The position numbers and the translations under genes were made by a program. Below are positions 1-64,000 of a DNA stretch of 64,000 nt, one piece after another (positions within the stretch are counted from its first letter, which is position 1; each line of letters opens with the position of its first letter). The stretch comes from Limnochorda sp. L945t. GTDB taxonomy: Bacteria > Bacillota > Limnochordia > Limnochordales > Geochordaceae. The stretch spans positions 310,001 to 374,000 of the forward strand of contig NZ_CP141615.1 in assembly GCF_035593305.1 (NCBI RefSeq), in the 5' to 3' direction. A model generated the notes under the pieces. The model worked only from the letters and a program-made list of their open reading frames with translations, ran no database searches and had not been told where the DNA came from.

Positions 1-359
1 GTATCCGCGGTGAGGACCCCGTAGATCACGGGGATGTCGAGGCGCAGGCCGAGTTCGCCGATGGCGCGACTCGTTTGCTGCGCCACGAACTCGAAATGGG
101 GCGTTGCTCCGCGGATGACGGCCCCGAGGCAGACGAGGGCGTCATAACGTCCCGTCTGAGCCATGCGCAGCGCAGCGGGGCCGATCTCGAACGACCCCGG
201 CACCCAGGCCACGTCGATCGCATCCTCTGACGCCCCGTGGCGCAGCAGGGCGTCGCGGGCGCCTTCCAGCAGGCGAGCGGTGATGAACTCGTTGAAGCGG
301 GCCACCACGATGCCGAAGCGCAAACCGGCAGCGTCGAGATGGCCCTCGAAGGTTGCCAT
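1..359 (-). CDS. ribH: 6,7-dimethyl-8-ribityllumazine synthase, partial (C-terminus off window)
   Basis: Lumazine synthase condenses 5-amino-6-ribitylamino-uracil with 3,4-dihydroxy-2-butanone 4-phosphate, the penultimate step of riboflavin synthesis. The visible protein starts MATFEGHLDAAGLRFGIVVA, followed by the RFNEFIT segment and VCLGAVIRGATPHFEFVA, which contains the family's catalytic-type histidine. About 119 of the usual roughly 155 residues are present; the gene runs off the left edge. It lies 34 nt after ribBA as the last visible gene of the riboflavin operon. The start is the ATG whose complement is at 357-359, matching the family N-terminus. It shares the upstream FMN riboswitch with ribD, ribE and ribBA. 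Identification is firm; only completeness is unknown. Confidence 0.95.
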   Translation of the reverse strand, partial: MATFEGHLDAAGLRFGIVVARFNEFITARLLEGARDALLRHGASEDAIDVAWVPGSFEIGPAALRMAQTGRYDALVCLGAVIRGATPHFEFVAQQTSRAIGELGLRLDIPVIYGVLTAD

Positions 360-393
360 GGGCTGTGGTCCCCGCCTCTCCCTCGGCCAGTGG

Positions 394-1710
394 TCAATCT
401 TCCCGGGCCCTCCGGCCGTTGCGTGACGGGGCCGGCCGGACGGGCTGCTCCTCCGTGGCGACGACCGCTCCGGGCGGAGCATCCAGGTGCAGGAGGTGGC
501 CCAGCTTCTGCTGCTTGGTCCACAGGTACCGGAGGTTTTGGGGCCGCGGCGGCACGACGATGGGGACGCGCTCGACGATCTCGATGCCGTACCCCTCGAG
601 CCCGGCCACCTTACGGGGGTTGTTGGTCATGAGCCGGATGCTGGTGACCCCCAGGTCCACGAGGATCTGGGCGGCGAGGCCGTAGTCCCTCAGGTCGGGC
701 GGGAAGCCGAGCGCCAGGTTGGCTTCGACGGTATCCTTGCCCTCGTCCTGCAGGCGGTACGCCATGAGCTTGTTGAGCAGCCCGATGCCTCGGCCTTCCT
801 GGCGCATGTAGACCAGGACGCCGGCCCCCTCCTGCTCGATGGCATCCAGCGCGGCCACCAGCTGCTCGCCGCAGTCGCACCGCACCGAACCGAAAACGTC
901 ACCCGTCAGGCACTCGGAGTGCACCCGGGCCAGCACCCCGCGGCGGCTCGCCACGTCGCCCTTGATCAGCGCCACGTGCGCTTCGCCGTCGATCTGGCTT
1001 TCGTAGCCCACCACCCGGAACTCTCCATGGCGGCTGGGCAGCGCCGCCTCCGTCACGCGCCGCACCAGCTTCTCCGTACGCAGGCGGTAGCGGATGAGGT
1101 CGGCGATGGTGACGAGCTTCAAGCCGTGCTGGGCCGCGAACGCCTGCAGCTGCGGGAGCCGGGCCATGGTGCCGTCCGGGTTCATGATCTCGCAAACGAC
1201 GCCCGCCGGATAAAGCCCCGCGAGCCGGGCGAGGTCCACGGCCGCCTCCGTATGGCCCGCCCGCTGGAGGACTCCGCCCGGCTTGGCGCGCAGCGGAAAG
1301 ACGTGGCCGGGCCGGATGAACTGCTCGGAGGTGGTGCGAGGGTCGGCCAGCGCCCGTACCGTGGCGGCCCGTTCGAACGCCGAGATCCCCGTGTGTACCC
1401 CCACGACGTCGACCGAGACCGTGAAGGCCGTGCGCATGCTCTGCTCCGATACGCCCGGCATCAAGGGGATCTGCAGCTGGTCCAGCCGTTCGCCGGTCAG
1501 CGGCACGCACAAGAGCCCTCGCCCGTACTGGGTCATGAAGTTGATGGCCTCGGGCGTCGCCTTCTGGGCGGCCATGACGAGGTCGCCCTCGTTTTCCCGA
1601 TCCTCGTCGTCGACCACGACGACCATGCGCCCGGCGCGAATGTCGGCGATAGCGTCCTCGATGGAACTGAACGGAACGCCTCCATCCCCGGGACCGGCCG
1701 ATGCGTGCAT
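394..1710 (-). CDS. ribBA: Bifunctional 3,4-dihydroxy-2-butanone-4-phosphate synthase / GTP cyclohydrolase II
   Basis: This 438-residue fusion supplies both precursors of lumazine. The N-terminal half (about 12-215) is DHBP synthase, with the acidic loop [10 protein letters not shown], the THTGIS-type segment (seen as [11 protein letters not shown]) and [10 protein letters not shown]. The C-terminal half (about 220-410) is GTP cyclohydrolase II, with the zinc-cysteine segment [20 protein letters not shown] and the catalytic [10 protein letters not shown]. The last 25 residues are a variable tail. The gene starts 4 nt after the ribE stop, so translation is probably coupled. Length is slightly above the usual 400. 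Both domains look intact, so both reactions are expected. Confidence 0.96.
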
Positions 1711-1714
1711 CCGA

Positions 1715-2404
1715 TCACTCGCCCCCCTGTTCGCGATCCTGCAGGAAACCGTGGTCGGCCAACAATGCCAGCGTGACGCCGGCCCCGGGCGTCAATGCCC
1801 GCCCGGCGGCCAGCGCCTCCAGCTGGCGTGCCACATAGCGTGCCAGGACGTCCGCTTCGAAGTTGACGCGAGCGCCGGCGCGCAAGTCGCCCAGATTGGT
1901 GTGGTCCAGCGTGTAGGGCACCAGCGCAGCCCAGAAGCCGCCGTCGAAGAGGCCCGCGACGGTGAGGCTCACCCCGTTGATCGCCACCGAACCCTTCAAG
2001 GCCACCAGCGGTGCGACCGTATCCGGTATACGAAATCCGATCTCTTTACCCTCCCCGGCGGGGCGGACGAACGCCACCTCGGCGACGGCGTCCACGTGGC
2101 CCAGCACCAGGTGCCCACCGAGAGGCTGCCCCAGGGCCAGCGACCTCTCCAGGTTGACGCGCCGGCCCACCGCTGCCGCATCGCCCAGGGTCGAGCGGGC
2201 CAGCGTTTCGGGGGACAGGGAGAAGGCCAGCACGACGCCCCGGCGCCGCTCCACGGTCAGGCAGACTCCGTCGACCGCCACGCTCTCGCCGACGGCCGGC
2301 CGCTCTCCGGCCCAGGGGGTCTCGACCTCGAGCACCCGGGAGCCGCCCGCTGCCGGCACCAGGGCCACCACCCGGCCGGTTGCCTCTACGATGCCGCTGA
2401 ACAT
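1715..2404 (-). CDS. ribE: Riboflavin synthase, alpha chain
   Basis: Riboflavin synthase dismutates two lumazines to riboflavin and the pyrimidine precursor. The 229-residue protein begins with the canonical [12 protein letters not shown] and contains two internally similar lumazine-binding halves: the first around [13 protein letters not shown], the second around [13 protein letters not shown]. This duplicated architecture defines the family. I place the start at the ATG complementary to 2402-2404, inside the end of ribD (19-nt overlap). Much longer readings of the same frame extend across ribD antisense-frame sequence and are not credible. Some databases call this gene ribC. Confidence 0.95.
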
Positions 2405-3657
2405 GAAAGCCGCCTTTCCGCCTCCGGCAACAGCGCCTCGATCAGGAGGTCCGGCGGGCCGGACGGATTGGGGATGGCCCGCCAGCGCCAGCGGGCGACC
2501 TGCCAGGCCTCGCCGATGCGCGAAGCGCCCGTGCCGCCGATGGCCGGCACGGCGCTCGCCCCACCCAGGAGCTTCGGGGCGACGAACACCTCGAGCGCGT
2601 CCACCAGCCCGCTCTCCAGGAAGGCGCCGTGAAGCGTGGCCCCGCCCTCCACCAGGACCCCGGTCACTTCCCGCGCCGAGGCGAGCCACTGCAAGAGGCT
2701 GCGCAGGTCGACCCGTCCCGCCCCGTCGCTCGGAAAGGCCTGCACCTGCAAGCCCGCCGAGCGAAGCGCCGTCACCCTTTCGCCGGGAGCTCGATCGGTC
2801 ACGGCTACGACGACAGGGGCCTCGGGCGACACGGAACGGGCGAGCCGTGCGGACGGGGGGAGCCGGCCGGCGGAATCGACGACCACCCGGAGAGGCTGGC
2901 GAGGAGCCGGCCTGCCCCGGATGTCGCGCACCGTGAGCAGCGGGTCGTCCGCGAGCACCGTGCCGATCCCGACCATGACCGCGTCGTGGCGCGCCCGCAG
3001 GCGCCGCCCCATGGCTCGGGCCCTTTCCCCGGTGATCCACCGTGACTCGCCGGAGGCGGTCGCGATCTTGCCGTCGAGGCTCATCGCCACCTTGAGGGTG
3101 ACGAAGGGCAGGCCCGTCGTGATGTACTTCTCGTAGGCGGCGTTGAGCTTCCGGGCCTTGAGCCCCCAGGGCTCTCCGGCCAGGCGAACGTCGACTCCTG
3201 CGGCGCGCAGCTTCTCGAAGCCCCGTCCCAGCACTTTGGGGTTGGGGTCCACGGTGCAGGCGACCACCCGCCGTACCCCGGCCGCGATCAACGCGTCGGC
3301 GCACGGCGGCGTCCGCCCCCAGTGGGCGCAAGGCTCCAGGGTTACGTACAGCGTGGCTCCTTCGGCCATGGGGCCGGCCTGCCGGAGCGCCACGATCTCC
3401 GCATGCGGCCCCCCCGCCTTCCGGTGGTACCCCTCCCCGACTACCGAGCCATCCCGCACCAGCACGGCGCCGACGGCCGGGTTGGGGTGGGTAGTGCCGG
3501 CGCCCCGTGCAGCCAGGGCGAGCGCCCGCCGGATCCACCGGGCCTCCTGGCCATCCGGGCGGATGGCCGGAGGAAGCGGTCGGAGGGGCCCGCCCCTCGG
3601 GCCGTCCTTCTCGCGACCATGGGAAGCCAGCCGCGCCGGCGTGGCCAACGACTCCAT
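2386..3657 (-). CDS. ribD: Bifunctional diaminohydroxyphosphoribosylaminopyrimidine deaminase / uracil reductase
   Basis: RibD performs the deamination and reduction that follow GTP cyclohydrolase II. The deaminase zinc site is visible as PHAEIVAL followed by LEPCAHWGRTPPCADAL; the C-terminal reductase carries PFVTLKVAMSLDGKIAT and a late VLVEGGATLHGAFL segment. I choose the ATG at 3657 (423 residues) because an AGAGGAT ribosome-binding site lies about 6 nt upstream. Farther in-frame ATGs at 3672 and 3711 are less well placed, and the one at 3711 sits inside the putative riboswitch terminator. About 38 residues precede the conserved domain, longer than usual. It is the first gene of the operon, downstream of the FMN riboswitch. 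Confidence 0.94.
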   Translation of the reverse strand: MESLATPARLASHGREKDGPRGGPLRPLPPAIRPDGQEARWIRRALALAARGAGTTHPNPAVGAVLVRDGSVVGEGYHRKAGGPHAEIVALRQAGPMAEGATLYVTLEPCAHWGRTPPCADALIAAGVRRVVACTVDPNPKVLGRGFEKLRAAGVDVRLAGEPWGLKARKLNAAYEKYITTGLPFVTLKVAMSLDGKIATASGESRWITGERARAMGRRLRARHDAVMVGIGTVLADDPLLTVRDIRGRPAPRQPLRVVVDSAGRLPPSARLARSVSPEAPVVVAVTDRAPGERVTALRSAGLQVQAFPSDGAGRVDLRSLLQWLASAREVTGVLVEGGATLHGAFLESGLVDALEVFVAPKLLGGASAVPAIGGTGASRIGEAWQVARWRWRAIPNPSGPPDLLIEALLPEAERRLSCSAAS

Positions 3658-3699
3658 GATATCCTCTCTCATCCGGTGGGCCTCGGCCGGCAGGGGGAG

Positions 3700-3721
3700 A
3701 AAACGAGGCACGGCGCCGTGC
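3700..3721 (-). terminator. Putative expression-platform terminator of the FMN riboswitch
   Basis: Read on the minus strand, the perfect inverted repeat GCACGGCGCCGTGC (3708-3721) is followed by CTCGTTTT. It lies between the aptamer and the ribD start, where a transcription terminator controlled by the aptamer would be expected. The stem is short (5 bp with a GCGC loop) and the T-run is only four, so translation control is an alternative. Confidence 0.4.
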
Positions 3722-3799
3722 TACCGGGCCCGGCGTTGGGGCGGCGACTCGCGCGCACGTCTGAACGCGATGCTACCGCACGGCACCGTACCCGGCGGC

Positions 3800-3935
3800 C
3801 TTCTCCCATCCGGACTTTACCGTCGGCCCCGGAGTTGCACCGGGTCCACCGCAGGCGCCCTGCGGGTCGTGGGCTATCACCACCGGTCGGGAATTGCGGC
3901 GCTTTCGTGCCGCTCACCCTGCCCCGAAGGCCCCG
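3800..3935 (-). ncRNA. FMN riboswitch (RFN element)
   Basis: Read on the minus strand, the element opens with the conserved CTTCGGGGCAGGGTGAGC, continues through AATTCCCGACCGGTGGTGATAG and GCCCACGACC, and closes with GGTGCAACTCCGGGGCCGACG and GTAAAGTCCGGATGGGAG. These are the hallmark segments of the RFN aptamer in the right order, and the outer arms can pair. It precedes ribD by about 140 nt. In the known family FMN binding turns the riboflavin operon off. This is a direct pattern match and is secure. Confidence 0.95.
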
Positions 3936-3956
3936 ATCGCTTTTCGGCTCGCCTAT

Positions 3957-3985
3957 ACCATACACCACCCGGCGAGAGCGGGCAA
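3957..3985 (-). promoter_or_regulatory. Sigma-A-type promoter of the rib operon
   Basis: On the minus strand TTGCCC (3980-3985) and TATGGT (3957-3962) are separated by 17 nt, just upstream of the riboswitch. The predicted start near 3950 gives a leader of about 290 nt that contains the whole RFN element. Confidence 0.6.
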
Positions 3986-4053
3986 CGAAGGGGGGGCGGG
4001 GTGGCCCGTCGTACTGCTCCCAGCAGGAACGGCCGCGCAGGAGTGGGGTTGCC

Positions 4054-5757
4054 GTGAGAGCCCGCGCCGGGTCGGTTGCTGCGCAGGGCGTGCTGCTCGC
4101 CGCCATCATCGGGGTGAGCATGGCGGCGATGGCCATGGAAGGCCTCAGTGCCGGGCTGCCTCGACTGCGGGCCGCGGCCGCCTCCACCGGTGTCGCTCCT
4201 GCGGCAGAGCCGGCCCCCTGGCTGCTCGAGATGGAGCGGAGCACGCCGCCCGCTCCCCAGGTACGAGAGGCCATCCAGCTCTTTCGCGCCGGCCGGCCGG
4301 AGCAGGCGGCGGCTCTCGTACAACCCTGGCTCGCACCGGGGAGCACGGCGCCTCGCGAGGACCGGGCGCAGGCCGCGCTCATTGCAGGGGCGGCCGCGGC
4401 GGCCCGCGGGGACAGGGACCGGGCGACGGCGCTCCTCGAGACGGCTCGGGCGCTCCACCCCGGATCAGCCGTCGTGGCCGTCCAGCTGGCGGCCGTCTAC
4501 GTGGCGGCGGGCCGGCCCGCCGAGGCCCGGTCGCTGCTCGACGGGGTGGCCGGGAAGGCGAAGGTGGACGCCCCCGTCCTGGCATGGGCGGGGGTCGTGT
4601 ACCTGCGCGCAGGCGACCCCGAAGGAGCCGTCGCCGTCCTGTCGAGGGCGGCTCGAGGGTCGACCGACCCGGTGATCTGGTACGACCTCGGCCTCGCCCA
4701 CCAGCAGGCCGGCGACGTGAAGGCCGCCGCCGCTGCCTATGAGAAAGCCCTCGCCCTGATGCCTTCGCACGCCCCGTCCCACAACAACGTCGGGGTCCTG
4801 GCTCACGCGACGGGGGATCTCGCGGGGGCGGAGAGGCACTTCCGCGAGGCCTGCGCAGCCGATCCGGACACGGCCCTGTACCGGGCCAACCTCGCCACGA
4901 CGCTTGCCGCTTCGGGACGGCTGGAGGAGGCCGCGAGAGCCTGGGAGGAAGCGACGTCGGGCCGCGACGTGCCGGTCGAGTGGCTCGTCGCCCGGGCCTG
5001 GGTGGAGCTCCATCGCGGCCATCCGGATGCCGCTCGGGACGCGTTCGCCGGAGCCCTCGCCTCTCGACCCGACGATCCTGACGCCTTGTTGGGGCTGGGG
5101 CTCGCCCAGATCGAGGCCGGGCAGGCCGAGGAGGCGGCCAAGGCCCTGGGGCGCCTGGCCGGGCTGCAACCGTCCAACTGGCGGGTTCACTTCGTGCTCG
5201 GTACGGCCCGAGAAGCGGTAGGGGACACGGACGGCGCGCTGCTCGCTTACCAGCAGGCAGTCCGCCTGGCGCCCGCAGTGGCGGAGGCCCGGCTGGCGCT
5301 GGGAGAGGCTTACCTCAGAACGGGGAGGGCAGCGGACGCCCAGCAGCATCTCCAGGCTGCGTTGGCCATGGCTGGCAACGATGCGCGGGTCTTGTATGCT
5401 CTGGGTAGGGCACAACTGGACCAGCGCCAGTACGAAGCCGCGGCCTCGAGTTTCCAGCGTGCGGCTTCGGCCGAGGGGCGCCCCGAGCGCCGGGCGCGCG
5501 CTCTGTACGGCCAGGCGGTGGCCATGGAGTCCGCGGGAAGGGTGGAGGAGGCCATCCAGCTCCTCTCCCGCGCGACCGACGCCGACCCGAGTTGGTTCGA
5601 GGCCAAGCTTCGCCTGGGCGAACTGCTGCTGATGCGAGGGGAGGTGCGGCGGGCGCTCGAGACACTCGACGCCGCAGCGGCGCTTCGCCCCCACGATCCG
5701 CGGGTCGACCGAGCGTTGGAGCAAGCGAAGCTCCGGGCAGCGGCCCACGGCCCCTGA
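4054..5757 (+). CDS. Membrane-anchored TPR-repeat protein
   Basis: This 567-residue protein is built almost entirely of tetratricopeptide-like helical pairs from about residue 65 onward; clear examples are WYDLGLAHQQAGDVKAAAAA, HNNVGVLAHATGDLAGAERH and RVLYALGRAQLDQRQYEAAA. The N-terminus has a hydrophobic stretch at about 10-32 (VLLAAIIGVSMAAMAM) that could be a signal anchor, so the repeats probably face outside. I chose the GTG at 4054 because AGGAG lies 10 nt upstream; earlier in-frame starts lie opposite the riboswitch. It is divergent from the rib operon and 54 nt upstream of the hydrolase gene. TPR proteins are scaffolds, so no specific function can be assigned. Confidence 0.8.
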   Translation: MRARAGSVAAQGVLLAAIIGVSMAAMAMEGLSAGLPRLRAAAASTGVAPAAEPAPWLLEMERSTPPAPQVREAIQLFRAGRPEQAAALVQPWLAPGSTAPREDRAQAALIAGAAAAARGDRDRATALLETARALHPGSAVVAVQLAAVYVAAGRPAEARSLLDGVAGKAKVDAPVLAWAGVVYLRAGDPEGAVAVLSRAARGSTDPVIWYDLGLAHQQAGDVKAAAAAYEKALALMPSHAPSHNNVGVLAHATGDLAGAERHFREACAADPDTALYRANLATTLAASGRLEEAARAWEEATSGRDVPVEWLVARAWVELHRGHPDAARDAFAGALASRPDDPDALLGLGLAQIEAGQAEEAAKALGRLAGLQPSNWRVHFVLGTAREAVGDTDGALLAYQQAVRLAPAVAEARLALGEAYLRTGRAADAQQHLQAALAMAGNDARVLYALGRAQLDQRQYEAAASSFQRAASAEGRPERRARALYGQAVAMESAGRVEEAIQLLSRATDADPSWFEAKLRLGELLLMRGEVRRALETLDAAAALRPHDPRVDRALEQAKLRAAAHGP

Positions 5758-5811
5758 GGAGCCCGGCCTACAGGAGTCCAGCGTCCGGAAACCGGGAAGG
5801 GGGCACGATGG

Positions 5812-6624
5812 ATGAGGCGGGTGAGTCTGAGCAGGCGGCTCCTGCTGCGGGCTGCCGGTGCGGCGGCCGGGTGGTCCGCCCTCGCACCGGCGCTCGGACG
5901 GGTTCGCAACGGAGGGAGAGGCGCCATGGCGGCTTCTACGAACGAGGCCCTCACGATCCGGTGGTTGGGACACTCTGCTTTCCTGATCAAGCGAGGGCCG
6001 TTACGGCTGGTCACCGACCCCTTCGCGGACAACATGGGCTACCCACCCATCCGGGCGGAGGCCGACGTCGTCACCGTCTCTCACGAACACTTCGATCACA
6101 ACAACGTGCAGGCGGTGCAGGGACGGCCTCGCGTCTTCCGGGCTTTGAAAGACGGCACCTGGCGTTCGGTCGACGAGCAGGTGGGCGGGGAACTCGCCAT
6201 CCGCGCCTTCCCTTCGTACCACGACGACCGCCAGGGGCAGGCGCGCGGCAAGAACGGCGTCTTCTTGCTGGAATGGGCAGGCGTCCGGATCGTCCACCTG
6301 GGAGACCTGGGCCACCGGCTGGGAGCAGCGCCCGGGACGGTCACCGCAGAGCAGCTCAAACCCGTGCACCTGCTGTTGATCCCGGTCGGCGGGTATTACA
6401 CCATCGACGCGGCTGTCGCCCGAGAGGTCGTGTCGGCCCTGCAGCCCTCGGTGGTGGTACCCATGCATTACCGGACCCGGGCGATCGCGGGCTGGCCGCT
6501 CGCTCCGGTGGACGACTTCATCGCCCACTACCCGTCGGTCAGGCGGATTGCCGGCGAGCGGGCGTGGAGCGCGCCGCCGGCCGGGCAGCCGGAGGTATGG
6601 CTCTTCGCCGAGCCAGCAACCTGA
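5812..6624 (+). CDS. Metallo-beta-lactamase-fold hydrolase, UPF0173-like, with Tat-type signal
   Basis: The 270-residue product has a metal-binding hydrolase core: TIRWLGHSAFLI, then the SHEHFDHNN signature (HxHxDH), a later HLGDLGHRL and PMHYRTR. This pattern matches the UPF0173 branch of the MBL fold, whose substrates are mostly unknown. The N-terminus (SRRLLLRAAGAAAGWSAL) resembles a twin-arginine signal, which is unusual because the family is normally cytoplasmic. Start ATG 5812 follows GGAAGGGGG at a suitable distance; a second start near 5926 (MAASTNEALTIRWLGHS) would remove the signal. It follows the TPR gene in the same direction and may be cotranscribed. Confidence 0.85.
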   Translation: MRRVSLSRRLLLRAAGAAAGWSALAPALGRVRNGGRGAMAASTNEALTIRWLGHSAFLIKRGPLRLVTDPFADNMGYPPIRAEADVVTVSHEHFDHNNVQAVQGRPRVFRALKDGTWRSVDEQVGGELAIRAFPSYHDDRQGQARGKNGVFLLEWAGVRIVHLGDLGHRLGAAPGTVTAEQLKPVHLLLIPVGGYYTIDAAVAREVVSALQPSVVVPMHYRTRAIAGWPLAPVDDFIAHYPSVRRIAGERAWSAPPAGQPEVWLFAEPAT

Positions 6625-6766
6625 AGTCGAGATAGGAATCCTCCGTGCCGGCCGGAGCGCCGGACGCGTCCGGGATGCCCGCACGACGGATCGGGTGGAT
6701 CCGATCCCATTGCTGGGCGATGACGGCAATCAGGCCGAGTGCTCCCAGGAGCAACACGACGCGCAC
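6539..6766 (-). CDS. Possible small single-pass membrane protein
   Basis: A 75-codon reading frame starts at a GTG (6766, minus strand) preceded by a very good ribosome-binding site, GAGGAGGG, 6 nt away. The N-terminus VRVVLLLGALGLIAVIAQQW is a convincing membrane segment, followed by a basic, proline- and alanine-rich tail. Its last 86 nt overlap the 3' end of the hydrolase gene on the other strand, where codon choice is constrained by that gene. I do not recognise the protein. The ribosome-binding site and hydrophobic start favour a real gene; the overlap and lack of homology argue for caution. Confidence 0.4.
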   Translation of the reverse strand: MRVVLLLGALGLIAVIAQQWDRIHPIRRAGIPDASGAPAGTEDSYLDFRLLARRRAIPPAARPAARSTPARRQSA

Positions 6767-6989
6767 GCTGGTCCCTCCTCGCGGCCAGGGAAAACCGGTA
6801 CGCGCCTGACGCGAACGGCGGTGGTGCGGCGCCACCGCTGCGGCCGTCGAGCGAGCGCCACGCCACCGGGCATCCGGCGGCCCGACTCGCCCGGCGCTCC
6901 GGGCGGTATTCCTTTTTTGTGGCATCCTGTCGGACTTCCTGCCATGACGCGCGCTCGTGCGAGAAAAAGTCGTCGAGGGGAGGGAAGCC
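6767..6989. other. Intergenic region before the cysS promoter
   Basis: No gene is supported here. The stretch holds the start region of the small minus-strand ORF on its left, a GC-rich inverted repeat near 6888-6905, and a purine-rich segment before the cysS promoter. Confidence 0.5.
6888..6916 (+). terminator. Weak Rho-independent terminator candidate
   Basis: CGCCCGG-CGCT-CCGGGCG forms a 7-bp stem (6888-6905), followed after GTATTCC by six T. The T-run is displaced about 7 nt from the stem, which makes it weak. It could end readthrough from the hydrolase gene before cysS. Confidence 0.35.
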
Positions 6990-7019
6990 TTGAGGATGCG
7001 GCGCCGGGCCTGATATGCT
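6990..7019 (+). promoter_or_regulatory. Promoter of cysS-mrnC-rlmB
   Basis: TTGAGG (6990-6995) and TATGCT (7014-7019) are 18 nt apart and about 54 nt upstream of the cysS start. The -35 deviates from consensus by two bases, but no competing site is visible. Confidence 0.6.
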
Positions 7020-7072
7020 CGATGAGCGGAGCCGTGTAAACCGGGAGCCCGTAGGAAGGAGCCTGGGGAGCG

Positions 7073-8635
7073 GTGGCTATACGGGTCTACAATACCTTGA
7101 CCCGTCGCCAGGAGGAGTTCGTGCCCAGAGAGCCCGGCCGGGTGAGCATTTACGTTTGCGGGCTCACGCCGTACGACCACGCCCACCTCGGACACCTGCG
7201 GCCCGCGGTGGTCTGGCAGACCATCCGCAACTACCTGGAATACAAGGGCTTCCAGGTCACCCTCGTCCAAAACTTCACCGACATCGACGACAAGATCATC
7301 GACCGGGCGCACCAGACGGGGATGAGCGCGGAGCAGCTGGCCCGCACGTTCATCCAGGACTACCTGAACGCGCTGGACCGGATGGGGTTGCAATTCGCCG
7401 ATCGCTACCCGCGGGTCACCCGCCACATTTCCCGCGTGATCGCCATGGTCGAGGAGCTCGTCCGCAAGGGTCACGCCTACGTCGTCGACGGCAACGTGTA
7501 CTTCGACGTCACGACCTTCGCTCCATACGGCAAGTTATCCGGGCAGCGGGCCGAGGAGCTGGAGGCGGGCGCCCGGGTCGAGGTCGACGAGCGCAAGCGG
7601 CATGCCGGCGACTTTGCACTCTGGAAGGCGGCCAAGCCGGGCGAGCCGTCCTGGGACAGCCCGTGGGGCCCTGGCAGGCCCGGGTGGCACATCGAATGCT
7701 CCGCCATGTCCCTCGACTACCTGGGCTTCGGTTTTGACTTCCACGGGGGTGGCAGCGACCTCATCTTCCCGCACCACGAAAACGAGATCGCGCAGTCGGA
7801 GGCGTACGAGGGCCGGGAGGGCTTCGTCCGCTACTGGCTGCACAACGGCCTCATCAACGTCCGGGCGGAGAAGATGTCGAAGTCGCTGGGCAACTTCACG
7901 ACTGCCAGGGAGATCCTGAGCCGCTACCCGGGGACGCTGGTCAAGTTCTACCTCCTGTCGACGCATTACCGGTCGCCCCTCGAGTTCACTCCGTCCAGCC
8001 TCGACGAGGTGCGGCCGGGCTGGCAGCGGCTCAACCAGGCGTTCGAACGGTTGAGCGCCTTCGCGCCGTGCCTCGTCGGGCTCGGCCGCCAGCCGGCGGA
8101 GCGGTGGCTCGAAGACGCCCTGCCCGCGGGGTGGCAGGGAGAAGACGAAGCGGAGCGGCGGGCACTGGCGGCGGTTCGTACCGTGCGCGACGCCTTCGAG
8201 GAGGCCATGGACGACGACTTCAACACGGCGCGGGCGCTGGGGGTCGTCTTCGAGTTGGTGCGAGACGTCAACCCGCTCCTGGAGAGGACCGCCCCGCCGG
8301 GGGGATGCGAGGCCGGCGCTCCGTCCCAGCTCGTGCTGGCCGCAGCCTACGCCCTGATGCGCTCGTTTGCGATGGGTATCCTGGGAGTGATAGCCGCCGG
8401 CGCCGACACGGCCGCCGGCCGGCAGGCCGGCCCGGCGGCCGCAGGCCGGGAGCAGCTCGTCGACGCGCTGGTGGAGCTGATCCTGGATCTGCGGAAAAAG
8501 GCGCGGGGGGAGCGCCGGTACGCGGAGGCGGATGAGATGCGACGTGCCTTGGAGCAACTGGGGTTCGTCGTCGAGGATACGCCCTCGGGCGTCCGGTGGC
8601 GCCTGAGGGAGGCCGCCGGAAAGCCGGGCGCATGA
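7073..8635 (+). CDS. cysS: Cysteine--tRNA ligase
   Basis: This class I synthetase charges tRNA-Cys. The 520-residue protein shows the zinc and HIGH-type region at the start ([16 protein letters not shown]), [31 protein letters not shown] with further zinc ligands, and the KMSKSLGN loop. It is about 40-50 residues longer than typical, with the extra length in the C-terminal helical region. The start is GTG 7073, with AAGGAG 11 nt upstream. The stop overlaps the mrnC start as ATGA, a linkage common in Bacillota where mini-RNase III follows cysS. All catalytic elements are present. Confidence 0.97.
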
Positions 8636-9066
8636 TGAACGGCTCGAGCTGCCAGGGCATGCCCGGGCGGCCGGCCCTGCTGGCTTACCTGGGCGACGCG
8701 GTGTTCGAGCTCCTGGCCCGCACCATGGTGGTCGAACGGATGGCCGGCCCGGGCGGGGACGTGGGTGCGTCCCTGCAGGAGATCCACCGAACGGTGCTGG
8801 GAATGGCGGCCGCGCAGGGGCAGGCTGCCCTGCTCGACGCCATCTGGCCGCTCCTCACGGAGGCAGAACAGGACGTGGCCAGGAGGGGGCGCAACGTGCA
8901 TCTCCGGCACCACCCCCGAGGAGCGCCGTACCGTTCCTACCGGCACAGCACCGCGCTCGAGGCTTTGATGGGTCACCTGTACCTCACGGGGCAGACGGAG
9001 CGGCTCGTCGAGCTGATGCGAGCCGGCCTGGAGAGGACCCGGCTGCATGAAGGCCTCCGGCCGTAG
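8632..9066 (+). CDS. mrnC: Mini-ribonuclease 3 (23S rRNA maturation)
   Basis: MrnC is an RNase III catalytic domain lacking the double-stranded-RNA-binding domain; in Bacillus it trims 23S rRNA precursor ends. The 144-residue protein has the compact pattern LLAYLGDAVFELLAR with the catalytic-type aspartate, then RRGRN and a C-terminal HSTALEALMGHLYLTG. The start at 8632 overlaps the cysS stop (ATGA); an upstream ATG at 8596 lies inside cysS and is less likely. The rlmB start overlaps its end by 20 nt, so cysS-mrnC-rlmB is one unit. Confidence 0.93.
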   Translation: MMNGSSCQGMPGRPALLAYLGDAVFELLARTMVVERMAGPGGDVGASLQEIHRTVLGMAAAQGQAALLDAIWPLLTEAEQDVARRGRNVHLRHHPRGAPYRSYRHSTALEALMGHLYLTGQTERLVELMRAGLERTRLHEGLRP

Positions 9067-9898
9067 GGGCGACGCCGGTCTCCCCTCTCCTCACCCTGCG
9101 CAGCTGGTCGCGGGGCGGCGCGCCGTCATGGAGCTGCTGCGCTCCGGCCGGCCCGTCGACCGGCTATGGGTGGCCCAGGGGGCTCACGGCCTCACGGAAG
9201 TGCTGGAAGCAGCCCGCAGCCGGGGCGCCGTGATCCAGGTGGTGCCCCGGGCCGTTCTCCACCGGCTGGCGGGTACGGAGCACCACCAGGGGGTGGTGGC
9301 TCGCGCGACCCCCCTCGGCTGGGTCGAACTCGAAGAGCTCCTGCAGCGTGCGAAGGAGCCGGCGGCAGGTGGCCATCCGTCCATACCGCCGATGCTGGTC
9401 GTTCTCGACCGCCTTCAGGACCCCCGCAACGTCGGTGCGCTGCTCCGGAGCGCCGATGCGGCCGGCGCCGTAGGAGCCGTGGTCGCCTCGCGCCGGGCGG
9501 CTCCCCTCAGCGATGTCGCGGTCCGGGCATCCGCCGGCGCCGCCCAGCATCTGCCGGTCGCCCGGGTATCGAGCGTGGCGGAGGCGCTGGAGCGCATCAA
9601 ACAGGAGGGGTTTTGGGCGGTAGGGGCCGACCCTTCGGCGGACCGGCTGGCATGGGACGTCGACATGGCTGGCCAGGCCGTTGCGGTGGTCGTGGGCGCC
9701 GAGGGGAAGGGCCTGTCGCCACTGGTCCGGAGGCGGTGCGACGTGCTGGTGCGCCTGCCAATGCTTGGAAAGGTCGGCTCCCTCAATGCTTCCGTCGCGG
9801 GTGCCGTATTGATGTACGAGATGCGGCGCCAGCACCTGGTAGGGCAGCAGGCGCTCGGGGAAGGGCCGGCGCGGCGAAGCCTGTCACAGCGCGGTTGA
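9047..9898 (+). CDS. rlmB: 23S rRNA (guanosine-2'-O)-methyltransferase RlmB / TrmH-family protein
   Basis: This SPOUT methyltransferase is expected to methylate a 23S rRNA guanosine ribose. An N-terminal substrate-binding domain (about 15-105) precedes the trefoil-knot catalytic domain, with LDRLQDPRNVGALLRSADAA, VVVGAEGKGLSP and LPMLGKVGSLNASVAGAVLM, the last being the SAM-binding motif 3 signature. The protein has 283 residues, including about 18 extra at the N-terminus and a short C-terminal tail. It overlaps mrnC and is the third gene of the cysS unit. The RlmB-versus-other-TrmH assignment rests on context; the fold is certain. Confidence 0.9.
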   Translation: MKASGRRGDAGLPSPHPAQLVAGRRAVMELLRSGRPVDRLWVAQGAHGLTEVLEAARSRGAVIQVVPRAVLHRLAGTEHHQGVVARATPLGWVELEELLQRAKEPAAGGHPSIPPMLVVLDRLQDPRNVGALLRSADAAGAVGAVVASRRAAPLSDVAVRASAGAAQHLPVARVSSVAEALERIKQEGFWAVGADPSADRLAWDVDMAGQAVAVVVGAEGKGLSPLVRRRCDVLVRLPMLGKVGSLNASVAGAVLMYEMRRQHLVGQQALGEGPARRSLSQRG

Positions 9899-9941
9899 CC
9901 CGGTACAGACCGGTGAAACCCTTGCCGTGACGGGCTTTTCC

Positions 9942-9971
9942 TTGACGCTCTTTCGAGACGTGCCGTATAAT
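9942..9971 (+). promoter_or_regulatory. Near-consensus promoter of sigH
   Basis: TTGACG (9942-9947), 18 nt, then TATAAT (9966-9971). It is among the best sigma-A promoters in the window. The predicted start near 9978 lies downstream of the ATG at 9970, which excludes that codon as the sigH start. Confidence 0.8.
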
Positions 9972-10062
9972 GGCACCGACGGCGGCGTTCCGCGCGTCCG
10001 CTGGGCCGGAGCGGCGCGCTTCGTTCCTGGGGCCACCTGGTGGGGCATGGGGGCGATCGGGT

Positions 10063-10719
10063 TTGGGCGTCTTCGCGCACCGCGAGTACTTCGAGTCGTA
10101 TGCCGATCTGAGTGACGAAGAGGTGGCGGAGTACGCCAAGGAGGGCGACGATTCGGCTCTCGAGTACCTCATCAACAAGTACCGCAACTTCGTGAGGGCC
10201 AAGGCTCGTTCGTACTTCCTGGTCGGGGCGGACCGGGAGGACATCATCCAGGAGGGCATGATCGGGCTCTACAAGGCCATCCGGGATTTCCGAGCGGACA
10301 AGCTGGCTTCCTTTCGGGCGTTTGCCGAGCTTTGCGTCACCCGGCAGATGATCACGGCCATCAAGACGGCCACCCGGCAGAAGCACATCCCGCTCAACTC
10401 TTACGTCTCCCTCAACAAGCCCATCTACGACGAGGAGTCCGACCGGACCCTCATGGACGTCATCACCAGCACCCGGGTGTCGGACCCCGAGGAGCTGGTC
10501 ATCTCCAGGGAAGAGTACGTGGACATCGAGACCAAGATGGGCGAGTTCTTGAGCGAGCTCGAGTGGAAGGTGCTCAACTCCTACCTTCAGGGCAAGTCCT
10601 ACCAGGAGATTGCCGATGACCTCTCCCGCCATGTAAAATCAGTCGACAACGCCCTGCAACGGGTCAAGCGCAAGCTCGAGCGTTATCTCGAGCGCAGGGC
10701 CGACGAGATGTTGCGCTGA
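10063..10719 (+). CDS. sigH: RNA polymerase sigma-H factor (stationary phase/sporulation)
   Basis: Sigma-H directs early sporulation and post-exponential genes in Bacillota. The sequence is very close to the Bacillus protein: NKYRNFVRAKARSYFLVGAD and REDIIQEGMIGLYKAIRDF (regions 1.2-2), TRQMITAIKTATRQKHIPLN (2.4-3), and the C-terminal helix-turn-helix YLQGKSYQEIADDLSRHVKS (region 4). I take the TTG at 10063 as the start: upstream ATG 9970 lies inside the -10 box, and the TTG gives 218 residues, the same length as the Bacillus sigma-H I recall. It sits between rlmB and the tRNA/secE-nusG cluster, its usual neighbourhood. Confidence 0.95.
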   Translation: MGVFAHREYFESYADLSDEEVAEYAKEGDDSALEYLINKYRNFVRAKARSYFLVGADREDIIQEGMIGLYKAIRDFRADKLASFRAFAELCVTRQMITAIKTATRQKHIPLNSYVSLNKPIYDEESDRTLMDVITSTRVSDPEELVISREEYVDIETKMGEFLSELEWKVLNSYLQGKSYQEIADDLSRHVKSVDNALQRVKRKLERYLERRADEMLR

Positions 10720-10773
10720 GAGGCCGGCCGAGCGGAGCCAGGGCCGCACCGGTCGCCGTGCCCGGAGCAGCGT

Positions 10774-10848
10774 GCCGGCGTAGCTCATCGGCAGAGCACC
10801 CGCCTTGTAAGCGGGAGCGTGTGGGTTCGACTCCCACCGCCGGCTCCA
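10774..10848 (+). tRNA. tRNA-Thr (TGT)
   Basis: A full cloverleaf is visible: acceptor GCCGGCG pairs with CGCCGGC, the anticodon stem CCCGC/GCGGG encloses CTTGTAA (anticodon TGT), the T-loop is GTTCGACTC, and the 3' end CCA is encoded. Confidence 0.95.
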
Positions 10849-10860
10849 GCCCATTTTGCC

Positions 10861-10890
10861 TTGACACGGGTCGAAGCGCACTGCTAGAAT
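10861..10890 (+). promoter_or_regulatory. Promoter upstream of tRNA-Tyr and the following tRNA genes
   Basis: TTGACA (10861-10866), 18 nt, TAGAAT (10885-10890), with a predicted start near 10897, about 30 nt before tRNA-Tyr. It could also drive rpmG-secE-nusG through readthrough, since no promoter is visible between the tRNA genes and rpmG. Confidence 0.8.
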
Positions 10891-10927
10891 GAACTCCGGC
10901 CTTCGCCAGGCGAAGGCCGTGGCGCGT

Positions 10928-11013
10928 GGAGGGGTTCCCGAGCGGCCAAAGGGGGCAGACTGTAAATCTGCTGGCGACAGCCTACGTGGGTTCAAATCCT
11001 ACCCCCTCCACCA
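10928..11013 (+). tRNA. tRNA-Tyr (GTA)
   Basis: A class II tRNA of 86 nt with a long variable arm. The acceptor is GGAGGGG/CCCCTCC, the anticodon stem GCAGA/TCTGC encloses CTGTAAA (anticodon GTA), the T-arm is GGGTTCAAATCC, and CCA is encoded. Confidence 0.95.
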
Positions 11014-11052
11014 CCTTCGTCCTGGCGATACCTGGTTGGACCAGGGAAGCGG

Positions 11053-11129
<77 letters not shown>

Positions 11130-11174
11130 CTTTGGGAGCCGAGGCCCTGCCGGAGGCAGGGGGTTTACGCTGGC

Positions 11175-11250
11175 GCCCGCATAGCTCAGACGGCAGAGCG
11201 CATCCATGGTAAGGATGAGGTCGCCGGTTCGATTCCGGCTGCGGGCTCCA
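11175..11250 (+). tRNA. tRNA-Thr (GGT)
   Basis: The acceptor GCCCGCA pairs with TGCGGGC. The anticodon stem CATCC/GGATG encloses ATGGTAA (anticodon GGT). The T-arm is CCGGTTCGATTCCGG and CCA is encoded. Together with the TGT isoacceptor it covers most threonine codons. A strong terminator begins 9 nt later. Confidence 0.94.
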
Positions 11251-11259
11251 GACACTTGC

Positions 11260-11298
11260 CGGCGCTGCCGTCGAGCGGGTGCGGCAGCGCCGATTTTT
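11260..11298 (+). terminator. Strong Rho-independent terminator between tRNA-Thr and rpmG
   Basis: CGGCGCTGCCG (11260-11270) pairs perfectly with CGGCAGCGCCG (11282-11292) and is followed by ATTTTTC. It ends the tRNA unit. The rpmG ribosome-binding site starts only about 8 nt later, leaving no space for a separate promoter. Confidence 0.8.
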
Positions 11299-11314
11299 CG
11301 GGCGTTCGGAGGCG

Positions 11315-11470
11315 ATGGGCGTGCGGGTGGCCATCACGCTCGAGTGTGAGCGGTGCAAGAACCGCAACTACCAGACGACGAAGAACCGGAAGAATACGCC
11401 CGATCGGCTGGAGCGGCGCAAGTACTGCCCGACGTGCCGCCAGCACACGATCCACAAGGAGAGTCGCTGA
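11315..11470 (+). CDS. rpmG: Large ribosomal subunit protein bL33, zinc-binding form
   Basis: The 51-residue protein carries the two zinc pairs CERC and CPTC that mark the zinc-dependent form of L33. The sequence [20 protein letters not shown] is typical. The start is ATG 11315, with GGAGG 4-8 nt upstream; an in-frame ATG at 11279 falls inside the terminator loop and is rejected. It heads the rpmG-secE-nusG-rplK-rplA series, as in other Bacillota, and lies 16 nt behind the terminator of the tRNA cluster. Confidence 0.96.
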
Positions 11471-11545
11471 CCCTGGGCGGCAGCGGCGTGGCGTGCGCCT
11501 GGAGCAGGTAAGCTGGTTGGAGCCGAGGGCGGAGTGAGTGGTGCC

Positions 11546-11794
11546 ATGGCAATCTCTCAGCAGAGGACAGGCCGGGCCGAGCGGGCCAAGGTGCGGTTGG
11601 GGGATCGGCTGCGCCGCTTCCTGCGCGAGGTGCGCGCCGAGATGCGGAAGGTCGTCTGGCCGACCCGCCATGAGCTGGTCACCTACACCCTGGTCGTCCT
11701 GGTGACGGTAGCCGTGGTGGCGGCGCTGATGGGGCTCGTCGACTTCGTGATCGGCCGCGCGCTGGTGACCAATCTCCTGGGGTTGCGGGGTTAG
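11546..11794 (+). CDS. secE: Protein translocase subunit SecE
   Basis: SecE is the small essential subunit of the SecYEG channel. The 82-residue protein has a basic amphipathic region (RRFLREVRAEMRKVVWPTRH), including the conserved KVVWPTR motif, then one membrane helix (YTLVVLVTVAVVAALMGLVD). I prefer ATG 11546, which has GGAG 11 nt upstream; GTG 11534 is an in-frame alternative adding four residues. It lies between rpmG and nusG, the conserved bacterial order. Confidence 0.96.
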   Translation: MAISQQRTGRAERAKVRLGDRLRRFLREVRAEMRKVVWPTRHELVTYTLVVLVTVAVVAALMGLVDFVIGRALVTNLLGLRG

Positions 11795-11825
11795 CCCGGT
11801 TGGGGCAATCCTTGGGAGCTAGAGA

Positions 11826-12515
11826 GTGAATCCCACGATGTACGCAAGCGATGCCGACGCGGACCTGCGGGAGCAGGAGAGCCGGGCGCCGTCCGAGACG
11901 CAGCAGGGTGCCGCCGGTCCGGGTAGTGCTGCTCCGGTGGGCGAGGAGCCGCTCGAGGCGGTCCGCTTCGATCCTACTCCGAGCCATCCCGATAGCCGCT
12001 GGTACGTGATTCACACGTACTCCGGCTACGAAAACAAGGTAAAGGCCAACCTGGAGCGCCGGGTGCGCTCCATGGGCATGGACGACAAGATCTTCCGGGT
12101 GCTGGTGCCGACCGAAGAGGAGATCGACTTCCAGGGCGGCAAGAAACGCATCATCAAGCGGAAGATCTTTCCCGGCTACGTGCTCGTGGAGATGATCATG
12201 AGCGACGACAGCTGGTACGTGGTGCGCCATACGCCTGGCGTGACCGGGTTCGTGTCGCCCGGCGCCCGGCCGGTACCGCTGGAGGAGTACGAGCTGCGGG
12301 CCATCATGAAGCAGATGGGGCTCGACGAGGAGCGCAAGCCGCGGGTGGCCTTCGACCTCGGCGATCCGGTGCGGGTCATCTCGGGCCCGTTCGTCAACTT
12401 CACGGGGAAGATCGACGGGATCAACGTGGAGAAGGGCAAGCTGCGCGTCATCGTCTCCATGTTCGGCAGGGAGACCCCTGTCGAGCTGGACTTCGAGCAG
12501 GTCGAGAAGGTCTAG
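11826..12515 (+). CDS. nusG: Transcription termination/antitermination protein NusG, with long N-terminal extension
   Basis: NusG binds RNA polymerase through its NGN domain and Rho or S10 through its KOW domain. The NGN domain begins at WYVIHTYSGYENKVKANLER (about residue 59) and includes FPGYVLVEM; the KOW domain contains DLGDPVRVISGPFVNFTGKI. The 229-residue length exceeds the usual 175-185 because about 57 acidic, proline- and alanine-rich residues precede the NGN domain. The start GTG 11826 has GGGAG 7 nt upstream, so the extension is probably translated. It lies between secE and rplK. Confidence 0.96.
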   Translation: MNPTMYASDADADLREQESRAPSETQQGAAGPGSAAPVGEEPLEAVRFDPTPSHPDSRWYVIHTYSGYENKVKANLERRVRSMGMDDKIFRVLVPTEEEIDFQGGKKRIIKRKIFPGYVLVEMIMSDDSWYVVRHTPGVTGFVSPGARPVPLEEYELRAIMKQMGLDEERKPRVAFDLGDPVRVISGPFVNFTGKIDGINVEKGKLRVIVSMFGRETPVELDFEQVEKV

Positions 12516-12557
12516 GGGAAGGTTCGACGATTCGGACGGGAGAAGCGACGAGGTGCC

Positions 12558-12983
12558 ATGGCCAAGAAGGTAGCCGCTCAGGTGAAGCTCCAGATCCCCG
12601 CAGGAAAGGCGACGCCTGCTCCCCCGGTGGGTACCGCCCTGGGGCCGCACGGGGTCAACATCATGGAGTTCTGCAAGGCGTTCAACGCCCGGACGGCCAA
12701 GGAGGCCGGGACCATCATCCCGGTGGAGATCACCATCTTCGAAGACCGCTCCTTCACCTTCGTCACCAAGACCCCTCCGGCCGCGGTGCTGCTGCTCAAG
12801 GCGGCGGGCATCGAGAAAGGGTCGGGGGTGCCCAACAAGCAGAAGGTCGCCAAGGTGACGAGGGCGCAGGTCGAGGAGATCGCCCGCACCAAGATGCCCG
12901 ATCTCAACGCCTCTGACCTGGCGGCGGCGGTGCGCATGGTGGAGGGCACGGCCCGCAGCATGGGCATCGTGGTGGAGGGCTGA
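12558..12983 (+). CDS. rplK: Large ribosomal subunit protein uL11
   Basis: L11 binds the GTPase-associated centre of 23S rRNA. The 141-residue protein is full length and highly conserved: [20 protein letters not shown] with the proline-rich N-terminal hinge, [14 protein letters not shown], and the C-terminal RNA-binding part [11 protein letters not shown] and GTARSMGI. The start is ATG 12558 after GACGAGGTGCC. It is followed by rplA 67 nt downstream; rplK-rplA form the classical L11 operon. Confidence 0.97.
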
Positions 12984-13050
12984 CGGAGACGGAAGTGGGA
13001 GGCGCCCGGAGCCGTGCGGGCGCCGCAAGGACCACGGGAGGCGAACCGGT

Positions 13051-13761
13051 ATGGCAAGACGAGGGAAGCGTTACCTGGAGGTCGCACAGAAGGTCGACCG
13101 TACCCGTGAGTACTCCCCCAAGGAGGCCATGGAGCTCGCCGTCCAGACGGCGAGGGCTCGCTTCGACGAGACGGTCGAAGTGGCGCTCAAGCTGGGGGTG
13201 GATCCTCGCCACGCCGATCAGCAGGTGCGGGGTACCGTGGTATTGCCCGAGGGCACCGGCAAGAGCGTCCGGGTGGCCGTCTTCGCCAAAGGTGAGAAGG
13301 CCCGGGAGGCGGAGCAGGCCGGGGCCGACCTGGTAGGGGCCGAAGAGCTGGTTACGGCGGTGCAGGGCGGGCAGATCGACTTCGACGTGGCCATCGCTAC
13401 TCCGGACATGATGGGGCTGGTCGGGCGCCTGGGCCGCATTCTGGGGCCACGGGGCCTCATGCCCAACCCTAAGGCGGGCACGGTCACCAACGACGTGGGG
13501 AAGGCCATCCGCGAGTTCAAGGCCGGCAAGGTGGAGTTCAGGACGTCCAAGGAGGCGGGCGTGCACGTGCCCATCGGCAAGGTCTCCTTCGGCTCGGAGC
13601 GGCTGCTCCGCAATTTCCGTGCGCTCCTGGACGCCATCGTGCGGGCCAAGCCGGCGGCGGCCAAGGGGCAGTACCTGCGCCGGGTGGCGGTTTCGACCAC
13701 CATGGGACCCGGCATCCGGGTCGAGCCGCAGAGCGTGATGGAATGGCTGGCCGAGGGCTGA
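13051..13761 (+). CDS. rplA: Large ribosomal subunit protein uL1
   Basis: L1 forms the L1 stalk and often represses its own operon. The 236-residue protein is of standard length, with [14 protein letters not shown] at the start, the hinge-region segment [20 protein letters not shown], and the C-terminal [12 protein letters not shown]. The start is ATG 13051, with GGGAGGCG upstream. It is followed by a long untranslated leader (13762-14048) that belongs to the rplJ-rplL unit. Confidence 0.97.
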
Positions 13762-13807
13762 GGAGAGTAGAGCCGAGCATTTGACATCATCGCCGTCGAC
13801 CTGTCGG

Positions 13808-14022
13808 TGCCCCGAGACCGCGGGTGGCGCCTGACCGTAGTGGAGCGTCCGGGCGGAAGGCCCGGTGCACGCCGGCCAGGGCCTCAAAGGTGCCTCCCCG
13901 CACCGCCCGCGCAGGGTGACAGGCGCCGGAGCAGTGGCGCTCATGCGCACGGGCCGTCGCGCCGGTGCGTCTCAGAGGCCTGCCCGGGCGCCCTCCCTGT
14001 GGGGTGCCCGGGCAGGCCTCTG
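13808..14022 (+). ncRNA. L10 leader-type RNA preceding rplJ-rplL
   Basis: The region before rplJ resembles the ribosomal L10 leader: the conserved-looking GAGACCGCGGGTGGCGCC and CCCGCGCAGGGTGAC segments flank an arm. GGCGCCTG (13826-13833) pairs with CAGGCGCC (13920-13927), and inside it CCGGGC pairs with GCCCGG across a 5-nt loop (13849-13865). Downstream is a 17-bp hairpin (13973-13989 with 14006-14022). In the known family the L10-L12 complex binds the leader and represses its own synthesis. The assignment rests on position and motif resemblance. Confidence 0.65.
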
Positions 14023-14048
14023 GCGTCGGTGAAGGAGGTGAAGGACGG

Positions 14049-14609
14049 GTGGTACACGAGCGAGCGGGGCTGGCGAAAAAGCGCGCGGTGGTCGAGGGCG
14101 TGGGCCAACGGCTGCAGCGCAGCCAGGCCGTCTTCCTGACGGACTTTCGTGGGCTCAACGTGGCCGCCATGACCAGGCTCCGCCGGCGGCTGCGGGAAAG
14201 CCAGGCCGAGTACCTGGTGGCCAAGAACACGCTCATCCGGCGCGCCGCCGGGGATCTGGCCAAGGATGGTCTGGAGCCGCTCTTGCAGGGGCCGACGGGC
14301 ATCTGCTTCGCTTACGGAGACCCGGTAGCGGTGGCGAAGGCGCTGGCCGAGTTTGCCCGGGAGAGCCGCATCCTGGCCATCAAGGGCGGGGTGCTGCAGG
14401 GAAGGGTGCTTTCGAGCGCGGACGTGGAGACGCTGGCGCAGCTGCCGCCGCGCGACGTCCTCCTGGCCCAGGCCCTGGGTATGATGAAGGCCCCGATGAG
14501 TGGCCTGGTGGCGGCGTTGTCCGGAGTCATGCGCAAGCTGGTGGTGGCGCTCGAGGAGATCCGCAAACAGAAGGAGGCGGCCGGCGCACAGCCGACGGCC
14601 GCCGGGTGA
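14049..14609 (+). CDS. rplJ: Large ribosomal subunit protein uL10
   Basis: L10 anchors the L7/L12 dimers to the ribosomal stalk. The 186-residue protein has the family features QAVFLTDFRGLNVAAMTRLR, the AKNTLIRRA segment and a C-terminal helix ALEEIRKQKEAA that would bind L7/L12. GTG 14049 is chosen because AGGAGG lies 10 nt upstream; the earlier in-frame ATG at 13965 lies inside the leader hairpin. It is followed by rplL 57 nt downstream, the standard pair. Confidence 0.96.
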   Translation: MVHERAGLAKKRAVVEGVGQRLQRSQAVFLTDFRGLNVAAMTRLRRRLRESQAEYLVAKNTLIRRAAGDLAKDGLEPLLQGPTGICFAYGDPVAVAKALAEFARESRILAIKGGVLQGRVLSSADVETLAQLPPRDVLLAQALGMMKAPMSGLVAALSGVMRKLVVALEEIRKQKEAAGAQPTAAG

Positions 14610-14666
14610 CAGCGGCAGCGATCGCCGGAGGACGGAGATCGGCTGCAGGATCGAGAAAGGAGCGAC

Positions 14667-15059
14667 GTGGTCGTGGCCGTGACGAAAGAAGAGTTGATCG
14701 AAGCCATCGGCCAGATGACGGTGCTGGAGCTGGCCGAGTTGGTGAAGGCCCTGGAGGAGAAGTTCGGCGTGAGCGCCCAGGCGGCGGTGGCCGTGGCGCC
14801 TGCCGCTGCGCAGGCGGCCAAGGCCGAGGCACCGGCCGAGGAGGAGAAGACCGAGTTCGACGTGATCCTCACCGCGGCCGGTGACAAGAAGATCCAGGTC
14901 ATCAAGGTCGTCCGGGAGATTACCGGCCTCGGGCTCAAAGAGGCCAAGGATCTGGTCGACGGCGCTCCGAAGCCTGTGGTGCAAGGGGTCAACAAGGAGA
15001 AGGCCGAGGAGGTCAAGGCGAAGCTCGCCGAGGTCGGCGCGTCCGTCGAGATCAAGTAA
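14667..15059 (+). CDS. rplL: Large ribosomal subunit protein bL12 (L7/L12)
   Basis: The stalk protein that recruits translational GTPases. The 130-residue product has the dimerisation domain ([20 protein letters not shown]), an alanine-rich hinge ([16 protein letters not shown]) and the conserved C-terminal domain with [23 protein letters not shown] 14667 is only 4 nt after AAAGGAG, while the in-frame GTG at 14673 is 10 nt away, so the true start could be two codons later. It ends the rplJ-rplL unit ahead of the rpoBC promoter. Confidence 0.97.
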
Positions 15060-15077
15060 CCTTGCCGCGATAGTGCG

Positions 15078-15121
15078 GGCGGGCCGGTCCCGGGAAACGG
15101 CGAGCCGGCCTGCCACCCTTT
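15078..15121 (+). terminator. Possible terminator after rplL
   Basis: GGCGGGCCGG (15078-15087) pairs with CCGGCCTGCC (15105-15114) with one G-T pair, followed by ACCCTTT. The T-run is short. The position just before the rpoBC promoter supports a partial terminator. Confidence 0.3.
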
Positions 15122-15157
15122 CCCGCTGAGAGCGGGGCGGGGCATTCGCGGCCCATG

Positions 15158-15186
15158 TTGACACCAGGTGCTCGGCGTGGTAGACT
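15158..15186 (+). promoter_or_regulatory. Promoter of rpoB-rpoC
   Basis: TTGACA (15158-15163), 17 nt, TAGACT (15181-15186). It has a perfect -35 and the same -10 style as the other promoters here. A start near 15193 gives a leader of about 310 nt before rpoB. Confidence 0.75.
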
Positions 15187-15192
15187 ACGCGG

Positions 15193-15506
15193 GTGCAGGT
15201 GGCCTGTCTGCTCGGGATGGCAGCAACGCAGAGGGACCTTCCGGCGCTTTCCGGGACTCTTCACGGGTGCCCCGGCGGCGCTTCGTTGTCTTCCAAGAGC
15301 CTTGTGGCATCGATGAACGGCTTCCCCTCGGGGTGTGAGTAGCCCACGGTTTAGGCGTACCGGAGCGGGACTACTGAGTAAGCCGGTGCATCGGCGCGAA
15401 CTTCGTTGCCCCCTCAGGGAAGTATCCCGGAAACCTACTTCGTGGGGACGGGTGGCGTCTCCTTCCGGGACGTGGTTCGGATCTCTCCGAACGGGGTGAT
15501 GCGGGC
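15193..15506 (+). other. Long structured 5' leader of rpoBC
   Basis: No credible gene lies in this stretch of more than 300 nt. Directly seen are three successive hairpins close to the rpoB start: GAAGTA/TACTTC (15419-15424 with 15436-15441), GGGGACG/CGTCTCC (15444-15450 with 15456-15462, one G-T pair) and GTTCGGA/TCCGAAC (15475-15481 with 15486-15492). The last ends right at the putative ribosome-binding segment GGGGTGAT. I do not recognise a known riboswitch or T-box here. Regulation of rpoB by this leader is an inference. Confidence 0.5.
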
Positions 15507-18500
15507 TTGGCAGTGGCGGTCCAGGTCGCGGGGCGTGAACGCGTCAGGTTTGGAAAGATCCGGGAGATCCTGGAACTTCCGGATCTCATCGAGTTGCAGC
15601 GGCGCTCGTACGAATGGTTCCTGAAGGAAGGACTCGAGGAGACCTTCCGGGACATTTCCCCCATCCAGGACTTCACGGGCAACCTCGTGCTGGAGTTCTT
15701 GGGCTACTCCTTCGGTGACCCGAAGTACACGGTGGAGCAGTGCAAGGAGCGGGATGCCACCTACAGCGCGCCTCTCAAGGTACGGGTCCGTCTCATCAAG
15801 AAAGACACGGGCGAGGTGAAGGAGCAGGAGGTCTACATGGGGGAGTTCCCCATGATGACCGAAAACGGCACCTTCATCATCAACGGCGCCGAGCGGGTGG
15901 TCGTGAGCCAGCTCGTGCGCTCTCCCGGCGTCTACTACTCGCAGGACCGCGACAGCAGCGGGCGGCTCATCTACCAGGCGAGCGTCATCCCCAACCGGGG
16001 AGCCTGGCTCGAGTTCGAAACCGACGCCCAAAACGTCATCTGGGTGCGCATCGACCGCAACCGTAAGCTCCCCGCGACGGTGCTGGTCCGGGCGGTAGGG
16101 TATGGGAGCAACGCTCAGGTGCTCGACGTCCTCGGCGACGTCGAGCCGGTGCGGGCTACGCTCGAGCGCGACAACACCGAGACCGAGAGCGAGGCCCTCA
16201 TCGAGATCTACAAGCGGCTGCGGCCCGGGGAGCCTCCGACCGAAGAGAGCGCCCGGACGCTGTTCGAGTCGCTCTTCTACGACCCCAAGCGGTACGACCT
16301 GGCGGCCGTGGGCCGCTACAAGCTCAACAAGAAGCTGCGCCTCATCGGGCGCCTGGTGCAGGCCCGGCTGGAAGAGCCGGTGGTCCATCCGCAGACCGGG
16401 GAGGTCCTGGCCGAGGCCGGCACCCGGGTGACCCGGGACCTGGCCGAGCGCATCGAGCAGGCCGGGATACGCTCCGTGGTCATCGAGAGCAAGGCGGGGC
16501 CGGTCCGGATCGTCTCCAACGGGCAGCCGCCGATGGACCGCCGGGTGTTGACCCCGGACGACCTGGTCGCGATCGTCAACTACATGGCCACGCTGATGCT
16601 GGGAGTGGGCCAGATCGACGACATCGACCACCTGGGCAACCGCCGGCTCAAGAGCGTCGGCGAACTTCTGCAAAACCAGTTCCGGGTGGGGCTTGCCCGC
16701 ATGGAGCGGGTGATCCGGGAGCGGATGACGATCCAGGGCACCGAGGACATCGTGACGCCGCAGCTCCTCATCAACATCCGCCCGGTGGTCGCCGCCATCA
16801 AGGAGTTCTTCGGGTCGAGCCAGCTCTCCCAGTTCATGGACCAGACCAACCCCCTGGCGGAACTGACCCACAAGCGCCGCATGTCGGCCCTGGGGCCCGG
16901 AGGGCTGTCCCGAGAACGGGCGGGCTTCGAGGTGCGCGACGTGCACCACTCCCACTACGGGCGCATGTGCCCCATCGAGACCCCTGAAGGCCCCAACATC
17001 GGCCTGATCGGGTCGCTGTGCACCTACGCCCGCATCAACGAGTACGGGTTCATCGAGACGCCGTACCGCCGGGTGAAGCAGGGCGTCGTAACGGACGAGA
17101 TCGTCTACCTGACCGCCGACGAGGAAGACACGTACGTCATCGCCCAGGCCAACGAGCCTACCGACGAGCAGGGGCGTTTCCTCAATCCCCGGGTGGTCGC
17201 CCGCTACATGGATGAGATCCGCCTGGTCTCGCCGGACCAGGTCGATTTCATGGACGTGTCGCCCAAGCAGATCGTGAGCGTGGCCACGGCGCTGATCCCT
17301 TTCCTCGAGAACGACGACGCAAGCCGCGCCCTGATGGGCTCTAACATGCAGCGGCAGGCGGTGCCGCTCATCCGCAGCGAGGCGCCGCTCGTCGGCACGG
17401 GCATCGAGTACCGCGCCGCGGTCGACTCGGGCGTGGTGGTCCGGGCCAGGCGCTCGGGCATCGTGGCGTACGCCGACGCCCGGGAGATCCGGATCCGGGC
17501 CGACGAGGGCGGCGAGGATCGGTATCGGCTGCTCAAGTACCAGCGCTCCAACCAGGGCACGTGCATCAACCAGAAGCCCATCGTCACCTCCGGACAGTAC
17601 GTCGAGGCGGGGGCGGTCATCGCGGACGGCCCCTCCACCGACCACGGCGAGCTGGCCCTGGGTCGCAACGTGCTGGTCGCGTTCATGCCCTGGGAGGGCT
17701 ACAACTTCGAAGACGCCGTCCTCATCAGCGAGCGGCTGGTCCGGGAGGACGTGTTCACGTCGATCCACATCGAGGAGTACGAGTGCCAGGCCCGGGACAC
17801 CAAGCTCGGACCCGAGGAGATCACCCGGGATATCCCCAACGTCGGGGAAGAGATGCTGAAGAACCTCGACGACAGCGGGGTCATCCGGATCGGCGCCGAG
17901 GTGCGCCCGGGCGACATCCTGGTGGGCAAGGTCACGCCCAAGGGCGAGACCGAGCTGACGGCCGAGGAGCGGTTGCTCCGCGCCATCTTCGGCGAGAAGG
18001 CCCGGGAGGTCCGCGATACGTCGCTGCGGGTGCCCCACGGGGAGGGCGGCGTGGTGGTCGACGTCAAGCGCTTCCGCCGCGAGGACGGCGACGAGCTGGC
18101 TCCCGGGGTCAGCGAGATGGTGCGGGTCTACGTTGCCCAGAAGCGCAAGATCAGCGTGGGCGACAAGATGGCGGGCCGCCACGGCAACAAAGGGGTCATC
18201 GCCCGCATCCTCCCCGAGGAGGACATGCCGTTCATGCCCGACGGGACGCCGGTGGAGATCATCCTCAACCCGCTGGGCGTGCCTTCCCGCATGAACATCG
18301 GGCAGGTGCTGGAGACCCACCTCGGCTGGGCTGCCAGGGCGCTGGGCTTCCACGTGGCCACGCCGGTCTTCGACGGCGCCACGGAGAAGGACGTCATCGA
18401 GACCCTCAAGAAAGCCGGGCTTCCCGAGGACGGCAAGACGATCCTGCGGGACGGGCGGACGGGGCAGCCGTTCGACAGCCGGATCACCGTCGGATACATC

Positions 18501-19583
18501 TACATGCTGAAGCTGGCGCACTTGGTGGACGACAAGATTCACGCCCGTTCCACCGGGCCGTATTCTCTGGTGACGCAGCAGCCGCTGGGCGGCAAGGCGC
18601 AGTTTGGCGGCCAGCGGTTCGGGGAGATGGAGGTGTGGGCGCTCGAGGCCTACGGGGCAGCCCACACGCTGCAGGAGCTGCTCACCGTCAAGTCGGACGA
18701 CGTCGTGGGGCGGGTACGCACCTACGAGGCGATCGTCAAGGGCGACAACGTGCCCGAGCCGGGGGTTCCGGAGTCGTTCAAGGTGCTCATCAAGGAGCTG
18801 CAGAGCCTCTGCCTCGACGTGAAGGTGCTGTCGGAGGAGTCCAAGGAGATCGACATCCGCGAGGAAGACGAGGACCTGCCGCTCAGGGAGCTCGGGATCC
18901 ACATCGAGCGCCGGGAGACCGACGAGGTGCCCGAGGAGGAGCCGGCCGAGGTGCCGGTGGCACTGCCCTCGCATGAGGTGCAGCCCGAGGAAGAAGAAGA
19001 ACAAGAAGAAGAAGCGGAGGAAGAGAGCACCGGCCAGTCCCGGCGAGCGTGGACCTTCGAACCGGAGCCCGTGGTACCCGCTACGGGGCGGCGCACGGCA
19101 CCCGGCCTCCCCGCGCCGGGGGACGACGAAACGGATGTGGCCCATGCTGAACCGGGCGAGGAGCCCGGTGCGCTGGCCGGGGTGGCGCCACGAGGCAAGG
19201 GCAGCGCTGCCGGGGCCGCCGGCCGGGGAGCGCTCGGCAAGCTGCGGCGCGGCGCGGCCCGCCGGGATCTCGACGATGAAGATCTCGGCGACGAGGACCT
19301 CGTTGGCGACGAGGAGGGCGAGGGGCTGGAGGGCGAGGACGAGGAGCTCGAGCCGCTGCCTTCCGAGGACGAAGAGGAAGAGGAGTTTCCCCTCGGCGAT
19401 GAGGACGACGAAGACCTGGACGAGGAGGAGCCGTTCGGCGACGAGGAAGAGGAGGAGGACTTCCCCGAGGACGACGAGCTGGATGAAGAGAACGAGTTCG
19501 GCATCGGCGACGACGAGGATGCCGACGGCGAGAGCGAAGATGAAGACGGGTCCTTCCGTTCCAAGCGACGGCCTCGTCGTTGA
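15507..19583 (+). CDS. rpoB: DNA-directed RNA polymerase subunit beta, with long acidic C-terminal tail
   Basis: The beta subunit of RNA polymerase. The core (about residues 1-1115) is canonical, with the rifampicin region [20 protein letters not shown] followed by [11 protein letters not shown], and [33 protein letters not shown] and [18 protein letters not shown]. The start is TTG 15507 (GTG 15513 is possible), after GGGGTGAT. The protein has 1358 residues against roughly 1150-1200 in Bacillota. The excess is a tail of about 240 residues, first mixed acidic, then almost continuous D/E from about 1251, ending in basic RSKRRPRR. The tail is in frame and runs up to 22 nt before rpoC. Confidence 0.97.
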
Positions 19584-19605
19584 AGGCATGAGGGGGTAGC
19601 CAGGC

Positions 19606-23406
<3,801 letters not shown>

Positions 23407-23529
23407 CCGCGGCGGGCCCGGAGCGGCCTCGGCGGGGGGCCTGCAGGGGTTTCGGGCCCTTGCTGGCCCCCCGTGTGCTCGGCGCCTGGGAGCGGAGTAT
23501 GGCGAGGCCCGGCAGCAGAGAGAATCTGA
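23407..23529. other. rpoC-L7Ae intergenic region with a GC hairpin
   Basis: GGGGGGCC (23434-23441) pairs with GGCCCCCC (23465-23472), and AGGG/CCCT can extend it inside. There is no T-run, so a Rho-independent terminator is unlikely; it could pause polymerase or act as an RNA-processing stem. The next promoter begins at 23530. Confidence 0.4.
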
Positions 23530-23558
23530 TTGACAGCCCCTAGGGCCGATGCTAGAAT
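23530..23558 (+). promoter_or_regulatory. Promoter of the L7Ae-rpsL-rpsG-fusA-tuf operon
   Basis: TTGACA (23530-23535), 17 nt, TAGAAT (23553-23558). The predicted start is near 23565. It is the only clear promoter ahead of a run of closely spaced genes that extends through the S10, spc and alpha ribosomal clusters. Confidence 0.8.
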
Positions 23559-23652
23559 GAGTGAGTGCTCGGGCCCGAAATCACGCCAGGCCGCGCTGCG
23601 CAAGGGTTTGAGGCCTATCGGACGTGAGGGCGCGCGAGCCGTTGGACGCGTG

Positions 23653-23982
23653 ATGGCATCGATGGGGACGGATGACGCCGACGCAGAGCACGGGGTACTG
23701 GCCCGGTTGAAGACCGCTCCCAACAGGGCGGTCGGCGCACGGCAGACGCTCCGGGCTCTGCACAAGGGGATTGCGCGGCTGGTCTACGTGGCCAGGGATG
23801 CGGATCCTGCCATTACCGATCCCATCGTCGACCTCAGCCGGCATCGTGCGGTGGAGGTCGTGTACGTGGAGAGCATGCACGCTCTCGGGCGTGCGTGCGG
23901 CATCGAGGTGAGCGCCTCGGCCGCGGCGGTCGTCGCCGGCGAGCTGCCCGAGGCGAAGCGGCAGAGGAGAGGGGGTCCATAG
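23653..23982 (+). CDS. L7Ae/L30e-family ribosomal-type RNA-binding protein (YbxF/RplGB-like)
   Basis: This protein of about 109 residues has the L7Ae fold signature: NRAVGARQTLRALHKGIARL, VYVARDADPAI, VVYVESMHALGRACGIEVSA. Members bind kink-turn RNA; in Bacillus the homologue upstream of rpsL associates with the ribosome. The promoter at 23530-23558 rules out upstream starts; GTG 23650, ATG 23653 and ATG 23662 are all possible, and none has a strong ribosome-binding site. About 15 residues precede the domain. It lies 3 nt before rpsL, so translational coupling is likely. Confidence 0.87.
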   Translation: MASMGTDDADAEHGVLARLKTAPNRAVGARQTLRALHKGIARLVYVARDADPAITDPIVDLSRHRAVEVVYVESMHALGRACGIEVSASAAAVVAGELPEAKRQRRGGP

Positions 23983-23985
23983 CGG

Positions 23986-24399
23986 TTGCCGACCTTCAAC
24001 CAGCTGGTTCGTGAAGGGCGTAAGAGGCTGGGGGAGAAGAGCAAGGCTCCGGCCCTGCTCTTCATCCAGAACACCCGCACGGGCCACCGGCTGGAGAGCG
24101 AGGGCGCGCCCCAAAAGCGCGGGGTGTGCACCCGTGTCTATACCACCACGCCCAAGAAGCCCAACTCTGCGCTTCGTAAGGTGGCACGGGTCCGGCTGAC
24201 CAACGGCATCGAGGTCACGGCGTACATTCCGGGCGAAGGTCACAACCTCCAGGAGCACTCTGTGGTCCTGGTCCGGGGTGGACGCGTCAAGGACCTGCCG
24301 GGCGTCCGCTACCACATCATCCGCGGCACCCTGGACGCGGCAGGCGTCGCCAATCGCCGCCAGGGGCGCTCCAAGTACGGCGCCAAGAGACCCAAGTGA
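23986..24399 (+). CDS. rpsL: Small ribosomal subunit protein uS12
   Basis: S12 lies at the decoding centre. The 137-residue protein has the conserved [20 protein letters not shown] loop, with the lysine that is a streptomycin-resistance site in its wild-type state, and [18 protein letters not shown]. The start is TTG 23986, preceded by AGAGGAGAGGGGG. The segment between APALLF and APQKRG differs somewhat from common forms but has normal length. It heads the str operon with rpsG, fusA and tuf. Confidence 0.97.
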
Positions 24400-24551
24400 G
24401 CCCAGGCCGGTCGGAGGCGTCCGGAGCTTCGGAGGGCGCCGCGGATTCGTAGTCTGGCCCTTCACTCCCCTTTCGCGATACGTGAGACGGAGAGAGGGCT
24501 CGTGTGCTCCTTTCCGGGAGCGCAGATGGCGATAGAGGGGGATCGACCGGG

Positions 24552-25022
24552 ATGCCGCGCAGAGGTCCGGCTCCCAAGCGGACGGTGGCTCCTGATCCCG
24601 TCTACCACAACGAGATGGTGACCCGCCTCATCCACAAGGTGATGCGGGACGGCAAGAAGAGCCTGGCCGAGCGGATCGTCTACGGGGCGCTGCGCCGTAT
24701 CCAGGAGCGCTCGGGCAAGGAGCCGGTCGAGGTCGTCGAGCAGGCTCTCAAGAACACCATGCCGATGCTCGAGGTGCGGCCGCGCCGCGTGGGTGGCGCC
24801 ACGTACCAGGTGCCCATCGAGGTCCGGCCGGAACGCCGCCTCTCCCTGGGCATCCGGTGGATCGTGGACTACGCCCGGGAGCGCAAGGACAAGACCATGG
24901 AGGAGCGGCTCGCCAACGAGCTGTTGGATGCGGCCAACGGCCAGGGTGGGGCGGTCAAGCGCCGCGAGGACACGCACCGGATGGCCGAGGCCAACAAGGC
25001 TTTCGCCCATTATCGCTGGTGA
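24552..25022 (+). CDS. rpsG: Small ribosomal subunit protein uS7
   Basis: S7 nucleates assembly of the 30S head. The protein from ATG 24552 is exactly 156 residues, the family standard, beginning [16 protein letters not shown] and including [20 protein letters not shown] and [19 protein letters not shown]. The ribosome-binding site is GAGGGGGAT. An earlier in-frame ATG at 24504 would add 16 atypical residues and is rejected. The 152 nt between rpsL and rpsG hold no recognisable feature. Confidence 0.97.
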
Positions 25023-25101
25023 CGGCTCCCTCGGGGGGACGGAGCGCCGGCCGCGATGGTCGTTGAGGCTGCCGAGGTAGTGTACAGGGGGCAGTGGATT
25101 C

Positions 25102-27177
25102 GTGGCTGCGGTTCGAGAGGTTGCCATCGAGCGCACCCGCAACATAGGCATCATGGCGCACATCGATGCCGGTAAGACCACCACGACCGAGCGCATCCTC
25201 TTCTACACGGGGAGGGTGCACCGGCTCGGCGAGGTGGACGAGGGCTCCGCCACCATGGACTGGATGGTCCAGGAGCGGGAGCGGGGGATCACCATTACCT
25301 CGGCGGCCACCAGCTGCAACTGGCGGGAGCACCGCATCAACATCATCGACACCCCTGGGCACGTGGACTTCACCGTAGAGGTGGAGCGCAGCCTGCGGGT
25401 GTTGGACGGCGCGATCGCCATCTTCGATGCGGTCCAGGGAGTGGAGCCGCAATCGGAGACGGTATGGCGCCAGGCGGACCGATACGGGGTGCCCCGCATC
25501 GCGTACGTCAACAAGATGGATCGGGTGGGCGCAGACTTCCTGCACGTGGTCGAGGACATCCGCCGCCGGCTGGGAGCCCGTCCCGTGCCCATCCAACTCC
25601 CGGTAGGGGCCGAGGACAGCTTCCGTGGCGTGGTCGATCTCATCGCCAACCGGGCGATCCTCTACGAGGACGACCTGGGCACGCGCAGCGACGTGATCGA
25701 CGTACCCGCCGGCATGGCGGAGCCGGTACGGGCGCAGCGCGAGGCCATGATCGAGGCGATCGTGGAGACCGACGACGAGCTGATGGCGCGCTACCTGGAG
25801 GGCGACGCGATCTCGCCCGAGGAGTTGAAGAGGGCGCTGCGCAAGGCGACGGTGTCGGGGCGGCTGGTGCCGGTGCTGTGCGGCTCTTCTTTCCGTAACA
25901 AGGGCGTGCAGCCCCTGCTGGACGCCGTCGTGGACTACCTGCCCTCGCCCCTCGACCTGCCGCCCGTGGAAGGCACCCGTCCCGGTTCCGACGAGAAGGC
26001 GGTCCGGCATGCGAGCGACGACGAACCGATGGCGGCCCTCGCCTTCAAGATCCAATCCGACCCCTTCGTAGGCAAGCTCTGTTACCTTCGGGTCTACTCC
26101 GGCACGCTGCATGCGGGAAGCTACGTGCTCAACTCGAGTAAGGGCCTCAAGGAGCGCATCGGCCGTCTGCTGCGCATGCATGCCAACCACCGGGAGGACG
26201 TGGAGGTCGCCTTTGCCGGCGACATCGTAGCCGCCGTGGGGCTGCGCCAGACGGGGACGGGTGATACCCTGTGCCCGGAGGACGCCCCCATCCTGTTGGA
26301 GGCGCCCCGCTTCCCCGAGCCGGTCATTTCCCAGTCCATCGAGCCCAAGACGAAGGCCGACCAGGACAAACTCGGCCTGGCCCTCCAGCGCCTCGCGGAG
26401 GAGGACCCGACCTTCCGGGTGCAGACCGATCCGGAGACCGGGCAGACGCTCATCGCGGGGATGGGCGAGCTCCACCTCGAGATCATCGTGGATCGCCTCT
26501 TGAGGGAATTCCGGGTCGAGGCCAACGTGGGCCGGCCGCAGGTCGCCTACCGGGAGACCATCCGCAAGAAGGTGCAGGCGGAGGGGCGCTTCATCCGGCA
26601 GACCGGCGGCCGGGGCCAGTACGGGCACGTCTGGCTGGAGCTCGAGCCCATGCCCCCGGGAGGCGGGTTCGAGTTCGTCAACCGGATCGTGGGCGGCGTG
26701 ATCCCCCGGGAGTTCATCCCCGCGGTGGAGGCCGGGGTGCGGGAAGCGATGCAAAGCGGCGTGCTGGCGGGCTATCCCGTGGTCGACGTGAGGGTGAGCC
26801 TCTTCGACGGTTCGTACCACGAGGTCGACTCGTCGGAGATGGCTTTCAAGGTTGCCGGCTCGCTGGCCTTCAAGGAGGCGGCGCGCCGGGCGGACCCGGT
26901 GCTGCTGGAGCCGATCATGAGCGTCGAGGTGGTGACGCCGGAGGAGTTCCTGGGCGACGTCATCGGAGACCTCAACGCGCGGCGAGGTCATGTGGAGGGA
27001 ATGGAGCGACGGGGCAACGCGCAGGTGATCCGGGCAAAGGTGCCTCTCGCTACCATGTTCGGCTACGCGACCGACCTGCGGTCGACGACCCAGGGTCGGG
27101 CGACGTATACCATGCAGTTCGCCCATTATCAAGAGGTGCCGGCCAATATCGCGCAAGAGGTGCTGGCCCGGGCGTGA
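25102..27177 (+). CDS. fusA: Elongation factor G
   Basis: EF-G drives translocation and, with RRF, ribosome recycling. The 691-residue protein has all GTPase motifs: [14 protein letters not shown] (P-loop), [10 protein letters not shown] (switch I), DTPGHVDF and [10 protein letters not shown]. Domains II-V follow, with [14 protein letters not shown] in domain IV and the C-terminal [11 protein letters not shown]. The start is GTG 25102. It follows rpsG by 79 nt and precedes tuf by 61 nt. It is the canonical EF-G rather than the shorter paralogue or a tetracycline-protection protein. Confidence 0.97.
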
Positions 27178-27238
27178 GTGACGTCGTCCCAGGCGCGCAC
27201 CTGACGGCACACGGGCAAAGAGGAGGATCGAGGGACCA

Positions 27239-28441
<1,203 letters not shown>

Positions 28442-28471
28442 GGGCCCGGTTCGTAGGGAGGGGCAGCAGGG

Positions 28472-28777
28472 TTGGCTCAGCGTATTCGGATTCGCCTCAA
28501 GGCCTTTGACCATAAGATCCTGGACAGTTCGGCCGAGAAGATCGTGGAGACGGCCAAACGGACGGGCGCGCTGGTTTCGGGGCCAATACCGCTGCCCACG
28601 GAACGCAGCCTCTACACGGTGCTGCGGTCGCCTCACGTGCACAAGAACTCGCGGGAGCAGTTCTCCATGTGCACGCACAAGCGCCTGATCGACATCCTCG
28701 AACCCACGCCCAAGACGGTGGACGCCCTGATGCGGCTGGACCTGCCCGCCGGCGTCGACATCGAGATCAAACTGTAG
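28472..28777 (+). CDS. rpsJ: Small ribosomal subunit protein uS10
   Basis: S10 of the 30S head, also the partner of NusB and NusG. The 101-residue protein is of normal length, with [40 protein letters not shown] and [14 protein letters not shown]. The start is TTG 28472 after GGGAGGGGCAGGG. It begins the S10 operon order rpsJ-rplC-rplD-rplW-rplB-rpsS-rplV-rpsC-rplP-rpmC-rpsQ, unbroken here and joined to tuf by a 30-nt gap without a promoter. Confidence 0.97.
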
Positions 28778-28790
28778 CGGGGAAAGGGCC

Positions 28791-29489
28791 ATGGTGAGCA
28801 AGGCCATTTTGGGCACGAAGCTGGGGATGACCCAGGTATTCGACGAGAAGGGCAGGGCCGTCGGGGTGACGGTCGTCCAGGCCGGTCCCTGCGTGGTGGT
28901 GGCCCGGCGCAAACTGGCGGCCCGCGACGGGCAGGACGGCGCGCAGGAGACCGTACAGCTGGGCTACGGCGAGGTGGCGGAACGGAAGCTGACCAAGCCC
29001 GAGCTCGGGCACCTGCGCAAGCAGGGCGTGCAGCGAGCCCTGCGCCACTTGCGCGAGTTCAGAGTGGACCCGGGGGCGCAGGAGGGGCTGGCGGCCCTGC
29101 AGCCGGGGGCCACGGTGACGGTGGAGATGTTCTCCCCGGGTGAACGGGTGGACGTGTCGGGGCTGAGCAGAGGCAAAGGTTTCGCCGGCGTCATCAAGCG
29201 CTGGGGTCTGCGGCGAGGCCCGATGAGCCACGGCTCCATGTACCACCGGCGGGTGGGTACGTTGGGCTCGACGGGGCCCCAGCGGGTGTTCAAGGGCCGC
29301 AAGTTCCCCGGGCGGGCCGGCGGCCGGCGGGTGACCGTCCAGGCCGTCGAGGTCGTGCGCATCGACCCGGAGCGGCACCTGATGTTGCTGCGGGGCTCCG
29401 TGCCGGGAGCGCCGGGCAGCCTGGTCGAGGTCCGCTCGAGCGTGCTCAGCCGGCGGCGCGCCTATGCGCGCAAGGGGAAGGGTAGGTAG
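28791..29489 (+). CDS. rplC: Large ribosomal subunit protein uL3
   Basis: L3 contacts the peptidyl-transferase region through its central extension. The 232-residue protein begins [19 protein letters not shown] and carries [32 protein letters not shown] and [14 protein letters not shown]. It is slightly longer than the usual 205-215 residues owing to an insertion after LAARDG. The start is ATG 28791 with GGGGAAAGG upstream; rplD follows 6 nt later. Confidence 0.97.
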
Positions 29490-29495
29490 GCGGCG

Positions 29496-30119
29496 ATGCC
29501 GGTGGTGCCGGTTTACAACATGGAGGGCGAGCGGGTCGGAGACCTGACGCTGAGGGACGATGTCTGGGCGGTGCCCTATAACCCGGCGCTCCTGCACCAG
29601 GCCATCCAGATGCATCTCGCCAACCGGCGGCAGGGTACTCACAGCACCAAGACCCGGGGCGAGGTGTCGGGCGGGGGCCGCAAGCCGTGGAGGCAGAAGG
29701 GGACGGGGCGCGCCCGGCAGGGCAGTATCCGGTCGCCCCTGTGGCGCCACGGCGGCGTGGTCTTCGGCCCCAAACCGCGCGAGTACGGGTTCACGATGCC
29801 GAAGAAGGCCCGGCGCCTGGCCCTGCGGTCGGCACTGTCGGCCAAGCTGCGCGACGGGCAGGTGGTGATCGTCGAGCAGCTGCGCCTGGCGGAGCCCAAG
29901 ACCCGGGTGATGGCAGGAGTGCTGCGCAAGCTCGACGCGACGGACCGGGCGCTCATCGTGATGGGAGAGAAGGATCCGGCGGTCATCCTGGCGGCCCGCA
30001 ACATCCCCGGCGTCGAGCTGATGCCGGCGGATGCCCTGGGCGTCTATCCGGTGGTCAACGCGGACCGGCTGGTGCTCACCAAGGACGCGGTCGCCAAGAT
30101 CGAGGAGGCTTTGGGCTGA
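29496..30119 (+). CDS. rplD: Large ribosomal subunit protein uL4
   Basis: L4 lines the exit tunnel; in some bacteria it also represses the S10 operon. The 207-residue protein carries the long tunnel loop [20 protein letters not shown] followed by [14 protein letters not shown], and ends with the Rossmann-like domain [20 protein letters not shown]. The start is ATG 29496. It precedes rplW by 4 nt, so the two are probably translationally coupled. Confidence 0.97.
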
Positions 30120-30123
30120 CGCC

Positions 30124-30417
30124 ATGGAGCGACACATACGGGATATCCTGGTGCGCCCGCTGGTGACCGAGAAGAGCACCCGGACGATGAGCGAGGCCAA
30201 CGCCTACACGTTCCAGGTGCCGCTGGACGTCACGAAGGTGCAGGTCCAGCAAGCGGTGGAGCGCCTGTTCAAGGTGCACGTGGTGGACGTGCGGACCATG
30301 CGGGTGCGGGGAAAGAGCCGGCGGATGGGGCGGTTCGTGGGAAAGCGCCCCGACTGGAAGAAGGCCATCGTCAAGCTGGCGCCGGGCGAGCGCATCGAGA
30401 TCTTCGAAGGCGTCTGA
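30124..30417 (+). CDS. rplW: Large ribosomal subunit protein uL23
   Basis: L23 sits at the tunnel exit and docks trigger factor and SRP. The 97-residue protein starts [20 protein letters not shown] and contains the extended loop [20 protein letters not shown] and [21 protein letters not shown] 30124 is chosen because it gives the family's normal N-terminus; an upstream in-frame start at 30031 lies within rplD. It is followed by rplB 22 nt downstream. Confidence 0.97.
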
Positions 30418-30439
30418 ACGGGGCGAGGAGAGGCGAGCC

Positions 30440-31267
30440 ATGGGTATCAAGTCTTACCGGCCGGTCACGCCCGGGCTGCGGCACCGGACGGGCTACACCT
30501 TTGAGGAGATTACGAAGGAAGAGCCGGAGCGGAGATTGACCCAGGCGCTCCGGCGGCGAGCGGGTCGCAACAACCAGGGCCGGGTCACGGCGCGCCACCG
30601 GGGCGGGGGGCACCGGCGGCGGTACCGGCTCATCGACTTCCTGCGCGACAAGGACGGCGTGCCGGCCAAGGTGGTGGCCATCGAATACGATCCCAACCGC
30701 TCGGCCCGTATCGCGCTGCTTTCGTACCGGGATGGGGAAAAGCGGTACATCCTGGCGCCGCTGGGCCTGCAGGTCGGCGATGTGGTGACGAGCGGGCCCG
30801 AGGCCGACATCAAGCCGGGCAACGCGCTGCCGCTCTCGGCCATTCCGACCGGCACCATGGTGCATGCCATCGAGCTCTTGCCGGGGAAGGGCGCACAGCT
30901 GGTGCGGGCCGCGGGGGCGGCCGCCCAGCTCATGGCCAAGGAGGGCGAGTACGTCACCTTGCGGCTTCCGTCCGGCGAGTTTCGCAAGGTCCTCGGCCGG
31001 TGCCGGGCGACGGTGGGCCAGGTGGGCAACACCGAGCACGAGAACATCCGGCTGGGCAAGGCGGGCCGCAAGCGATGGCTGGGGCGCCGGCCCCACACGC
31101 GCGGCTCGGTGATGAACCCGGTGGATCACCCTCACGGCGGCGGGGAAGGCAAGTCGCCGATCGGGATGCCGGGGCCGGTGACGCCGTGGGGCAAGCCGAC
31201 GCTCGGGTACAAGACCCGCAAGCGCCGCAAGCCTTCGGACCGGTTCATCGTCCGGCGGCGTCACTAA
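30440..31267 (+). CDS. rplB: Large ribosomal subunit protein uL2
   Basis: L2 is a key 23S rRNA-binding protein near the peptidyl-transferase centre. The 275-residue protein is of standard length: [36 protein letters not shown], the [20 protein letters not shown] segment and [20 protein letters not shown], which contains the conserved histidine near the active centre. The start is ATG 30440 after GAGGAGAGGCG. It is followed by rpsS. Confidence 0.98.
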
Positions 31268-31290
31268 TTCGCGGGGACGGATGGGGTGCC

Positions 31291-31575
31291 ATGGGAAGGT
31301 CGACGAAGAAGGGTCCGTTCGCGGACGCGCATTTGCTGGAGAAGATCCGCAAGCTCAACGAGGCCGGGGAGAAGAGGGTCATCAAGACCTGGTCGAGGCG
31401 TTCGACCATCTTCCCCGAGATGGTGGGCCACACCATTGCCGTGCATGACGGGCGCAAGCACGTTCCCATCTACATCACCGAAGACATGGTGGGTCACAAG
31501 CTGGGGGAGTTCGCTCCGACACGGACCTTCCGGGGGCACGGCGCCCATACCGAGCGGTCCACCGCGCTGAAGTAA
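31291..31575 (+). CDS. rpsS: Small ribosomal subunit protein uS19
   Basis: S19 binds the 30S head with S13. The 94-residue protein begins [20 protein letters not shown] and contains [20 protein letters not shown] and [15 protein letters not shown]. Start ATG 31291 gives the standard N-terminus; longer in-frame readings run back into rplB. It lies 23 nt after rplB and 55 nt before rplV. Confidence 0.97.
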
Positions 31576-31630
31576 GCGAGACCCATCCTGAAGCCGGCCC
31601 GGTAGGTGGCCGGGGAGGAGTCGAAAGGCC

Positions 31631-31969
31631 GTGGAGGCACGGGCAGTCGCACGATACCAGAGGATTTCGCCGCGCAAGGTGCGCCAGGTGATCGATCTCA
31701 TCAGGGGCAAGAGCTACGACGAGGCCGTGGCGATCCTGAAGTTCACGCCGAAGGCGGCCTCGCCGCTGGTGCAAAAGGTGTTGCGCTCGGCGGCGGCCAA
31801 CGCGGAGAACAACCACAACCTGGATCCGCACCGGATGTACGTGGCGCGAGCCTTTGCCGATCCCGGGCCCGTGATGAAGCGGGTGATGCCCAGAGCTCGG
31901 GGGATGGCCTATTTGATTCGCAAGCGCACGAGCCACGTCACCGTGGTGCTGCGCACGAGAGAGGAGTAG
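31631..31969 (+). CDS. rplV: Large ribosomal subunit protein uL22
   Basis: L22 spans the exit tunnel, and its hairpin is a macrolide-resistance site. The 112-residue protein begins [20 protein letters not shown] and includes [20 protein letters not shown] and the tip region [20 protein letters not shown]. The start is GTG 31631 after GGGGAGGAG. The rpsC start lies 4 nt after its stop. Confidence 0.97.
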
Positions 31970-31973
31970 GTTC

Positions 31974-32714
31974 GTGGGCCAGAAGGTGCACCCGTACGGC
32001 CTGCGGCTCGGGGTCATCAAGGGCTGGCAGGCCCGCTGGTACGGCGACAAGAAGACGTACGCGGCGCTCCTCCACGAAGACATCGCGCTGAGGCGCTTCA
32101 TCAAGCGGCGCTTCTACCAGGCCGGCGTCTCGGGCGTGGAGATCGAGAGAGCCGCCAATACCATCCGCATCACCATCCATACGGCGCGCCCCGGTATGGT
32201 CATCGGCAAGCAGGGGTCGGAAGTGGATCGCCTGCGGCAGTCCCTGGAGCAGATGACCGGCAAAGAGGTGCGCATCAACGTCGTGGAGGTGGAGCGTCCC
32301 GACCTGGACGCCCAGCTGGTAGCGGAGAACATCGCGTTCCAGCTGGAGCGGCGGGTGGCCTTCCGCCGTGCCATGCGCCAGGCGATGCAGCGGGCCATGC
32401 GGCTCGGAGCCAAGGGCATAAGGGTCTCCATCTCGGGCCGGATCGCCGGCGCGGAGATCGCCCGGTACGAGTGGGCGAGCGAGGGGTCCGTGCCGCTCAC
32501 GACGCTGCGAGCCGACATCGATTACGGGTTCGCCGAGGCCAAGACCACGTACGGCAACATCGGCATCAAAGTCTGGGTCTACAAGGGAGAGGTGCTCCCG
32601 GAGGCGCCTGCGGGCGGGGAGGCGGCTGCGACGCGGGCGGCGGGAGCTACCGGCGGCGTTGCAGCGACGCCTCAGGTGCAGGCCCCGCCGGAGCCTGCAG
32701 AAGGGTCGGTGTGA
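31974..32714 (+). CDS. rpsC: Small ribosomal subunit protein uS3, with low-complexity tail
   Basis: S3 forms part of the mRNA entry site. The KH domain is visible as [20 protein letters not shown], and the C-terminal domain as [20 protein letters not shown] and [17 protein letters not shown]. The start is GTG 31974. At 246 residues it exceeds the usual 210-220 because of an alanine-, proline- and glycine-rich tail of about 38 residues after [11 protein letters not shown]. Tails of this sort occur in other high-GC bacteria. It is followed by rplP after 7 nt. Confidence 0.97.
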
Positions 32715-32721
32715 ACGCGCC

Positions 32722-33177
32722 ATGTTGATGCCCAAGCGGGTGAAGTTCCGCAAGGTGCAGCGAGGGCGGACCAAGGGGATTGCCACCCGGGGAGCCACGA
32801 TCCAATCCGGCGAGTATGCCCTGCAGGCCCTCGAGCCCGGCTGGATCACCGCCACGCAGATCGAGGCGGCCCGCATCGCCATCACCCGCCAGGTCAAGCG
32901 CGGGGGCAAGCTGTGGATTCGGATCTTCCCGGACAAGCCGGTCACCAAGAAACCTGCCGAGACCCGCATGGGTAGCGGCAAGGGTGCGCCGGAGTTTTGG
33001 GTGGCCGTGGTCAAGCCGGGGCGGATCCTCTTTGAAATGGCAGGCGTACCGGAGGAGGTTGCCCAGCAGGCGCTGCGGCTGGCGGCCTTCAAGTTGCCGG
33101 TGAAGACGCGGATCGTGAAGGCCGAGGGCTTGGGTGGTGAACACGTCGGTGAAGGCGCGGGAGCTGCGGGATCTTGA
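32722..33177 (+). CDS. rplP: Large ribosomal subunit protein uL16
   Basis: L16 organises the A- and P-tRNA binding region of the 50S. The protein starts [20 protein letters not shown] and contains [40 protein letters not shown] and [20 protein letters not shown]. It has 151 residues, about 8-10 more than usual, with the excess at the C-terminus where it overlaps the rpmC start by 44 nt. Start ATG 32722 gives the normal N-terminus. Confidence 0.97.
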
Positions 33178-33397
33178 CCGGGAAGCCCTGAAGGGCAAAC
33201 TCGACGAGCTGAAGACGGAGCTGTTCAACCTCCGCTTCCAGCAAGCGGTGGGACAGCTGGGTAACCCCATGCGGATACGCCAGGTGCGCCGGGACATCGC
33301 CAGGGTGCTGACGGTCATGCGCGAGCAGGAGCTCGGGGGACGAGGTCAGTCCGCCCGGACGGTAAACCGGCCGGAAGGGGCGCGGACCGGTAAATGA
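33134..33397 (+). CDS. rpmC: Large ribosomal subunit protein uL29
   Basis: L29 lies at the tunnel exit next to L23. The core [20 protein letters not shown] and [20 protein letters not shown] is unmistakable. The 87-residue protein is longer than the typical 65-70, with a tail after [12 protein letters not shown]. The start at GTG 33134 (or the adjacent GTG 33137) places it 44 nt inside rplP. It overlaps rpsQ at its end as ATGA. Confidence 0.95.
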
Positions 33398-33771
33398 TGG
33401 AGGACGTCAACCAGGCGGGCCAGGCGGCCCGGCAAGAGACGGCGGGGGTATCGGCGCCCGCGGCTGCAGGCGTGCCCTCTGCGGGGGCCGGGGCCCGCAA
33501 GGCACGCGGCAAGCGCAAGCTGCGGGAGGGCGTCGTCGTTTCCGACAAGATGCAGAAAACGGTCGTCGTAGAGGTCGAGCGGCTCTTCCGGCACCCGCTG
33601 CTCGGAAAGGTGCTGCGGCGGACCGCCCGGTTCAAGGCGCACGACGCCAACGGCGAGTGCAAGGTCGGAGACCGGGTGCTGATCGCGGAGACCCGGCCTT
33701 TGAGCAAGGAGAAGCGGTGGCGGGTGGTCCAGATCCTGCGACGGGCGGAAACGGGCGGGGAGACGCCATGA
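33394..33771 (+). CDS. rpsQ: Small ribosomal subunit protein uS17, with N-terminal extension
   Basis: S17 is a primary 16S rRNA-binding protein with an OB fold. The core from about residue 38 is typical: [59 protein letters not shown]. The first roughly 37 residues (Q-, A- and G-rich) are an extension rarely seen, making 125 residues against about 85. The start at ATG 33394 overlaps the rpmC stop, which favours the long form. The stop overlaps the rplN start (ATGA). Confidence 0.95.
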
Positions 33772-34136
33772 TCCAGCAGGAGAGCGTCCTCAACGTGGCA
33801 GACAACACGGGGGCCAAGTCGCTCCTGTGCATCCGGGTGCTGGGCGGCTCCAAGCGCCGCTACGCCGGGGTCGGGGACGTCATCGTCTGCAGCGTGAAGG
33901 AGGCCATCCCGGGCGGGATGGTCAAGGAGCACGACGTGGTCAAGGCCGTCGTCGTGCGCACGAAGGATCCCGTGCGAAGGCCGGACGGGAGCCAGATCCG
34001 CTTCGACGAGAACGCGGCGGTCATCCTCGCCGACGACGAGAACCCCAAGGGGACCCGCATCTTCGGGCCGGTGGCGCGGGAGCTCCGGGAGAAGAACTTC
34101 ATGAAGATCCTCTCACTGGCCCCGGAGGTGCTGTAG
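33768..34136 (+). CDS. rplN: Large ribosomal subunit protein uL14
   Basis: L14 lies at the subunit interface and binds the silencing factor RsfS. The protein is 122 residues, the standard length, beginning [20 protein letters not shown] and containing [40 protein letters not shown] and [23 protein letters not shown] 33768 overlaps the rpsQ stop. It starts the spc gene order rplN-rplX-rplE-rpsN-rpsH-rplF-rplR-rpsE-rpmD-rplO-secY. Confidence 0.98.
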
Positions 34137-34139
34137 GCG

Positions 34140-34493
34140 ATGGCTCGCTCGGCCGTCCAGGAGCAAGGCCGCATCGTGAAGGTGCACGTCAAGAAAGACG
34201 ATCTCGTCGAGGTAATCCGGGGGGATGACGCGGGCAAGCGCGGCAAGGTGCTGCAGGTGCTGCGCAAGGAAGGCCGCGTCATCGTGGAGGGCGTCAACAT
34301 CCAGAAGCGCCATACCCGGCCGACCCGGACCAACCCCCAGGGGGGCGTGGTCGAGAAGCCCGGCCCGATCGACAGCTCGAAGGTGATGCTCGTCTGTCCC
34401 AGCTGCGACAAGCCGACTCGCTACATCCGGAAGCGGTCCCCCGACGGGGAGCTTACCCGGGTTTGCAGGCGCTGCGGGAAGATGATAGATTGA
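34140..34493 (+). CDS. rplX: Large ribosomal subunit protein uL24
   Basis: L24 initiates 50S assembly. A KOW motif is visible as VKKDDLVEVIRGDDAGKRGK, followed by VIVEGVNIQKRHTRPT and a C-terminal segment with two cysteine pairs, CPSC and CRRC, typical of zinc-retaining forms. The protein has 117 residues, slightly longer than most because of about ten residues before the KOW motif. The start is ATG 34140, 3 nt after the rplN stop. Confidence 0.97.
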   Translation: MARSAVQEQGRIVKVHVKKDDLVEVIRGDDAGKRGKVLQVLRKEGRVIVEGVNIQKRHTRPTRTNPQGGVVEKPGPIDSSKVMLVCPSCDKPTRYIRKRSPDGELTRVCRRCGKMID

Positions 34494-34549
34494 GAAGCTC
34501 GGGGACGGTTTGAAGTCCTGAAGCTCGTTGGAGCGGGAGGCAAGCCCTG

Positions 34550-35098
34550 GTGGAAGCCCGATTGAGGGACCGCTACCGCCGGGAGGTGGTCCCGGCGATG
34601 ATGCAGCGGTTCGGCTACCAGAACGTGATGCAGGTGCCTCGCGTCACCAAAGTGGTCCTCAACATGGGCGTCGGCGAGGCGGTGCAGGATCCCAAGCAGC
34701 TCGACGCGGCGGTGGGCGACCTGACCGCCATCAGCGGGCAGAAGCCGCTGGTGACCCGCGCCAAGAAGAGCATCGCCAACTTCAAGATCCGCAAGGGGAT
34801 GCCCATCGGGTGCAAGGTGACGCTGCGGGGCGACCGGATGTACCACTTCCTCGACAAGCTCATCAACGTGGCGCTCCCCCGCATCCGGGACTTCCGGGGC
34901 GTGTCGCCGGACAGCTTCGACGGGCGCGGCAACTACAGCCTCGGGATCCGGGAACAGGTCATCTTCCCTGAGATCCGCTACGACAAGGTCGACCGCATCC
35001 GTGGGTTGGACGTGACTATCGGCACCACCGCCCGGACCGACGAAGAGGCCATGGAGCTCTTGCGGCTGATGGGGATGCCTTTTCGGACCTCGGGGTGA
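34550..35098 (+). CDS. rplE: Large ribosomal subunit protein uL5
   Basis: L5 binds 5S rRNA. The 182-residue protein is of standard length and shows [60 protein letters not shown] and [20 protein letters not shown]. Start GTG 34550 follows GGGAGG. It is followed by rpsN after 27 nt. Confidence 0.98.
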
Positions 35099-35125
35099 GG
35101 CGCCTTTCGTGGGAGGTTCTGACCA

Positions 35126-35311
35126 TTGGCAAAGAAGTCGATGATCGCCAAGGCCAACCGGCCGCCGAAGTTTTCGACCCGGGTCGTGCGACGCTGTAAA
35201 ATCTGTGGGCGACCGCGGGGCTACATGCGGCGGTTCCAAATGTGCCGGATCTGCTTCCGGACGCTGGCCCACCGTGGTCTGATCCCGGGCATCCAGAAGG
35301 CCAGCTGGTGA
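35126..35311 (+). CDS. rpsN: Small ribosomal subunit protein uS14, zinc type Z
   Basis: The short zinc form of S14 found in many Gram-positive bacteria. The 61-residue protein has the zinc pairs CKIC and CRIC ([20 protein letters not shown]) and the C-terminal [16 protein letters not shown]. The start is TTG 35126, with GGGAGG upstream. No zinc-free paralogue is present in the window. Confidence 0.97.
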
Positions 35312-35354
35312 GCGCCGCAGGGAGCTTTCGGGGAGAGAGAGGGGCCATAGCGCC

Positions 35355-35756
35355 GTGGGCATGACCGACCCCATCGCGGACATGTTGACGCGACTTCGCA
35401 ACGCGGCCCGGGCAGGCCACGAGACCGTGGACATCCCGGCCTCCAAGCTGAAGATCGAGATCGCCCGGGTGCTCAAGGAGCAAGGGTACATCCGGGACTA
35501 CAAGCTGGCCAACGAGGACCGGCCCGACAGGGTGCTGCGCATCTCGCTGAAGTACGGCCCCGACCGGCGGCCGGCCATCACGGGCGTCCGGCGCATCTCC
35601 ACGCCGGGGCGCAGGGTGTACGCGGGGAAGGCCCGGTTGCCACGGGTCATGGGAGGCCTGGGAATCGCCATCGTCACCACCCCTCGTGGCGTGATGACTG
35701 AAAAGGATGCGCGGCGCTCGGGCGTGGGCGGCGAGGTCCTCTGCACCGTCTGGTGA
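35355..35756 (+). CDS. rpsH: Small ribosomal subunit protein uS8
   Basis: S8 binds the central domain of 16S rRNA and represses the spc operon in some bacteria. The 133-residue protein begins [20 protein letters not shown] and contains [40 protein letters not shown] and [20 protein letters not shown]. The start is GTG 35355; ATG 35361 is also possible. The length is normal. Confidence 0.97.
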
Positions 35757-35802
35757 GAGCGGAGAACGGCCCGAGGGCCGGCGAGGGGAAGGGCTGCAGG
35801 AG

Positions 35803-36348
35803 ATGTCACGGATAGGGCGCATGCCGGTCAAGGTCCCGGCGGGCGTGGATGTGGCGGTGGACGGCCCGACGGTACGGGTCAAGGGTCCGAAGGGCGAGTT
35901 GCGCTTTCCCATCCACGAGGGCATCCACGTGGAGAAGGCCGACGGGGCGGTAGTGGTGAAGCGCACGTCGGACCAGAAGTTTTACCGCGCTTTGCACGGG
36001 CTGACCCGGGCGGTGATCGCCAACATGGTCACGGGCGTCACCCAGGGCTATCAGAAGGTGCTCGAGCTCCGGGGCGTGGGGTACCGCGCGGCCAAGCAGG
36101 GCAACAAGGTCGTGCTCACGGTGGGATTCTCCCATCCGGTCGAGATCGAGCCGTTGCCGGGGGTGGAGCTGGAGGTGCCCGCGCCGACCCGGATCGTGGT
36201 GCGGGGTATCGACAAGGCCGCCGTCGGCGAGATGGCGGCGCGGATCCGCCGGGTGCGGCCGGCGGAGCCTTACCTGGGCAAGGGTATCGCGTACGAAGGC
36301 GAGCGGATTCGCCGCAAGGCCGGCAAGGCCGGGAAGGTGGCGCGCTGA
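35803..36348 (+). CDS. rplF: Large ribosomal subunit protein uL6
   Basis: L6 lies near the sarcin-ricin loop. The 181-residue protein begins [20 protein letters not shown] and includes [40 protein letters not shown] and [20 protein letters not shown], all conserved. Start ATG 35803 follows GCAGGAG. It lies 46 nt after rpsH and 6 nt before rplR. Confidence 0.98.
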
Positions 36349-36354
36349 GGGGTC

Positions 36355-36720
36355 ATGGCCCAGAGGAGCCGCAGAGAAGCGCTCGAACGGCGGCATTTCA
36401 GGGTGCGCAAGAAGGTCAGCGGGACCCCGGAGCGGCCCCGGCTGGCCGTTCATCGCAGCCTGAGGCATATGTACGCACAGATCATCGACGACACGAAGGG
36501 CCATACCCTGGTCTTCGTGTCGACGCTGGATCCCGAGCTCCGGGGGCGGCTGAAGGGCACCGGCAACAAGGAGGCGGCCAGAGCGGTCGGCCTCGAGCTG
36601 GCTCGGCGGGCCGCCGAGAAGGGCATCCAGCGGGTGGTCTTCGACCGCGGCGGGCATCTGTATCACGGCCGGGTGGCGGCGGTAGCCGAGGGCGCTCGCG
36701 AGGGCGGCCTGGAGTTTTAG
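36355..36720 (+). CDS. rplR: Large ribosomal subunit protein uL18
   Basis: L18 binds 5S rRNA. The 121-residue protein contains [40 protein letters not shown] and the C-terminal [20 protein letters not shown]. The start is ATG 36355; length and order are standard. It is followed by rpsE after 26 nt. Confidence 0.97.
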
Positions 36721-36746
36721 CGGAGTCGTAGGGAGGTCGGCAGCAG

Positions 36747-37265
36747 GTGGCCGGACAGGGTCCTCGACACGGCCGGGGCGATGGTGCGGGGGAGTTCGAG
36801 GAGCGGGTCGTTTCCATCAACCCGGTCTCCAAAACGGTCAAGGGCGGCAAGTCGCGCAGCTTTTCGGTGCTGGTCGTGGTAGGCGACCGAAAAGGGCGCG
36901 TCGGCGTGGGCATGGGCAAGGCCAAGGAGGTCGCCGAGGCGATCCGCAAGGCGGTGGAGGACGGGAAGAAGCACCTCGTGGAGGTGCCGCTGCACGAGGG
37001 GACCATCCCCCACGAGGTGACGTTCTCCTTCGGCGCGTCGACCGTGCTGTTGAAGCCGGCATCGCCGGGCACCGGCGTCATCGCCGGGGGGCCCGTGCGG
37101 GCGGTCGTGGAGCTGGCGGGCGTGCGCGACATCCTCAGCAAGTCCTTCGGTTCCCGCAACCCGGTCAACGTGGTGCAGGCGTGCTTGAACGCCCTGAAGA
37201 GCCTGCGCCGGCCCGAGGAAGTGGCCGCCGTGCGCGGCAAGAGCGTCGAGGAGTTGACAGCCTAA
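36747..37265 (+). CDS. rpsE: Small ribosomal subunit protein uS5
   Basis: S5 acts in decoding fidelity and helps unwind mRNA. The double-stranded-RNA-binding-like N-terminal domain is seen as [20 protein letters not shown] and [20 protein letters not shown], then [20 protein letters not shown] and [20 protein letters not shown]. The start is GTG 36747, with about 15 non-conserved residues before the domain. The rpmD start immediately follows its stop. Confidence 0.97.
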
Positions 37266-37508
37266 ATGCCCGGACAGCTGAAGGTCACCTACCGGAAGAG
37301 CGCCATCGGGCATCCGTCGGACCAGCGCCGCACCCTCGAGAGCATGGGGTTGCGCCGGCTCGGCCAGAGCGTGGTGGTGGCCGACGACCCGGTGATGCGC
37401 GGGATGGTCCGCAAGGTGCGGCACCTGGTGAGCGTGGAGCCGGTCGAGGCGCCCGAGACGCCGGAAACGGCCGGGCCAGCGGCGCGGCCAGAGAAGGCAG
37501 GTGCGTGA
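37266..37508 (+). CDS. rpmD: Large ribosomal subunit protein uL30
   Basis: The L30 core is [40 protein letters not shown] and [16 protein letters not shown], typical of the bacterial family. The 80-residue protein is about 20 longer than usual because of a proline-, glutamate- and alanine-rich tail. The start is ATG 37266 directly after the rpsE stop. It overlaps the GTG proposed for rplO. Confidence 0.96.
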
Positions 37509-37968
37509 CGTCGTGAAGCTTCATGACATCCGGCCGCCGAAGGGCGCTCGGCGCCCTCCCAAGCGAGTAGGGCGAGGGATCGGCTCCGGCCACGGTAAGA
37601 CGTCGACCCGTGGGCACAAGGGCCAGCTTGCGAGGTCCGGGGGCGGCAAGGGGCCCGGCTTCGAGGGCGGGCAGACGCCGCTGCATCGCCGCTTGCCGAA
37701 GTTTCGCCGGTTCTCCAATGCGCCCTTCAAGACGGAGTGGGCGTACGTCAACGTCGGAGACCTGGCGAGAGCGTTCGCCGCGGGCTCGACGGTCACCCCG
37801 GAGAGCCTGGTGGAGAGGAGGCTCGTGCGAGATCTCCGCGACGGGGTCAAGGTGCTGGGCGACGGTGAGCTCGACCGGCCGCTGGTGGTCAAGGCGCACC
37901 GTTTCTCCCGGCAGGCCGTGGAGAAGATCCAGGCCGCGGGCGGCACCGTCGAGGTGATCGAGCGATGA
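37501..37968 (+). CDS. rplO: Large ribosomal subunit protein uL15
   Basis: L15 is a late-assembly 50S protein. Conserved segments are [60 protein letters not shown] and [12 protein letters not shown]. The start may be GTG 37501 or, giving the more usual MKLHDIRP N-terminus, GTG 37513. The length of 151-155 residues is normal. Its stop overlaps the secY start (ATGA). Confidence 0.97.
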
Positions 37969-39233
37969 TCGAGGCGCTGCGCAACGCGGTCCGCATCGAG
38001 GACTTGCGCAACAAGCTCCTGTACACCGTCGCGATGCTGGCGATCTTCCGGGTGGGTTCCTACATCCCGGTTCCCGGGGTGGACGCAGCAGCGCTCGCGG
38101 AGCGGTTTCGCACGGGCGAGACCAACATCTTCAGCTTCCTGGACCTGTTTGCCGGCGGCGCCTTCAGCAACTTTTCCATCTTCGCGATGAGCGTGACGCC
38201 GTACATCACGGCGTCGATCATCGTACAGCTGCTCACGGTGGTCATCCCCAAGCTGGAGGAGATGGCCAAGGAGGGTGTGGAGGGCCGTAAGCAGCTGGCC
38301 CAGTACACCCGCTACGGGACGGTGCTGCTGGCGGTCATCCAGGCCATCGGCACCGTGTCGTTGGCCAGAGCGTACAACGTGCTCAGGGACTCGAGCCTCT
38401 TCAGCATGGTGCTGATCGTGACGACCCTCACGGCCGGCACGGTGCTGCTGATGTGGCTCGGCGAGAAGATCTCGGAGAACGGCATCGGCAACGGGATATC
38501 CCTCATCATCTTCGCGGGCATCGTGGCCCGGCTGCCCTCCGGGGCCATCGGGGTGATCCGGGCAGTGGGCGAGGGCGGCATCAGCATCCTGAGCCTGATC
38601 GTCTTCGCCATCCTGGCGGTCGCCCTGATTGCCGCCATCGTTCTCATGCAGGAGGGGCAGCGGCGGATCCCGGTCCAGTACGCCAAGCGGGTGGTGGGCC
38701 GGCGGATGTACGGCGGTCAGAGCACGCACATCCCCATGCGGGTCAACCAGGCGGGGGTCATCCCCATCATCTTCGCCGCATCCGTGCTCACCTTCCCGTT
38801 GACCATCGCACAGTTCATCCCTGCGGCGTCGGTCATCGACCGGTTCCTGGGGTACGGGACCACGCTCTACAACAGTCTGTACGCCATCCTGGTGATCTTC
38901 TTCACGTACTTTTACACGGCGGTTACCTTCAACCCACGAGACGTCGCAGACAACATGAAAAAGTACGGGGGCTTCATCCCCGGCATCCGGCCCGGGCAGC
39001 CGACGGCAGAGTACCTGGACCGGGTGCTGACGCGGATCACGCTGGTCGGCGCGCTCTTCCTGGCGTTCATCGCGATCGTGCCCTATGTGCTGGCGGGCGT
39101 GACCCACATCCCCCGGTCGTTCATCACGATCGGGGGCACGGGGTTGCTGATCGTCGTCGGCGTGGCGCTGGACACCCTCAAGCAGATCGAGGCGCACCTG
39201 CTGATGCGCCAGTACGAGGGCTTCATCCGCTGA
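37965..39233 (+). CDS. secY: Protein translocase subunit SecY
   Basis: SecY is the channel of the Sec translocase. The 422-residue protein begins [20 protein letters not shown], and its first helix carries [20 protein letters not shown]. About ten membrane segments are visible, including [20 protein letters not shown] (plug and second helix region), [20 protein letters not shown] and the basic cytoplasmic loop [20 protein letters not shown]. It overlaps rplO by 4 nt. It is followed by adk after 52 nt, the usual order. Confidence 0.98.
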
Positions 39234-39285
39234 GGGAGACGGCGCCGGACCGCAATCTACGGGTACGGGAGCGGTAGCGAGGCAA

Positions 39286-39993
39286 ATGCGGGCAGTGATG
39301 CTGGGCCTGCCGGGGGCAGGCAAGGGCACGCAGGCTGAGCGGTTGGGAGAGGTGCTGGGGGTCCCCCACGTCTCCACGGGCGCGATCTTCCGGCAGGCGG
39401 TACAGACGGGCACCGAGCTGGGCAAGGCCGCCAAGGCGTACATGGAGAAGGGTGAACTGGTCCCCGACGAGATCACGGTTGGGATCGTGCGGGAGAGGCT
39501 GGAGTCGGCGGACTGCCGAAAGGGGTTCATCCTCGACGGCTTTCCGCGCAACCTGGCCCAGGCCAAGCAGCTCGACGAAGCCCTGGCCCGCATGGGCACC
39601 CGGTTGGACGCAGTCATCGACCTCGAGGTGCCCGAGCAAGAGGCCGTTCGCCGGATCACCAGCCGCAGGGTCTGTTCCCGGTGCGGCGCCACCTTCGGGG
39701 CGGGAGAGCCCGTGGACGCGTCGGGGCGCGTGGCGGACGTCTGCCCCGAGTGCGGTGGGAGGCTGTCGCAGAGGGCCGACGACTCGGAGGAGGTCGTGCG
39801 CCAGAGGCTGCAGGTATATCAAGAGAGCACCCGGCCGCTGGTGGATTACTATGCGGGGCGAGGAGTGCTCGTGCGGGTGCCCGGAGTCGGCCCGGTCGAG
39901 GCGGTCTTCGAGGCGGTCCTTGCTGCCCTGCGCGCCCGCAACCTGGTGCCGTCGACGCTCACGCCGCCCGGGGCACGTGAGGCGCGCAGGTGA
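39286..39993 (+). CDS. adk: Adenylate kinase, zinc-binding lid type
   Basis: Adenylate kinase equilibrates ATP, ADP and AMP. The P-loop is GLPGAGKGTQAERL; the AMP-site segment is HVSTGAIFRQAVQ; the lid contains the zinc pairs CSRC and CPEC found in Gram-positive enzymes; FILDGFPRNLAQA is also conserved. The protein has 235 residues, with about 15 extra at the C-terminus. The start is ATG 39286. It lies between secY and map in the classical order. Confidence 0.97.
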   Translation: MRAVMLGLPGAGKGTQAERLGEVLGVPHVSTGAIFRQAVQTGTELGKAAKAYMEKGELVPDEITVGIVRERLESADCRKGFILDGFPRNLAQAKQLDEALARMGTRLDAVIDLEVPEQEAVRRITSRRVCSRCGATFGAGEPVDASGRVADVCPECGGRLSQRADDSEEVVRQRLQVYQESTRPLVDYYAGRGVLVRVPGVGPVEAVFEAVLAALRARNLVPSTLTPPGAREARR

Positions 39994-40008
39994 GCGAGGC
40001 CTGACCCG

Positions 40009-40755
40009 ATGATCGTGATCAAGCGCCCCGACGAGCTCCGGCGCATGCGGGAGGCGGGACGGGTGGTAGCCCGGGTGCTCCTGGAGATCGAAAAGCGGGT
40101 GCGGCCCGGGGTCACCACGGGGGAGCTCGATCGGTTCGCCGAGGAGTTCATCCGGGCGGCCGGGGGCGAGCCCTCCTTCAAGGGGTACCGGGGGTACCCC
40201 GCGAGTATCTGCACGTCCGTCAACGAGGAGGTCGTCCACGGCATCCCGTCCGGGCGGCGGCTCGAGGAGGGGGACATCGTCTCCGTGGACGTGGGGGTGC
40301 TGCTGGACGGTTTTCACGGCGATGCCGCCCGTACCTTCGCGGTGGGCGAGGTCGACCCCCGGACGCGCCGGCTGCTGGAGGTGACCGAAAGGGCCCTGGA
40401 GGCCGGGATCGCGACGGCCCGGGAGGGCAACCGGATCTCGGACATCGGGCACGCCGTCCAGCGGGTGGTGGAAGGAGCCGGGTTCTCCGTGGTGCGCGAC
40501 TTCGTGGGACACGGGATCGGGCGGCAGATGCACGAAGATCCGCAGGTGCCCAACTTCGGGGTGCCGGGGCGGGGGCCGCGCCTGTTGCGGGGCATGACCA
40601 TTGCCATCGAGCCCATGGTGAACGCGGGCGCTCCGGATGTTACAATCCTGGAGGACCACTGGACGGCGGTCACGGTAGACGGCAGCCGTTCGGCCCACTT
40701 CGAGCACACGGTGGCGATCTCGGAGGACGGGCCGGTGATCCTGACGCTGGCGTGA
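40009..40755 (+). CDS. map: Methionine aminopeptidase, type I
   Basis: Map removes the initiator methionine. The 248-residue protein shows PASICTSVNEEVVHGIPSGR, the metal ligands in VSVDVGVLLDGFHGDAARTF (two aspartates), VGHGIGRQMHEDPQVPN (histidine), TIAIEPMVNAG (glutamate) and a final glutamate in AHFEHTVAIS. All five ligands of the pita-bread fold are therefore present. The start is ATG 40009. It is followed by the KOW gene after 6 nt. Confidence 0.97.
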   Translation: MIVIKRPDELRRMREAGRVVARVLLEIEKRVRPGVTTGELDRFAEEFIRAAGGEPSFKGYRGYPASICTSVNEEVVHGIPSGRRLEEGDIVSVDVGVLLDGFHGDAARTFAVGEVDPRTRRLLEVTERALEAGIATAREGNRISDIGHAVQRVVEGAGFSVVRDFVGHGIGRQMHEDPQVPNFGVPGRGPRLLRGMTIAIEPMVNAGAPDVTILEDHWTAVTVDGSRSAHFEHTVAISEDGPVILTLA

Positions 40756-40761
40756 GCGGCG

Positions 40762-41070
40762 ATGGATGAGGCGAGGGCATCGCAGTCGCGTCGCCCGCGG
40801 CTCGGGCAGCTGGTGACATCCCGTGCGGGCAGGGACACGGGCCATGCCTACCTGGTGGTGGGCGTCCGGCCGGACGGGCGGGTGCTCGTGGCGGACGGCG
40901 AACACCGGCCGCAGGCAAGGGCGAAGGCCAAGAACCCCCGCCACCTCTGGCTGCACGACCGGGTGGCGGAGGGCCTGTCCGCCCGGCTCGCCAACCAGCA
41001 GGCCGTGACCGACGGCGAGCTGGCCGCGGCGCTCAAGGCGCTTTTGGCAGAGCTCAACGGGGCCGGTTGA
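40762..41070 (+). CDS. KOW-domain RNA-binding protein (L14e/YbzG-like)
   Basis: A 102-residue basic protein whose start resembles a KOW fold: [35 protein letters not shown], then [20 protein letters not shown]. Proteins of this kind occur between map and infA in many Bacillota and are annotated as KOW-domain RNA-binding proteins, probably associated with ribosomes; their exact role is unknown. The start is ATG 40762. The C-terminal 30 residues form a predicted helix. Assignment is by position and motif. Confidence 0.8.
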
Positions 41071-41086
41071 TCGAAAGGATGAGGCT

Positions 41087-41305
41087 ATGGGCAGGCAGGA
41101 CGTCATAGAGGTGGAGGGTACGGTCATCGAGCCCTTGCCCAACGCCATGTTCCGGGTGGAACTGGAAAACGGCCACAGGGTACTGGCGCACATCTCGGGC
41201 AAGATGCGGATGAACTTCATCCGTATCCTGCCCGGCGACCGGGTGACGGTGCAGCTCTCCCCCTATGACCTGACCCGGGGCCGTATCGTCTACCGCAAGC
41301 GGTAG
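41087..41305 (+). CDS. infA: Translation initiation factor IF-1
   Basis: IF-1 occupies the A site during initiation. The 72-residue OB-fold protein has the standard length and signature: [40 protein letters not shown] and [20 protein letters not shown]. Start ATG 41087 follows GAAAGGATGAGGCT. It precedes rpmJ-rpsM-rpsK-rpsD-rpoA-rplQ, the alpha operon. Confidence 0.98.
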
Positions 41306-41404
41306 ACGGCATCGTGGGCCTGCCGGCCTCACCAGGGCGTGAGCGGGCGCGCGTGCGCCGGGAAACGGGAGATGTATTTTTCGCAGAAAGGTCCGGTATA
41401 ATCC

Positions 41405-41518
41405 ATGAAAGTGCGACCATCCGTCAAACGGATATGCGAGAAGTGCAAGATCATCCGCCGGCACGGCCGCGTCATGGTGATCTGCGAGAATCCGAAGCAC
41501 AAGCAGCGGCAAGGCTAA
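41405..41518 (+). CDS. rpmJ: Large ribosomal subunit protein bL36, zinc form
   Basis: This 37-residue protein begins [20 protein letters not shown] and ends [11 protein letters not shown], with the three cysteines and one histidine of the zinc-binding form of L36. It is easily missed because of its size. Start ATG 41405 has AGAAAGG at 41385-41391, correctly aligned with the 16S rRNA 3' end. It lies between infA and rpsM, its conserved position. Confidence 0.97.
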
Positions 41519-41584
41519 CGATCTGCCGCGAGCTGGTGGCCGCTGCCGCGGCCCCGGTCGGTGAAGCGGGGGAGTGGTGAAGAG

Positions 41585-41959
41585 ATGGCACGCATTGCGG
41601 GAGTGGACCTGCCCCGCGACAAGCGAGTGGAGGTTGCCCTCACCTACATCTACGGCATCGGGCGCTCGAGCGCTCGGGCCATCCTGGTCAAGACCCAGGT
41701 GCACCCGGACACGCGGGTCCGTGACCTGACGGAGGACGAGGTCAGCCGCCTGCGGGAGGTCATCGAGAACGAGTACAAGGTAGAGGGCGAGCTGCGTCGC
41801 GAGGTAGCGGCCAACATCAAGCGCCTCATCGACATTGGCTCCTACCGCGGGATCCGGCACCGCCGGGGGTTGCCCGTGAGGGGGCAGCGCACGCGCACCA
41901 ACGCGCGGACCCGCAAAGGGCCGAAGCGGACGGTCGGCGTCAAGCGGAAGAAGACGTGA
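41585..41959 (+). CDS. rpsM: Small ribosomal subunit protein uS13
   Basis: S13 contacts the P-site tRNA and S19. The 124-residue protein begins [20 protein letters not shown] and includes [40 protein letters not shown] and the basic tail [20 protein letters not shown]. Start ATG 41585 is chosen over GTG 41561 because it gives the normal N-terminus. It is the first of the rpsM-rpsK-rpsD-rpoA-rplQ series. Confidence 0.98.
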
Positions 41960-41985
41960 GGCCGTAAGGAAGGCGGTGACGGGCG

Positions 41986-42387
41986 ATGCCGGAGCCAACG
42001 AGGCGCCGGACGACGCGGGTGCGCCATCGGGAACGGAAGAACATCCCGTCGGGCGTGGCCCACATCAAGTCGACGTTCAACAATACGACGGTGACCATCA
42101 CGGACAAGCAGGGTAACGTGATCGCGTGGGCAAGCGCCGGCACGATGGGCTTCAAGGGCTCCCGCAAGGGAACGCCCTACGCGGCGGGCCTGGCCGGCGA
42201 GGCTGCCGCGCGGGCGGCGATGGAGCATGGGATGCGAGAGGTCGAGGTGTGGGTGCGGGGCCCGGGCTCCGGCCGCGAGACCGCCATCCGATCGCTGCAG
42301 GCGGTGGGGCTCGAGGTCACGGCGATCCGCGACGTCACTCCCATCCCGCACAACGGCTGCCGCCCTCCAAAGCGCCGCCGGGTCTGA
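41986..42387 (+). CDS. rpsK: Small ribosomal subunit protein uS11
   Basis: S11 forms the 30S platform. The 133-residue protein contains [60 protein letters not shown] and the invariant end [16 protein letters not shown]. The start is ATG 41986. It lies 26 nt after rpsM and 61 nt before rpsD. Confidence 0.98.
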
Positions 42388-42448
42388 GCGGGTGGCGGGC
42401 TACCCGGCGAGTGCCTTCGAAGAGCAGGAGAGGTGAAGGTCTTCGCAT

Positions 42449-43075
42449 ATGGGACGCTATTCGGGCTCGGTATGCCGGCTGTGCCGGCGGGAGGGCGTCA
42501 AGCTCTTCCTCAAGGGTGAGCGCTGCTACTCCGAAAAGTGTGCCGTCGAACGGCGCAATTATGCACCGGGCCAGCATGGCCAGGCTCGGCGCAAGAGCAC
42601 GGAGTACGGGCTGCATTTGCGCGAAAAGCAGCGGCTGCGCCGTTATTACGGCGTGATGGAGCGCCAGTTCCGGCGCTACTTCCGGGTAGCGGCCAAGCGC
42701 AAGGGGGTAACGGGCGACGCCCTGTTGCAGCAGCTCGAGCTGCGGCTGGACAACGTGGTATACCGCCTGGGCCTGGCCGTCTCCCGCCCGCAGGCACGCC
42801 AGCTGGTGAGCCACGGGCACTTCACCGTCAACGGCAGGCGCGTGGACGTGCCCTCGTACCCTCTCAGGCCTGGCGACGTGGTAGGGGTACGGGAGGGGAG
42901 CCGGGATCTGGCGCTGATCCGGGAGAACGCGGCGGCGGCCGCTTCCCGGGGCTTGCCGACCTGGCTCGAGTTCTCCGCAGACCGGCTGGAGGGAAGGGTG
43001 CTCGCGGTGCCGGCGCGGGAGCAGATCGATGCCCCGGTGCAGGAGCAGCTGGTCGTCGAGCACTACTCCCGCTGA
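42449..43075 (+). CDS. rpsD: Small ribosomal subunit protein uS4, zinc form
   Basis: S4 is a primary 16S rRNA binder and a fidelity factor. The 208-residue protein begins [20 protein letters not shown], with further cysteines in [16 protein letters not shown], giving the four-cysteine zinc site. The S4 RNA-binding domain follows: [40 protein letters not shown]. Start ATG 42449 follows AGGAGAGG. It is followed by rpoA after 33 nt. Confidence 0.98.
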
Positions 43076-43108
43076 GCGCCGGAGAGTGCGACGGGAGGCA
43101 GGGATAAC

Positions 43109-44068
43109 ATGGCGGTGGCGCTGGAGCTGGATCGCGAACGCCCCTCCATTCAGGCCCAGGACGTGACCGACGTCTACGGCAAGTTCGTGGTGGAGCCTCT
43201 CGAGCGGGGGTACGGCATCACGCTGGGCAACTCCCTCCGGCGCGTCCTGATGTCGTCGCTGCCGGGGGCTGCTGTCTCCACCATCCGCATCGATGGAGTC
43301 TTGCACGAGTTTTCCCACGTCCCCGGCGTGCTGGAGGACGTGACGGACATCATCCTCAACGTGAAGAACCTCGTGGTGCGGCTCCACGGGGACGGGCCGG
43401 TCACGGCCCGGCTGGAGGCGTCGGAAGAGGGGCCGGTCCTGGCGAGGCAGATCCAGGTAGGGCCGGAGGTCGAGGTGCTCAATCCCGACCTGCGGATCGC
43501 CACCCTGGAGAAGGGCGGCCATCTCTCCATGGAGATGACCATCGTGAAGGGCCACGGGTGGGTGCCGGCCGAGCGCAACAAGGAGCCGGGGCAGCCCATC
43601 GGGGTGATAGCGGTCGACTCCATCTTCAACCCGGTGCGGAAAGTCAACTACACGGTCGAGAACACCCGGGTCGGGCAGCGCACCGACTTCGATCGGCTGG
43701 TGCTCGAGGTCTGGACCAACGGGACCATCGGCCCGGTGGACGCGGTCGCCTCTGCCGCGCGGATGCTCGTCCAGCACCTGGACTTGTTCACCTCCTTGAC
43801 GACCGCGCAGTCGCCGGCTCCGGCGCCGGAGAGCCCGCAGGAACGAGAGCGCAACCGGCTCCTGGAGATGCCCATCGAGGAGCTCAACCTGTCGGTGCGC
43901 TCGTACAACTGCTTGAAGAGGGCCGGCATCGACACGGTTCAGGAGCTCACCCGCAAGACGGAAGAGGACATGATGCGGGTGCGCAATCTCGGCAAGAAGT
44001 CGCTGCAGGAAGTGAAGGAGAAGCTCGCCCAGCTGGGGCTCTCCCTGCGCAAGTCGGACGAGGAGTAG
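43109..44068 (+). CDS. rpoA: DNA-directed RNA polymerase subunit alpha
   Basis: The alpha subunit nucleates polymerase assembly and contacts UP elements and activators. The N-terminal domain has [40 protein letters not shown] and [20 protein letters not shown]; the C-terminal domain begins near [20 protein letters not shown] and contains [20 protein letters not shown] and [20 protein letters not shown]. At 319 residues it has standard length and no tail, unlike beta and beta prime. The start is ATG 43109. It is followed by rplQ after 14 nt. Confidence 0.98.
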
Positions 44069-44082
44069 CGGGGGAAACATCG

Positions 44083-44421
44083 GTGAAGGCGCGCAAGCTC
44101 GACAGGCGGATCGATCACCGGCGGTGGCTCTTCCGCCACCTGGTCACCCAGGTGGTGCTGAGGGGGCGGGTGCGTACCACGCTCGCCAAGGCGAAGGCGG
44201 TGCGGCCCATCGCCGAACATATGGTCACGCTCGCCAAGCGGGGCGACCTCCACGCCCGCCGGCAGGCGGCCGCGTTCCTGACCGATCGTGAGGCGCTGCG
44301 CAAGCTTTTCGCGGAGGTGGGGCCCAAGTACGCCGGGCGGCAAGGGGGCTATCTGCGGATCGTGCGTCTGGGCCCGCGGCGCGGGGACGCGGCCCCCATG
44401 TCGATCATCGAGTGGGTGTGA
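44083..44421 (+). CDS. rplQ: Large ribosomal subunit protein bL17
   Basis: L17 lies at the tunnel exit. The 112-residue protein starts at GTG 44083: [40 protein letters not shown] and [20 protein letters not shown] are conserved. The first residues are slightly shorter than the common MRHRKLGR form. It ends the alpha operon and is followed 60 nt later by the ECF transporter genes without a visible terminator. Confidence 0.96.
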
Positions 44422-44481
44422 CGGCGGGCTCCATGGAAGGTCGCCAACGAGGACGACGCCGGGCATCTGCAGGGGTGGGAA

Positions 44482-45342
44482 ATGGCTGACGCGCTCCTCG
44501 ACGTGCAGGAGGTCAGCTTCTCGTACGCCGCCGGAGGTGCCACCCCGGCGGTTGGCGCGCTCTCAGGGGTGAGCCTGAGGGTGCGGCGGGGGGAGTTCGT
44601 CGCCATCGTCGGACCCAACGGCTCCGGCAAGTCTACCCTGGCCCGCCATCTCAACGGGCTGTTGGTGCCGCAGCAGGGGCGGGTCCTGGTCGACGGGATG
44701 GATACGCGGGATCCGGCTGCCGTTTGGGAGATCCGCCGGCGCGTCGGCATGGTCTTCCAGAACCCCGACAACCAGCTGGTGGCCACGACGGTCGAGGAGG
44801 ACGTGGCGTTCGGCCCGGAAAACCTGGGCATTGCGCACCCGGAGCTGGGTCAGCGGGTCGAGTGGGCGCTGGACGTGGTGGGGATGAGCGCGTTTCGCCG
44901 CCATGCGCCCCACCGGCTCTCGGGCGGGCAGAAGCAGCGGGTCGCGATCGCCGGTGTGCTGGCCATGCGCCCCTCGTGCATCGTGCTGGACGAACCGACC
45001 TCCATGCTGGACCCCGAGGGCCAGCAGGAGGTGATGGACGCGCTCGTGGAGCTGCGACGGAAGCTGGGCGTGGCCGTCGTGCTGATCACCCACCGCATGA
45101 GGGAAGCGGCGCTGGCCGACCGGGTCGTGGTGATGCACCAGGGCCGGATCCTGCACGAAGGCTCCCCCGGCGCGGTTTTCCAACAGGCCGACCTGTTGCG
45201 CCGCCTGGGCCTCGACCTGCCGCCGGCCATCGCTCTGGCGGAACGGCTGCGCCGGTTGGGCGTCGACGTCCCCGCCGCCATCCTGACCCCCCGGGAACTG
45301 GTGGAGTGGCTGTGCTCCCCCTCATCCGTGTCCGCCACCTGA
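44482..45342 (+). CDS. ecfA1: Energy-coupling factor transporter ATPase EcfA1
   Basis: One of two ATPases that power vitamin uptake by group II ECF transporters. Walker A is GPNGSGKSTLARHL; the Q-loop region is FQNPDNQLVATTVEEDVAFG, the family signature; the ABC signature is LSGGQKQRVAIAG; Walker B is CIVLDEPTSMLD, followed by the switch histidine in VLITHRM. The 286-residue protein starts at ATG 44482. Its stop lies 31 nt inside ecfA2. ECF genes after rplQ are typical of Bacillota. Confidence 0.96.
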   Translation: MADALLDVQEVSFSYAAGGATPAVGALSGVSLRVRRGEFVAIVGPNGSGKSTLARHLNGLLVPQQGRVLVDGMDTRDPAAVWEIRRRVGMVFQNPDNQLVATTVEEDVAFGPENLGIAHPELGQRVEWALDVVGMSAFRRHAPHRLSGGQKQRVAIAGVLAMRPSCIVLDEPTSMLDPEGQQEVMDALVELRRKLGVAVVLITHRMREAALADRVVVMHQGRILHEGSPGAVFQQADLLRRLGLDLPPAIALAERLRRLGVDVPAAILTPRELVEWLCSPSSVSAT

Positions 45343-46253
45343 GTTATACCTACCTCGCCCACACCCCCATGGCGGTGGCGGCTCTCCATGACGTCTCGTT
45401 CGACGTGGAGGCGGGAGAGTTCGTCGCCATCCTGGGGCCGACCGGGTCCGGCAAGTCCACCCTGGTGCAGCACCTCAACGGGCTGCTGCGCCCCCGCCCG
45501 GGAACGGTCTGGGTGAACGGCCAGGACCTGGGCGACCGGCGCACGGACCTCCGCAAAGTGCGGGTGCAGGTGGGGCTGCTCTTCCAGTACCCGGAACACC
45601 AGCTCTTCGAGGAGACGGTCTTCCAGGACGTGGCCTTCGGCCCCAGGTCGATGGGCCTTGCTCCCGACGAAGTCGAGCAGCGGGTGCGCCGCGCCCTGGC
45701 GTGGGTGGGGCTGGATGCCGACGAACTGGGAGGCCGTTCGCCTTTCGAGCTGTCCGGAGGGCAGAAGCGGCGCGTGGCGATGGCAGGTGTGCTGGCGCTG
45801 GGCTGCCAGGCGCTGGTGTTGGACGAGCCGACCGCCGGTCTCGACCCGGGGGGCCGCCGGGAGTTGCTGGATCTGCTCGTGCGGCTCAACCGGCGCGGCA
45901 TGACCATCGTGATGGTGACCCATGACATGGACGAGGCGGCCCGGGTGGCCCGCCGGGCACTGGTGCTGGCGGACGGGCGCGTCGTGGCCGACGCGCCGGT
46001 GCGAGAGCTGTTCGCCGGCAGCAGGGAGTTGCTGCAACGGTACGGGCTGGACGTCCCCGCGGTCGTCGACATCCTTCACCAGTTGCGGGCCCGAGGAGCG
46101 CCCGTGCGGGTGGACCGGCTCACCGTCGACGAGGCGGCCCGCGAGATAGCGGCATGGAAGCTGGGAAGGCCTGCGACCGTTCGAGACGGGGTGCGGGAAG
46201 GAGGTGCGGGTCCTGCTCGCCGACATCACCATCGGCCAGTACGTCGCGGGTGA
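45312..46253 (+). CDS. ecfA2: Energy-coupling factor transporter ATPase EcfA2
   Basis: The second ECF ATPase. Walker A is GPTGSGKSTLVQHL; the Q-loop segment is FQYPEHQLFEETVFQDVAFG; the signature is LSGGQKRRVAMAG; Walker B is ALVLDEPTAGLD; the switch region is VMVTHDMDEAARV. Start GTG 45312 has GTGGAG 6 nt upstream; GTG 45306 is an alternative. The protein has 313 residues, with a basic, histidine-containing C-terminal end (GPARRHHHRPVRRG) produced by the 50-nt overlap with ecfT. Confidence 0.95.
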   Translation: MLPLIRVRHLSYTYLAHTPMAVAALHDVSFDVEAGEFVAILGPTGSGKSTLVQHLNGLLRPRPGTVWVNGQDLGDRRTDLRKVRVQVGLLFQYPEHQLFEETVFQDVAFGPRSMGLAPDEVEQRVRRALAWVGLDADELGGRSPFELSGGQKRRVAMAGVLALGCQALVLDEPTAGLDPGGRRELLDLLVRLNRRGMTIVMVTHDMDEAARVARRALVLADGRVVADAPVRELFAGSRELLQRYGLDVPAVVDILHQLRARGAPVRVDRLTVDEAAREIAAWKLGRPATVRDGVREGGAGPARRHHHRPVRRG

Positions 46254-47004
46254 CTCGTTCTTGCACCGGCTCGATCCCCGGACCAAGATCGGGATGACCA
46301 CCGTGTTCGTCGTGGTCATGTTCGTCATCCGTACCTGGTGGGGATACCTTGCCGGGGCGCTGGCCGTGGCCGCGAGCCTGGCCGTCGCCCGTCTCTCCCC
46401 GCGATGGGTCCTCCGGGGCCTGCGCCCGATCGTGGTGCTCATCGCCATCAGCACCCTCCTCAACGCCTTTTGGACCGAGGGTACGGTCATCTGGGAGTGG
46501 GGCCCTCTGCACCTGACCGCCGAAGGGCTCAACAAGGCCGCCATGCTGGGCGTACGGCTGGTGTTGCTGGTCGCCGGGGCTGCCGTGCTCACCCTGACCA
46601 CCAGCCCTATCGACCTGACCGACGCCCTGCAGCGCCTGTTGCGCCCCACCCGGCGGCTCGGGGTGCCGGCGCACGAGCTGGCGATGATGATGAGCATCGC
46701 GCTGCGCTTCGTACCCACGTTGATGGAAGAGGCCGACCGCATCATGAAGGCGCAGATGGCGAGGGGTGCCGCGTTCGACAGGGGAGGGCTCGTCGCGCGG
46801 GCCCGGAGTCTCATCCCGCTCTTGGTGCCGCTGTTCGTGAGCGCCTTCCGGCGCGCCGACGAGCTGGCGCTGGCCATGGAGGCCCGCTGCTATCGCGGGG
46901 GCGAGGGCCGCACCAAATTCCGGGTGCTCCACATGGCCCGGGCAGACTGGACCACGCTGGTGCTCTTCACCGCTGCCGCCGCCGGCGTCGCCGTCTGGCT
47001 GTAA
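46204..47004 (+). CDS. ecfT: Energy-coupling factor transporter transmembrane protein EcfT
   Basis: EcfT couples the two ATPases to exchangeable substrate-binding S components. The N-terminus IGQYVAGDSFLHRLDPRTKI is typical, about five hydrophobic segments follow, and the coupling helices with alanine-arginine-glycine motifs are seen as KAQMARGAAFDRGG and AMEARCYRGGEGR. The GTG at 46204 sits directly on the AAGGAG sequence, so initiation three codons later at CTG 46213, 6-7 nt from AGGAGGTG, is possible. No S component is encoded in the window, so the substrates are unknown. Confidence 0.95.
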   Translation: MRVLLADITIGQYVAGDSFLHRLDPRTKIGMTTVFVVVMFVIRTWWGYLAGALAVAASLAVARLSPRWVLRGLRPIVVLIAISTLLNAFWTEGTVIWEWGPLHLTAEGLNKAAMLGVRLVLLVAGAAVLTLTTSPIDLTDALQRLLRPTRRLGVPAHELAMMMSIALRFVPTLMEEADRIMKAQMARGAAFDRGGLVARARSLIPLLVPLFVSAFRRADELALAMEARCYRGGEGRTKFRVLHMARADWTTLVLFTAAAAGVAVWL

Positions 47005-47016
47005 CGGAGCGACGCG

Positions 47017-47910
47017 ATGAGGACGCTGAGGCTCGTGGTCCAGTACGACGGGACCGGGCTGTACGGGTTCCAGCGCCAGAAGGACCCCAGTCGCCCGACG
47101 GTACAGGGGTTGCTGGAAGCTGCCCTGGCCGGCGTACTGGGGGAGCCGACGGCGGCGACGGCGGCGGGACGCACGGACGCGGGGGTGCACGCTACGGGGC
47201 AGGTCGTCCACGTCCGTACCGCGCATACCATCCCGGCTCAACGTCTCGCGGCGGCGCTCAACCACCGGCTCCCTCCCTCGGTGCGGGTGGTGCAGGCCGA
47301 GGAGGCGCCTGCGGGGTTCCACGCCCGCCGGGATGCCACGAGCCGGGTTTACTGCTACCATCTCTTCCTCCACCGCTACCCGTCGGCCATGCTGGAGCGC
47401 TTCGCGTGGCGGATCGAGCGTCCCGTCGACCTCGGCCTGATGCAGGCCCTGGCGGACCAGCTCCCGGGGCGCCGCCGATGGGACCTCTTCGGAAGCCCGC
47501 TCGGAGCAGGGCAGTCGCCTGTGCGCACCCTCTTCGGCTGCCGGGTGGACACGATGGAGCTGGGCCCGGGGCGAGGGCGGCTCGTACGGGTCTGCTTCGA
47601 AGCCGATGCGTACCTGTACCGCATGGTGCGTCGCCTGATCGGCGCCCTCGTGCAGGTTGGCACCGGGGAGCTGCTGCCCGCGGCCGTCCTCGGCGCGCTG
47701 GCGTGGGCCGACCGGGGCGCGACGGGCGAGCAGCCGGGCCCCCCGCCCAAAGGCTGGTCGCCGGCCCGGGCGCCCGCCGCGCCGGCGGCCGGTCTCACGC
47801 TCGTCCACGTCAACTACGCGCCCGCTCCGTGCGGGTGGGGCTGTTGCGGGGGGATCCTTGACACGCTGCTCGGCGTTTGGCTAGAATGGCCGCGTGGCTG
47901 CGCCCGCTAG
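47017..47910 (+). CDS. truA: tRNA pseudouridine(38-40) synthase TruA
   Basis: TruA converts uridines 38-40 of tRNA to pseudouridine. The catalytic segment AAGRTDAGVHATGQVVHV contains the essential aspartate; LVVQYDGTGLYGFQRQKDPS and YLYRMVRRLIGALVQVGTGE are also conserved. The 297-residue protein exceeds the usual 245-270: after VHVNYAPAP an unusual end (CGWGCCGG and onward) continues through the promoter of rplM. It is therefore likely that the last 25-30 residues are not functionally constrained. The start is ATG 47017. It follows ecfT by 12 nt. Confidence 0.95.
   Translation: MRTLRLVVQYDGTGLYGFQRQKDPSRPTVQGLLEAALAGVLGEPTAATAAGRTDAGVHATGQVVHVRTAHTIPAQRLAAALNHRLPPSVRVVQAEEAPAGFHARRDATSRVYCYHLFLHRYPSAMLERFAWRIERPVDLGLMQALADQLPGRRRWDLFGSPLGAGQSPVRTLFGCRVDTMELGPGRGRLVRVCFEADAYLYRMVRRLIGALVQVGTGELLPAAVLGALAWADRGATGEQPGPPPKGWSPARAPAAPAAGLTLVHVNYAPAPCGWGCCGGILDTLLGVWLEWPRGCAR
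47858..47887 (+). promoter_or_regulatory. Promoter of rplM-rpsI inside the end of truA
   Basis: TTGACA (47858-47863), 18 nt, TAGAAT (47882-47887). The predicted start near 47894 is about 53 nt before rplM. The site lies within the last codons of truA. Confidence 0.8.
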
Positions 47911-47946
47911 CGGCCCCTTTTCCATGGAGAGGAATCATCGCAAGCC

Positions 47947-48390
47947 ATGCCCGTCAATCGTTCCGAAACCGTGATGGCAAGGCCGCAGGAGACCCGGCCG
48001 CGCTGGTACGTGGTCGACGCAAGAGGCCAGGTGCTGGGGCGGCTTGCCACGCGCATCGCCACCATCTTGCGGGGCAAGCACAAGCCCTCGTTCACCCCCC
48101 ATACCGACACGGGGGACTTCGTCATCGTGATCAACGCGGCCCAGGTGAAGGTAACGGGCCGCAAGCTGGACCAAAAAGTGTACAAGCATCACTCGCTCCA
48201 TCCTGGCGGGCTCAAGACCGAGACGCTGCGCAGCTTGCTCGCCAGGCGGCCGACCGAGGTCGTCCGCCGCGCGGTATGGGGCATGCTGCCGCACACGCCG
48301 ATGGGGCGCCGGCAAATCAAGAAGCTCAAGGTGTACGCAGGTCCCGATCATCCCCATGCAGCTCAGCAACCCGAGCCGTTGAAAGTGTGA
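47947..48390 (+). CDS. rplM: Large ribosomal subunit protein uL13
   Basis: L13 is an early 50S assembly protein. Conserved segments are [40 protein letters not shown] and [20 protein letters not shown] followed by [10 protein letters not shown]. The start is ATG 47947; ATG 47974 is an internal alternative that would give the more usual N-terminus. The 147-residue length is near normal. It is paired with rpsI 12 nt downstream and driven by the promoter inside truA. Confidence 0.97.
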
Positions 48391-48402
48391 GGTGACCCCG
48401 TT

Positions 48403-48816
48403 TTGGCACTGGCAGTCGAGGGCGCATCGCCCCTGGTGCTGGCCACCGGCCGGCGCAAGGAGTCGGTCGCGCGGGTGCGGCTCGTCAGCGGGACGGGCCG
48501 GATCCTGGTCAACGGGCAAGACTTCCAGGAGTACTTCAAAGGCCGGCCCGGGCTCCTGGCGCTGGTGCAGCGCCCTCTGACCGAGGTGGGAGCGCGCGAG
48601 GCGTTCGACGTGCACGCCAACGTGTACGGAGGGGGCGTATCCGGGCAGGCGGGTGCCGTGGCGCACGCCCTGGCGCGCGCCCTGCAGACCCTGGATCCGT
48701 CGTGGCGCCCGCCGCTCAAGGCGGCCGGATTGCTGCGCCGCGACCCGCGCATGAAGGAGCGCCGCAAGTACGGCCTCAAGAAGGCTCGCAAGGCGCCCCA
48801 GTACTCCAAGCGCTGA
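48403..48816 (+). CDS. rpsI: Small ribosomal subunit protein uS9
   Basis: S9 reaches the P-site tRNA with its C-terminal tail. The 137-residue protein has [40 protein letters not shown] and the basic end [18 protein letters not shown], which is complete. Start TTG 48403 follows GAGGTGACC. The glycosidase gene begins only 17 nt after its stop with no terminator. Confidence 0.97.
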
Positions 48817-48833
48817 GCGGTCCGTAGCGGGCG

Positions 48834-51023
48834 GTGCCCATGGTCCTCAAGGAGGGCGGGCTTTTCGCGGTTCTCACGCCCGAGGGAGAGTGCCCCGGAG
48901 AGGGCGCCCTCGGGCTTTATTTTCGCGATACCCGCTACGTGCACCGCTACCGGGTCTCCCTGGGCGATACGGACGGCCTCGCTTTGCTCGGATCGGGCCA
49001 GGAGGCGCCTTACGTGGCCCGGTTGTTCGCTACCAGCGCCGGCCGGACGCCCGGCAGGCCCATCCCCTCGCATGCCGTCGCCGTGTGGCGCACGCTGGTC
49101 GTCACCGGCTCGGCGTGGATGGAGCGGACCCGGCTGACCAACCACCACTACGCACCCCTCCACCTGCGCTGGCGGGTCGACCTGGGCAGCGACTTCGGCG
49201 ACATGATGGGCATCCGTACGGGGCAGACGAGCATCCGCGGGCACCTGGAGCCGCCCCGGGCCATCGAGGGTGACCGGTGGGCCCTGGGCTACCGGGGCGC
49301 CGACGGGGTGGCGCGCCATCTGGTCTGCTCTTTTTCCGGCGGAGCCGAGGTCCGTCCCGGCGGCGAAGGCAGCCTGGTGGCCGAGTGGGCGATGGTGCTC
49401 GAGCCGGGCCAGACCTTCACCCTCGTGACGTGGATGGCCCCGCACGAGGGCTCCGGTCCGCTCCCCGCCCCTTCCCGTTCGCTGGAAGACGAGGTGGACC
49501 AGGCCCTGGAGCGCGACGGGGAGGGTTACGCCGCCTGGCAAGCTGCGACGGCAGGCGTCCGCACCTCCTGCGAAGCGCTCAACCGCCTGCTGGAGAGAGG
49601 CGCCCAGGACATCCGGGCGCTGGTGAGCGACTTCGGGGAAGGGCCGTTTCCGGTCGCGGGCATCCCGTGGTTTGCGGTGCCCTTCGGGCGGGACAGCCTC
49701 TGGACCGCCTACTTCCTGCTCCCGTACGCGCCCCAGGTGGCCCGCGCAGTCCTGCGGACCCTGGCCCGCTACCAGGCCGCCGCGGACGACCCGTGGACCG
49801 ATGCGGAGCCGGGGAAGATCTTGCACGAACTGCGCTTCGGCGAGCTGGTGCGCCTCGGGGTCCTCCCGCACAAGCCCTACTACGGCAGCGTGGACGCCAC
49901 TCCCCTGTTCGCGGCCCTGGCGGCGGACTTCACCCGCCGTGCCGCCGATCGGGACGGGTGGCTAGCCCTCGAAGGGCCGGTGCGGGCGGCCCTCGACTGG
50001 ATGGATCGGTTCGGCGACCTCGACGGAGACGGCTTCCTGGAGTACCGGCGGCGCTCTCCTGCCGGGCTCGACAATCAAGGCTGGAAGGATGCCCACGACT
50101 CCGTCTGGCACGCCGACGGCCAGCTGGCCGTCGGCCCCATTGCGCTGGTGGAGGTCCAGGCGTATCGTTACCGGGCTCTCAGGGGCCTTGCCCACCTGCT
50201 TTCTCTCCTGGGGCATCAACCCGAGGCTCGGCGGCTCGAGGCCCAAGCGCAGGAGCTGGCCCGGCGGTGGGACGAGGCATTCTGGATGCCCCGGCTCCGG
50301 TTTTACGCCCATGCGCTGGACGGAGCGGGGCGGCCGGTGGAGGTCATCACCTCCAACCCCGCGCATGCGCTCTGGGCCGGGATCGTACCGGAGGAGCGGG
50401 CGCCTCACGTGGCGGCCCACCTGCTGGGGCCGGAGCTGTTTTCCGGCTGGGGTTTGCGCACCGTGGCCTCCGGCCAGGCGCGCTTCAACCCCATGAGCTA
50501 TCACAACGGCTCGGTCTGGCCCCACGACACGGCCATCGCCGCGGGCGGGCTCAGCACCTACGGGTTTGGCGGCATGGCGAGCCGGCTGGCCCGCTCCGTC
50601 GTGGAGTCCTCCCGCTTTTTCCCCGACGCCCGCCTGCCCGAGCTCTTCTGCGGGTTCAGCGCCTCCATGGGGCCGCCTGTGCCGTACCCCACCGCGTGCT
50701 CGCCCCAGGCCTGGGCAGCGGCGGCTCCGTTTCAGCTGGTATCGGCGCTGCTCGGGCTGGAGGTGGACGGGATGGCCCGCACCGTGCGGCTCCATGACCG
50801 CATCCCCGCGTGGCTGGGGGAGGTCATCATCGAGCGGCTGGCCGTGGCCGACGCGCTCGTGGACGTCCGGGTACGGCCCTGCTCCGGCCAGGTTACCCCG
50901 CCAGGCGGCGGCGACCCGGACCGCATGGTGGAGGCCGAGGTGCACCTCAGCGACCGCTCGGTTCGCCTCCTTCGGACGGCAGCGGAGCGCCAGCGCCTCC
51001 GCCCGGCTCGGCCGGTGCCGTGA
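48834..51023 (+). CDS. Glycogen-debranching-type six-hairpin glycosidase (amylo-alpha-1,6-glucosidase-like)
   Basis: The 729-residue protein has an N-terminal beta domain of the debranching-enzyme type (about 1-210: VLKEGGLFAVLTPEG, GLYFRDTRYVHRYRVSLGD, WRVDLGSDFGDMMGIR) and an alpha/alpha-barrel catalytic domain (about 240-640: WFAVPFGRDSLWTAYFLLP, GLDNQGWKDAHDSVWHADG, NPMSYHNGSVWPHDTAIAA). This matches proteins annotated as amylo-alpha-1,6-glucosidases or glycogen debranching enzymes; the actual substrate is unproven. No signal peptide is seen. It starts 17 nt after rpsI (GTG 48834 or ATG 48840) and overlaps the convergent penicillin-binding-protein gene by 77 nt. Confidence 0.85.
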   Translation: MPMVLKEGGLFAVLTPEGECPGEGALGLYFRDTRYVHRYRVSLGDTDGLALLGSGQEAPYVARLFATSAGRTPGRPIPSHAVAVWRTLVVTGSAWMERTRLTNHHYAPLHLRWRVDLGSDFGDMMGIRTGQTSIRGHLEPPRAIEGDRWALGYRGADGVARHLVCSFSGGAEVRPGGEGSLVAEWAMVLEPGQTFTLVTWMAPHEGSGPLPAPSRSLEDEVDQALERDGEGYAAWQAATAGVRTSCEALNRLLERGAQDIRALVSDFGEGPFPVAGIPWFAVPFGRDSLWTAYFLLPYAPQVARAVLRTLARYQAAADDPWTDAEPGKILHELRFGELVRLGVLPHKPYYGSVDATPLFAALAADFTRRAADRDGWLALEGPVRAALDWMDRFGDLDGDGFLEYRRRSPAGLDNQGWKDAHDSVWHADGQLAVGPIALVEVQAYRYRALRGLAHLLSLLGHQPEARRLEAQAQELARRWDEAFWMPRLRFYAHALDGAGRPVEVITSNPAHALWAGIVPEERAPHVAAHLLGPELFSGWGLRTVASGQARFNPMSYHNGSVWPHDTAIAAGGLSTYGFGGMASRLARSVVESSRFFPDARLPELFCGFSASMGPPVPYPTACSPQAWAAAAPFQLVSALLGLEVDGMARTVRLHDRIPAWLGEVIIERLAVADALVDVRVRPCSGQVTPPGGGDPDRMVEAEVHLSDRSVRLLRTAAERQRLRPARPVP

Positions 51024-52968
51024 GGGGCGCCTCGGAGCCGGCGAAGGGCTCCTGGGGCCTGGCCCCTTTCCCGGCCGGCTGAATGCCGATGACGCATAGG
51101 GACCAGCCCGACGGCTCGGTGCCCGCCACGAATGCGTCGCGCTCCACCCAGCGGCACAGCCCCCCTGCCCGACGACCGCTGAAGATGTCGACATCGATCC
51201 CGGTCACGACGCCGTCCGGCACTGGAAAATCCTGGGACGGCCGCCCTCGCAGCGCCCCCTCCATGAAGGCCTTCCAGATGGGAGCGGCCAGCACGCCCCC
51301 CGTGCCGCCCACGGGCGTACCGTCGTCGTTGCCGACGTACACGGCGGCCACCAGGTCGGGCGTGTAGCCCACGAACCAGGCGCTCACCAGCCGATCGGTG
51401 GTCCCCGTCTTGCCCGCGGCCGGGCGGTCGAGCCGGGCCACCTGCCCCGTTCCCCGTTGGAGCGCGTCCCTCAAGGCGTCCGTCAGCAGGTAGGCGACCT
51501 GGGGGCTCAGCACCCTCCGTCCCTGGGGGGACGGTTGGTCGTACCACACGTATCCGTCCTCGTCCACCACCCGGACGAACGGGCGCACCGGGTACGACAG
51601 CCCCCCGTTGGCGAACGCGGCATAGGCCTGGGCCATCTCGAGGGGGCTGACGCCCACCCGCAGGCCCCCGAGCGTTGCCGCCAGATTGCGGTCGTCGGGC
51701 GTGAGGGTAGTGATGCCCAACGCCGACGCCAGGGCCAGCGCCCGGTCGACGCCGACCTGGGAGGCGAGCCAGACGGAGCCGACGTTGAGCGACATCACGA
51801 GGGCGTGTTTGAGGGTGACCGGGCCCCAGTAGCGGTCGCGATAGTTGTGGGGTCGATACCCGTCGAAGTCGCGGGGCACGTCCTGGACGATCGAGTTGAG
51901 CTGCCAGCCCTGCTCGAGGGCCACCGCGTAGACGAACGGCTTGAACGCCGATCCTGGTTGGCGCCGCGCTTCGGTCGCCCGGTTGAACTGGCTTTCCAGA
52001 TAATCCCGCCCGCCCACCATCGCCTTGACGTCCCCGCTCCTGGGGTCGATGGCGACGATGGCCCCCTGTCGCCGGCCGAGAGCCCGGATGGCAGCTTCCT
52101 GCATGCGCAGATCGAAGCCCGTGTGGACCCTGAGGCCGCCGCGCTGCACCAGGTTGAAGCCGAATTGGCGTTCGAGGATGGGGGCCAGGTAATCGATGTA
52201 CCAGGGGGCAATCCCGCCGCGCACCCCGGCCAGGTGGACCGGTTCGCTCGCGGCGGCCTCCGCCTGGGCCGGCGAGAGGTAGCCCACCTCCACCATCCGC
52301 GCCAGTACGACGCGCCGTCGCCGCAAGCTCGCATCCATGTCGCGATAGGGCGAGAGGGCCGAGGGAGCCCGGATGAGGCCGGCCAGCATCGCGCTCTCCC
52401 CCAGGCTGAGTTGGGAGGGCAGCTTGCCGAAGTAGGTGAAGGCCGCCGCGCCGACCCCCGTGGCTCCCTCGCCGAAGTAGACGCGGTTCAAGTACAGTTC
52501 AAGGATCCGGTCCTTGGAGAACCTCCGCTCCAGCATGAGGGCGATCGCAGCCTCGTCCAGCTTGCGCACCAGCGTCCGCTCCGTGGTGAGGAACAGCGTC
52601 CGGGCCAGCTGCTGGGTGATGGTGCTGCCACCCTGGACCACCCCGCGGGCCCGCACGTTGGCCAAAAGGGCGCGGGCGATCCCGACGGGGTCGATGCCGG
52701 GATGCTGGTAGAACCGGGTATCTTCCGTAGCAAGGACGGCCTCCACCAGCGCTCGGGGGATCCGGTCCAGCGGGACGAACGCAGAACGGGGCGCGCCCAC
52801 CGATCCGATGAGGCGGCCCTGGACGTCGAAGATGGCTGCCGAGCGGGCAGGGCGGTCCGGATCGAACGTGCGCACGGTCCACCACGCCCGCGCGAACAGC
52901 CAGGCGAGGAAGACGATGGCGCCGACGGCCACCGGCTTCCACGCCACAGCCACCCATCGACGGAGCAA
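50947..52968 (-). CDS. Class A penicillin-binding protein (transglycosylase/transpeptidase)
   Basis: A bifunctional peptidoglycan synthase. A membrane anchor (AVGAIVFLAWLFARAWW, about 14-31) is followed by the GT51 glycosyltransferase domain with ATEDTRFYQHPGIDPVG, GGSTITQQLARTLFLT and RRFSKDRILELYLNRVYFG. The transpeptidase domain has the serine motif SAFKP, then SLN and KTGTT. The 673-residue protein ends in a proline-, glycine- and glutamate-rich tail that overlaps the glycosidase gene. The apparent start is TTG 52968, whose GAGG is too close, so initiation a few codons downstream at a GTG is possible. The paralogue (PBP1A, 1B or 2C-like) is not resolved. Confidence 0.93.
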   Translation of the reverse strand: MLRRWVAVAWKPVAVGAIVFLAWLFARAWWTVRTFDPDRPARSAAIFDVQGRLIGSVGAPRSAFVPLDRIPRALVEAVLATEDTRFYQHPGIDPVGIARALLANVRARGVVQGGSTITQQLARTLFLTTERTLVRKLDEAAIALMLERRFSKDRILELYLNRVYFGEGATGVGAAAFTYFGKLPSQLSLGESAMLAGLIRAPSALSPYRDMDASLRRRRVVLARMVEVGYLSPAQAEAAASEPVHLAGVRGGIAPWYIDYLAPILERQFGFNLVQRGGLRVHTGFDLRMQEAAIRALGRRQGAIVAIDPRSGDVKAMVGGRDYLESQFNRATEARRQPGSAFKPFVYAVALEQGWQLNSIVQDVPRDFDGYRPHNYRDRYWGPVTLKHALVMSLNVGSVWLASQVGVDRALALASALGITTLTPDDRNLAATLGGLRVGVSPLEMAQAYAAFANGGLSYPVRPFVRVVDEDGYVWYDQPSPQGRRVLSPQVAYLLTDALRDALQRGTGQVARLDRPAAGKTGTTDRLVSAWFVGYTPDLVAAVYVGNDDGTPVGGTGGVLAAPIWKAFMEGALRGRPSQDFPVPDGVVTGIDVDIFSGRRAGGLCRWVERDAFVAGTEPSGWSLCVIGIQPAGKGARPQEPFAGSEAPLTAPAEPGGGAGAPLPSEGGEPSGR

Positions 52969-53064
52969 CCTCGCCAGTCGTGATATGGGACGGACCCCTG
53001 GGTTAAGGTGGGCATGGCGGTAGGCTCTTATGCGTCATTGCCAGCCACCGCCACCTGGGCCGCT

Positions 53065-53093
53065 TTGACAGCCGGGAGCCCCCTGGCTAGAAT
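53065..53093 (+). promoter_or_regulatory. Promoter of trxA
   Basis: TTGACA (53065-53070), 17 nt, TAGAAT (53088-53093), with a predicted start near 53100. It lies in the divergent region between the penicillin-binding-protein gene and trxA. Confidence 0.8.
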
Positions 53094-53138
53094 ATGCCCG
53101 CCTGACTCGAGGCGGTGCGACAGGGAGGCAGAGAGACT

Positions 53139-53477
53139 TTGGGAAGCGGGCAGTTGCATCAGCTCAACGAGCAAAACTGGGATCAAGAGGTGCTGCAAAG
53201 CGCCCAGCCCGTTCTCGTCGATTTCTGGGCCGAGTGGTGCGGGCCGTGCCTGCGTATCGCCCCCATCGTGGAGGCGATCGCCGGTGAGTACGCCGGGCGC
53301 CTCAAGGTAGGCAAGCTCAACGTCGACGAGAACCCCGACCTCGCGAGCCGCTACGGGGTCATGAGCATCCCCACCTTGATGGTGTTCAAGAACGGGGAGC
53401 CGAAGGAGTTCATCGTCGGACTCCAGCCCAAGGCCGCGCTGGTGCGGCGCATCGAGGCCGTGCTCCAGGGTTCGTGA
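53139..53477 (+). CDS. trxA: Thioredoxin
   Basis: A disulfide reductase cofactor protein. The active site is [14 protein letters not shown], and the cis-proline region is [16 protein letters not shown]; the central [16 protein letters not shown] is typical. I choose TTG 53139 (112 residues), 10 nt after GGGAGG and about 40 nt from the predicted transcription start; GTG 53115 is the longer alternative. Length and motifs match classical thioredoxin A. It stands alone behind its own promoter. Confidence 0.95.
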
Positions 53478-53595
53478 GGGTCGCCCCTCTCGCCGAGAAG
53501 GAAAACGACGGGACGGGAAGTATGGTCTGGATCAGGAGCGGAGTAGTCCGAGACGCGGCGGCCCGTTCGGGGCGGGAAGGAGGGCGAGAGGGGCC

Positions 53596-53643
53596 GTGAA
53601 GAAGAAGGAGACGGCGAAGAAGGACGACAAGAAGAAGAAGTGA
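53596..53643 (+). CDS. Possible lysine-rich 15-residue peptide ORF
   Basis: GTG 53596 opens a 15-codon ORF, MKKKETAKKDDKKKK. GGGAAGGAGGG lies upstream, and a 25-codon ORF starting at ATG 53522 ends with a TGA that overlaps this GTG. The composition is striking for a GC-rich genome because it is almost all AAG and GAC codons. Nothing else supports expression; it may be fortuitous. Confidence 0.25.
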   Translation: MKKKETAKKDDKKKK

Positions 53644-53725
53644 CGTCGGCCGCTTCGGAGCAACCACCGCTTTGCGGTGGGTGATGTCGGGGTTGGTGAT
53701 CGACAAGGCTCCCGAGGGCCTTGCG

Positions 53726-53761
53726 GGGCGGCTCCCTGCGCAGGGAGCCGCCCTGTTTTCC
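53726..53761 (+). terminator. Strong Rho-independent terminator
   Basis: GGGCGGCTCCCT (53726-53737) pairs with AGGGAGCCGCCC (53742-53753) around a GCGC loop, followed by TGTTTTCC. It ends the trxA transcript and separates it from the amidohydrolase gene. Confidence 0.85.
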
Positions 53762-53839
53762 TGCCACGCCGCCGTGCGGGGGCCCTGGAAAGCGCCCAGG
53801 ATCGAAAGGACGGCAGCAGAGAGGACGGCATCGACCGCG

Positions 53840-55525
53840 ATGGGTGCGTGGATCGAGACGGGTGACCTGCTCATCGAAGGGGTCCGCATCGACCCGCAGC
53901 TCGGGGGGCTGGAGCCGGGCAACGCGGAGGCGGCCGGCTCGCGGCCCTCTCCGGTCGAAGACGGCGCGATCTGGATCGCCGGAGGGCGGATCCGGGCCAT
54001 CGGGCCTCGGGATGCCATTGCGTCGCTGGCCGGGCGCGGCGCCGTACGTTTCGACGGCCAGGGTGCGCTGGCGCTGCCGGGGCTGTGGGACAGTCACCTT
54101 CACCTGGGAGCATGGGCGATGGCTCGGAGCCGGGTCGACCTGCGGGGCTGCCGCGACCTCGACGAGGTCGCCAGCCGGCTCCGGGCGCGCGACGCCACGC
54201 TTGCCCCGGGAGCCTGGCTCGTCGCGGTGGCCCTGGAGCGCCACCGGGTCGACCCAGGCGGGGCCGGCCTCGACGGGCGTCTGCTCGATCGTCTGTTTCC
54301 CCACCGGCCGGTCGCCGTCTTCACCCACGACCTCCACTCGGTGGTCGTCAACCGCCGAGCGTTCGAGCTCCTGGCGCCGGGAGGGCCGGACGCGGCCTGG
54401 CCGCAGGGGGCGGTCGTGCAGAAGGATCCCCGCACCGGCGAACCCACGGGAGTGTTGCAGGAGCGAGCCGTGGGGATGGTTGACTCCATGATCGCCCCCG
54501 GGCTCCCCGAGCTCACGCAGCAGATCGCGCAGGCCCAGGTAGAGCTCGCCCGTCTGGGGATCACCGGGGTCCAGACTCCGGACGGCCCCGACGAATTCGC
54601 CGCCCTGAGCGTGCTCCGGCAGCGGGGAGCGCTGCGGCTGCGGGTACGGTTCTTGCCGCCCGTCTCCATGCTGGACACCCTGAAGTCGGCGAGGATCCGG
54701 CAGGGCTTCGGGGACGAGTGGCTGGCGCTCGGGCAGGTGAAGGCTTTCGCGGACGGCTCGCTCGGGTCGCTCACCGCGGCGCTCTTCGAGCCTTACGCCC
54801 ATTCGCAGTGGCCCTCCCACCGCGGGCAGCTGCTCATGGATGCCGGCGCGGTGGCAACGCTGGCCGCCGAGGCCGCGCGGGCAGGCTTCAGCCTGGCGAT
54901 CCACGCCATCGGGGATCGGGCCTGCCGGGCGGTGGTGGACGGGTTGGAACGGGCCAGGAGCGAGGGGGCGTGGCTCCCGACGCTGGCGTACCGCATGGAG
55001 CACGTCCAGCTCATCCGGCCGGAGGACATGCGCCGCCTGGCGGCGCTGGGCGTCGTCGCCTCCATGCAGCCGGTCCACGCCCCCTCCGACCGGCCGGCCG
55101 TCGAACGCCATTGGGTGGGGCGCACCTCTCGGGCGTATGCGTGGCGATCGTTGCGGCGCTCCGGCGTCGTGCTCGCTTTCGGCAGTGACGCGCCCGTCGA
55201 GACCGCAGACCCCCTGGACGGCTTGTTTGCCGCGCTGACGGGGCAGTGGCGCTCCGATGCCCCCGGATCGTCCGGGTGGCATCAAGACGAGACCCTGTCA
55301 CTGGCCGAAGCCGTGGCCGCCTATACCGCCGGCGCCGCGGCCGCCGTCGGGGAGCAGGAGGTTCGGGGGACGCTGCGGCCGGGCATGGCCGGCGACGTCG
55401 TGCTGGTATCGCCGGACCTGCGGGAGGCCGACCCGGCCACGCCGGAGGGCCTGCAGGCGTGGCGCCGGGCCCGTGTGGTGGCGACGATCGTAGGAGGGCA
55501 GGTGGTCTACCCCCCGCCGGCGTAA
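53840..55525 (+). CDS. Amidohydrolase family 3 protein (YtcJ-like)
   Basis: A 561-residue metal-dependent hydrolase of the amidohydrolase superfamily. Visible metal and catalytic motifs are LPGLWDSHLHLG (HxH), KAFADGSLGSLTAALFE, LAIHAIGDRACRAVVDG, MEHVQLIRPEDM and FGSDAPVETADPLDG. The last segment before the end, GTLRPGMAGDVVLV, is typical of the small beta domain. Substrates of the YtcJ-type subgroup are mostly unknown. The start is ATG 53840 after GAGAGGACGG; earlier in-frame readings cross the terminator. It precedes the aldehyde dehydrogenase gene by 43 nt, possibly in one transcript. Confidence 0.88.
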   Translation: MGAWIETGDLLIEGVRIDPQLGGLEPGNAEAAGSRPSPVEDGAIWIAGGRIRAIGPRDAIASLAGRGAVRFDGQGALALPGLWDSHLHLGAWAMARSRVDLRGCRDLDEVASRLRARDATLAPGAWLVAVALERHRVDPGGAGLDGRLLDRLFPHRPVAVFTHDLHSVVVNRRAFELLAPGGPDAAWPQGAVVQKDPRTGEPTGVLQERAVGMVDSMIAPGLPELTQQIAQAQVELARLGITGVQTPDGPDEFAALSVLRQRGALRLRVRFLPPVSMLDTLKSARIRQGFGDEWLALGQVKAFADGSLGSLTAALFEPYAHSQWPSHRGQLLMDAGAVATLAAEAARAGFSLAIHAIGDRACRAVVDGLERARSEGAWLPTLAYRMEHVQLIRPEDMRRLAALGVVASMQPVHAPSDRPAVERHWVGRTSRAYAWRSLRRSGVVLAFGSDAPVETADPLDGLFAALTGQWRSDAPGSSGWHQDETLSLAEAVAAYTAGAAAAVGEQEVRGTLRPGMAGDVVLVSPDLREADPATPEGLQAWRRARVVATIVGGQVVYPPPA

Positions 55526-55568
55526 GCTGGGCTCAGGAGCAGGAGCCAGAAGGGGGCGACGGATAGCC

Positions 55569-57074
55569 ATGGACTTCTACCCCATGTACATCGGGGGCCG
55601 GTGGGTGGAAAGCAGGAGCGGCCAGCGCTTTTCCAGCATCAACCCGGCGACGGGCGAGGTGCTGGGAGAGGTGGCGAAGGGTGGGCGGGAGGACGCCGAG
55701 GCCGCGATCGCTGCGGCCAAGGAGGCGTTCGACGGGTGGCGCAAGACGCCTGCGCCGCGGCGAGGGGAGATCCTGTTCCGGGCCGCCGAGCTCCTCAAGG
55801 AGCGCAAAGAGTCCATCGCCCGCCTCATGACCCGGGAAATGGGCAAAGTGCTCGTCGAGGCTCGGGGCGACGTACAGGAAGCCATCGACATGACCTACTA
55901 CATGGCTGGCGAGGGGCGGCGGTTGTTCGGCGAAACGGTGCCTTCGGAGATGCCCAACAAGTTCGCCATGGCCGTCCGGGAGGCCATCGGCGTGGTCGGC
56001 GTCATCACCCCGTGGAACTTCCCCATCGCCATCCCGAGCTGGAAGATCATGCCCGCCCTCATCAGCGGCAACACCGTGGTCTTCAAGCCGGCGAGCGACA
56101 CTCCGATCCTGGGCTATACCCTGGTCAGGCTCCTGGAGGAGGCGGGGATTCCGGCGGGCGTCGTCAACCTCGTCTACGGCCCCGGCAGCACGGTCGGCGA
56201 GGCGATCCTGGAGCATCCCGACGTGCCCGTCATCACCTTCACCGGTTCCAACCCCGCGGGGGTCCACGTCAACACCGTCGCCGCCCCCCGGCTGAAGCGG
56301 GTCCACCTGGAGCTCGGCGGCAAGAACGCCATTATCGTCATGGACGACGCCGATTTGAAGCTGGCGGTGGAGGGGATCGTCTGGAGCGCCTTCGGGACCT
56401 CAGGACAGCGCTGCACGGCGGCCAGCCGGGTGATCGTACACCGGGCCGTCAAGGACCAGCTCCTTTCCATGCTGATCGAGCGCATCCGGGGCCTGCGCCT
56501 GGGAGACGGGCTCTTGCCGGAGACCGACGTTGGCCCGGTGATCAACCGGTCGTCCCTGGAGAAGATCCACTCCTACACCGAGATCGCCCGGCTCGAAGGA
56601 GCCTCCGTCGCCGTAGGCGGGGAAGTGGCCACCGAAGGCGAGCTGAGCCGGGGGTTTTTCTACAAGCCCACCCTGTTCGTGGACGTCAAGCCGGAGATGC
56701 GGGTCGCGCAGGAGGAGATCTTCGGGCCCGTCACGTCGGTCATCCAGGTCGACAGCCTCGAAGAGGCCATCGCGGTCAACAACCGGGTCAGCTACGGGCT
56801 TTCGAGCTCCATCTACACGCGCAACGTCAACACGGCCTTCACCGCCATCCGCGACCTGATGACGGGCCTGGTGTACGTCAACCACGGGACCATCGGGTCA
56901 GAGGTGCACCTGCCTTTCGGCGGCATGCGCCAGACCGGCAACGGGCACCGGGAGGCGGGCCAGGCGGCCATCGACTTCTACACCGAGTGGAAGAGCGTCT
57001 ACGTCGACTTCAGCGGCAAGCTGCAGCGAGCCCAGATCGACCGGCCGGAGCCTCAGAGCCCGGCCCGTTCGTGA
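55569..57074 (+). CDS. NAD(P)-dependent aldehyde dehydrogenase
   Basis: A 501-residue member of the aldehyde dehydrogenase superfamily. Cofactor and catalytic elements are [32 protein letters not shown], the base glutamate in [12 protein letters not shown] and the nucleophile in [16 protein letters not shown]. The C-terminal [20 protein letters not shown] resembles the 2-oxoglutarate-semialdehyde and aminoadipate-semialdehyde groups, so a semialdehyde substrate is plausible but unproven. The start is ATG 55569. It converges with fumC, with a hairpin between them. Confidence 0.92.
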
Positions 57075-57113
57075 CGGAGGCGCCCGGCGTCGGGGCTCGC
57101 TCATGTCGCGACG

Positions 57114-57147
57114 AAAAGAGGCCGGCCTCGCGGGAGGACGGCCTCTT
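57114..57147 (-). terminator. Terminator of fumC (minus strand)
   Basis: On the minus strand AAGAGGCCG (complement of 57139-57147) pairs with CGGCCTCTT (complement of 57116-57124), followed by TTCG, giving a run of four T. The same hairpin on the plus strand ends CTCTTGCG and could weakly terminate the aldehyde dehydrogenase transcript. Confidence 0.65.
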
Positions 57148-57193
57148 GCGTGACCATGAAGCGGCGCCTGCGGCTGCCCGAGCGGCTCGCGCC

Positions 57194-58606
57194 TCACCCG
57201 CCGGCGCTGGCCCCGCCCAGGCCGGGGCGGGTCTGGCTCTCGGGATCGAGGAGAGCACGCAGCTCCTCTTCCGGCAGGACCCGGGCCTGCGTGGCCAGCT
57301 CCCGGATGGTACGGCGGCTCTCGTACGCCTTCTTGGCGAGATCGGCCGCCCGGTCGTACCCGATGCGAGGCGCCAGGGCAGTCACCATGGCGAGGCTCTG
57401 CTCCACGAGCCCCTCGCACCGCTCCCTGTCGGCTTTGAGCCCGGCCACCAGCTTCTCCTGGAAGTTGGCCGCGCCCCGGGCCAGCAGTTGAATGGACTCC
57501 AGCAGGTCGTAGGCCATCACCGTCATCATCACGTTCAACTCGAAGTTGCCATGCTGGCCGCACAGCATGATGGTGGTGTCGTTGCCCATCACCTGGGCGC
57601 AGACCATCATGAGCGACTCGGCGATGACCGGGTTGACCTTGCCCGGCATGATGGACGAACCGGGCTGGGTGGCCGGTATCAAGAGCTCCCCGATGCCGCA
57701 ACGGGGACCCGAACCCAGCCAGCGGATGTCGTTGGCGATTTTGAGGAGAGCGACGGCGGCGGTGCGCAGGCTGCCGCTCGCCTCGACCACCGCGTCCTTG
57801 GCGCCCTGGGCCTCGAAGTGGTTGTCGGCCTCGCGAAACGCCTGGCCCGTGAGCTGGGAGAGCCGCTCGATGGCCCTCGTGGCGAACTCCGGATGGGTGT
57901 TGATCCCCGTCCCTACCGCCGTGCCGCCCAGGGCCAGCTCCCTCAGATCCTCGAGCGAACGCTCGATGCGCCGGATGGCGTGGGTCACCTGGCTCGCATA
58001 TCCGCTGAACTCCTGCCCCAGCCGGATCGGCGTCGCATCCTGGAGGTGCGTGCGGCCGATCTTGATGATGGGCCAGAACTCCTCCGCCTTGGCCCGCAAC
58101 CCTGCCTCGAGCCGGCGCAGTGCCGGCAACAGGTCCCGGGTGATGGCCTCGACGGCGGCGACGTGGATGGCGGTCGGGATGACGTCGTTGCTGGACTGGC
58201 ACATGTTGACGTGATCGTTGGGGTGGACCGCCCGCTTGCCGCGCGGCTGGCCCAGGAGCTCTCCTGCCCGGGTGGCGATGATCTCGTTGGCGTTCATGTT
58301 GGTCGACGTGCCGGATCCCGTTTGAAAGACGTCCACGACGAACTGGTGGTCCCATTTGCCCTCGGCGACCTCGGTGGCGGCCCGGACGATGGCGTCGGCG
58401 ATGGTGGGGTCGAGCAGGCCGAGGTCCCGGTTGACCTCGGCGGCGGCCCGCTTGATCAGCCCCAGCGCGCGGATGAAGTCGCGGCCGAAACGCCGCTGGC
58501 TGATGGGGAAGTTGAGCACGGCCCGCTGGGTCGAGGCGCCGTAGTAGGCGTCTTCCGGTACCTGCATCTCGCCCATGGAGTCGCGTTCGATTCGATACCC
58601 TGCCAC
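57194..58606 (-). CDS. fumC: Fumarate hydratase, class II
   Basis: Fumarase C interconverts fumarate and malate in the TCA cycle without an iron-sulfur cluster. Conserved segments include YYGASTQRAVLNFPIS, QTGSGTSTNMNANEII, NDHVNMCQSSNDVIPTAIHV, IGRTHLQDATPIRLGQEFSG and the superfamily signature GSSIMPGKVNP. I use GTG 58606 (470 residues) with GGGGGCG upstream, giving the usual length of about 460-470; ATG 58654 would add 16 residues. It is convergent with the aldehyde dehydrogenase and divergent from the unknown gene at 58771. Confidence 0.95.
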   Translation of the reverse strand: MAGYRIERDSMGEMQVPEDAYYGASTQRAVLNFPISQRRFGRDFIRALGLIKRAAAEVNRDLGLLDPTIADAIVRAATEVAEGKWDHQFVVDVFQTGSGTSTNMNANEIIATRAGELLGQPRGKRAVHPNDHVNMCQSSNDVIPTAIHVAAVEAITRDLLPALRRLEAGLRAKAEEFWPIIKIGRTHLQDATPIRLGQEFSGYASQVTHAIRRIERSLEDLRELALGGTAVGTGINTHPEFATRAIERLSQLTGQAFREADNHFEAQGAKDAVVEASGSLRTAAVALLKIANDIRWLGSGPRCGIGELLIPATQPGSSIMPGKVNPVIAESLMMVCAQVMGNDTTIMLCGQHGNFELNVMMTVMAYDLLESIQLLARGAANFQEKLVAGLKADRERCEGLVEQSLAMVTALAPRIGYDRAADLAKKAYESRRTIRELATQARVLPEEELRALLDPESQTRPGLGGASAGG

Positions 58607-58770
58607 GTGTATCGCCCCCGTACGTCGAATCTCGCGCCCCCAGCTTACCCCCATCGCCCCCTCTGCGGAAGGGACAAACTCCCCGATCGGGACGGCGAGC
58701 GCGCGCGGCGGCTATTACAATGGGGAGGGGGACCCGATGAGTTGCGCGCAGGGGCTGGAGGGTGTCGAGG

Positions 58771-59337
58771 GTGACGGCGAGGCGTCAGGAGAAACTGGAG
58801 GCGCTCCGGCACGTGGCCATGCTCATGCGGCCCGATGGGCCGCTTCTCGTCCTCTTCGGGTTCCTGGCCGGCCGCATCGACCAGGTGGAGTTCGTGCGCA
58901 ACCTGGAGGGCGTCGCGGTGGCCGTCCAGCTGTCGCTGGACGGCCGGATCTGGCCCCGGGTGCCGTTCCGGGGACGGGTCCAGGAGGAGCCCATTTTGAA
59001 CCCCGTGGCCTTCGTCGACCTGGTGGCGCTCCGCGACGACGAGATCTACGTCCGGGTCGACTTCCCCTGGGGCCAGGAGCCCGAGTGGTACGCGAGGGTC
59101 GCACAGGACTCGGCCGTCGACCGCAAGGAGCGCCTCGCCGGGGCCATCGAGCGGATCCGCCAGCGGATCGACTTCGCACTGGACGTCTACCGGACGGCGC
59201 AGCCGCTCATCGCAGGCTCGAGCGAGGAGGAGCGCCGGAGGTTGCAGTTCGTGGTGCAGACGGCTCGCGACGAGATCCAGGCGCTCAGCCGCCAGCTCTC
59301 GGAGCTGGAGTCCGAGCTGAGCCGTCAGCAGCCCTGA
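58771..59337 (+). CDS. Conserved-looking hypothetical protein
   Basis: I do not recognise this 188-residue soluble protein. It opens with a basic stretch (TARRQEKLEALRHVAMLM), has a hydrophobic beta-like core with GRIDQVEFVRNLEGVAVAVQ and RVPFRGRVQEEPILNPVAFV, and ends in a long charged helix with heptad-like spacing (ARDEIQALSRQLSELESELS) that could form a coiled coil. No signal peptide or membrane segment is seen. GTG 58771 is favoured because GGAGG is 9 nt upstream; GTG 58762 abuts that site. Its last 53 nt overlap the convergent histidine-kinase gene. Confidence 0.7.
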   Translation: MTARRQEKLEALRHVAMLMRPDGPLLVLFGFLAGRIDQVEFVRNLEGVAVAVQLSLDGRIWPRVPFRGRVQEEPILNPVAFVDLVALRDDEIYVRVDFPWGQEPEWYARVAQDSAVDRKERLAGAIERIRQRIDFALDVYRTAQPLIAGSSEEERRRLQFVVQTARDEIQALSRQLSELESELSRQQP

Positions 59338-60661
59338 GGGGCAGGCGCACCCGGGCCGTCGTACCGTGGCCCGGGCGTGAGTCGAGCTCGATGGTGCCGC
59401 CGTGGGCGGCGGCGATGGCCCGGCTGATGGTCAGCCCCAGCCCGGTGCCGCCCTCGCCGCTCGGCGAGAGGCGCCGGTAAAACGGCTCGAAGGCGCGCTC
59501 GATCTCCTCCGGCGCCATGCCCCGGCCCCGGTCGGCGATCTCCAGGACGAGCTCGGGGCCCTGGCGGCGCGCTACGAGCGTCACGAGCGAGTCCGGCGGG
59601 CTCGCCTCGATCGCGTTCTTGAGAAGATTGGTCAACAGGCGGGCGACCGCGATGGGGTCGCAGGGGGCCTGCAGGCCCTCCTCCACGTCGGTCACGAGGG
59701 TGACCCCCGCCCGCTCGGCCAGGTGCCGCACGTCCTGGACGGCCTGGTCTGCGACGGGCGCGATGGGACAGTCGGGCCGGATGCTCACCCCCGCGCCCTG
59801 GTCGTAACGGGCCAGCGCCAGCAGCTGGTTGGCGAGGTCGGTGAGGCGGCGGGCCTGCACCAGGGCCCGCTCCAGCGCATCCCGGTAGGCTTCGGGGGTC
59901 TGGGCCGACCGGAGGGCCACCTCGAGGTCCGCCACCAGCGCGCCGAGCGGCGTACGAAGCTCGTGAGAGGCGTCGTCCACCAGCCGCTGCTGCGCCTCGA
60001 AGGCGCGTCGAAGGCGCGCCATCATCGTGTTGAACGTGGTGGCCAGCTCCCGCAGCGTGGCATCGCCGTCCGCCGGCGGCACCCGGACGCCCAGGGCCTG
60101 GGAGTCGATCTGGGGAGCCGAGGCCAGCTGCGCGGCGGCCTGGATCATCCTCTCCACCGGGGAAAAGGCCCGGCGCGCCGAGAGGAAGGCGACCCCGCTC
60201 ACGACCACGGTGCCGACCAGGCCGATGACCGCGAGCACCCCTCGCAGTGCCGACAAGGCCTCCGCCATCTCGTGCAACGAGACCTGGCCGACGATCCGGC
60301 TGGAGCCGGGGGCGTCGAGGGCCACGAGCACGTCGTCGCTACCCGGCCACAACCATCCGAGACTGCCGAGCTCCGGCCCGTCCGGCCCGCGGCGCAGCAC
60401 GTAGCGGTACTCTTCGTGCTCGTCGTACCTCCGGGCGAGCCGCTCTGCGAGGTGGGACTCGCGCTCGTCCTCGTGCTCCGGCGAAGCGGCGGGCAAGCCG
60501 AGGCGAGAGGCGAGCCGGGTGTCGACCTGCCGCCACAAGACCGAAGCGGCCGCCACGTAGAAGGCGCCCATGGCGAGGAGCATGACCAGCGTCAGTACGG
60601 CGGCGGTCGTGACGGCCAGGCGGACCGGGAAGTGGTCCCTCCACCACCCGGCCGGGCTCAT
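59285..60661 (-). CDS. Sensor histidine kinase (HAMP/HisKA type)
   Basis: A 458-residue two-component sensor. Two membrane helices (AVTTAAVLTLVMLLAMGAFY near 16-38 and LAVIGLVGTVVVSGVAFLSA near 143-162) flank an extracytoplasmic loop of about 100 residues rich in H, E and R (EHEDERESHLAERLARRYDE). A HAMP segment follows, then the H-box DDASHELRTPLGAL, the N-box NLLKNAIEAS, DRGRGMAPEEIERAFEPFYR and GEGGTGLGLTI. It overlaps the response regulator by 4 nt (ATGA). The signal is unknown, but the operon suggests a redox or metal cue. Confidence 0.93.
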   Translation of the reverse strand: MSPAGWWRDHFPVRLAVTTAAVLTLVMLLAMGAFYVAAASVLWRQVDTRLASRLGLPAASPEHEDERESHLAERLARRYDEHEEYRYVLRRGPDGPELGSLGWLWPGSDDVLVALDAPGSSRIVGQVSLHEMAEALSALRGVLAVIGLVGTVVVSGVAFLSARRAFSPVERMIQAAAQLASAPQIDSQALGVRVPPADGDATLRELATTFNTMMARLRRAFEAQQRLVDDASHELRTPLGALVADLEVALRSAQTPEAYRDALERALVQARRLTDLANQLLALARYDQGAGVSIRPDCPIAPVADQAVQDVRHLAERAGVTLVTDVEEGLQAPCDPIAVARLLTNLLKNAIEASPPDSLVTLVARRQGPELVLEIADRGRGMAPEEIERAFEPFYRRLSPSGEGGTGLGLTISRAIAAAHGGTIELDSRPGHGTTARVRLPLRAADGSARTPAPRAGG

Positions 60662-61365
60662 CGGGGATCGCCTCCCGGAGAGGACTCGAGCGACTGCTCC
60701 ACGGTGACCAGGTATCCCACGCCTCTGCGGTTGACCAGGCGCACGTGGCTACCGAGGGCCTCCAGCTTGCGGCGGATGTTCTTGATGTGGGACCAGACGG
60801 CCTCTTCGGAGGCGTCCCAAGGCTGTGGCCATGCGGCATCCTGCAGGGCTGCACTCGGCACCGGGGTCCCTCCCGCCTGCACCAGCGCCGCCAGCAGGTC
60901 GAACTCCCGCCGCGTCAGCAGCACCTGCCGGCTCCCCACCCTGGCTGCCACCGCCAGGGGGTCGAGCACCAGGTCTCCGTAGCGCAGCTGCTTCTCGCCG
61001 CCTCCCGAGGAGCGCCGCACCAGGGCTCGGATGCGGGCCAGGAGCTCCTCGAAGGCGAAGGGCTTGACCAGATAGTCGTCGGCCCCCGCGTCCAGCCCCC
61101 GGACCCGGTCGCTCACCCGGTCGAGGGCGGTGAGCATCAGCACGGGCGTACGGTTGCCCTCTCCCCTCAAGCGCGCCAGCACCTGGTCGCCCGACAGCCC
61201 GGGCAGCCTCCTGTCCAGCACGATCGCGTCGTACCTGCGATCCGCGGCGAAGAGCAGCGCCTCGTGGCCGTCGGCGGCCGCATCCACCTGGAATCCGGCC
61301 GTCTGGAGCCCTCGTTCCAGCGCGTCACGCATGGCCGGGTCATCCTCGATGACCAGCAGCCGCAC
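60658..61365 (-). CDS. OmpR/PhoB-family response regulator
   Basis: A 235-residue regulator. The receiver domain shows LLVIEDDPAMRDALERGLQT, the phospho-acceptor aspartate in AIVLDRRLPGLSGDQVLARL, MLTALDRVSDRVRGLDAGAD and DYLVKPFAFEELLARIRALV. The winged-helix domain has LLTRREFDLLAALVQAGGTP, IKNIRRKLEAL and VNRRGVGYLV. Start GTG 61365 has AGGAGGG 8 nt upstream; longer in-frame readings are rejected. It is cotranscribed with the kinase and overlaps the ferric-reductase-like gene by 26 nt, so this operon is a likely target. Confidence 0.94.
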   Translation of the reverse strand: MRLLVIEDDPAMRDALERGLQTAGFQVDAAADGHEALLFAADRRYDAIVLDRRLPGLSGDQVLARLRGEGNRTPVLMLTALDRVSDRVRGLDAGADDYLVKPFAFEELLARIRALVRRSSGGGEKQLRYGDLVLDPLAVAARVGSRQVLLTRREFDLLAALVQAGGTPVPSAALQDAAWPQPWDASEEAVWSHIKNIRRKLEALGSHVRLVNRRGVGYLVTVEQSLESSPGGDPR

Positions 61366-61939
61366 CCGCCGCGACCCTCCTCTCCTCCGGTGCCCTGTCT
61401 CCTGCCCTCTGCCAGCGCTCCGCGGCCACCGTGGCCACGGCCACCAGGGCACCCACGGCCAGCCGGAGCAGCGGTGGCCCCAGGTCGGTGCCGGCCATCA
61501 AGCCGTGCCCGACCGCCACGGCGTACATCACGTTGCCCCACCGGTGCACGGCACGCCACCACCGGTTGCCCCAACTCGTCCTCCCATCGAAGCTTATCAG
61601 GAGCACGCTGAGCGCATAAAGCGCCAGCACGCCGAGGCCGGTCCCAAACGGCCGGTACGGCGCCACGAACGGGACGAGCAGCGCCTGCCAGGAAAACGGC
61701 ACCTTCGGGTCGGAGCGCAGGATCAGGGCGTGGAACAACGCAAAGCCCCACGCGACGATGGAGAGCAGGCGGTGCCACGTGAAAGCGGCCGCCGAGGCCC
61801 GGGATCGCCGGGCGCGTGCCATCGCTCCCGCGTAAGCTGCCGCCACTGCGAGCGTGTAGAAGAGCAGCGAGGTGAGGCCCGCGGCCCGGGAGAGATACCA
61901 GGGGCTCCACCATGCGGCGCTCCAGGATTCAAGAGGCAT
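61340..61939 (-). CDS. Ferric-reductase-like transmembrane heme protein
   Basis: A 199-residue integral membrane protein with about five to six helices. Two helices carry spaced histidines suited to b-type heme: TWHRLLSIVAWGFALFHALI and RAVHRWGNVMYAVAVGHGLM. This is the pattern of the ferric-reductase-like transmembrane domain also found in MsrQ/YedZ. There is no cytoplasmic FAD/NAD domain, so electrons must come from quinones or a partner protein. It starts 11 nt inside apbE and ends 26 nt inside the response regulator, implying a single translational unit. Confidence 0.82.
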   Translation of the reverse strand: MPLESWSAAWWSPWYLSRAAGLTSLLFYTLAVAAAYAGAMARARRSRASAAAFTWHRLLSIVAWGFALFHALILRSDPKVPFSWQALLVPFVAPYRPFGTGLGVLALYALSVLLISFDGRTSWGNRWWRAVHRWGNVMYAVAVGHGLMAGTDLGPPLLRLAVGALVAVATVAAERWQRAGDRAPEERRVAAGAAAGHRG

Positions 61940-62870
61940 GGGCGAGCGACACCCCCCAGGTCAGGACGCGCCCGTCCCGTAACCGGACGAACGCCGAAGC
62001 GTGGGGCCATCGCTCCATGAGCGCACCGATCCGGCGGGAACCGGCCAGGATCAGCGCCTTCGCCAGCACCTCGGCGCGCAGCGCCCCGCTCTCCGCGACC
62101 GTCGCCGAGACGACATCGGTGCGGACCGGAGCGCCGGTGCCCGGGTCGATGAGGTGGTGGGCAGGGCCCAGGGGACCGACCCACCACCGGCGCAGCCCCG
62201 ACGTCGCGACGCCGCCCTGCCGGACCTCCAGGGCGATGGGGCTGCCGTCCACCTGCACGACCCAAGGGGGAGAGCCGGGGAGAGCACGGGCGGCGACGTC
62301 GCCGCCGGCGTCGACGAGCGCGGCCCCGAAGCGCTGCGCCAGCCAGGCCGCCGCCGAATCAGCGGCGAGCCCCTTGACGACGCCGCCGAGGTCGAGGGCC
62401 GCTCCCGGACGGATCCGCACGGCCCGGATCGCCCGGTCGAGCTCGAACGGAGGACGGCCGGCCGGGCGCGCCCCCGCCGGCGGCTCTGCCTCGTCGCCCG
62501 GCGGCAAGAGGCCGGCCGGGCCACCCAGAGCGTGCCAGTCCCGGTCGTAACCATAGCGGGCGAGGGCCGGGAGCACCCCGGCGTCCACGAGCCCCCCGGT
62601 GGCCTCGTACGCCCACTGGGCCGCCTCGAGCGCCCAGAAGAGCAACGGGGAGACCAGGCACCACTGCCCGGCACAGCCGGCCCGGTTGAGGCGGGAGAGC
62701 TCGCTATCCGGCCGGAAGCGGCTGAGCGCCCTCTCGATCTCTTCGAACCAGGCCCGCCGCTCGGCCAGCACGCGCCGCGCCGCGTCCTCCTTCCCGGAAG
62801 CCGGCCGCACCATCAGCGTGATGGTGGTCCCCATGGCGTCGAAGCTCTCACGAAGGGCGGCTGACGACAT
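61929..62870 (-). CDS. apbE: FAD:protein FMN transferase (ApbE family)
   Basis: ApbE enzymes attach FMN covalently to a threonine or serine of extracytoplasmic redox proteins. Motifs seen: FDAMGTTITLMVRPA at the start, SRLNRAG, EATGGLVDAGVLPAL, the flavin-binding LDLGGVVKGLAADSAA, LVDAGGDVAARA, HHLIDPGTGAPV and ALRAEVLAKALILAG near the metal site. The start is ATG 62870 (313 residues); upstream in-frame residues look untranslated. No signal peptide or lipobox is visible, unlike many relatives. No FMN-binding acceptor domain is encoded in the window. It overlaps genes on both sides. Confidence 0.88.
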   Translation of the reverse strand: MSSAALRESFDAMGTTITLMVRPASGKEDAARRVLAERRAWFEEIERALSRFRPDSELSRLNRAGCAGQWCLVSPLLFWALEAAQWAYEATGGLVDAGVLPALARYGYDRDWHALGGPAGLLPPGDEAEPPAGARPAGRPPFELDRAIRAVRIRPGAALDLGGVVKGLAADSAAAWLAQRFGAALVDAGGDVAARALPGSPPWVVQVDGSPIALEVRQGGVATSGLRRWWVGPLGPAHHLIDPGTGAPVRTDVVSATVAESGALRAEVLAKALILAGSRRIGALMERWPHASAFVRLRDGRVLTWGVSLAHAS

Positions 62871-63294
62871 CGGGCACCGCCCCCGGCTGCGCCAGGCGGA
62901 CTCCCGGCGCCTGCACGCTCGCGGAGGGGCGGCGGGAACCGTGCTCGTCCTTCCGCTCGTGCCCCTCCTCGTCATACTCGTGGCCCTCTTCCCCGTACCA
63001 CCCGTGCTCGGCGTACTCGTGGAAGTCGCCGTGCTCCCCGCCGTACCAGCTCCCGGACGGCGCCAGGCCTTCCGCGGCAGGAGGTTGCAGGGCGTCCGGG
63101 CGTGCGGCGCCGGCTACCGGGGGCGAGGAGGACGGCGAAGGCGCCTGTGCCGCGGAGGCGGGCGTTTGCTTCTGGCGGACGAGGCCTCCCATCACGCCCG
63201 TGAAGACGAGGATGCCGGCCGTGCCGGCCGCCCAGGGCCACCACCAGCGCCGGTTGCGCCTGGGCGGCGTGGGCCGGGTATCGGATCCAGTCAT
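62848..63294 (-). CDS. Membrane-anchored His/Glu/Tyr-rich protein of unknown function
   Basis: I do not recognise this 148-residue protein. It has a basic N-terminus and one membrane helix (PWAAGTAGILVFTGVMGGLV, about 20-42), then a linker rich in A, S and P, then a remarkable segment (WYGGEHGDFHEYAEHGWYGE and EGHEYDEEGHERKDEHG) with six histidines and many acids and tyrosines, suited to binding metal outside the membrane. ATG 63294 is preferred, 10 nt after AAAGGAG; ATG 63303 is too close. It heads the operon and overlaps apbE by 23 nt. It may be a metal-binding or electron-transfer accessory, by inference only. Confidence 0.7.
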   Translation of the reverse strand: MTGSDTRPTPPRRNRRWWWPWAAGTAGILVFTGVMGGLVRQKQTPASAAQAPSPSSSPPVAGAARPDALQPPAAEGLAPSGSWYGGEHGDFHEYAEHGWYGEEGHEYDEEGHERKDEHGSRRPSASVQAPGVRLAQPGAVPDVVSRPS

Positions 63295-63391
63295 GAGAGG
63301 CATTCTCCTTTCCTCGGCCCATCATGCCACCCTCACCTGGAGCCAACCTGGAGAACGCCGACCGCTCCTGCGGCCCGCCCACGCCGGCTCA

Positions 63392-64000
63392 TCAGGGGCT
63401 CGAACGCCGGTGCTGCTCCCCGTCGAAGGAGAAGATCGTCTCCTTGCCGTCGACCACGGTGAGGAGGTGGACAGGGCGCCCCCACAGGCGGTGGACGTGC
63501 GGAAGGGTCTTCTCGAGGTGTTCGAGGTCCAGGACCTGGCCGTCCCACTGGTGGCGCAGCAACAGCTCCCCGGCGCCCCGGTAGTCGGCCTCCTCCACCC
63601 AGATGGAAGGGATGCCCCCGTTGGCCAGTTTCGCCGCGAGGGCGTCCCTGACGTGCTCCCAGTCGACGCTCTCCACCTGCCACTCGTCCCCCTGGTGGAC
63701 GAAGGTGAAGAGCTTCAGGTCCTCCACGACCTTCCGGCTGAGGTAGCTACGCACGAAGCTTGCGTCCGTCTCGAGCTCCCGCACCTCGAAGATCTTCTCC
63801 CGGCCCTGGCCCCCGGTCAATCCGAGCCGGCGCCGGTCCTCCTCCGAGGGATGGTCCCAGCGGGCTTCGATCGACTCGAAGATCTTCAAGCCCAGGAGAT
63901 AGGGGTTGAGGTGCAGGGGGTGCGGCTGGATGACCCCGGCGTGCATCCGGGCGAACTCCAGGGCGTCCTCCTCCCCCAGCTCCTCGTCGCGCATGAGGCG
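63392..64000 (-). CDS. spoVR: Stage V sporulation protein R family, C-terminal part
   Basis: The visible 202 residues are the C-terminal portion of a SpoVR-like protein (full length about 470); the N-terminus is beyond the right edge. Diagnostic segments are FARMHAGVIQPHPLHLNPYL, LLGLKIFESIEARWDHPSEE, FVRSYLSRKVVEDLKLFTFV and LLLRHQWDGQVLDLEHLEKT. In Bacillus SpoVR affects spore cortex formation; homologues also occur in non-spore-formers, where the role is unclear. It is transcribed toward the His-rich operon, with 97 nt between them and no clear terminator. Confidence 0.9.
   Translation of the reverse strand, partial: RLMRDEELGEEDALEFARMHAGVIQPHPLHLNPYLLGLKIFESIEARWDHPSEEDRRRLGLTGGQGREKIFEVRELETDASFVRSYLSRKVVEDLKLFTFVHQGDEWQVESVDWEHVRDALAAKLANGGIPSIWVEEADYRGAGELLLRHQWDGQVLDLEHLEKTLPHVHRLWGRPVHLLTVVDGKETIFSFDGEQHRRSSP

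What the first reader, a model, noticed from the sequence alone, without database searches (positions are those of the whole stretch)
59285..63294. Compact operon: His-rich membrane protein, ApbE flavin transferase, ferric-reductase-like heme protein and a two-component system
Five minus-strand genes overlap by 23, 11, 26 and 4 nt, implying coupled expression. ApbE normally flavinylates an extracytoplasmic FMN-binding protein, and heme proteins of the ferric-reductase type pass electrons across the membrane, as in MsrQ. Here the usual FMN-acceptor domain is missing and the operon head is instead a membrane-anchored protein with a His/Glu/Tyr-rich exterior. A dedicated sensor kinase with an H/E/R-rich outer loop completes the set. 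The arrangement suggests a regulated extracytoplasmic electron-transfer or metal-reduction system of a type I do not recognise.
Basis: partly seen in the sequence, partly recalled or inferred. Interest (0 to 1): 0.72.

Follow-up and report, generated by a model that had tools for sequence, protein, structure and literature searches.

The report
Flavin-tag electron-transfer operon with membrane tether
This bacterial operon appears to make a two-heme membrane protein and a floppy membrane-anchored partner whose last few residues form a natural attachment site for a flavin, added by a dedicated enzyme; the same C-terminal "flavin tag" recurs in more than a hundred related loci from several phyla and was not described in the literature searched.

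Summary
The five-gene operon is real, with the reported overlaps, and it recurs in three other genomes of the same order. The apbE–ferric-reductase-domain (FRD) pair recurs across Bacillota, Chloroflexota and Actinomycetota. The operon-head protein is a tether: basic N-terminus, one transmembrane helix, disordered acidic/His-rich linker, and C-terminus ...DVVSRPS. In relatives the protein in this position ends almost always in [ST]xxS, sometimes exactly TGAS or SGAS. This has the spacing of the known ApbE motif Dxx[ST]GA[ST]. It occurs in 38/52 discovery loci (45/52 allowing one extra residue) and 67/70 held-out loci, against about 2-4% expected. These ApbEs form a distinct group: no signal peptide, catalytic D mostly E, T mostly K. 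Nine genomes carry only such ApbEs and no FMN_bind protein or NqrB/RnfD above cut-off. Most likely: ApbE attaches FMN to the terminal Ser of the tether, which shuttles electrons from FRD hemes to an extracytoplasmic acceptor, perhaps metal, under a metal-type two-component system. Flavinylation, acceptor and site of modification are inferred, not shown. New variant of the known MsrQ-like flavinylation systems.

The parts
62848..63294 (-). Tether protein (148 aa from 63294): basic N-terminus, one TM helix, Pro/Ala/Ser linker, H/E/D/Y-rich segment, C-terminal tag DVVSRPS; predicted flavin acceptor
   Evidence: coding bias; conserved C-terminal [ST]xxS and positive-inside topology across relatives
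62851..62871 (-). Codons for the last seven residues D-V-V-S-R-P-S: candidate flavinylation tag Dxx[ST]xxS (FMN predicted on the terminal Ser); lies almost wholly inside the overlap with apbE
   Evidence: sequence; (published motif)
61929..62870 (-). ApbE-family FAD:protein FMN transferase without signal peptide; catalytic Ser and His conserved, Asp replaced by Glu, Thr of DxxxT replaced by Lys
61340..61939 (-). Stand-alone ferric-reductase-domain (MsrQ-like) membrane protein; His56, His70, His132 and His145 invariant, predicted to carry two b hemes
60658..61365 (-). OmpR-type response regulator, nearest the heavy-metal subfamily (below cut-off)
59285..60661 (-). Sensor histidine kinase with an acidic/His-rich outer loop, nearest the heavy-metal subfamily (below cut-off)

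Best explanation
The operon encodes a flavin-tag version of an MsrQ-like transmembrane electron-transfer system. The FRD protein carries two hemes and moves electrons outward across the membrane. The signal-peptide-less ApbE transfers FMN from FAD to the C-terminal Ser of the tether protein's tag (DVVSRPS), probably in the cytosol before the tail is exported. The tether, anchored by one helix, then swings its covalent FMN outside the membrane between the outer heme and an extracytoplasmic acceptor. The acidic/His-rich segment and the metal-type two-component system make a metal ion a plausible acceptor and inducer. Shown: gene order, conservation, the tag, ApbE subfamily features, conserved His, predicted fold. 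Inferred: flavinylation itself, its location, heme content, electron direction, acceptor.
For: 1) The TM ORF directly upstream of FRD-linked apbE, chosen without reference to its C-terminus, ends in [ST]xxS in 38/52 discovery loci (45/52 with one extra residue) versus 2.1% of background ORFs and 2.6% of internal positions of the same proteins, p~1e-48. In 70 held-out loci it is 67/70; 43 of 46 distinct 8-residue tails; the misses look like wrong-frame ORFs. 2) Some tails are exactly TGAS or SGAS at the C-terminus, others have TTGASG near the end or repeated T-R-x-S; the published ApbE motif is Dxx[ST]GA[ST] with FMN on the last Ser/Thr, and artificial tags work best at a terminus. The window and G002 tails, DVVSRPS and DARSRPS, keep D, S and S at motif spacing. 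3) The tag Ser uses five codons, and the tag persists where the genes do not overlap. 4) Nine near-complete genomes have only FRD-linked ApbE, no FMN_bind and no NqrB/RnfD above cut-off. 5) ApbE keeps catalytic Ser and His; D to E in 58/70 and T to K in 55/70 versus D 43/50 and T 39/50 in other ApbEs; hydrophobic N-extension in 4/70 versus 42/50. 6) FRD has four invariant His and no invariant Ser/Thr. 7) Positive-inside bias places the tail outside (K+R 4.2 before, 1.2 after the helix).
Against: No biochemical evidence exists. The window tag has R and P where the canonical motif has G and A. In a canonical system G to A and A to V halve flavinylation and Ser is a poorer acceptor than Thr (PMC12052999), so the diverged ApbE would have to accept this. 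ApbE looks cytosolic while the tail looks extracytoplasmic, so the tail would need export after modification. The genome has another FMN_bind protein (RnfG), though with its own ApbE. The acceptor is not identified.
Confidence: 0.74

Rival explanations
1. ApbE of this operon serves a distant acceptor (for instance RnfG), and the tether is a metal-binding or scaffold protein whose C-terminus has another role.
For: The genome does hold one FMN_bind protein, the RnfG part of an Rnf cluster. The tether is rich in H/E/D/Y.
Against: That Rnf cluster has its own canonical ApbE a few kb away. Nine other genomes with the pair have no FMN_bind protein at all and no NqrB/RnfD above cut-off. The C-terminal motif has ApbE-motif spacing, with exact TGAS/SGAS cases.
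Confidence: 0.12
2. ApbE flavinylates the FRD protein itself, or another membrane protein, and the [ST]xxS end is a binding or sorting signal for the complex.
For: NqrB/RnfD show that integral membrane proteins can be ApbE targets (PMC11334425).
Against: No Ser/Thr is invariant or nearly invariant among 58 FRD homologues. Some tethers carry canonical TGAS/SGAS or several repeated tags, which a simple sorting signal does not predict.
Confidence: 0.08
3. The flavin arm works on the cytosolic side as an electron entry device for FRD, replacing the missing NAD(P)H/FAD domain.
For: These ApbEs lack signal peptides, and the window FRD has no reductase domain.
Against: Strong positive-inside bias puts the tail outside (45 of 52 with more K/R before the helix). 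One tether with the tag carries a peptidoglycan-binding domain, which is an exterior feature.
Confidence: 0.06

Closest known systems
MsrQ-like flavinylation gene clusters (Meheust et al. 2021, PMC8238504)
   Same: apbE beside a PF01794-type six-helix, two-heme membrane protein; presumed outward electron transfer
   Different: The published clusters typically include an FMN-binding-domain gene. Here the acceptor is a domainless tether with a C-terminal tag, and ApbE has no signal peptide, so a signal-peptide filter would miss it
MsrPQ periplasmic methionine sulfoxide reductase
   Same: MsrQ-type heme membrane protein feeding an extracytoplasmic partner
   Different: No msrP gene lies in the operon; the partner is a predicted FMN tether
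Listeria FmnB/PplA flavin-based extracellular electron transfer (PplA recalled; FmnB in PMC9973259 abstract)
   Same: ApbE-type enzyme and a surface-anchored FMN protein
   Different: FmnB acts outside the cytosol; here ApbE looks cytosolic and the acceptor has no folded domain
Engineered flavin-tag method (reviewed in PMC12052999)
   Same: A short terminal Dxx[ST]GA[ST] peptide is enough for ApbE
   Different: The tag here is natural, degenerate at the G and A positions, and paired with a diverged ApbE subfamily

Membership tests
ApbE FAD:protein FMN transferases (PF02424) | Pfam match over cut-off and ApbE fold | tested here: met
   150 bits versus 25.6; profile matches solved ApbE structures, E down to 3e-64; model pLDDT 93.1
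ApbE FAD:protein FMN transferases (PF02424) | Catalytic Ser, His and Asp conserved | tested here: inconclusive
   Ser and His present; Asp replaced by Glu in the window and in 58/70 FRD-linked ApbEs
ApbE FAD:protein FMN transferases (PF02424) | FMN transferase activity | not testable with these tools
   needs biochemistry
MsrQ-like / ferric reductase domain proteins (PF01794) | Pfam match over cut-off | tested here: inconclusive
   24.5 bits, below the cut-off of 28
MsrQ-like / ferric reductase domain proteins (PF01794) | FRD membrane fold with conserved heme-ligand His | tested here: met
   Best solved matches SpNOX Z 15.2, cytochrome b561 14.0, STEAP4 13.3; four invariant His in 58 homologues
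MsrQ-like flavinylation cluster | PF01794-type gene next to apbE | tested here: met
   window; 70 of 120 ApbE loci, largely retrieved through the window ApbE or FRD, so this is not a frequency
MsrQ-like flavinylation cluster | Co-encoded FMN_bind (PF04205) acceptor (typical, not universal) | tested here: not met
   The only PF04205 hit in the genome is in the Rnf cluster; the tether has no Pfam hit, and of 50 tethers only one matches any family (PG_binding_1)
ApbE substrates (flavinylation motif Dxx[ST]GA[ST]) | Motif in the acceptor | tested here: inconclusive
   Window tail DVVSRPS keeps D, S and S but not G and A; exact [ST]GA[ST] occurs at the C-terminus in some relatives

The most novel reading that the evidence does not exclude
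A widespread, unrecognised class of natural flavoproteins: intrinsically disordered membrane tethers whose only cofactor site is a C-terminal [ST]xxS flavin tag, charged with FMN in the cytosol by a signal-peptide-less ApbE subfamily and then exported to act as swinging flavin arms for FRD hemes. They would supply acceptors for a share of the orphan ApbEs that lack any known substrate.
Probability: 0.55. Interest if true: 0.85.

Novelty: new variant of a known kind. Interest (0 to 1): 0.72.

Why it matters
[quoted passage not shown] The tags described here offer a concrete, testable acceptor for part of that gap; the one RefSeq-annotated example checked is called a hypothetical protein. If correct, covalent flavin needs no folded domain, and cytosolic flavinylation would remove the need to export FAD. 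The diverged ApbE/tag pairs could also be orthogonal to existing flavin-tagging tools.

Tried and rejected
A canonical acceptor hidden in the operon: none. FRD as acceptor: no conserved Ser/Thr. Tag as an artefact of the overlap with apbE or of ATGA coupling: rejected because five Ser codons, all three stop codons and non-overlapping genes also carry the tag. Conserved His-rich exterior as the defining feature: rejected because most tethers lack it. Promoter and terminator consensus scan: uninformative. FRD-linked ApbEs are strongly clustered but not one clade on the tree (6 label changes versus 38.5 shuffled). Literature searches for such tags found none, but that library is open-access only. 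Caveat: the p-value for 'ends in S' versus internal Ser used a slightly wrong denominator and is not cited.

Full report
Observation. Coding bias is strong in all five, including the small head gene. The gene upstream on the same strand is a SpoVR-family gene, whose stop lies about 90 bases before the head gene. Downstream, a convergent unknown gene overlaps the kinase gene's end, followed by a fumarase.

Parts. ApbE is recognised clearly, folds as ApbE and has no signal peptide. The 199-aa FRD protein scores just under the Pfam cut-off, but its model matches SpNOX, cytochrome b561 and STEAP best, and four His are invariant in 58 homologues. The regulator and kinase are nearest the heavy-metal subfamilies, below their cut-offs. 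The head protein has no Pfam domain.

Conservation. Tether-apbE-FRD-RR-HK is present in G002 and G004, and tether-apbE-FRD in G010, all of the same order. Other close genomes lack a second ApbE of this type or lack ApbE, and those sampled lack the FRD, so it is patchy. A search of named genomes with the ApbE profile found apbE-FRD pairs in Bacillota (Paenibacillus, Cohnella, Brevibacillus, Alicyclobacillus), Chloroflexota and Actinomycetota. A two-component system occurs near the FRD in 26/45 of these loci versus 2/15 loci with ApbE but no FRD.

The tag. Head proteins are barely alignable (mean column identity 8%), but their last residues agree. Choosing the nearest upstream TM ORF without looking at its end, 38/52 end in [ST]xxS and 45/52 in [ST]xxS plus at most one residue, versus about 2-4% background. 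In a second set of loci not used to find the rule, 67/70 fit; the three misses look like wrong-frame ORFs. That set is Bacillota only and includes many near-relatives, but 43 of 46 distinct tails fit. The combined logo is [ST]-R-[ST]-[R/G]-[A/R/V]-S-COOH. Exact [ST]GA[ST] occurs at the end of several tethers, TTGASG near the end in others, and one Solirubrobacteraceae locus has repeated T-R-x-S motifs. The published ApbE motif is Dxx[ST]GA[ST] with FMN on the last residue, minimal length seven (PMC12052999), and engineered tags work best at a terminus. The window tail D-V-V-S-R-P-S and the G002 tail D-A-R-S-R-P-S keep D, S and S at that spacing but not G and A.

Why the tether is the likely acceptor. 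In this genome the only FMN_bind protein belongs to an Rnf cluster with its own ApbE. In nine near-complete genomes with the pair, every ApbE is FRD-linked, no FMN_bind protein exists and no NqrB/RnfD reaches the cut-off. Other acceptor families such as DUF2271 or DUF3570 were not searched for in them. FRD itself offers no conserved Ser or Thr. FRD-linked ApbEs differ as a group: catalytic Asp is Glu in 58/70, the Thr of DxxxT is Lys in 55/70, and only 4/70 have a hydrophobic N-extension (these four look like over-extended frames) versus 42/50 of other ApbEs. They are strongly clustered on the tree but need six label changes.

Mechanism. Tether charges predict N-inside, C-outside. The simplest scheme is FMN transfer in the cytosol, export of the tail, then shuttling of electrons from the outer heme by a flexible flavin arm. 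Cytosolic modification followed by export is the weakest step. The acceptor is unknown. A metal is favoured by the acidic/His-rich tether and kinase loop in the window lineage, by separate D/H-rich anchored proteins next to the tether in several Chloroflexota and Actinomycetota loci, and by the metal-type regulators. All of this is circumstantial.

Known and new. The operon belongs with the MsrQ-like flavinylation clusters (PMC8238504) but lacks one typical feature, a co-encoded FMN_bind protein. The two later papers consulted list further ApbE substrates, in the passages read all folded domains or extensions of them (PMC11334425, PMC12052999). I found no description of domainless tethers with a C-terminal tag, and RefSeq labels one example, WP_110045672.1 ending in STRTS, as a hypothetical protein. 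The search covered open-access papers only, so novelty is provisional.

Noticed in passing
L098 (Solirubrobacteraceae MAG), plus strand, 4845-5983: Three consecutive anchored proteins carry T-R-x-S(G)-type motifs, one of them three or four times: possible multi-flavin tethers without folded domains.
   Followed up: partly
L068:5279-5995 and L066 (Alicyclobacillus): Long proteins in the tether position with a peptidoglycan-binding domain (annotated so in RefSeq for L066); L068 ends DIITRGS, while L066 ends without the tag.
   Followed up: partly
L075, L094, L095, L097, L106 upstream of the tether; L242:2402-2701: A second anchored protein with a D/H/E-rich C-terminus precedes the tether; in several other Chloroflexota loci (L064, L089, L092) it looks PepSY-like (by eye).
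   Followed up: partly
L241:1365-2650 (Streptomyces plasmid): Two anchored proteins upstream of apbE have Met-rich stretches (GMGMDGMDM), suggestive of copper binding.
   Followed up: no
L032 (G002): In G002 the operon sits beside a probable heme o synthase, an SCO/PCuAC-like protein and a cupredoxin-like protein (assigned by eye).
   Followed up: no
window 58762-59337 (+): Uncharacterised 191-aa gene, convergent with and overlapping the 3' end of the kinase gene by 53 nt.
   Followed up: no
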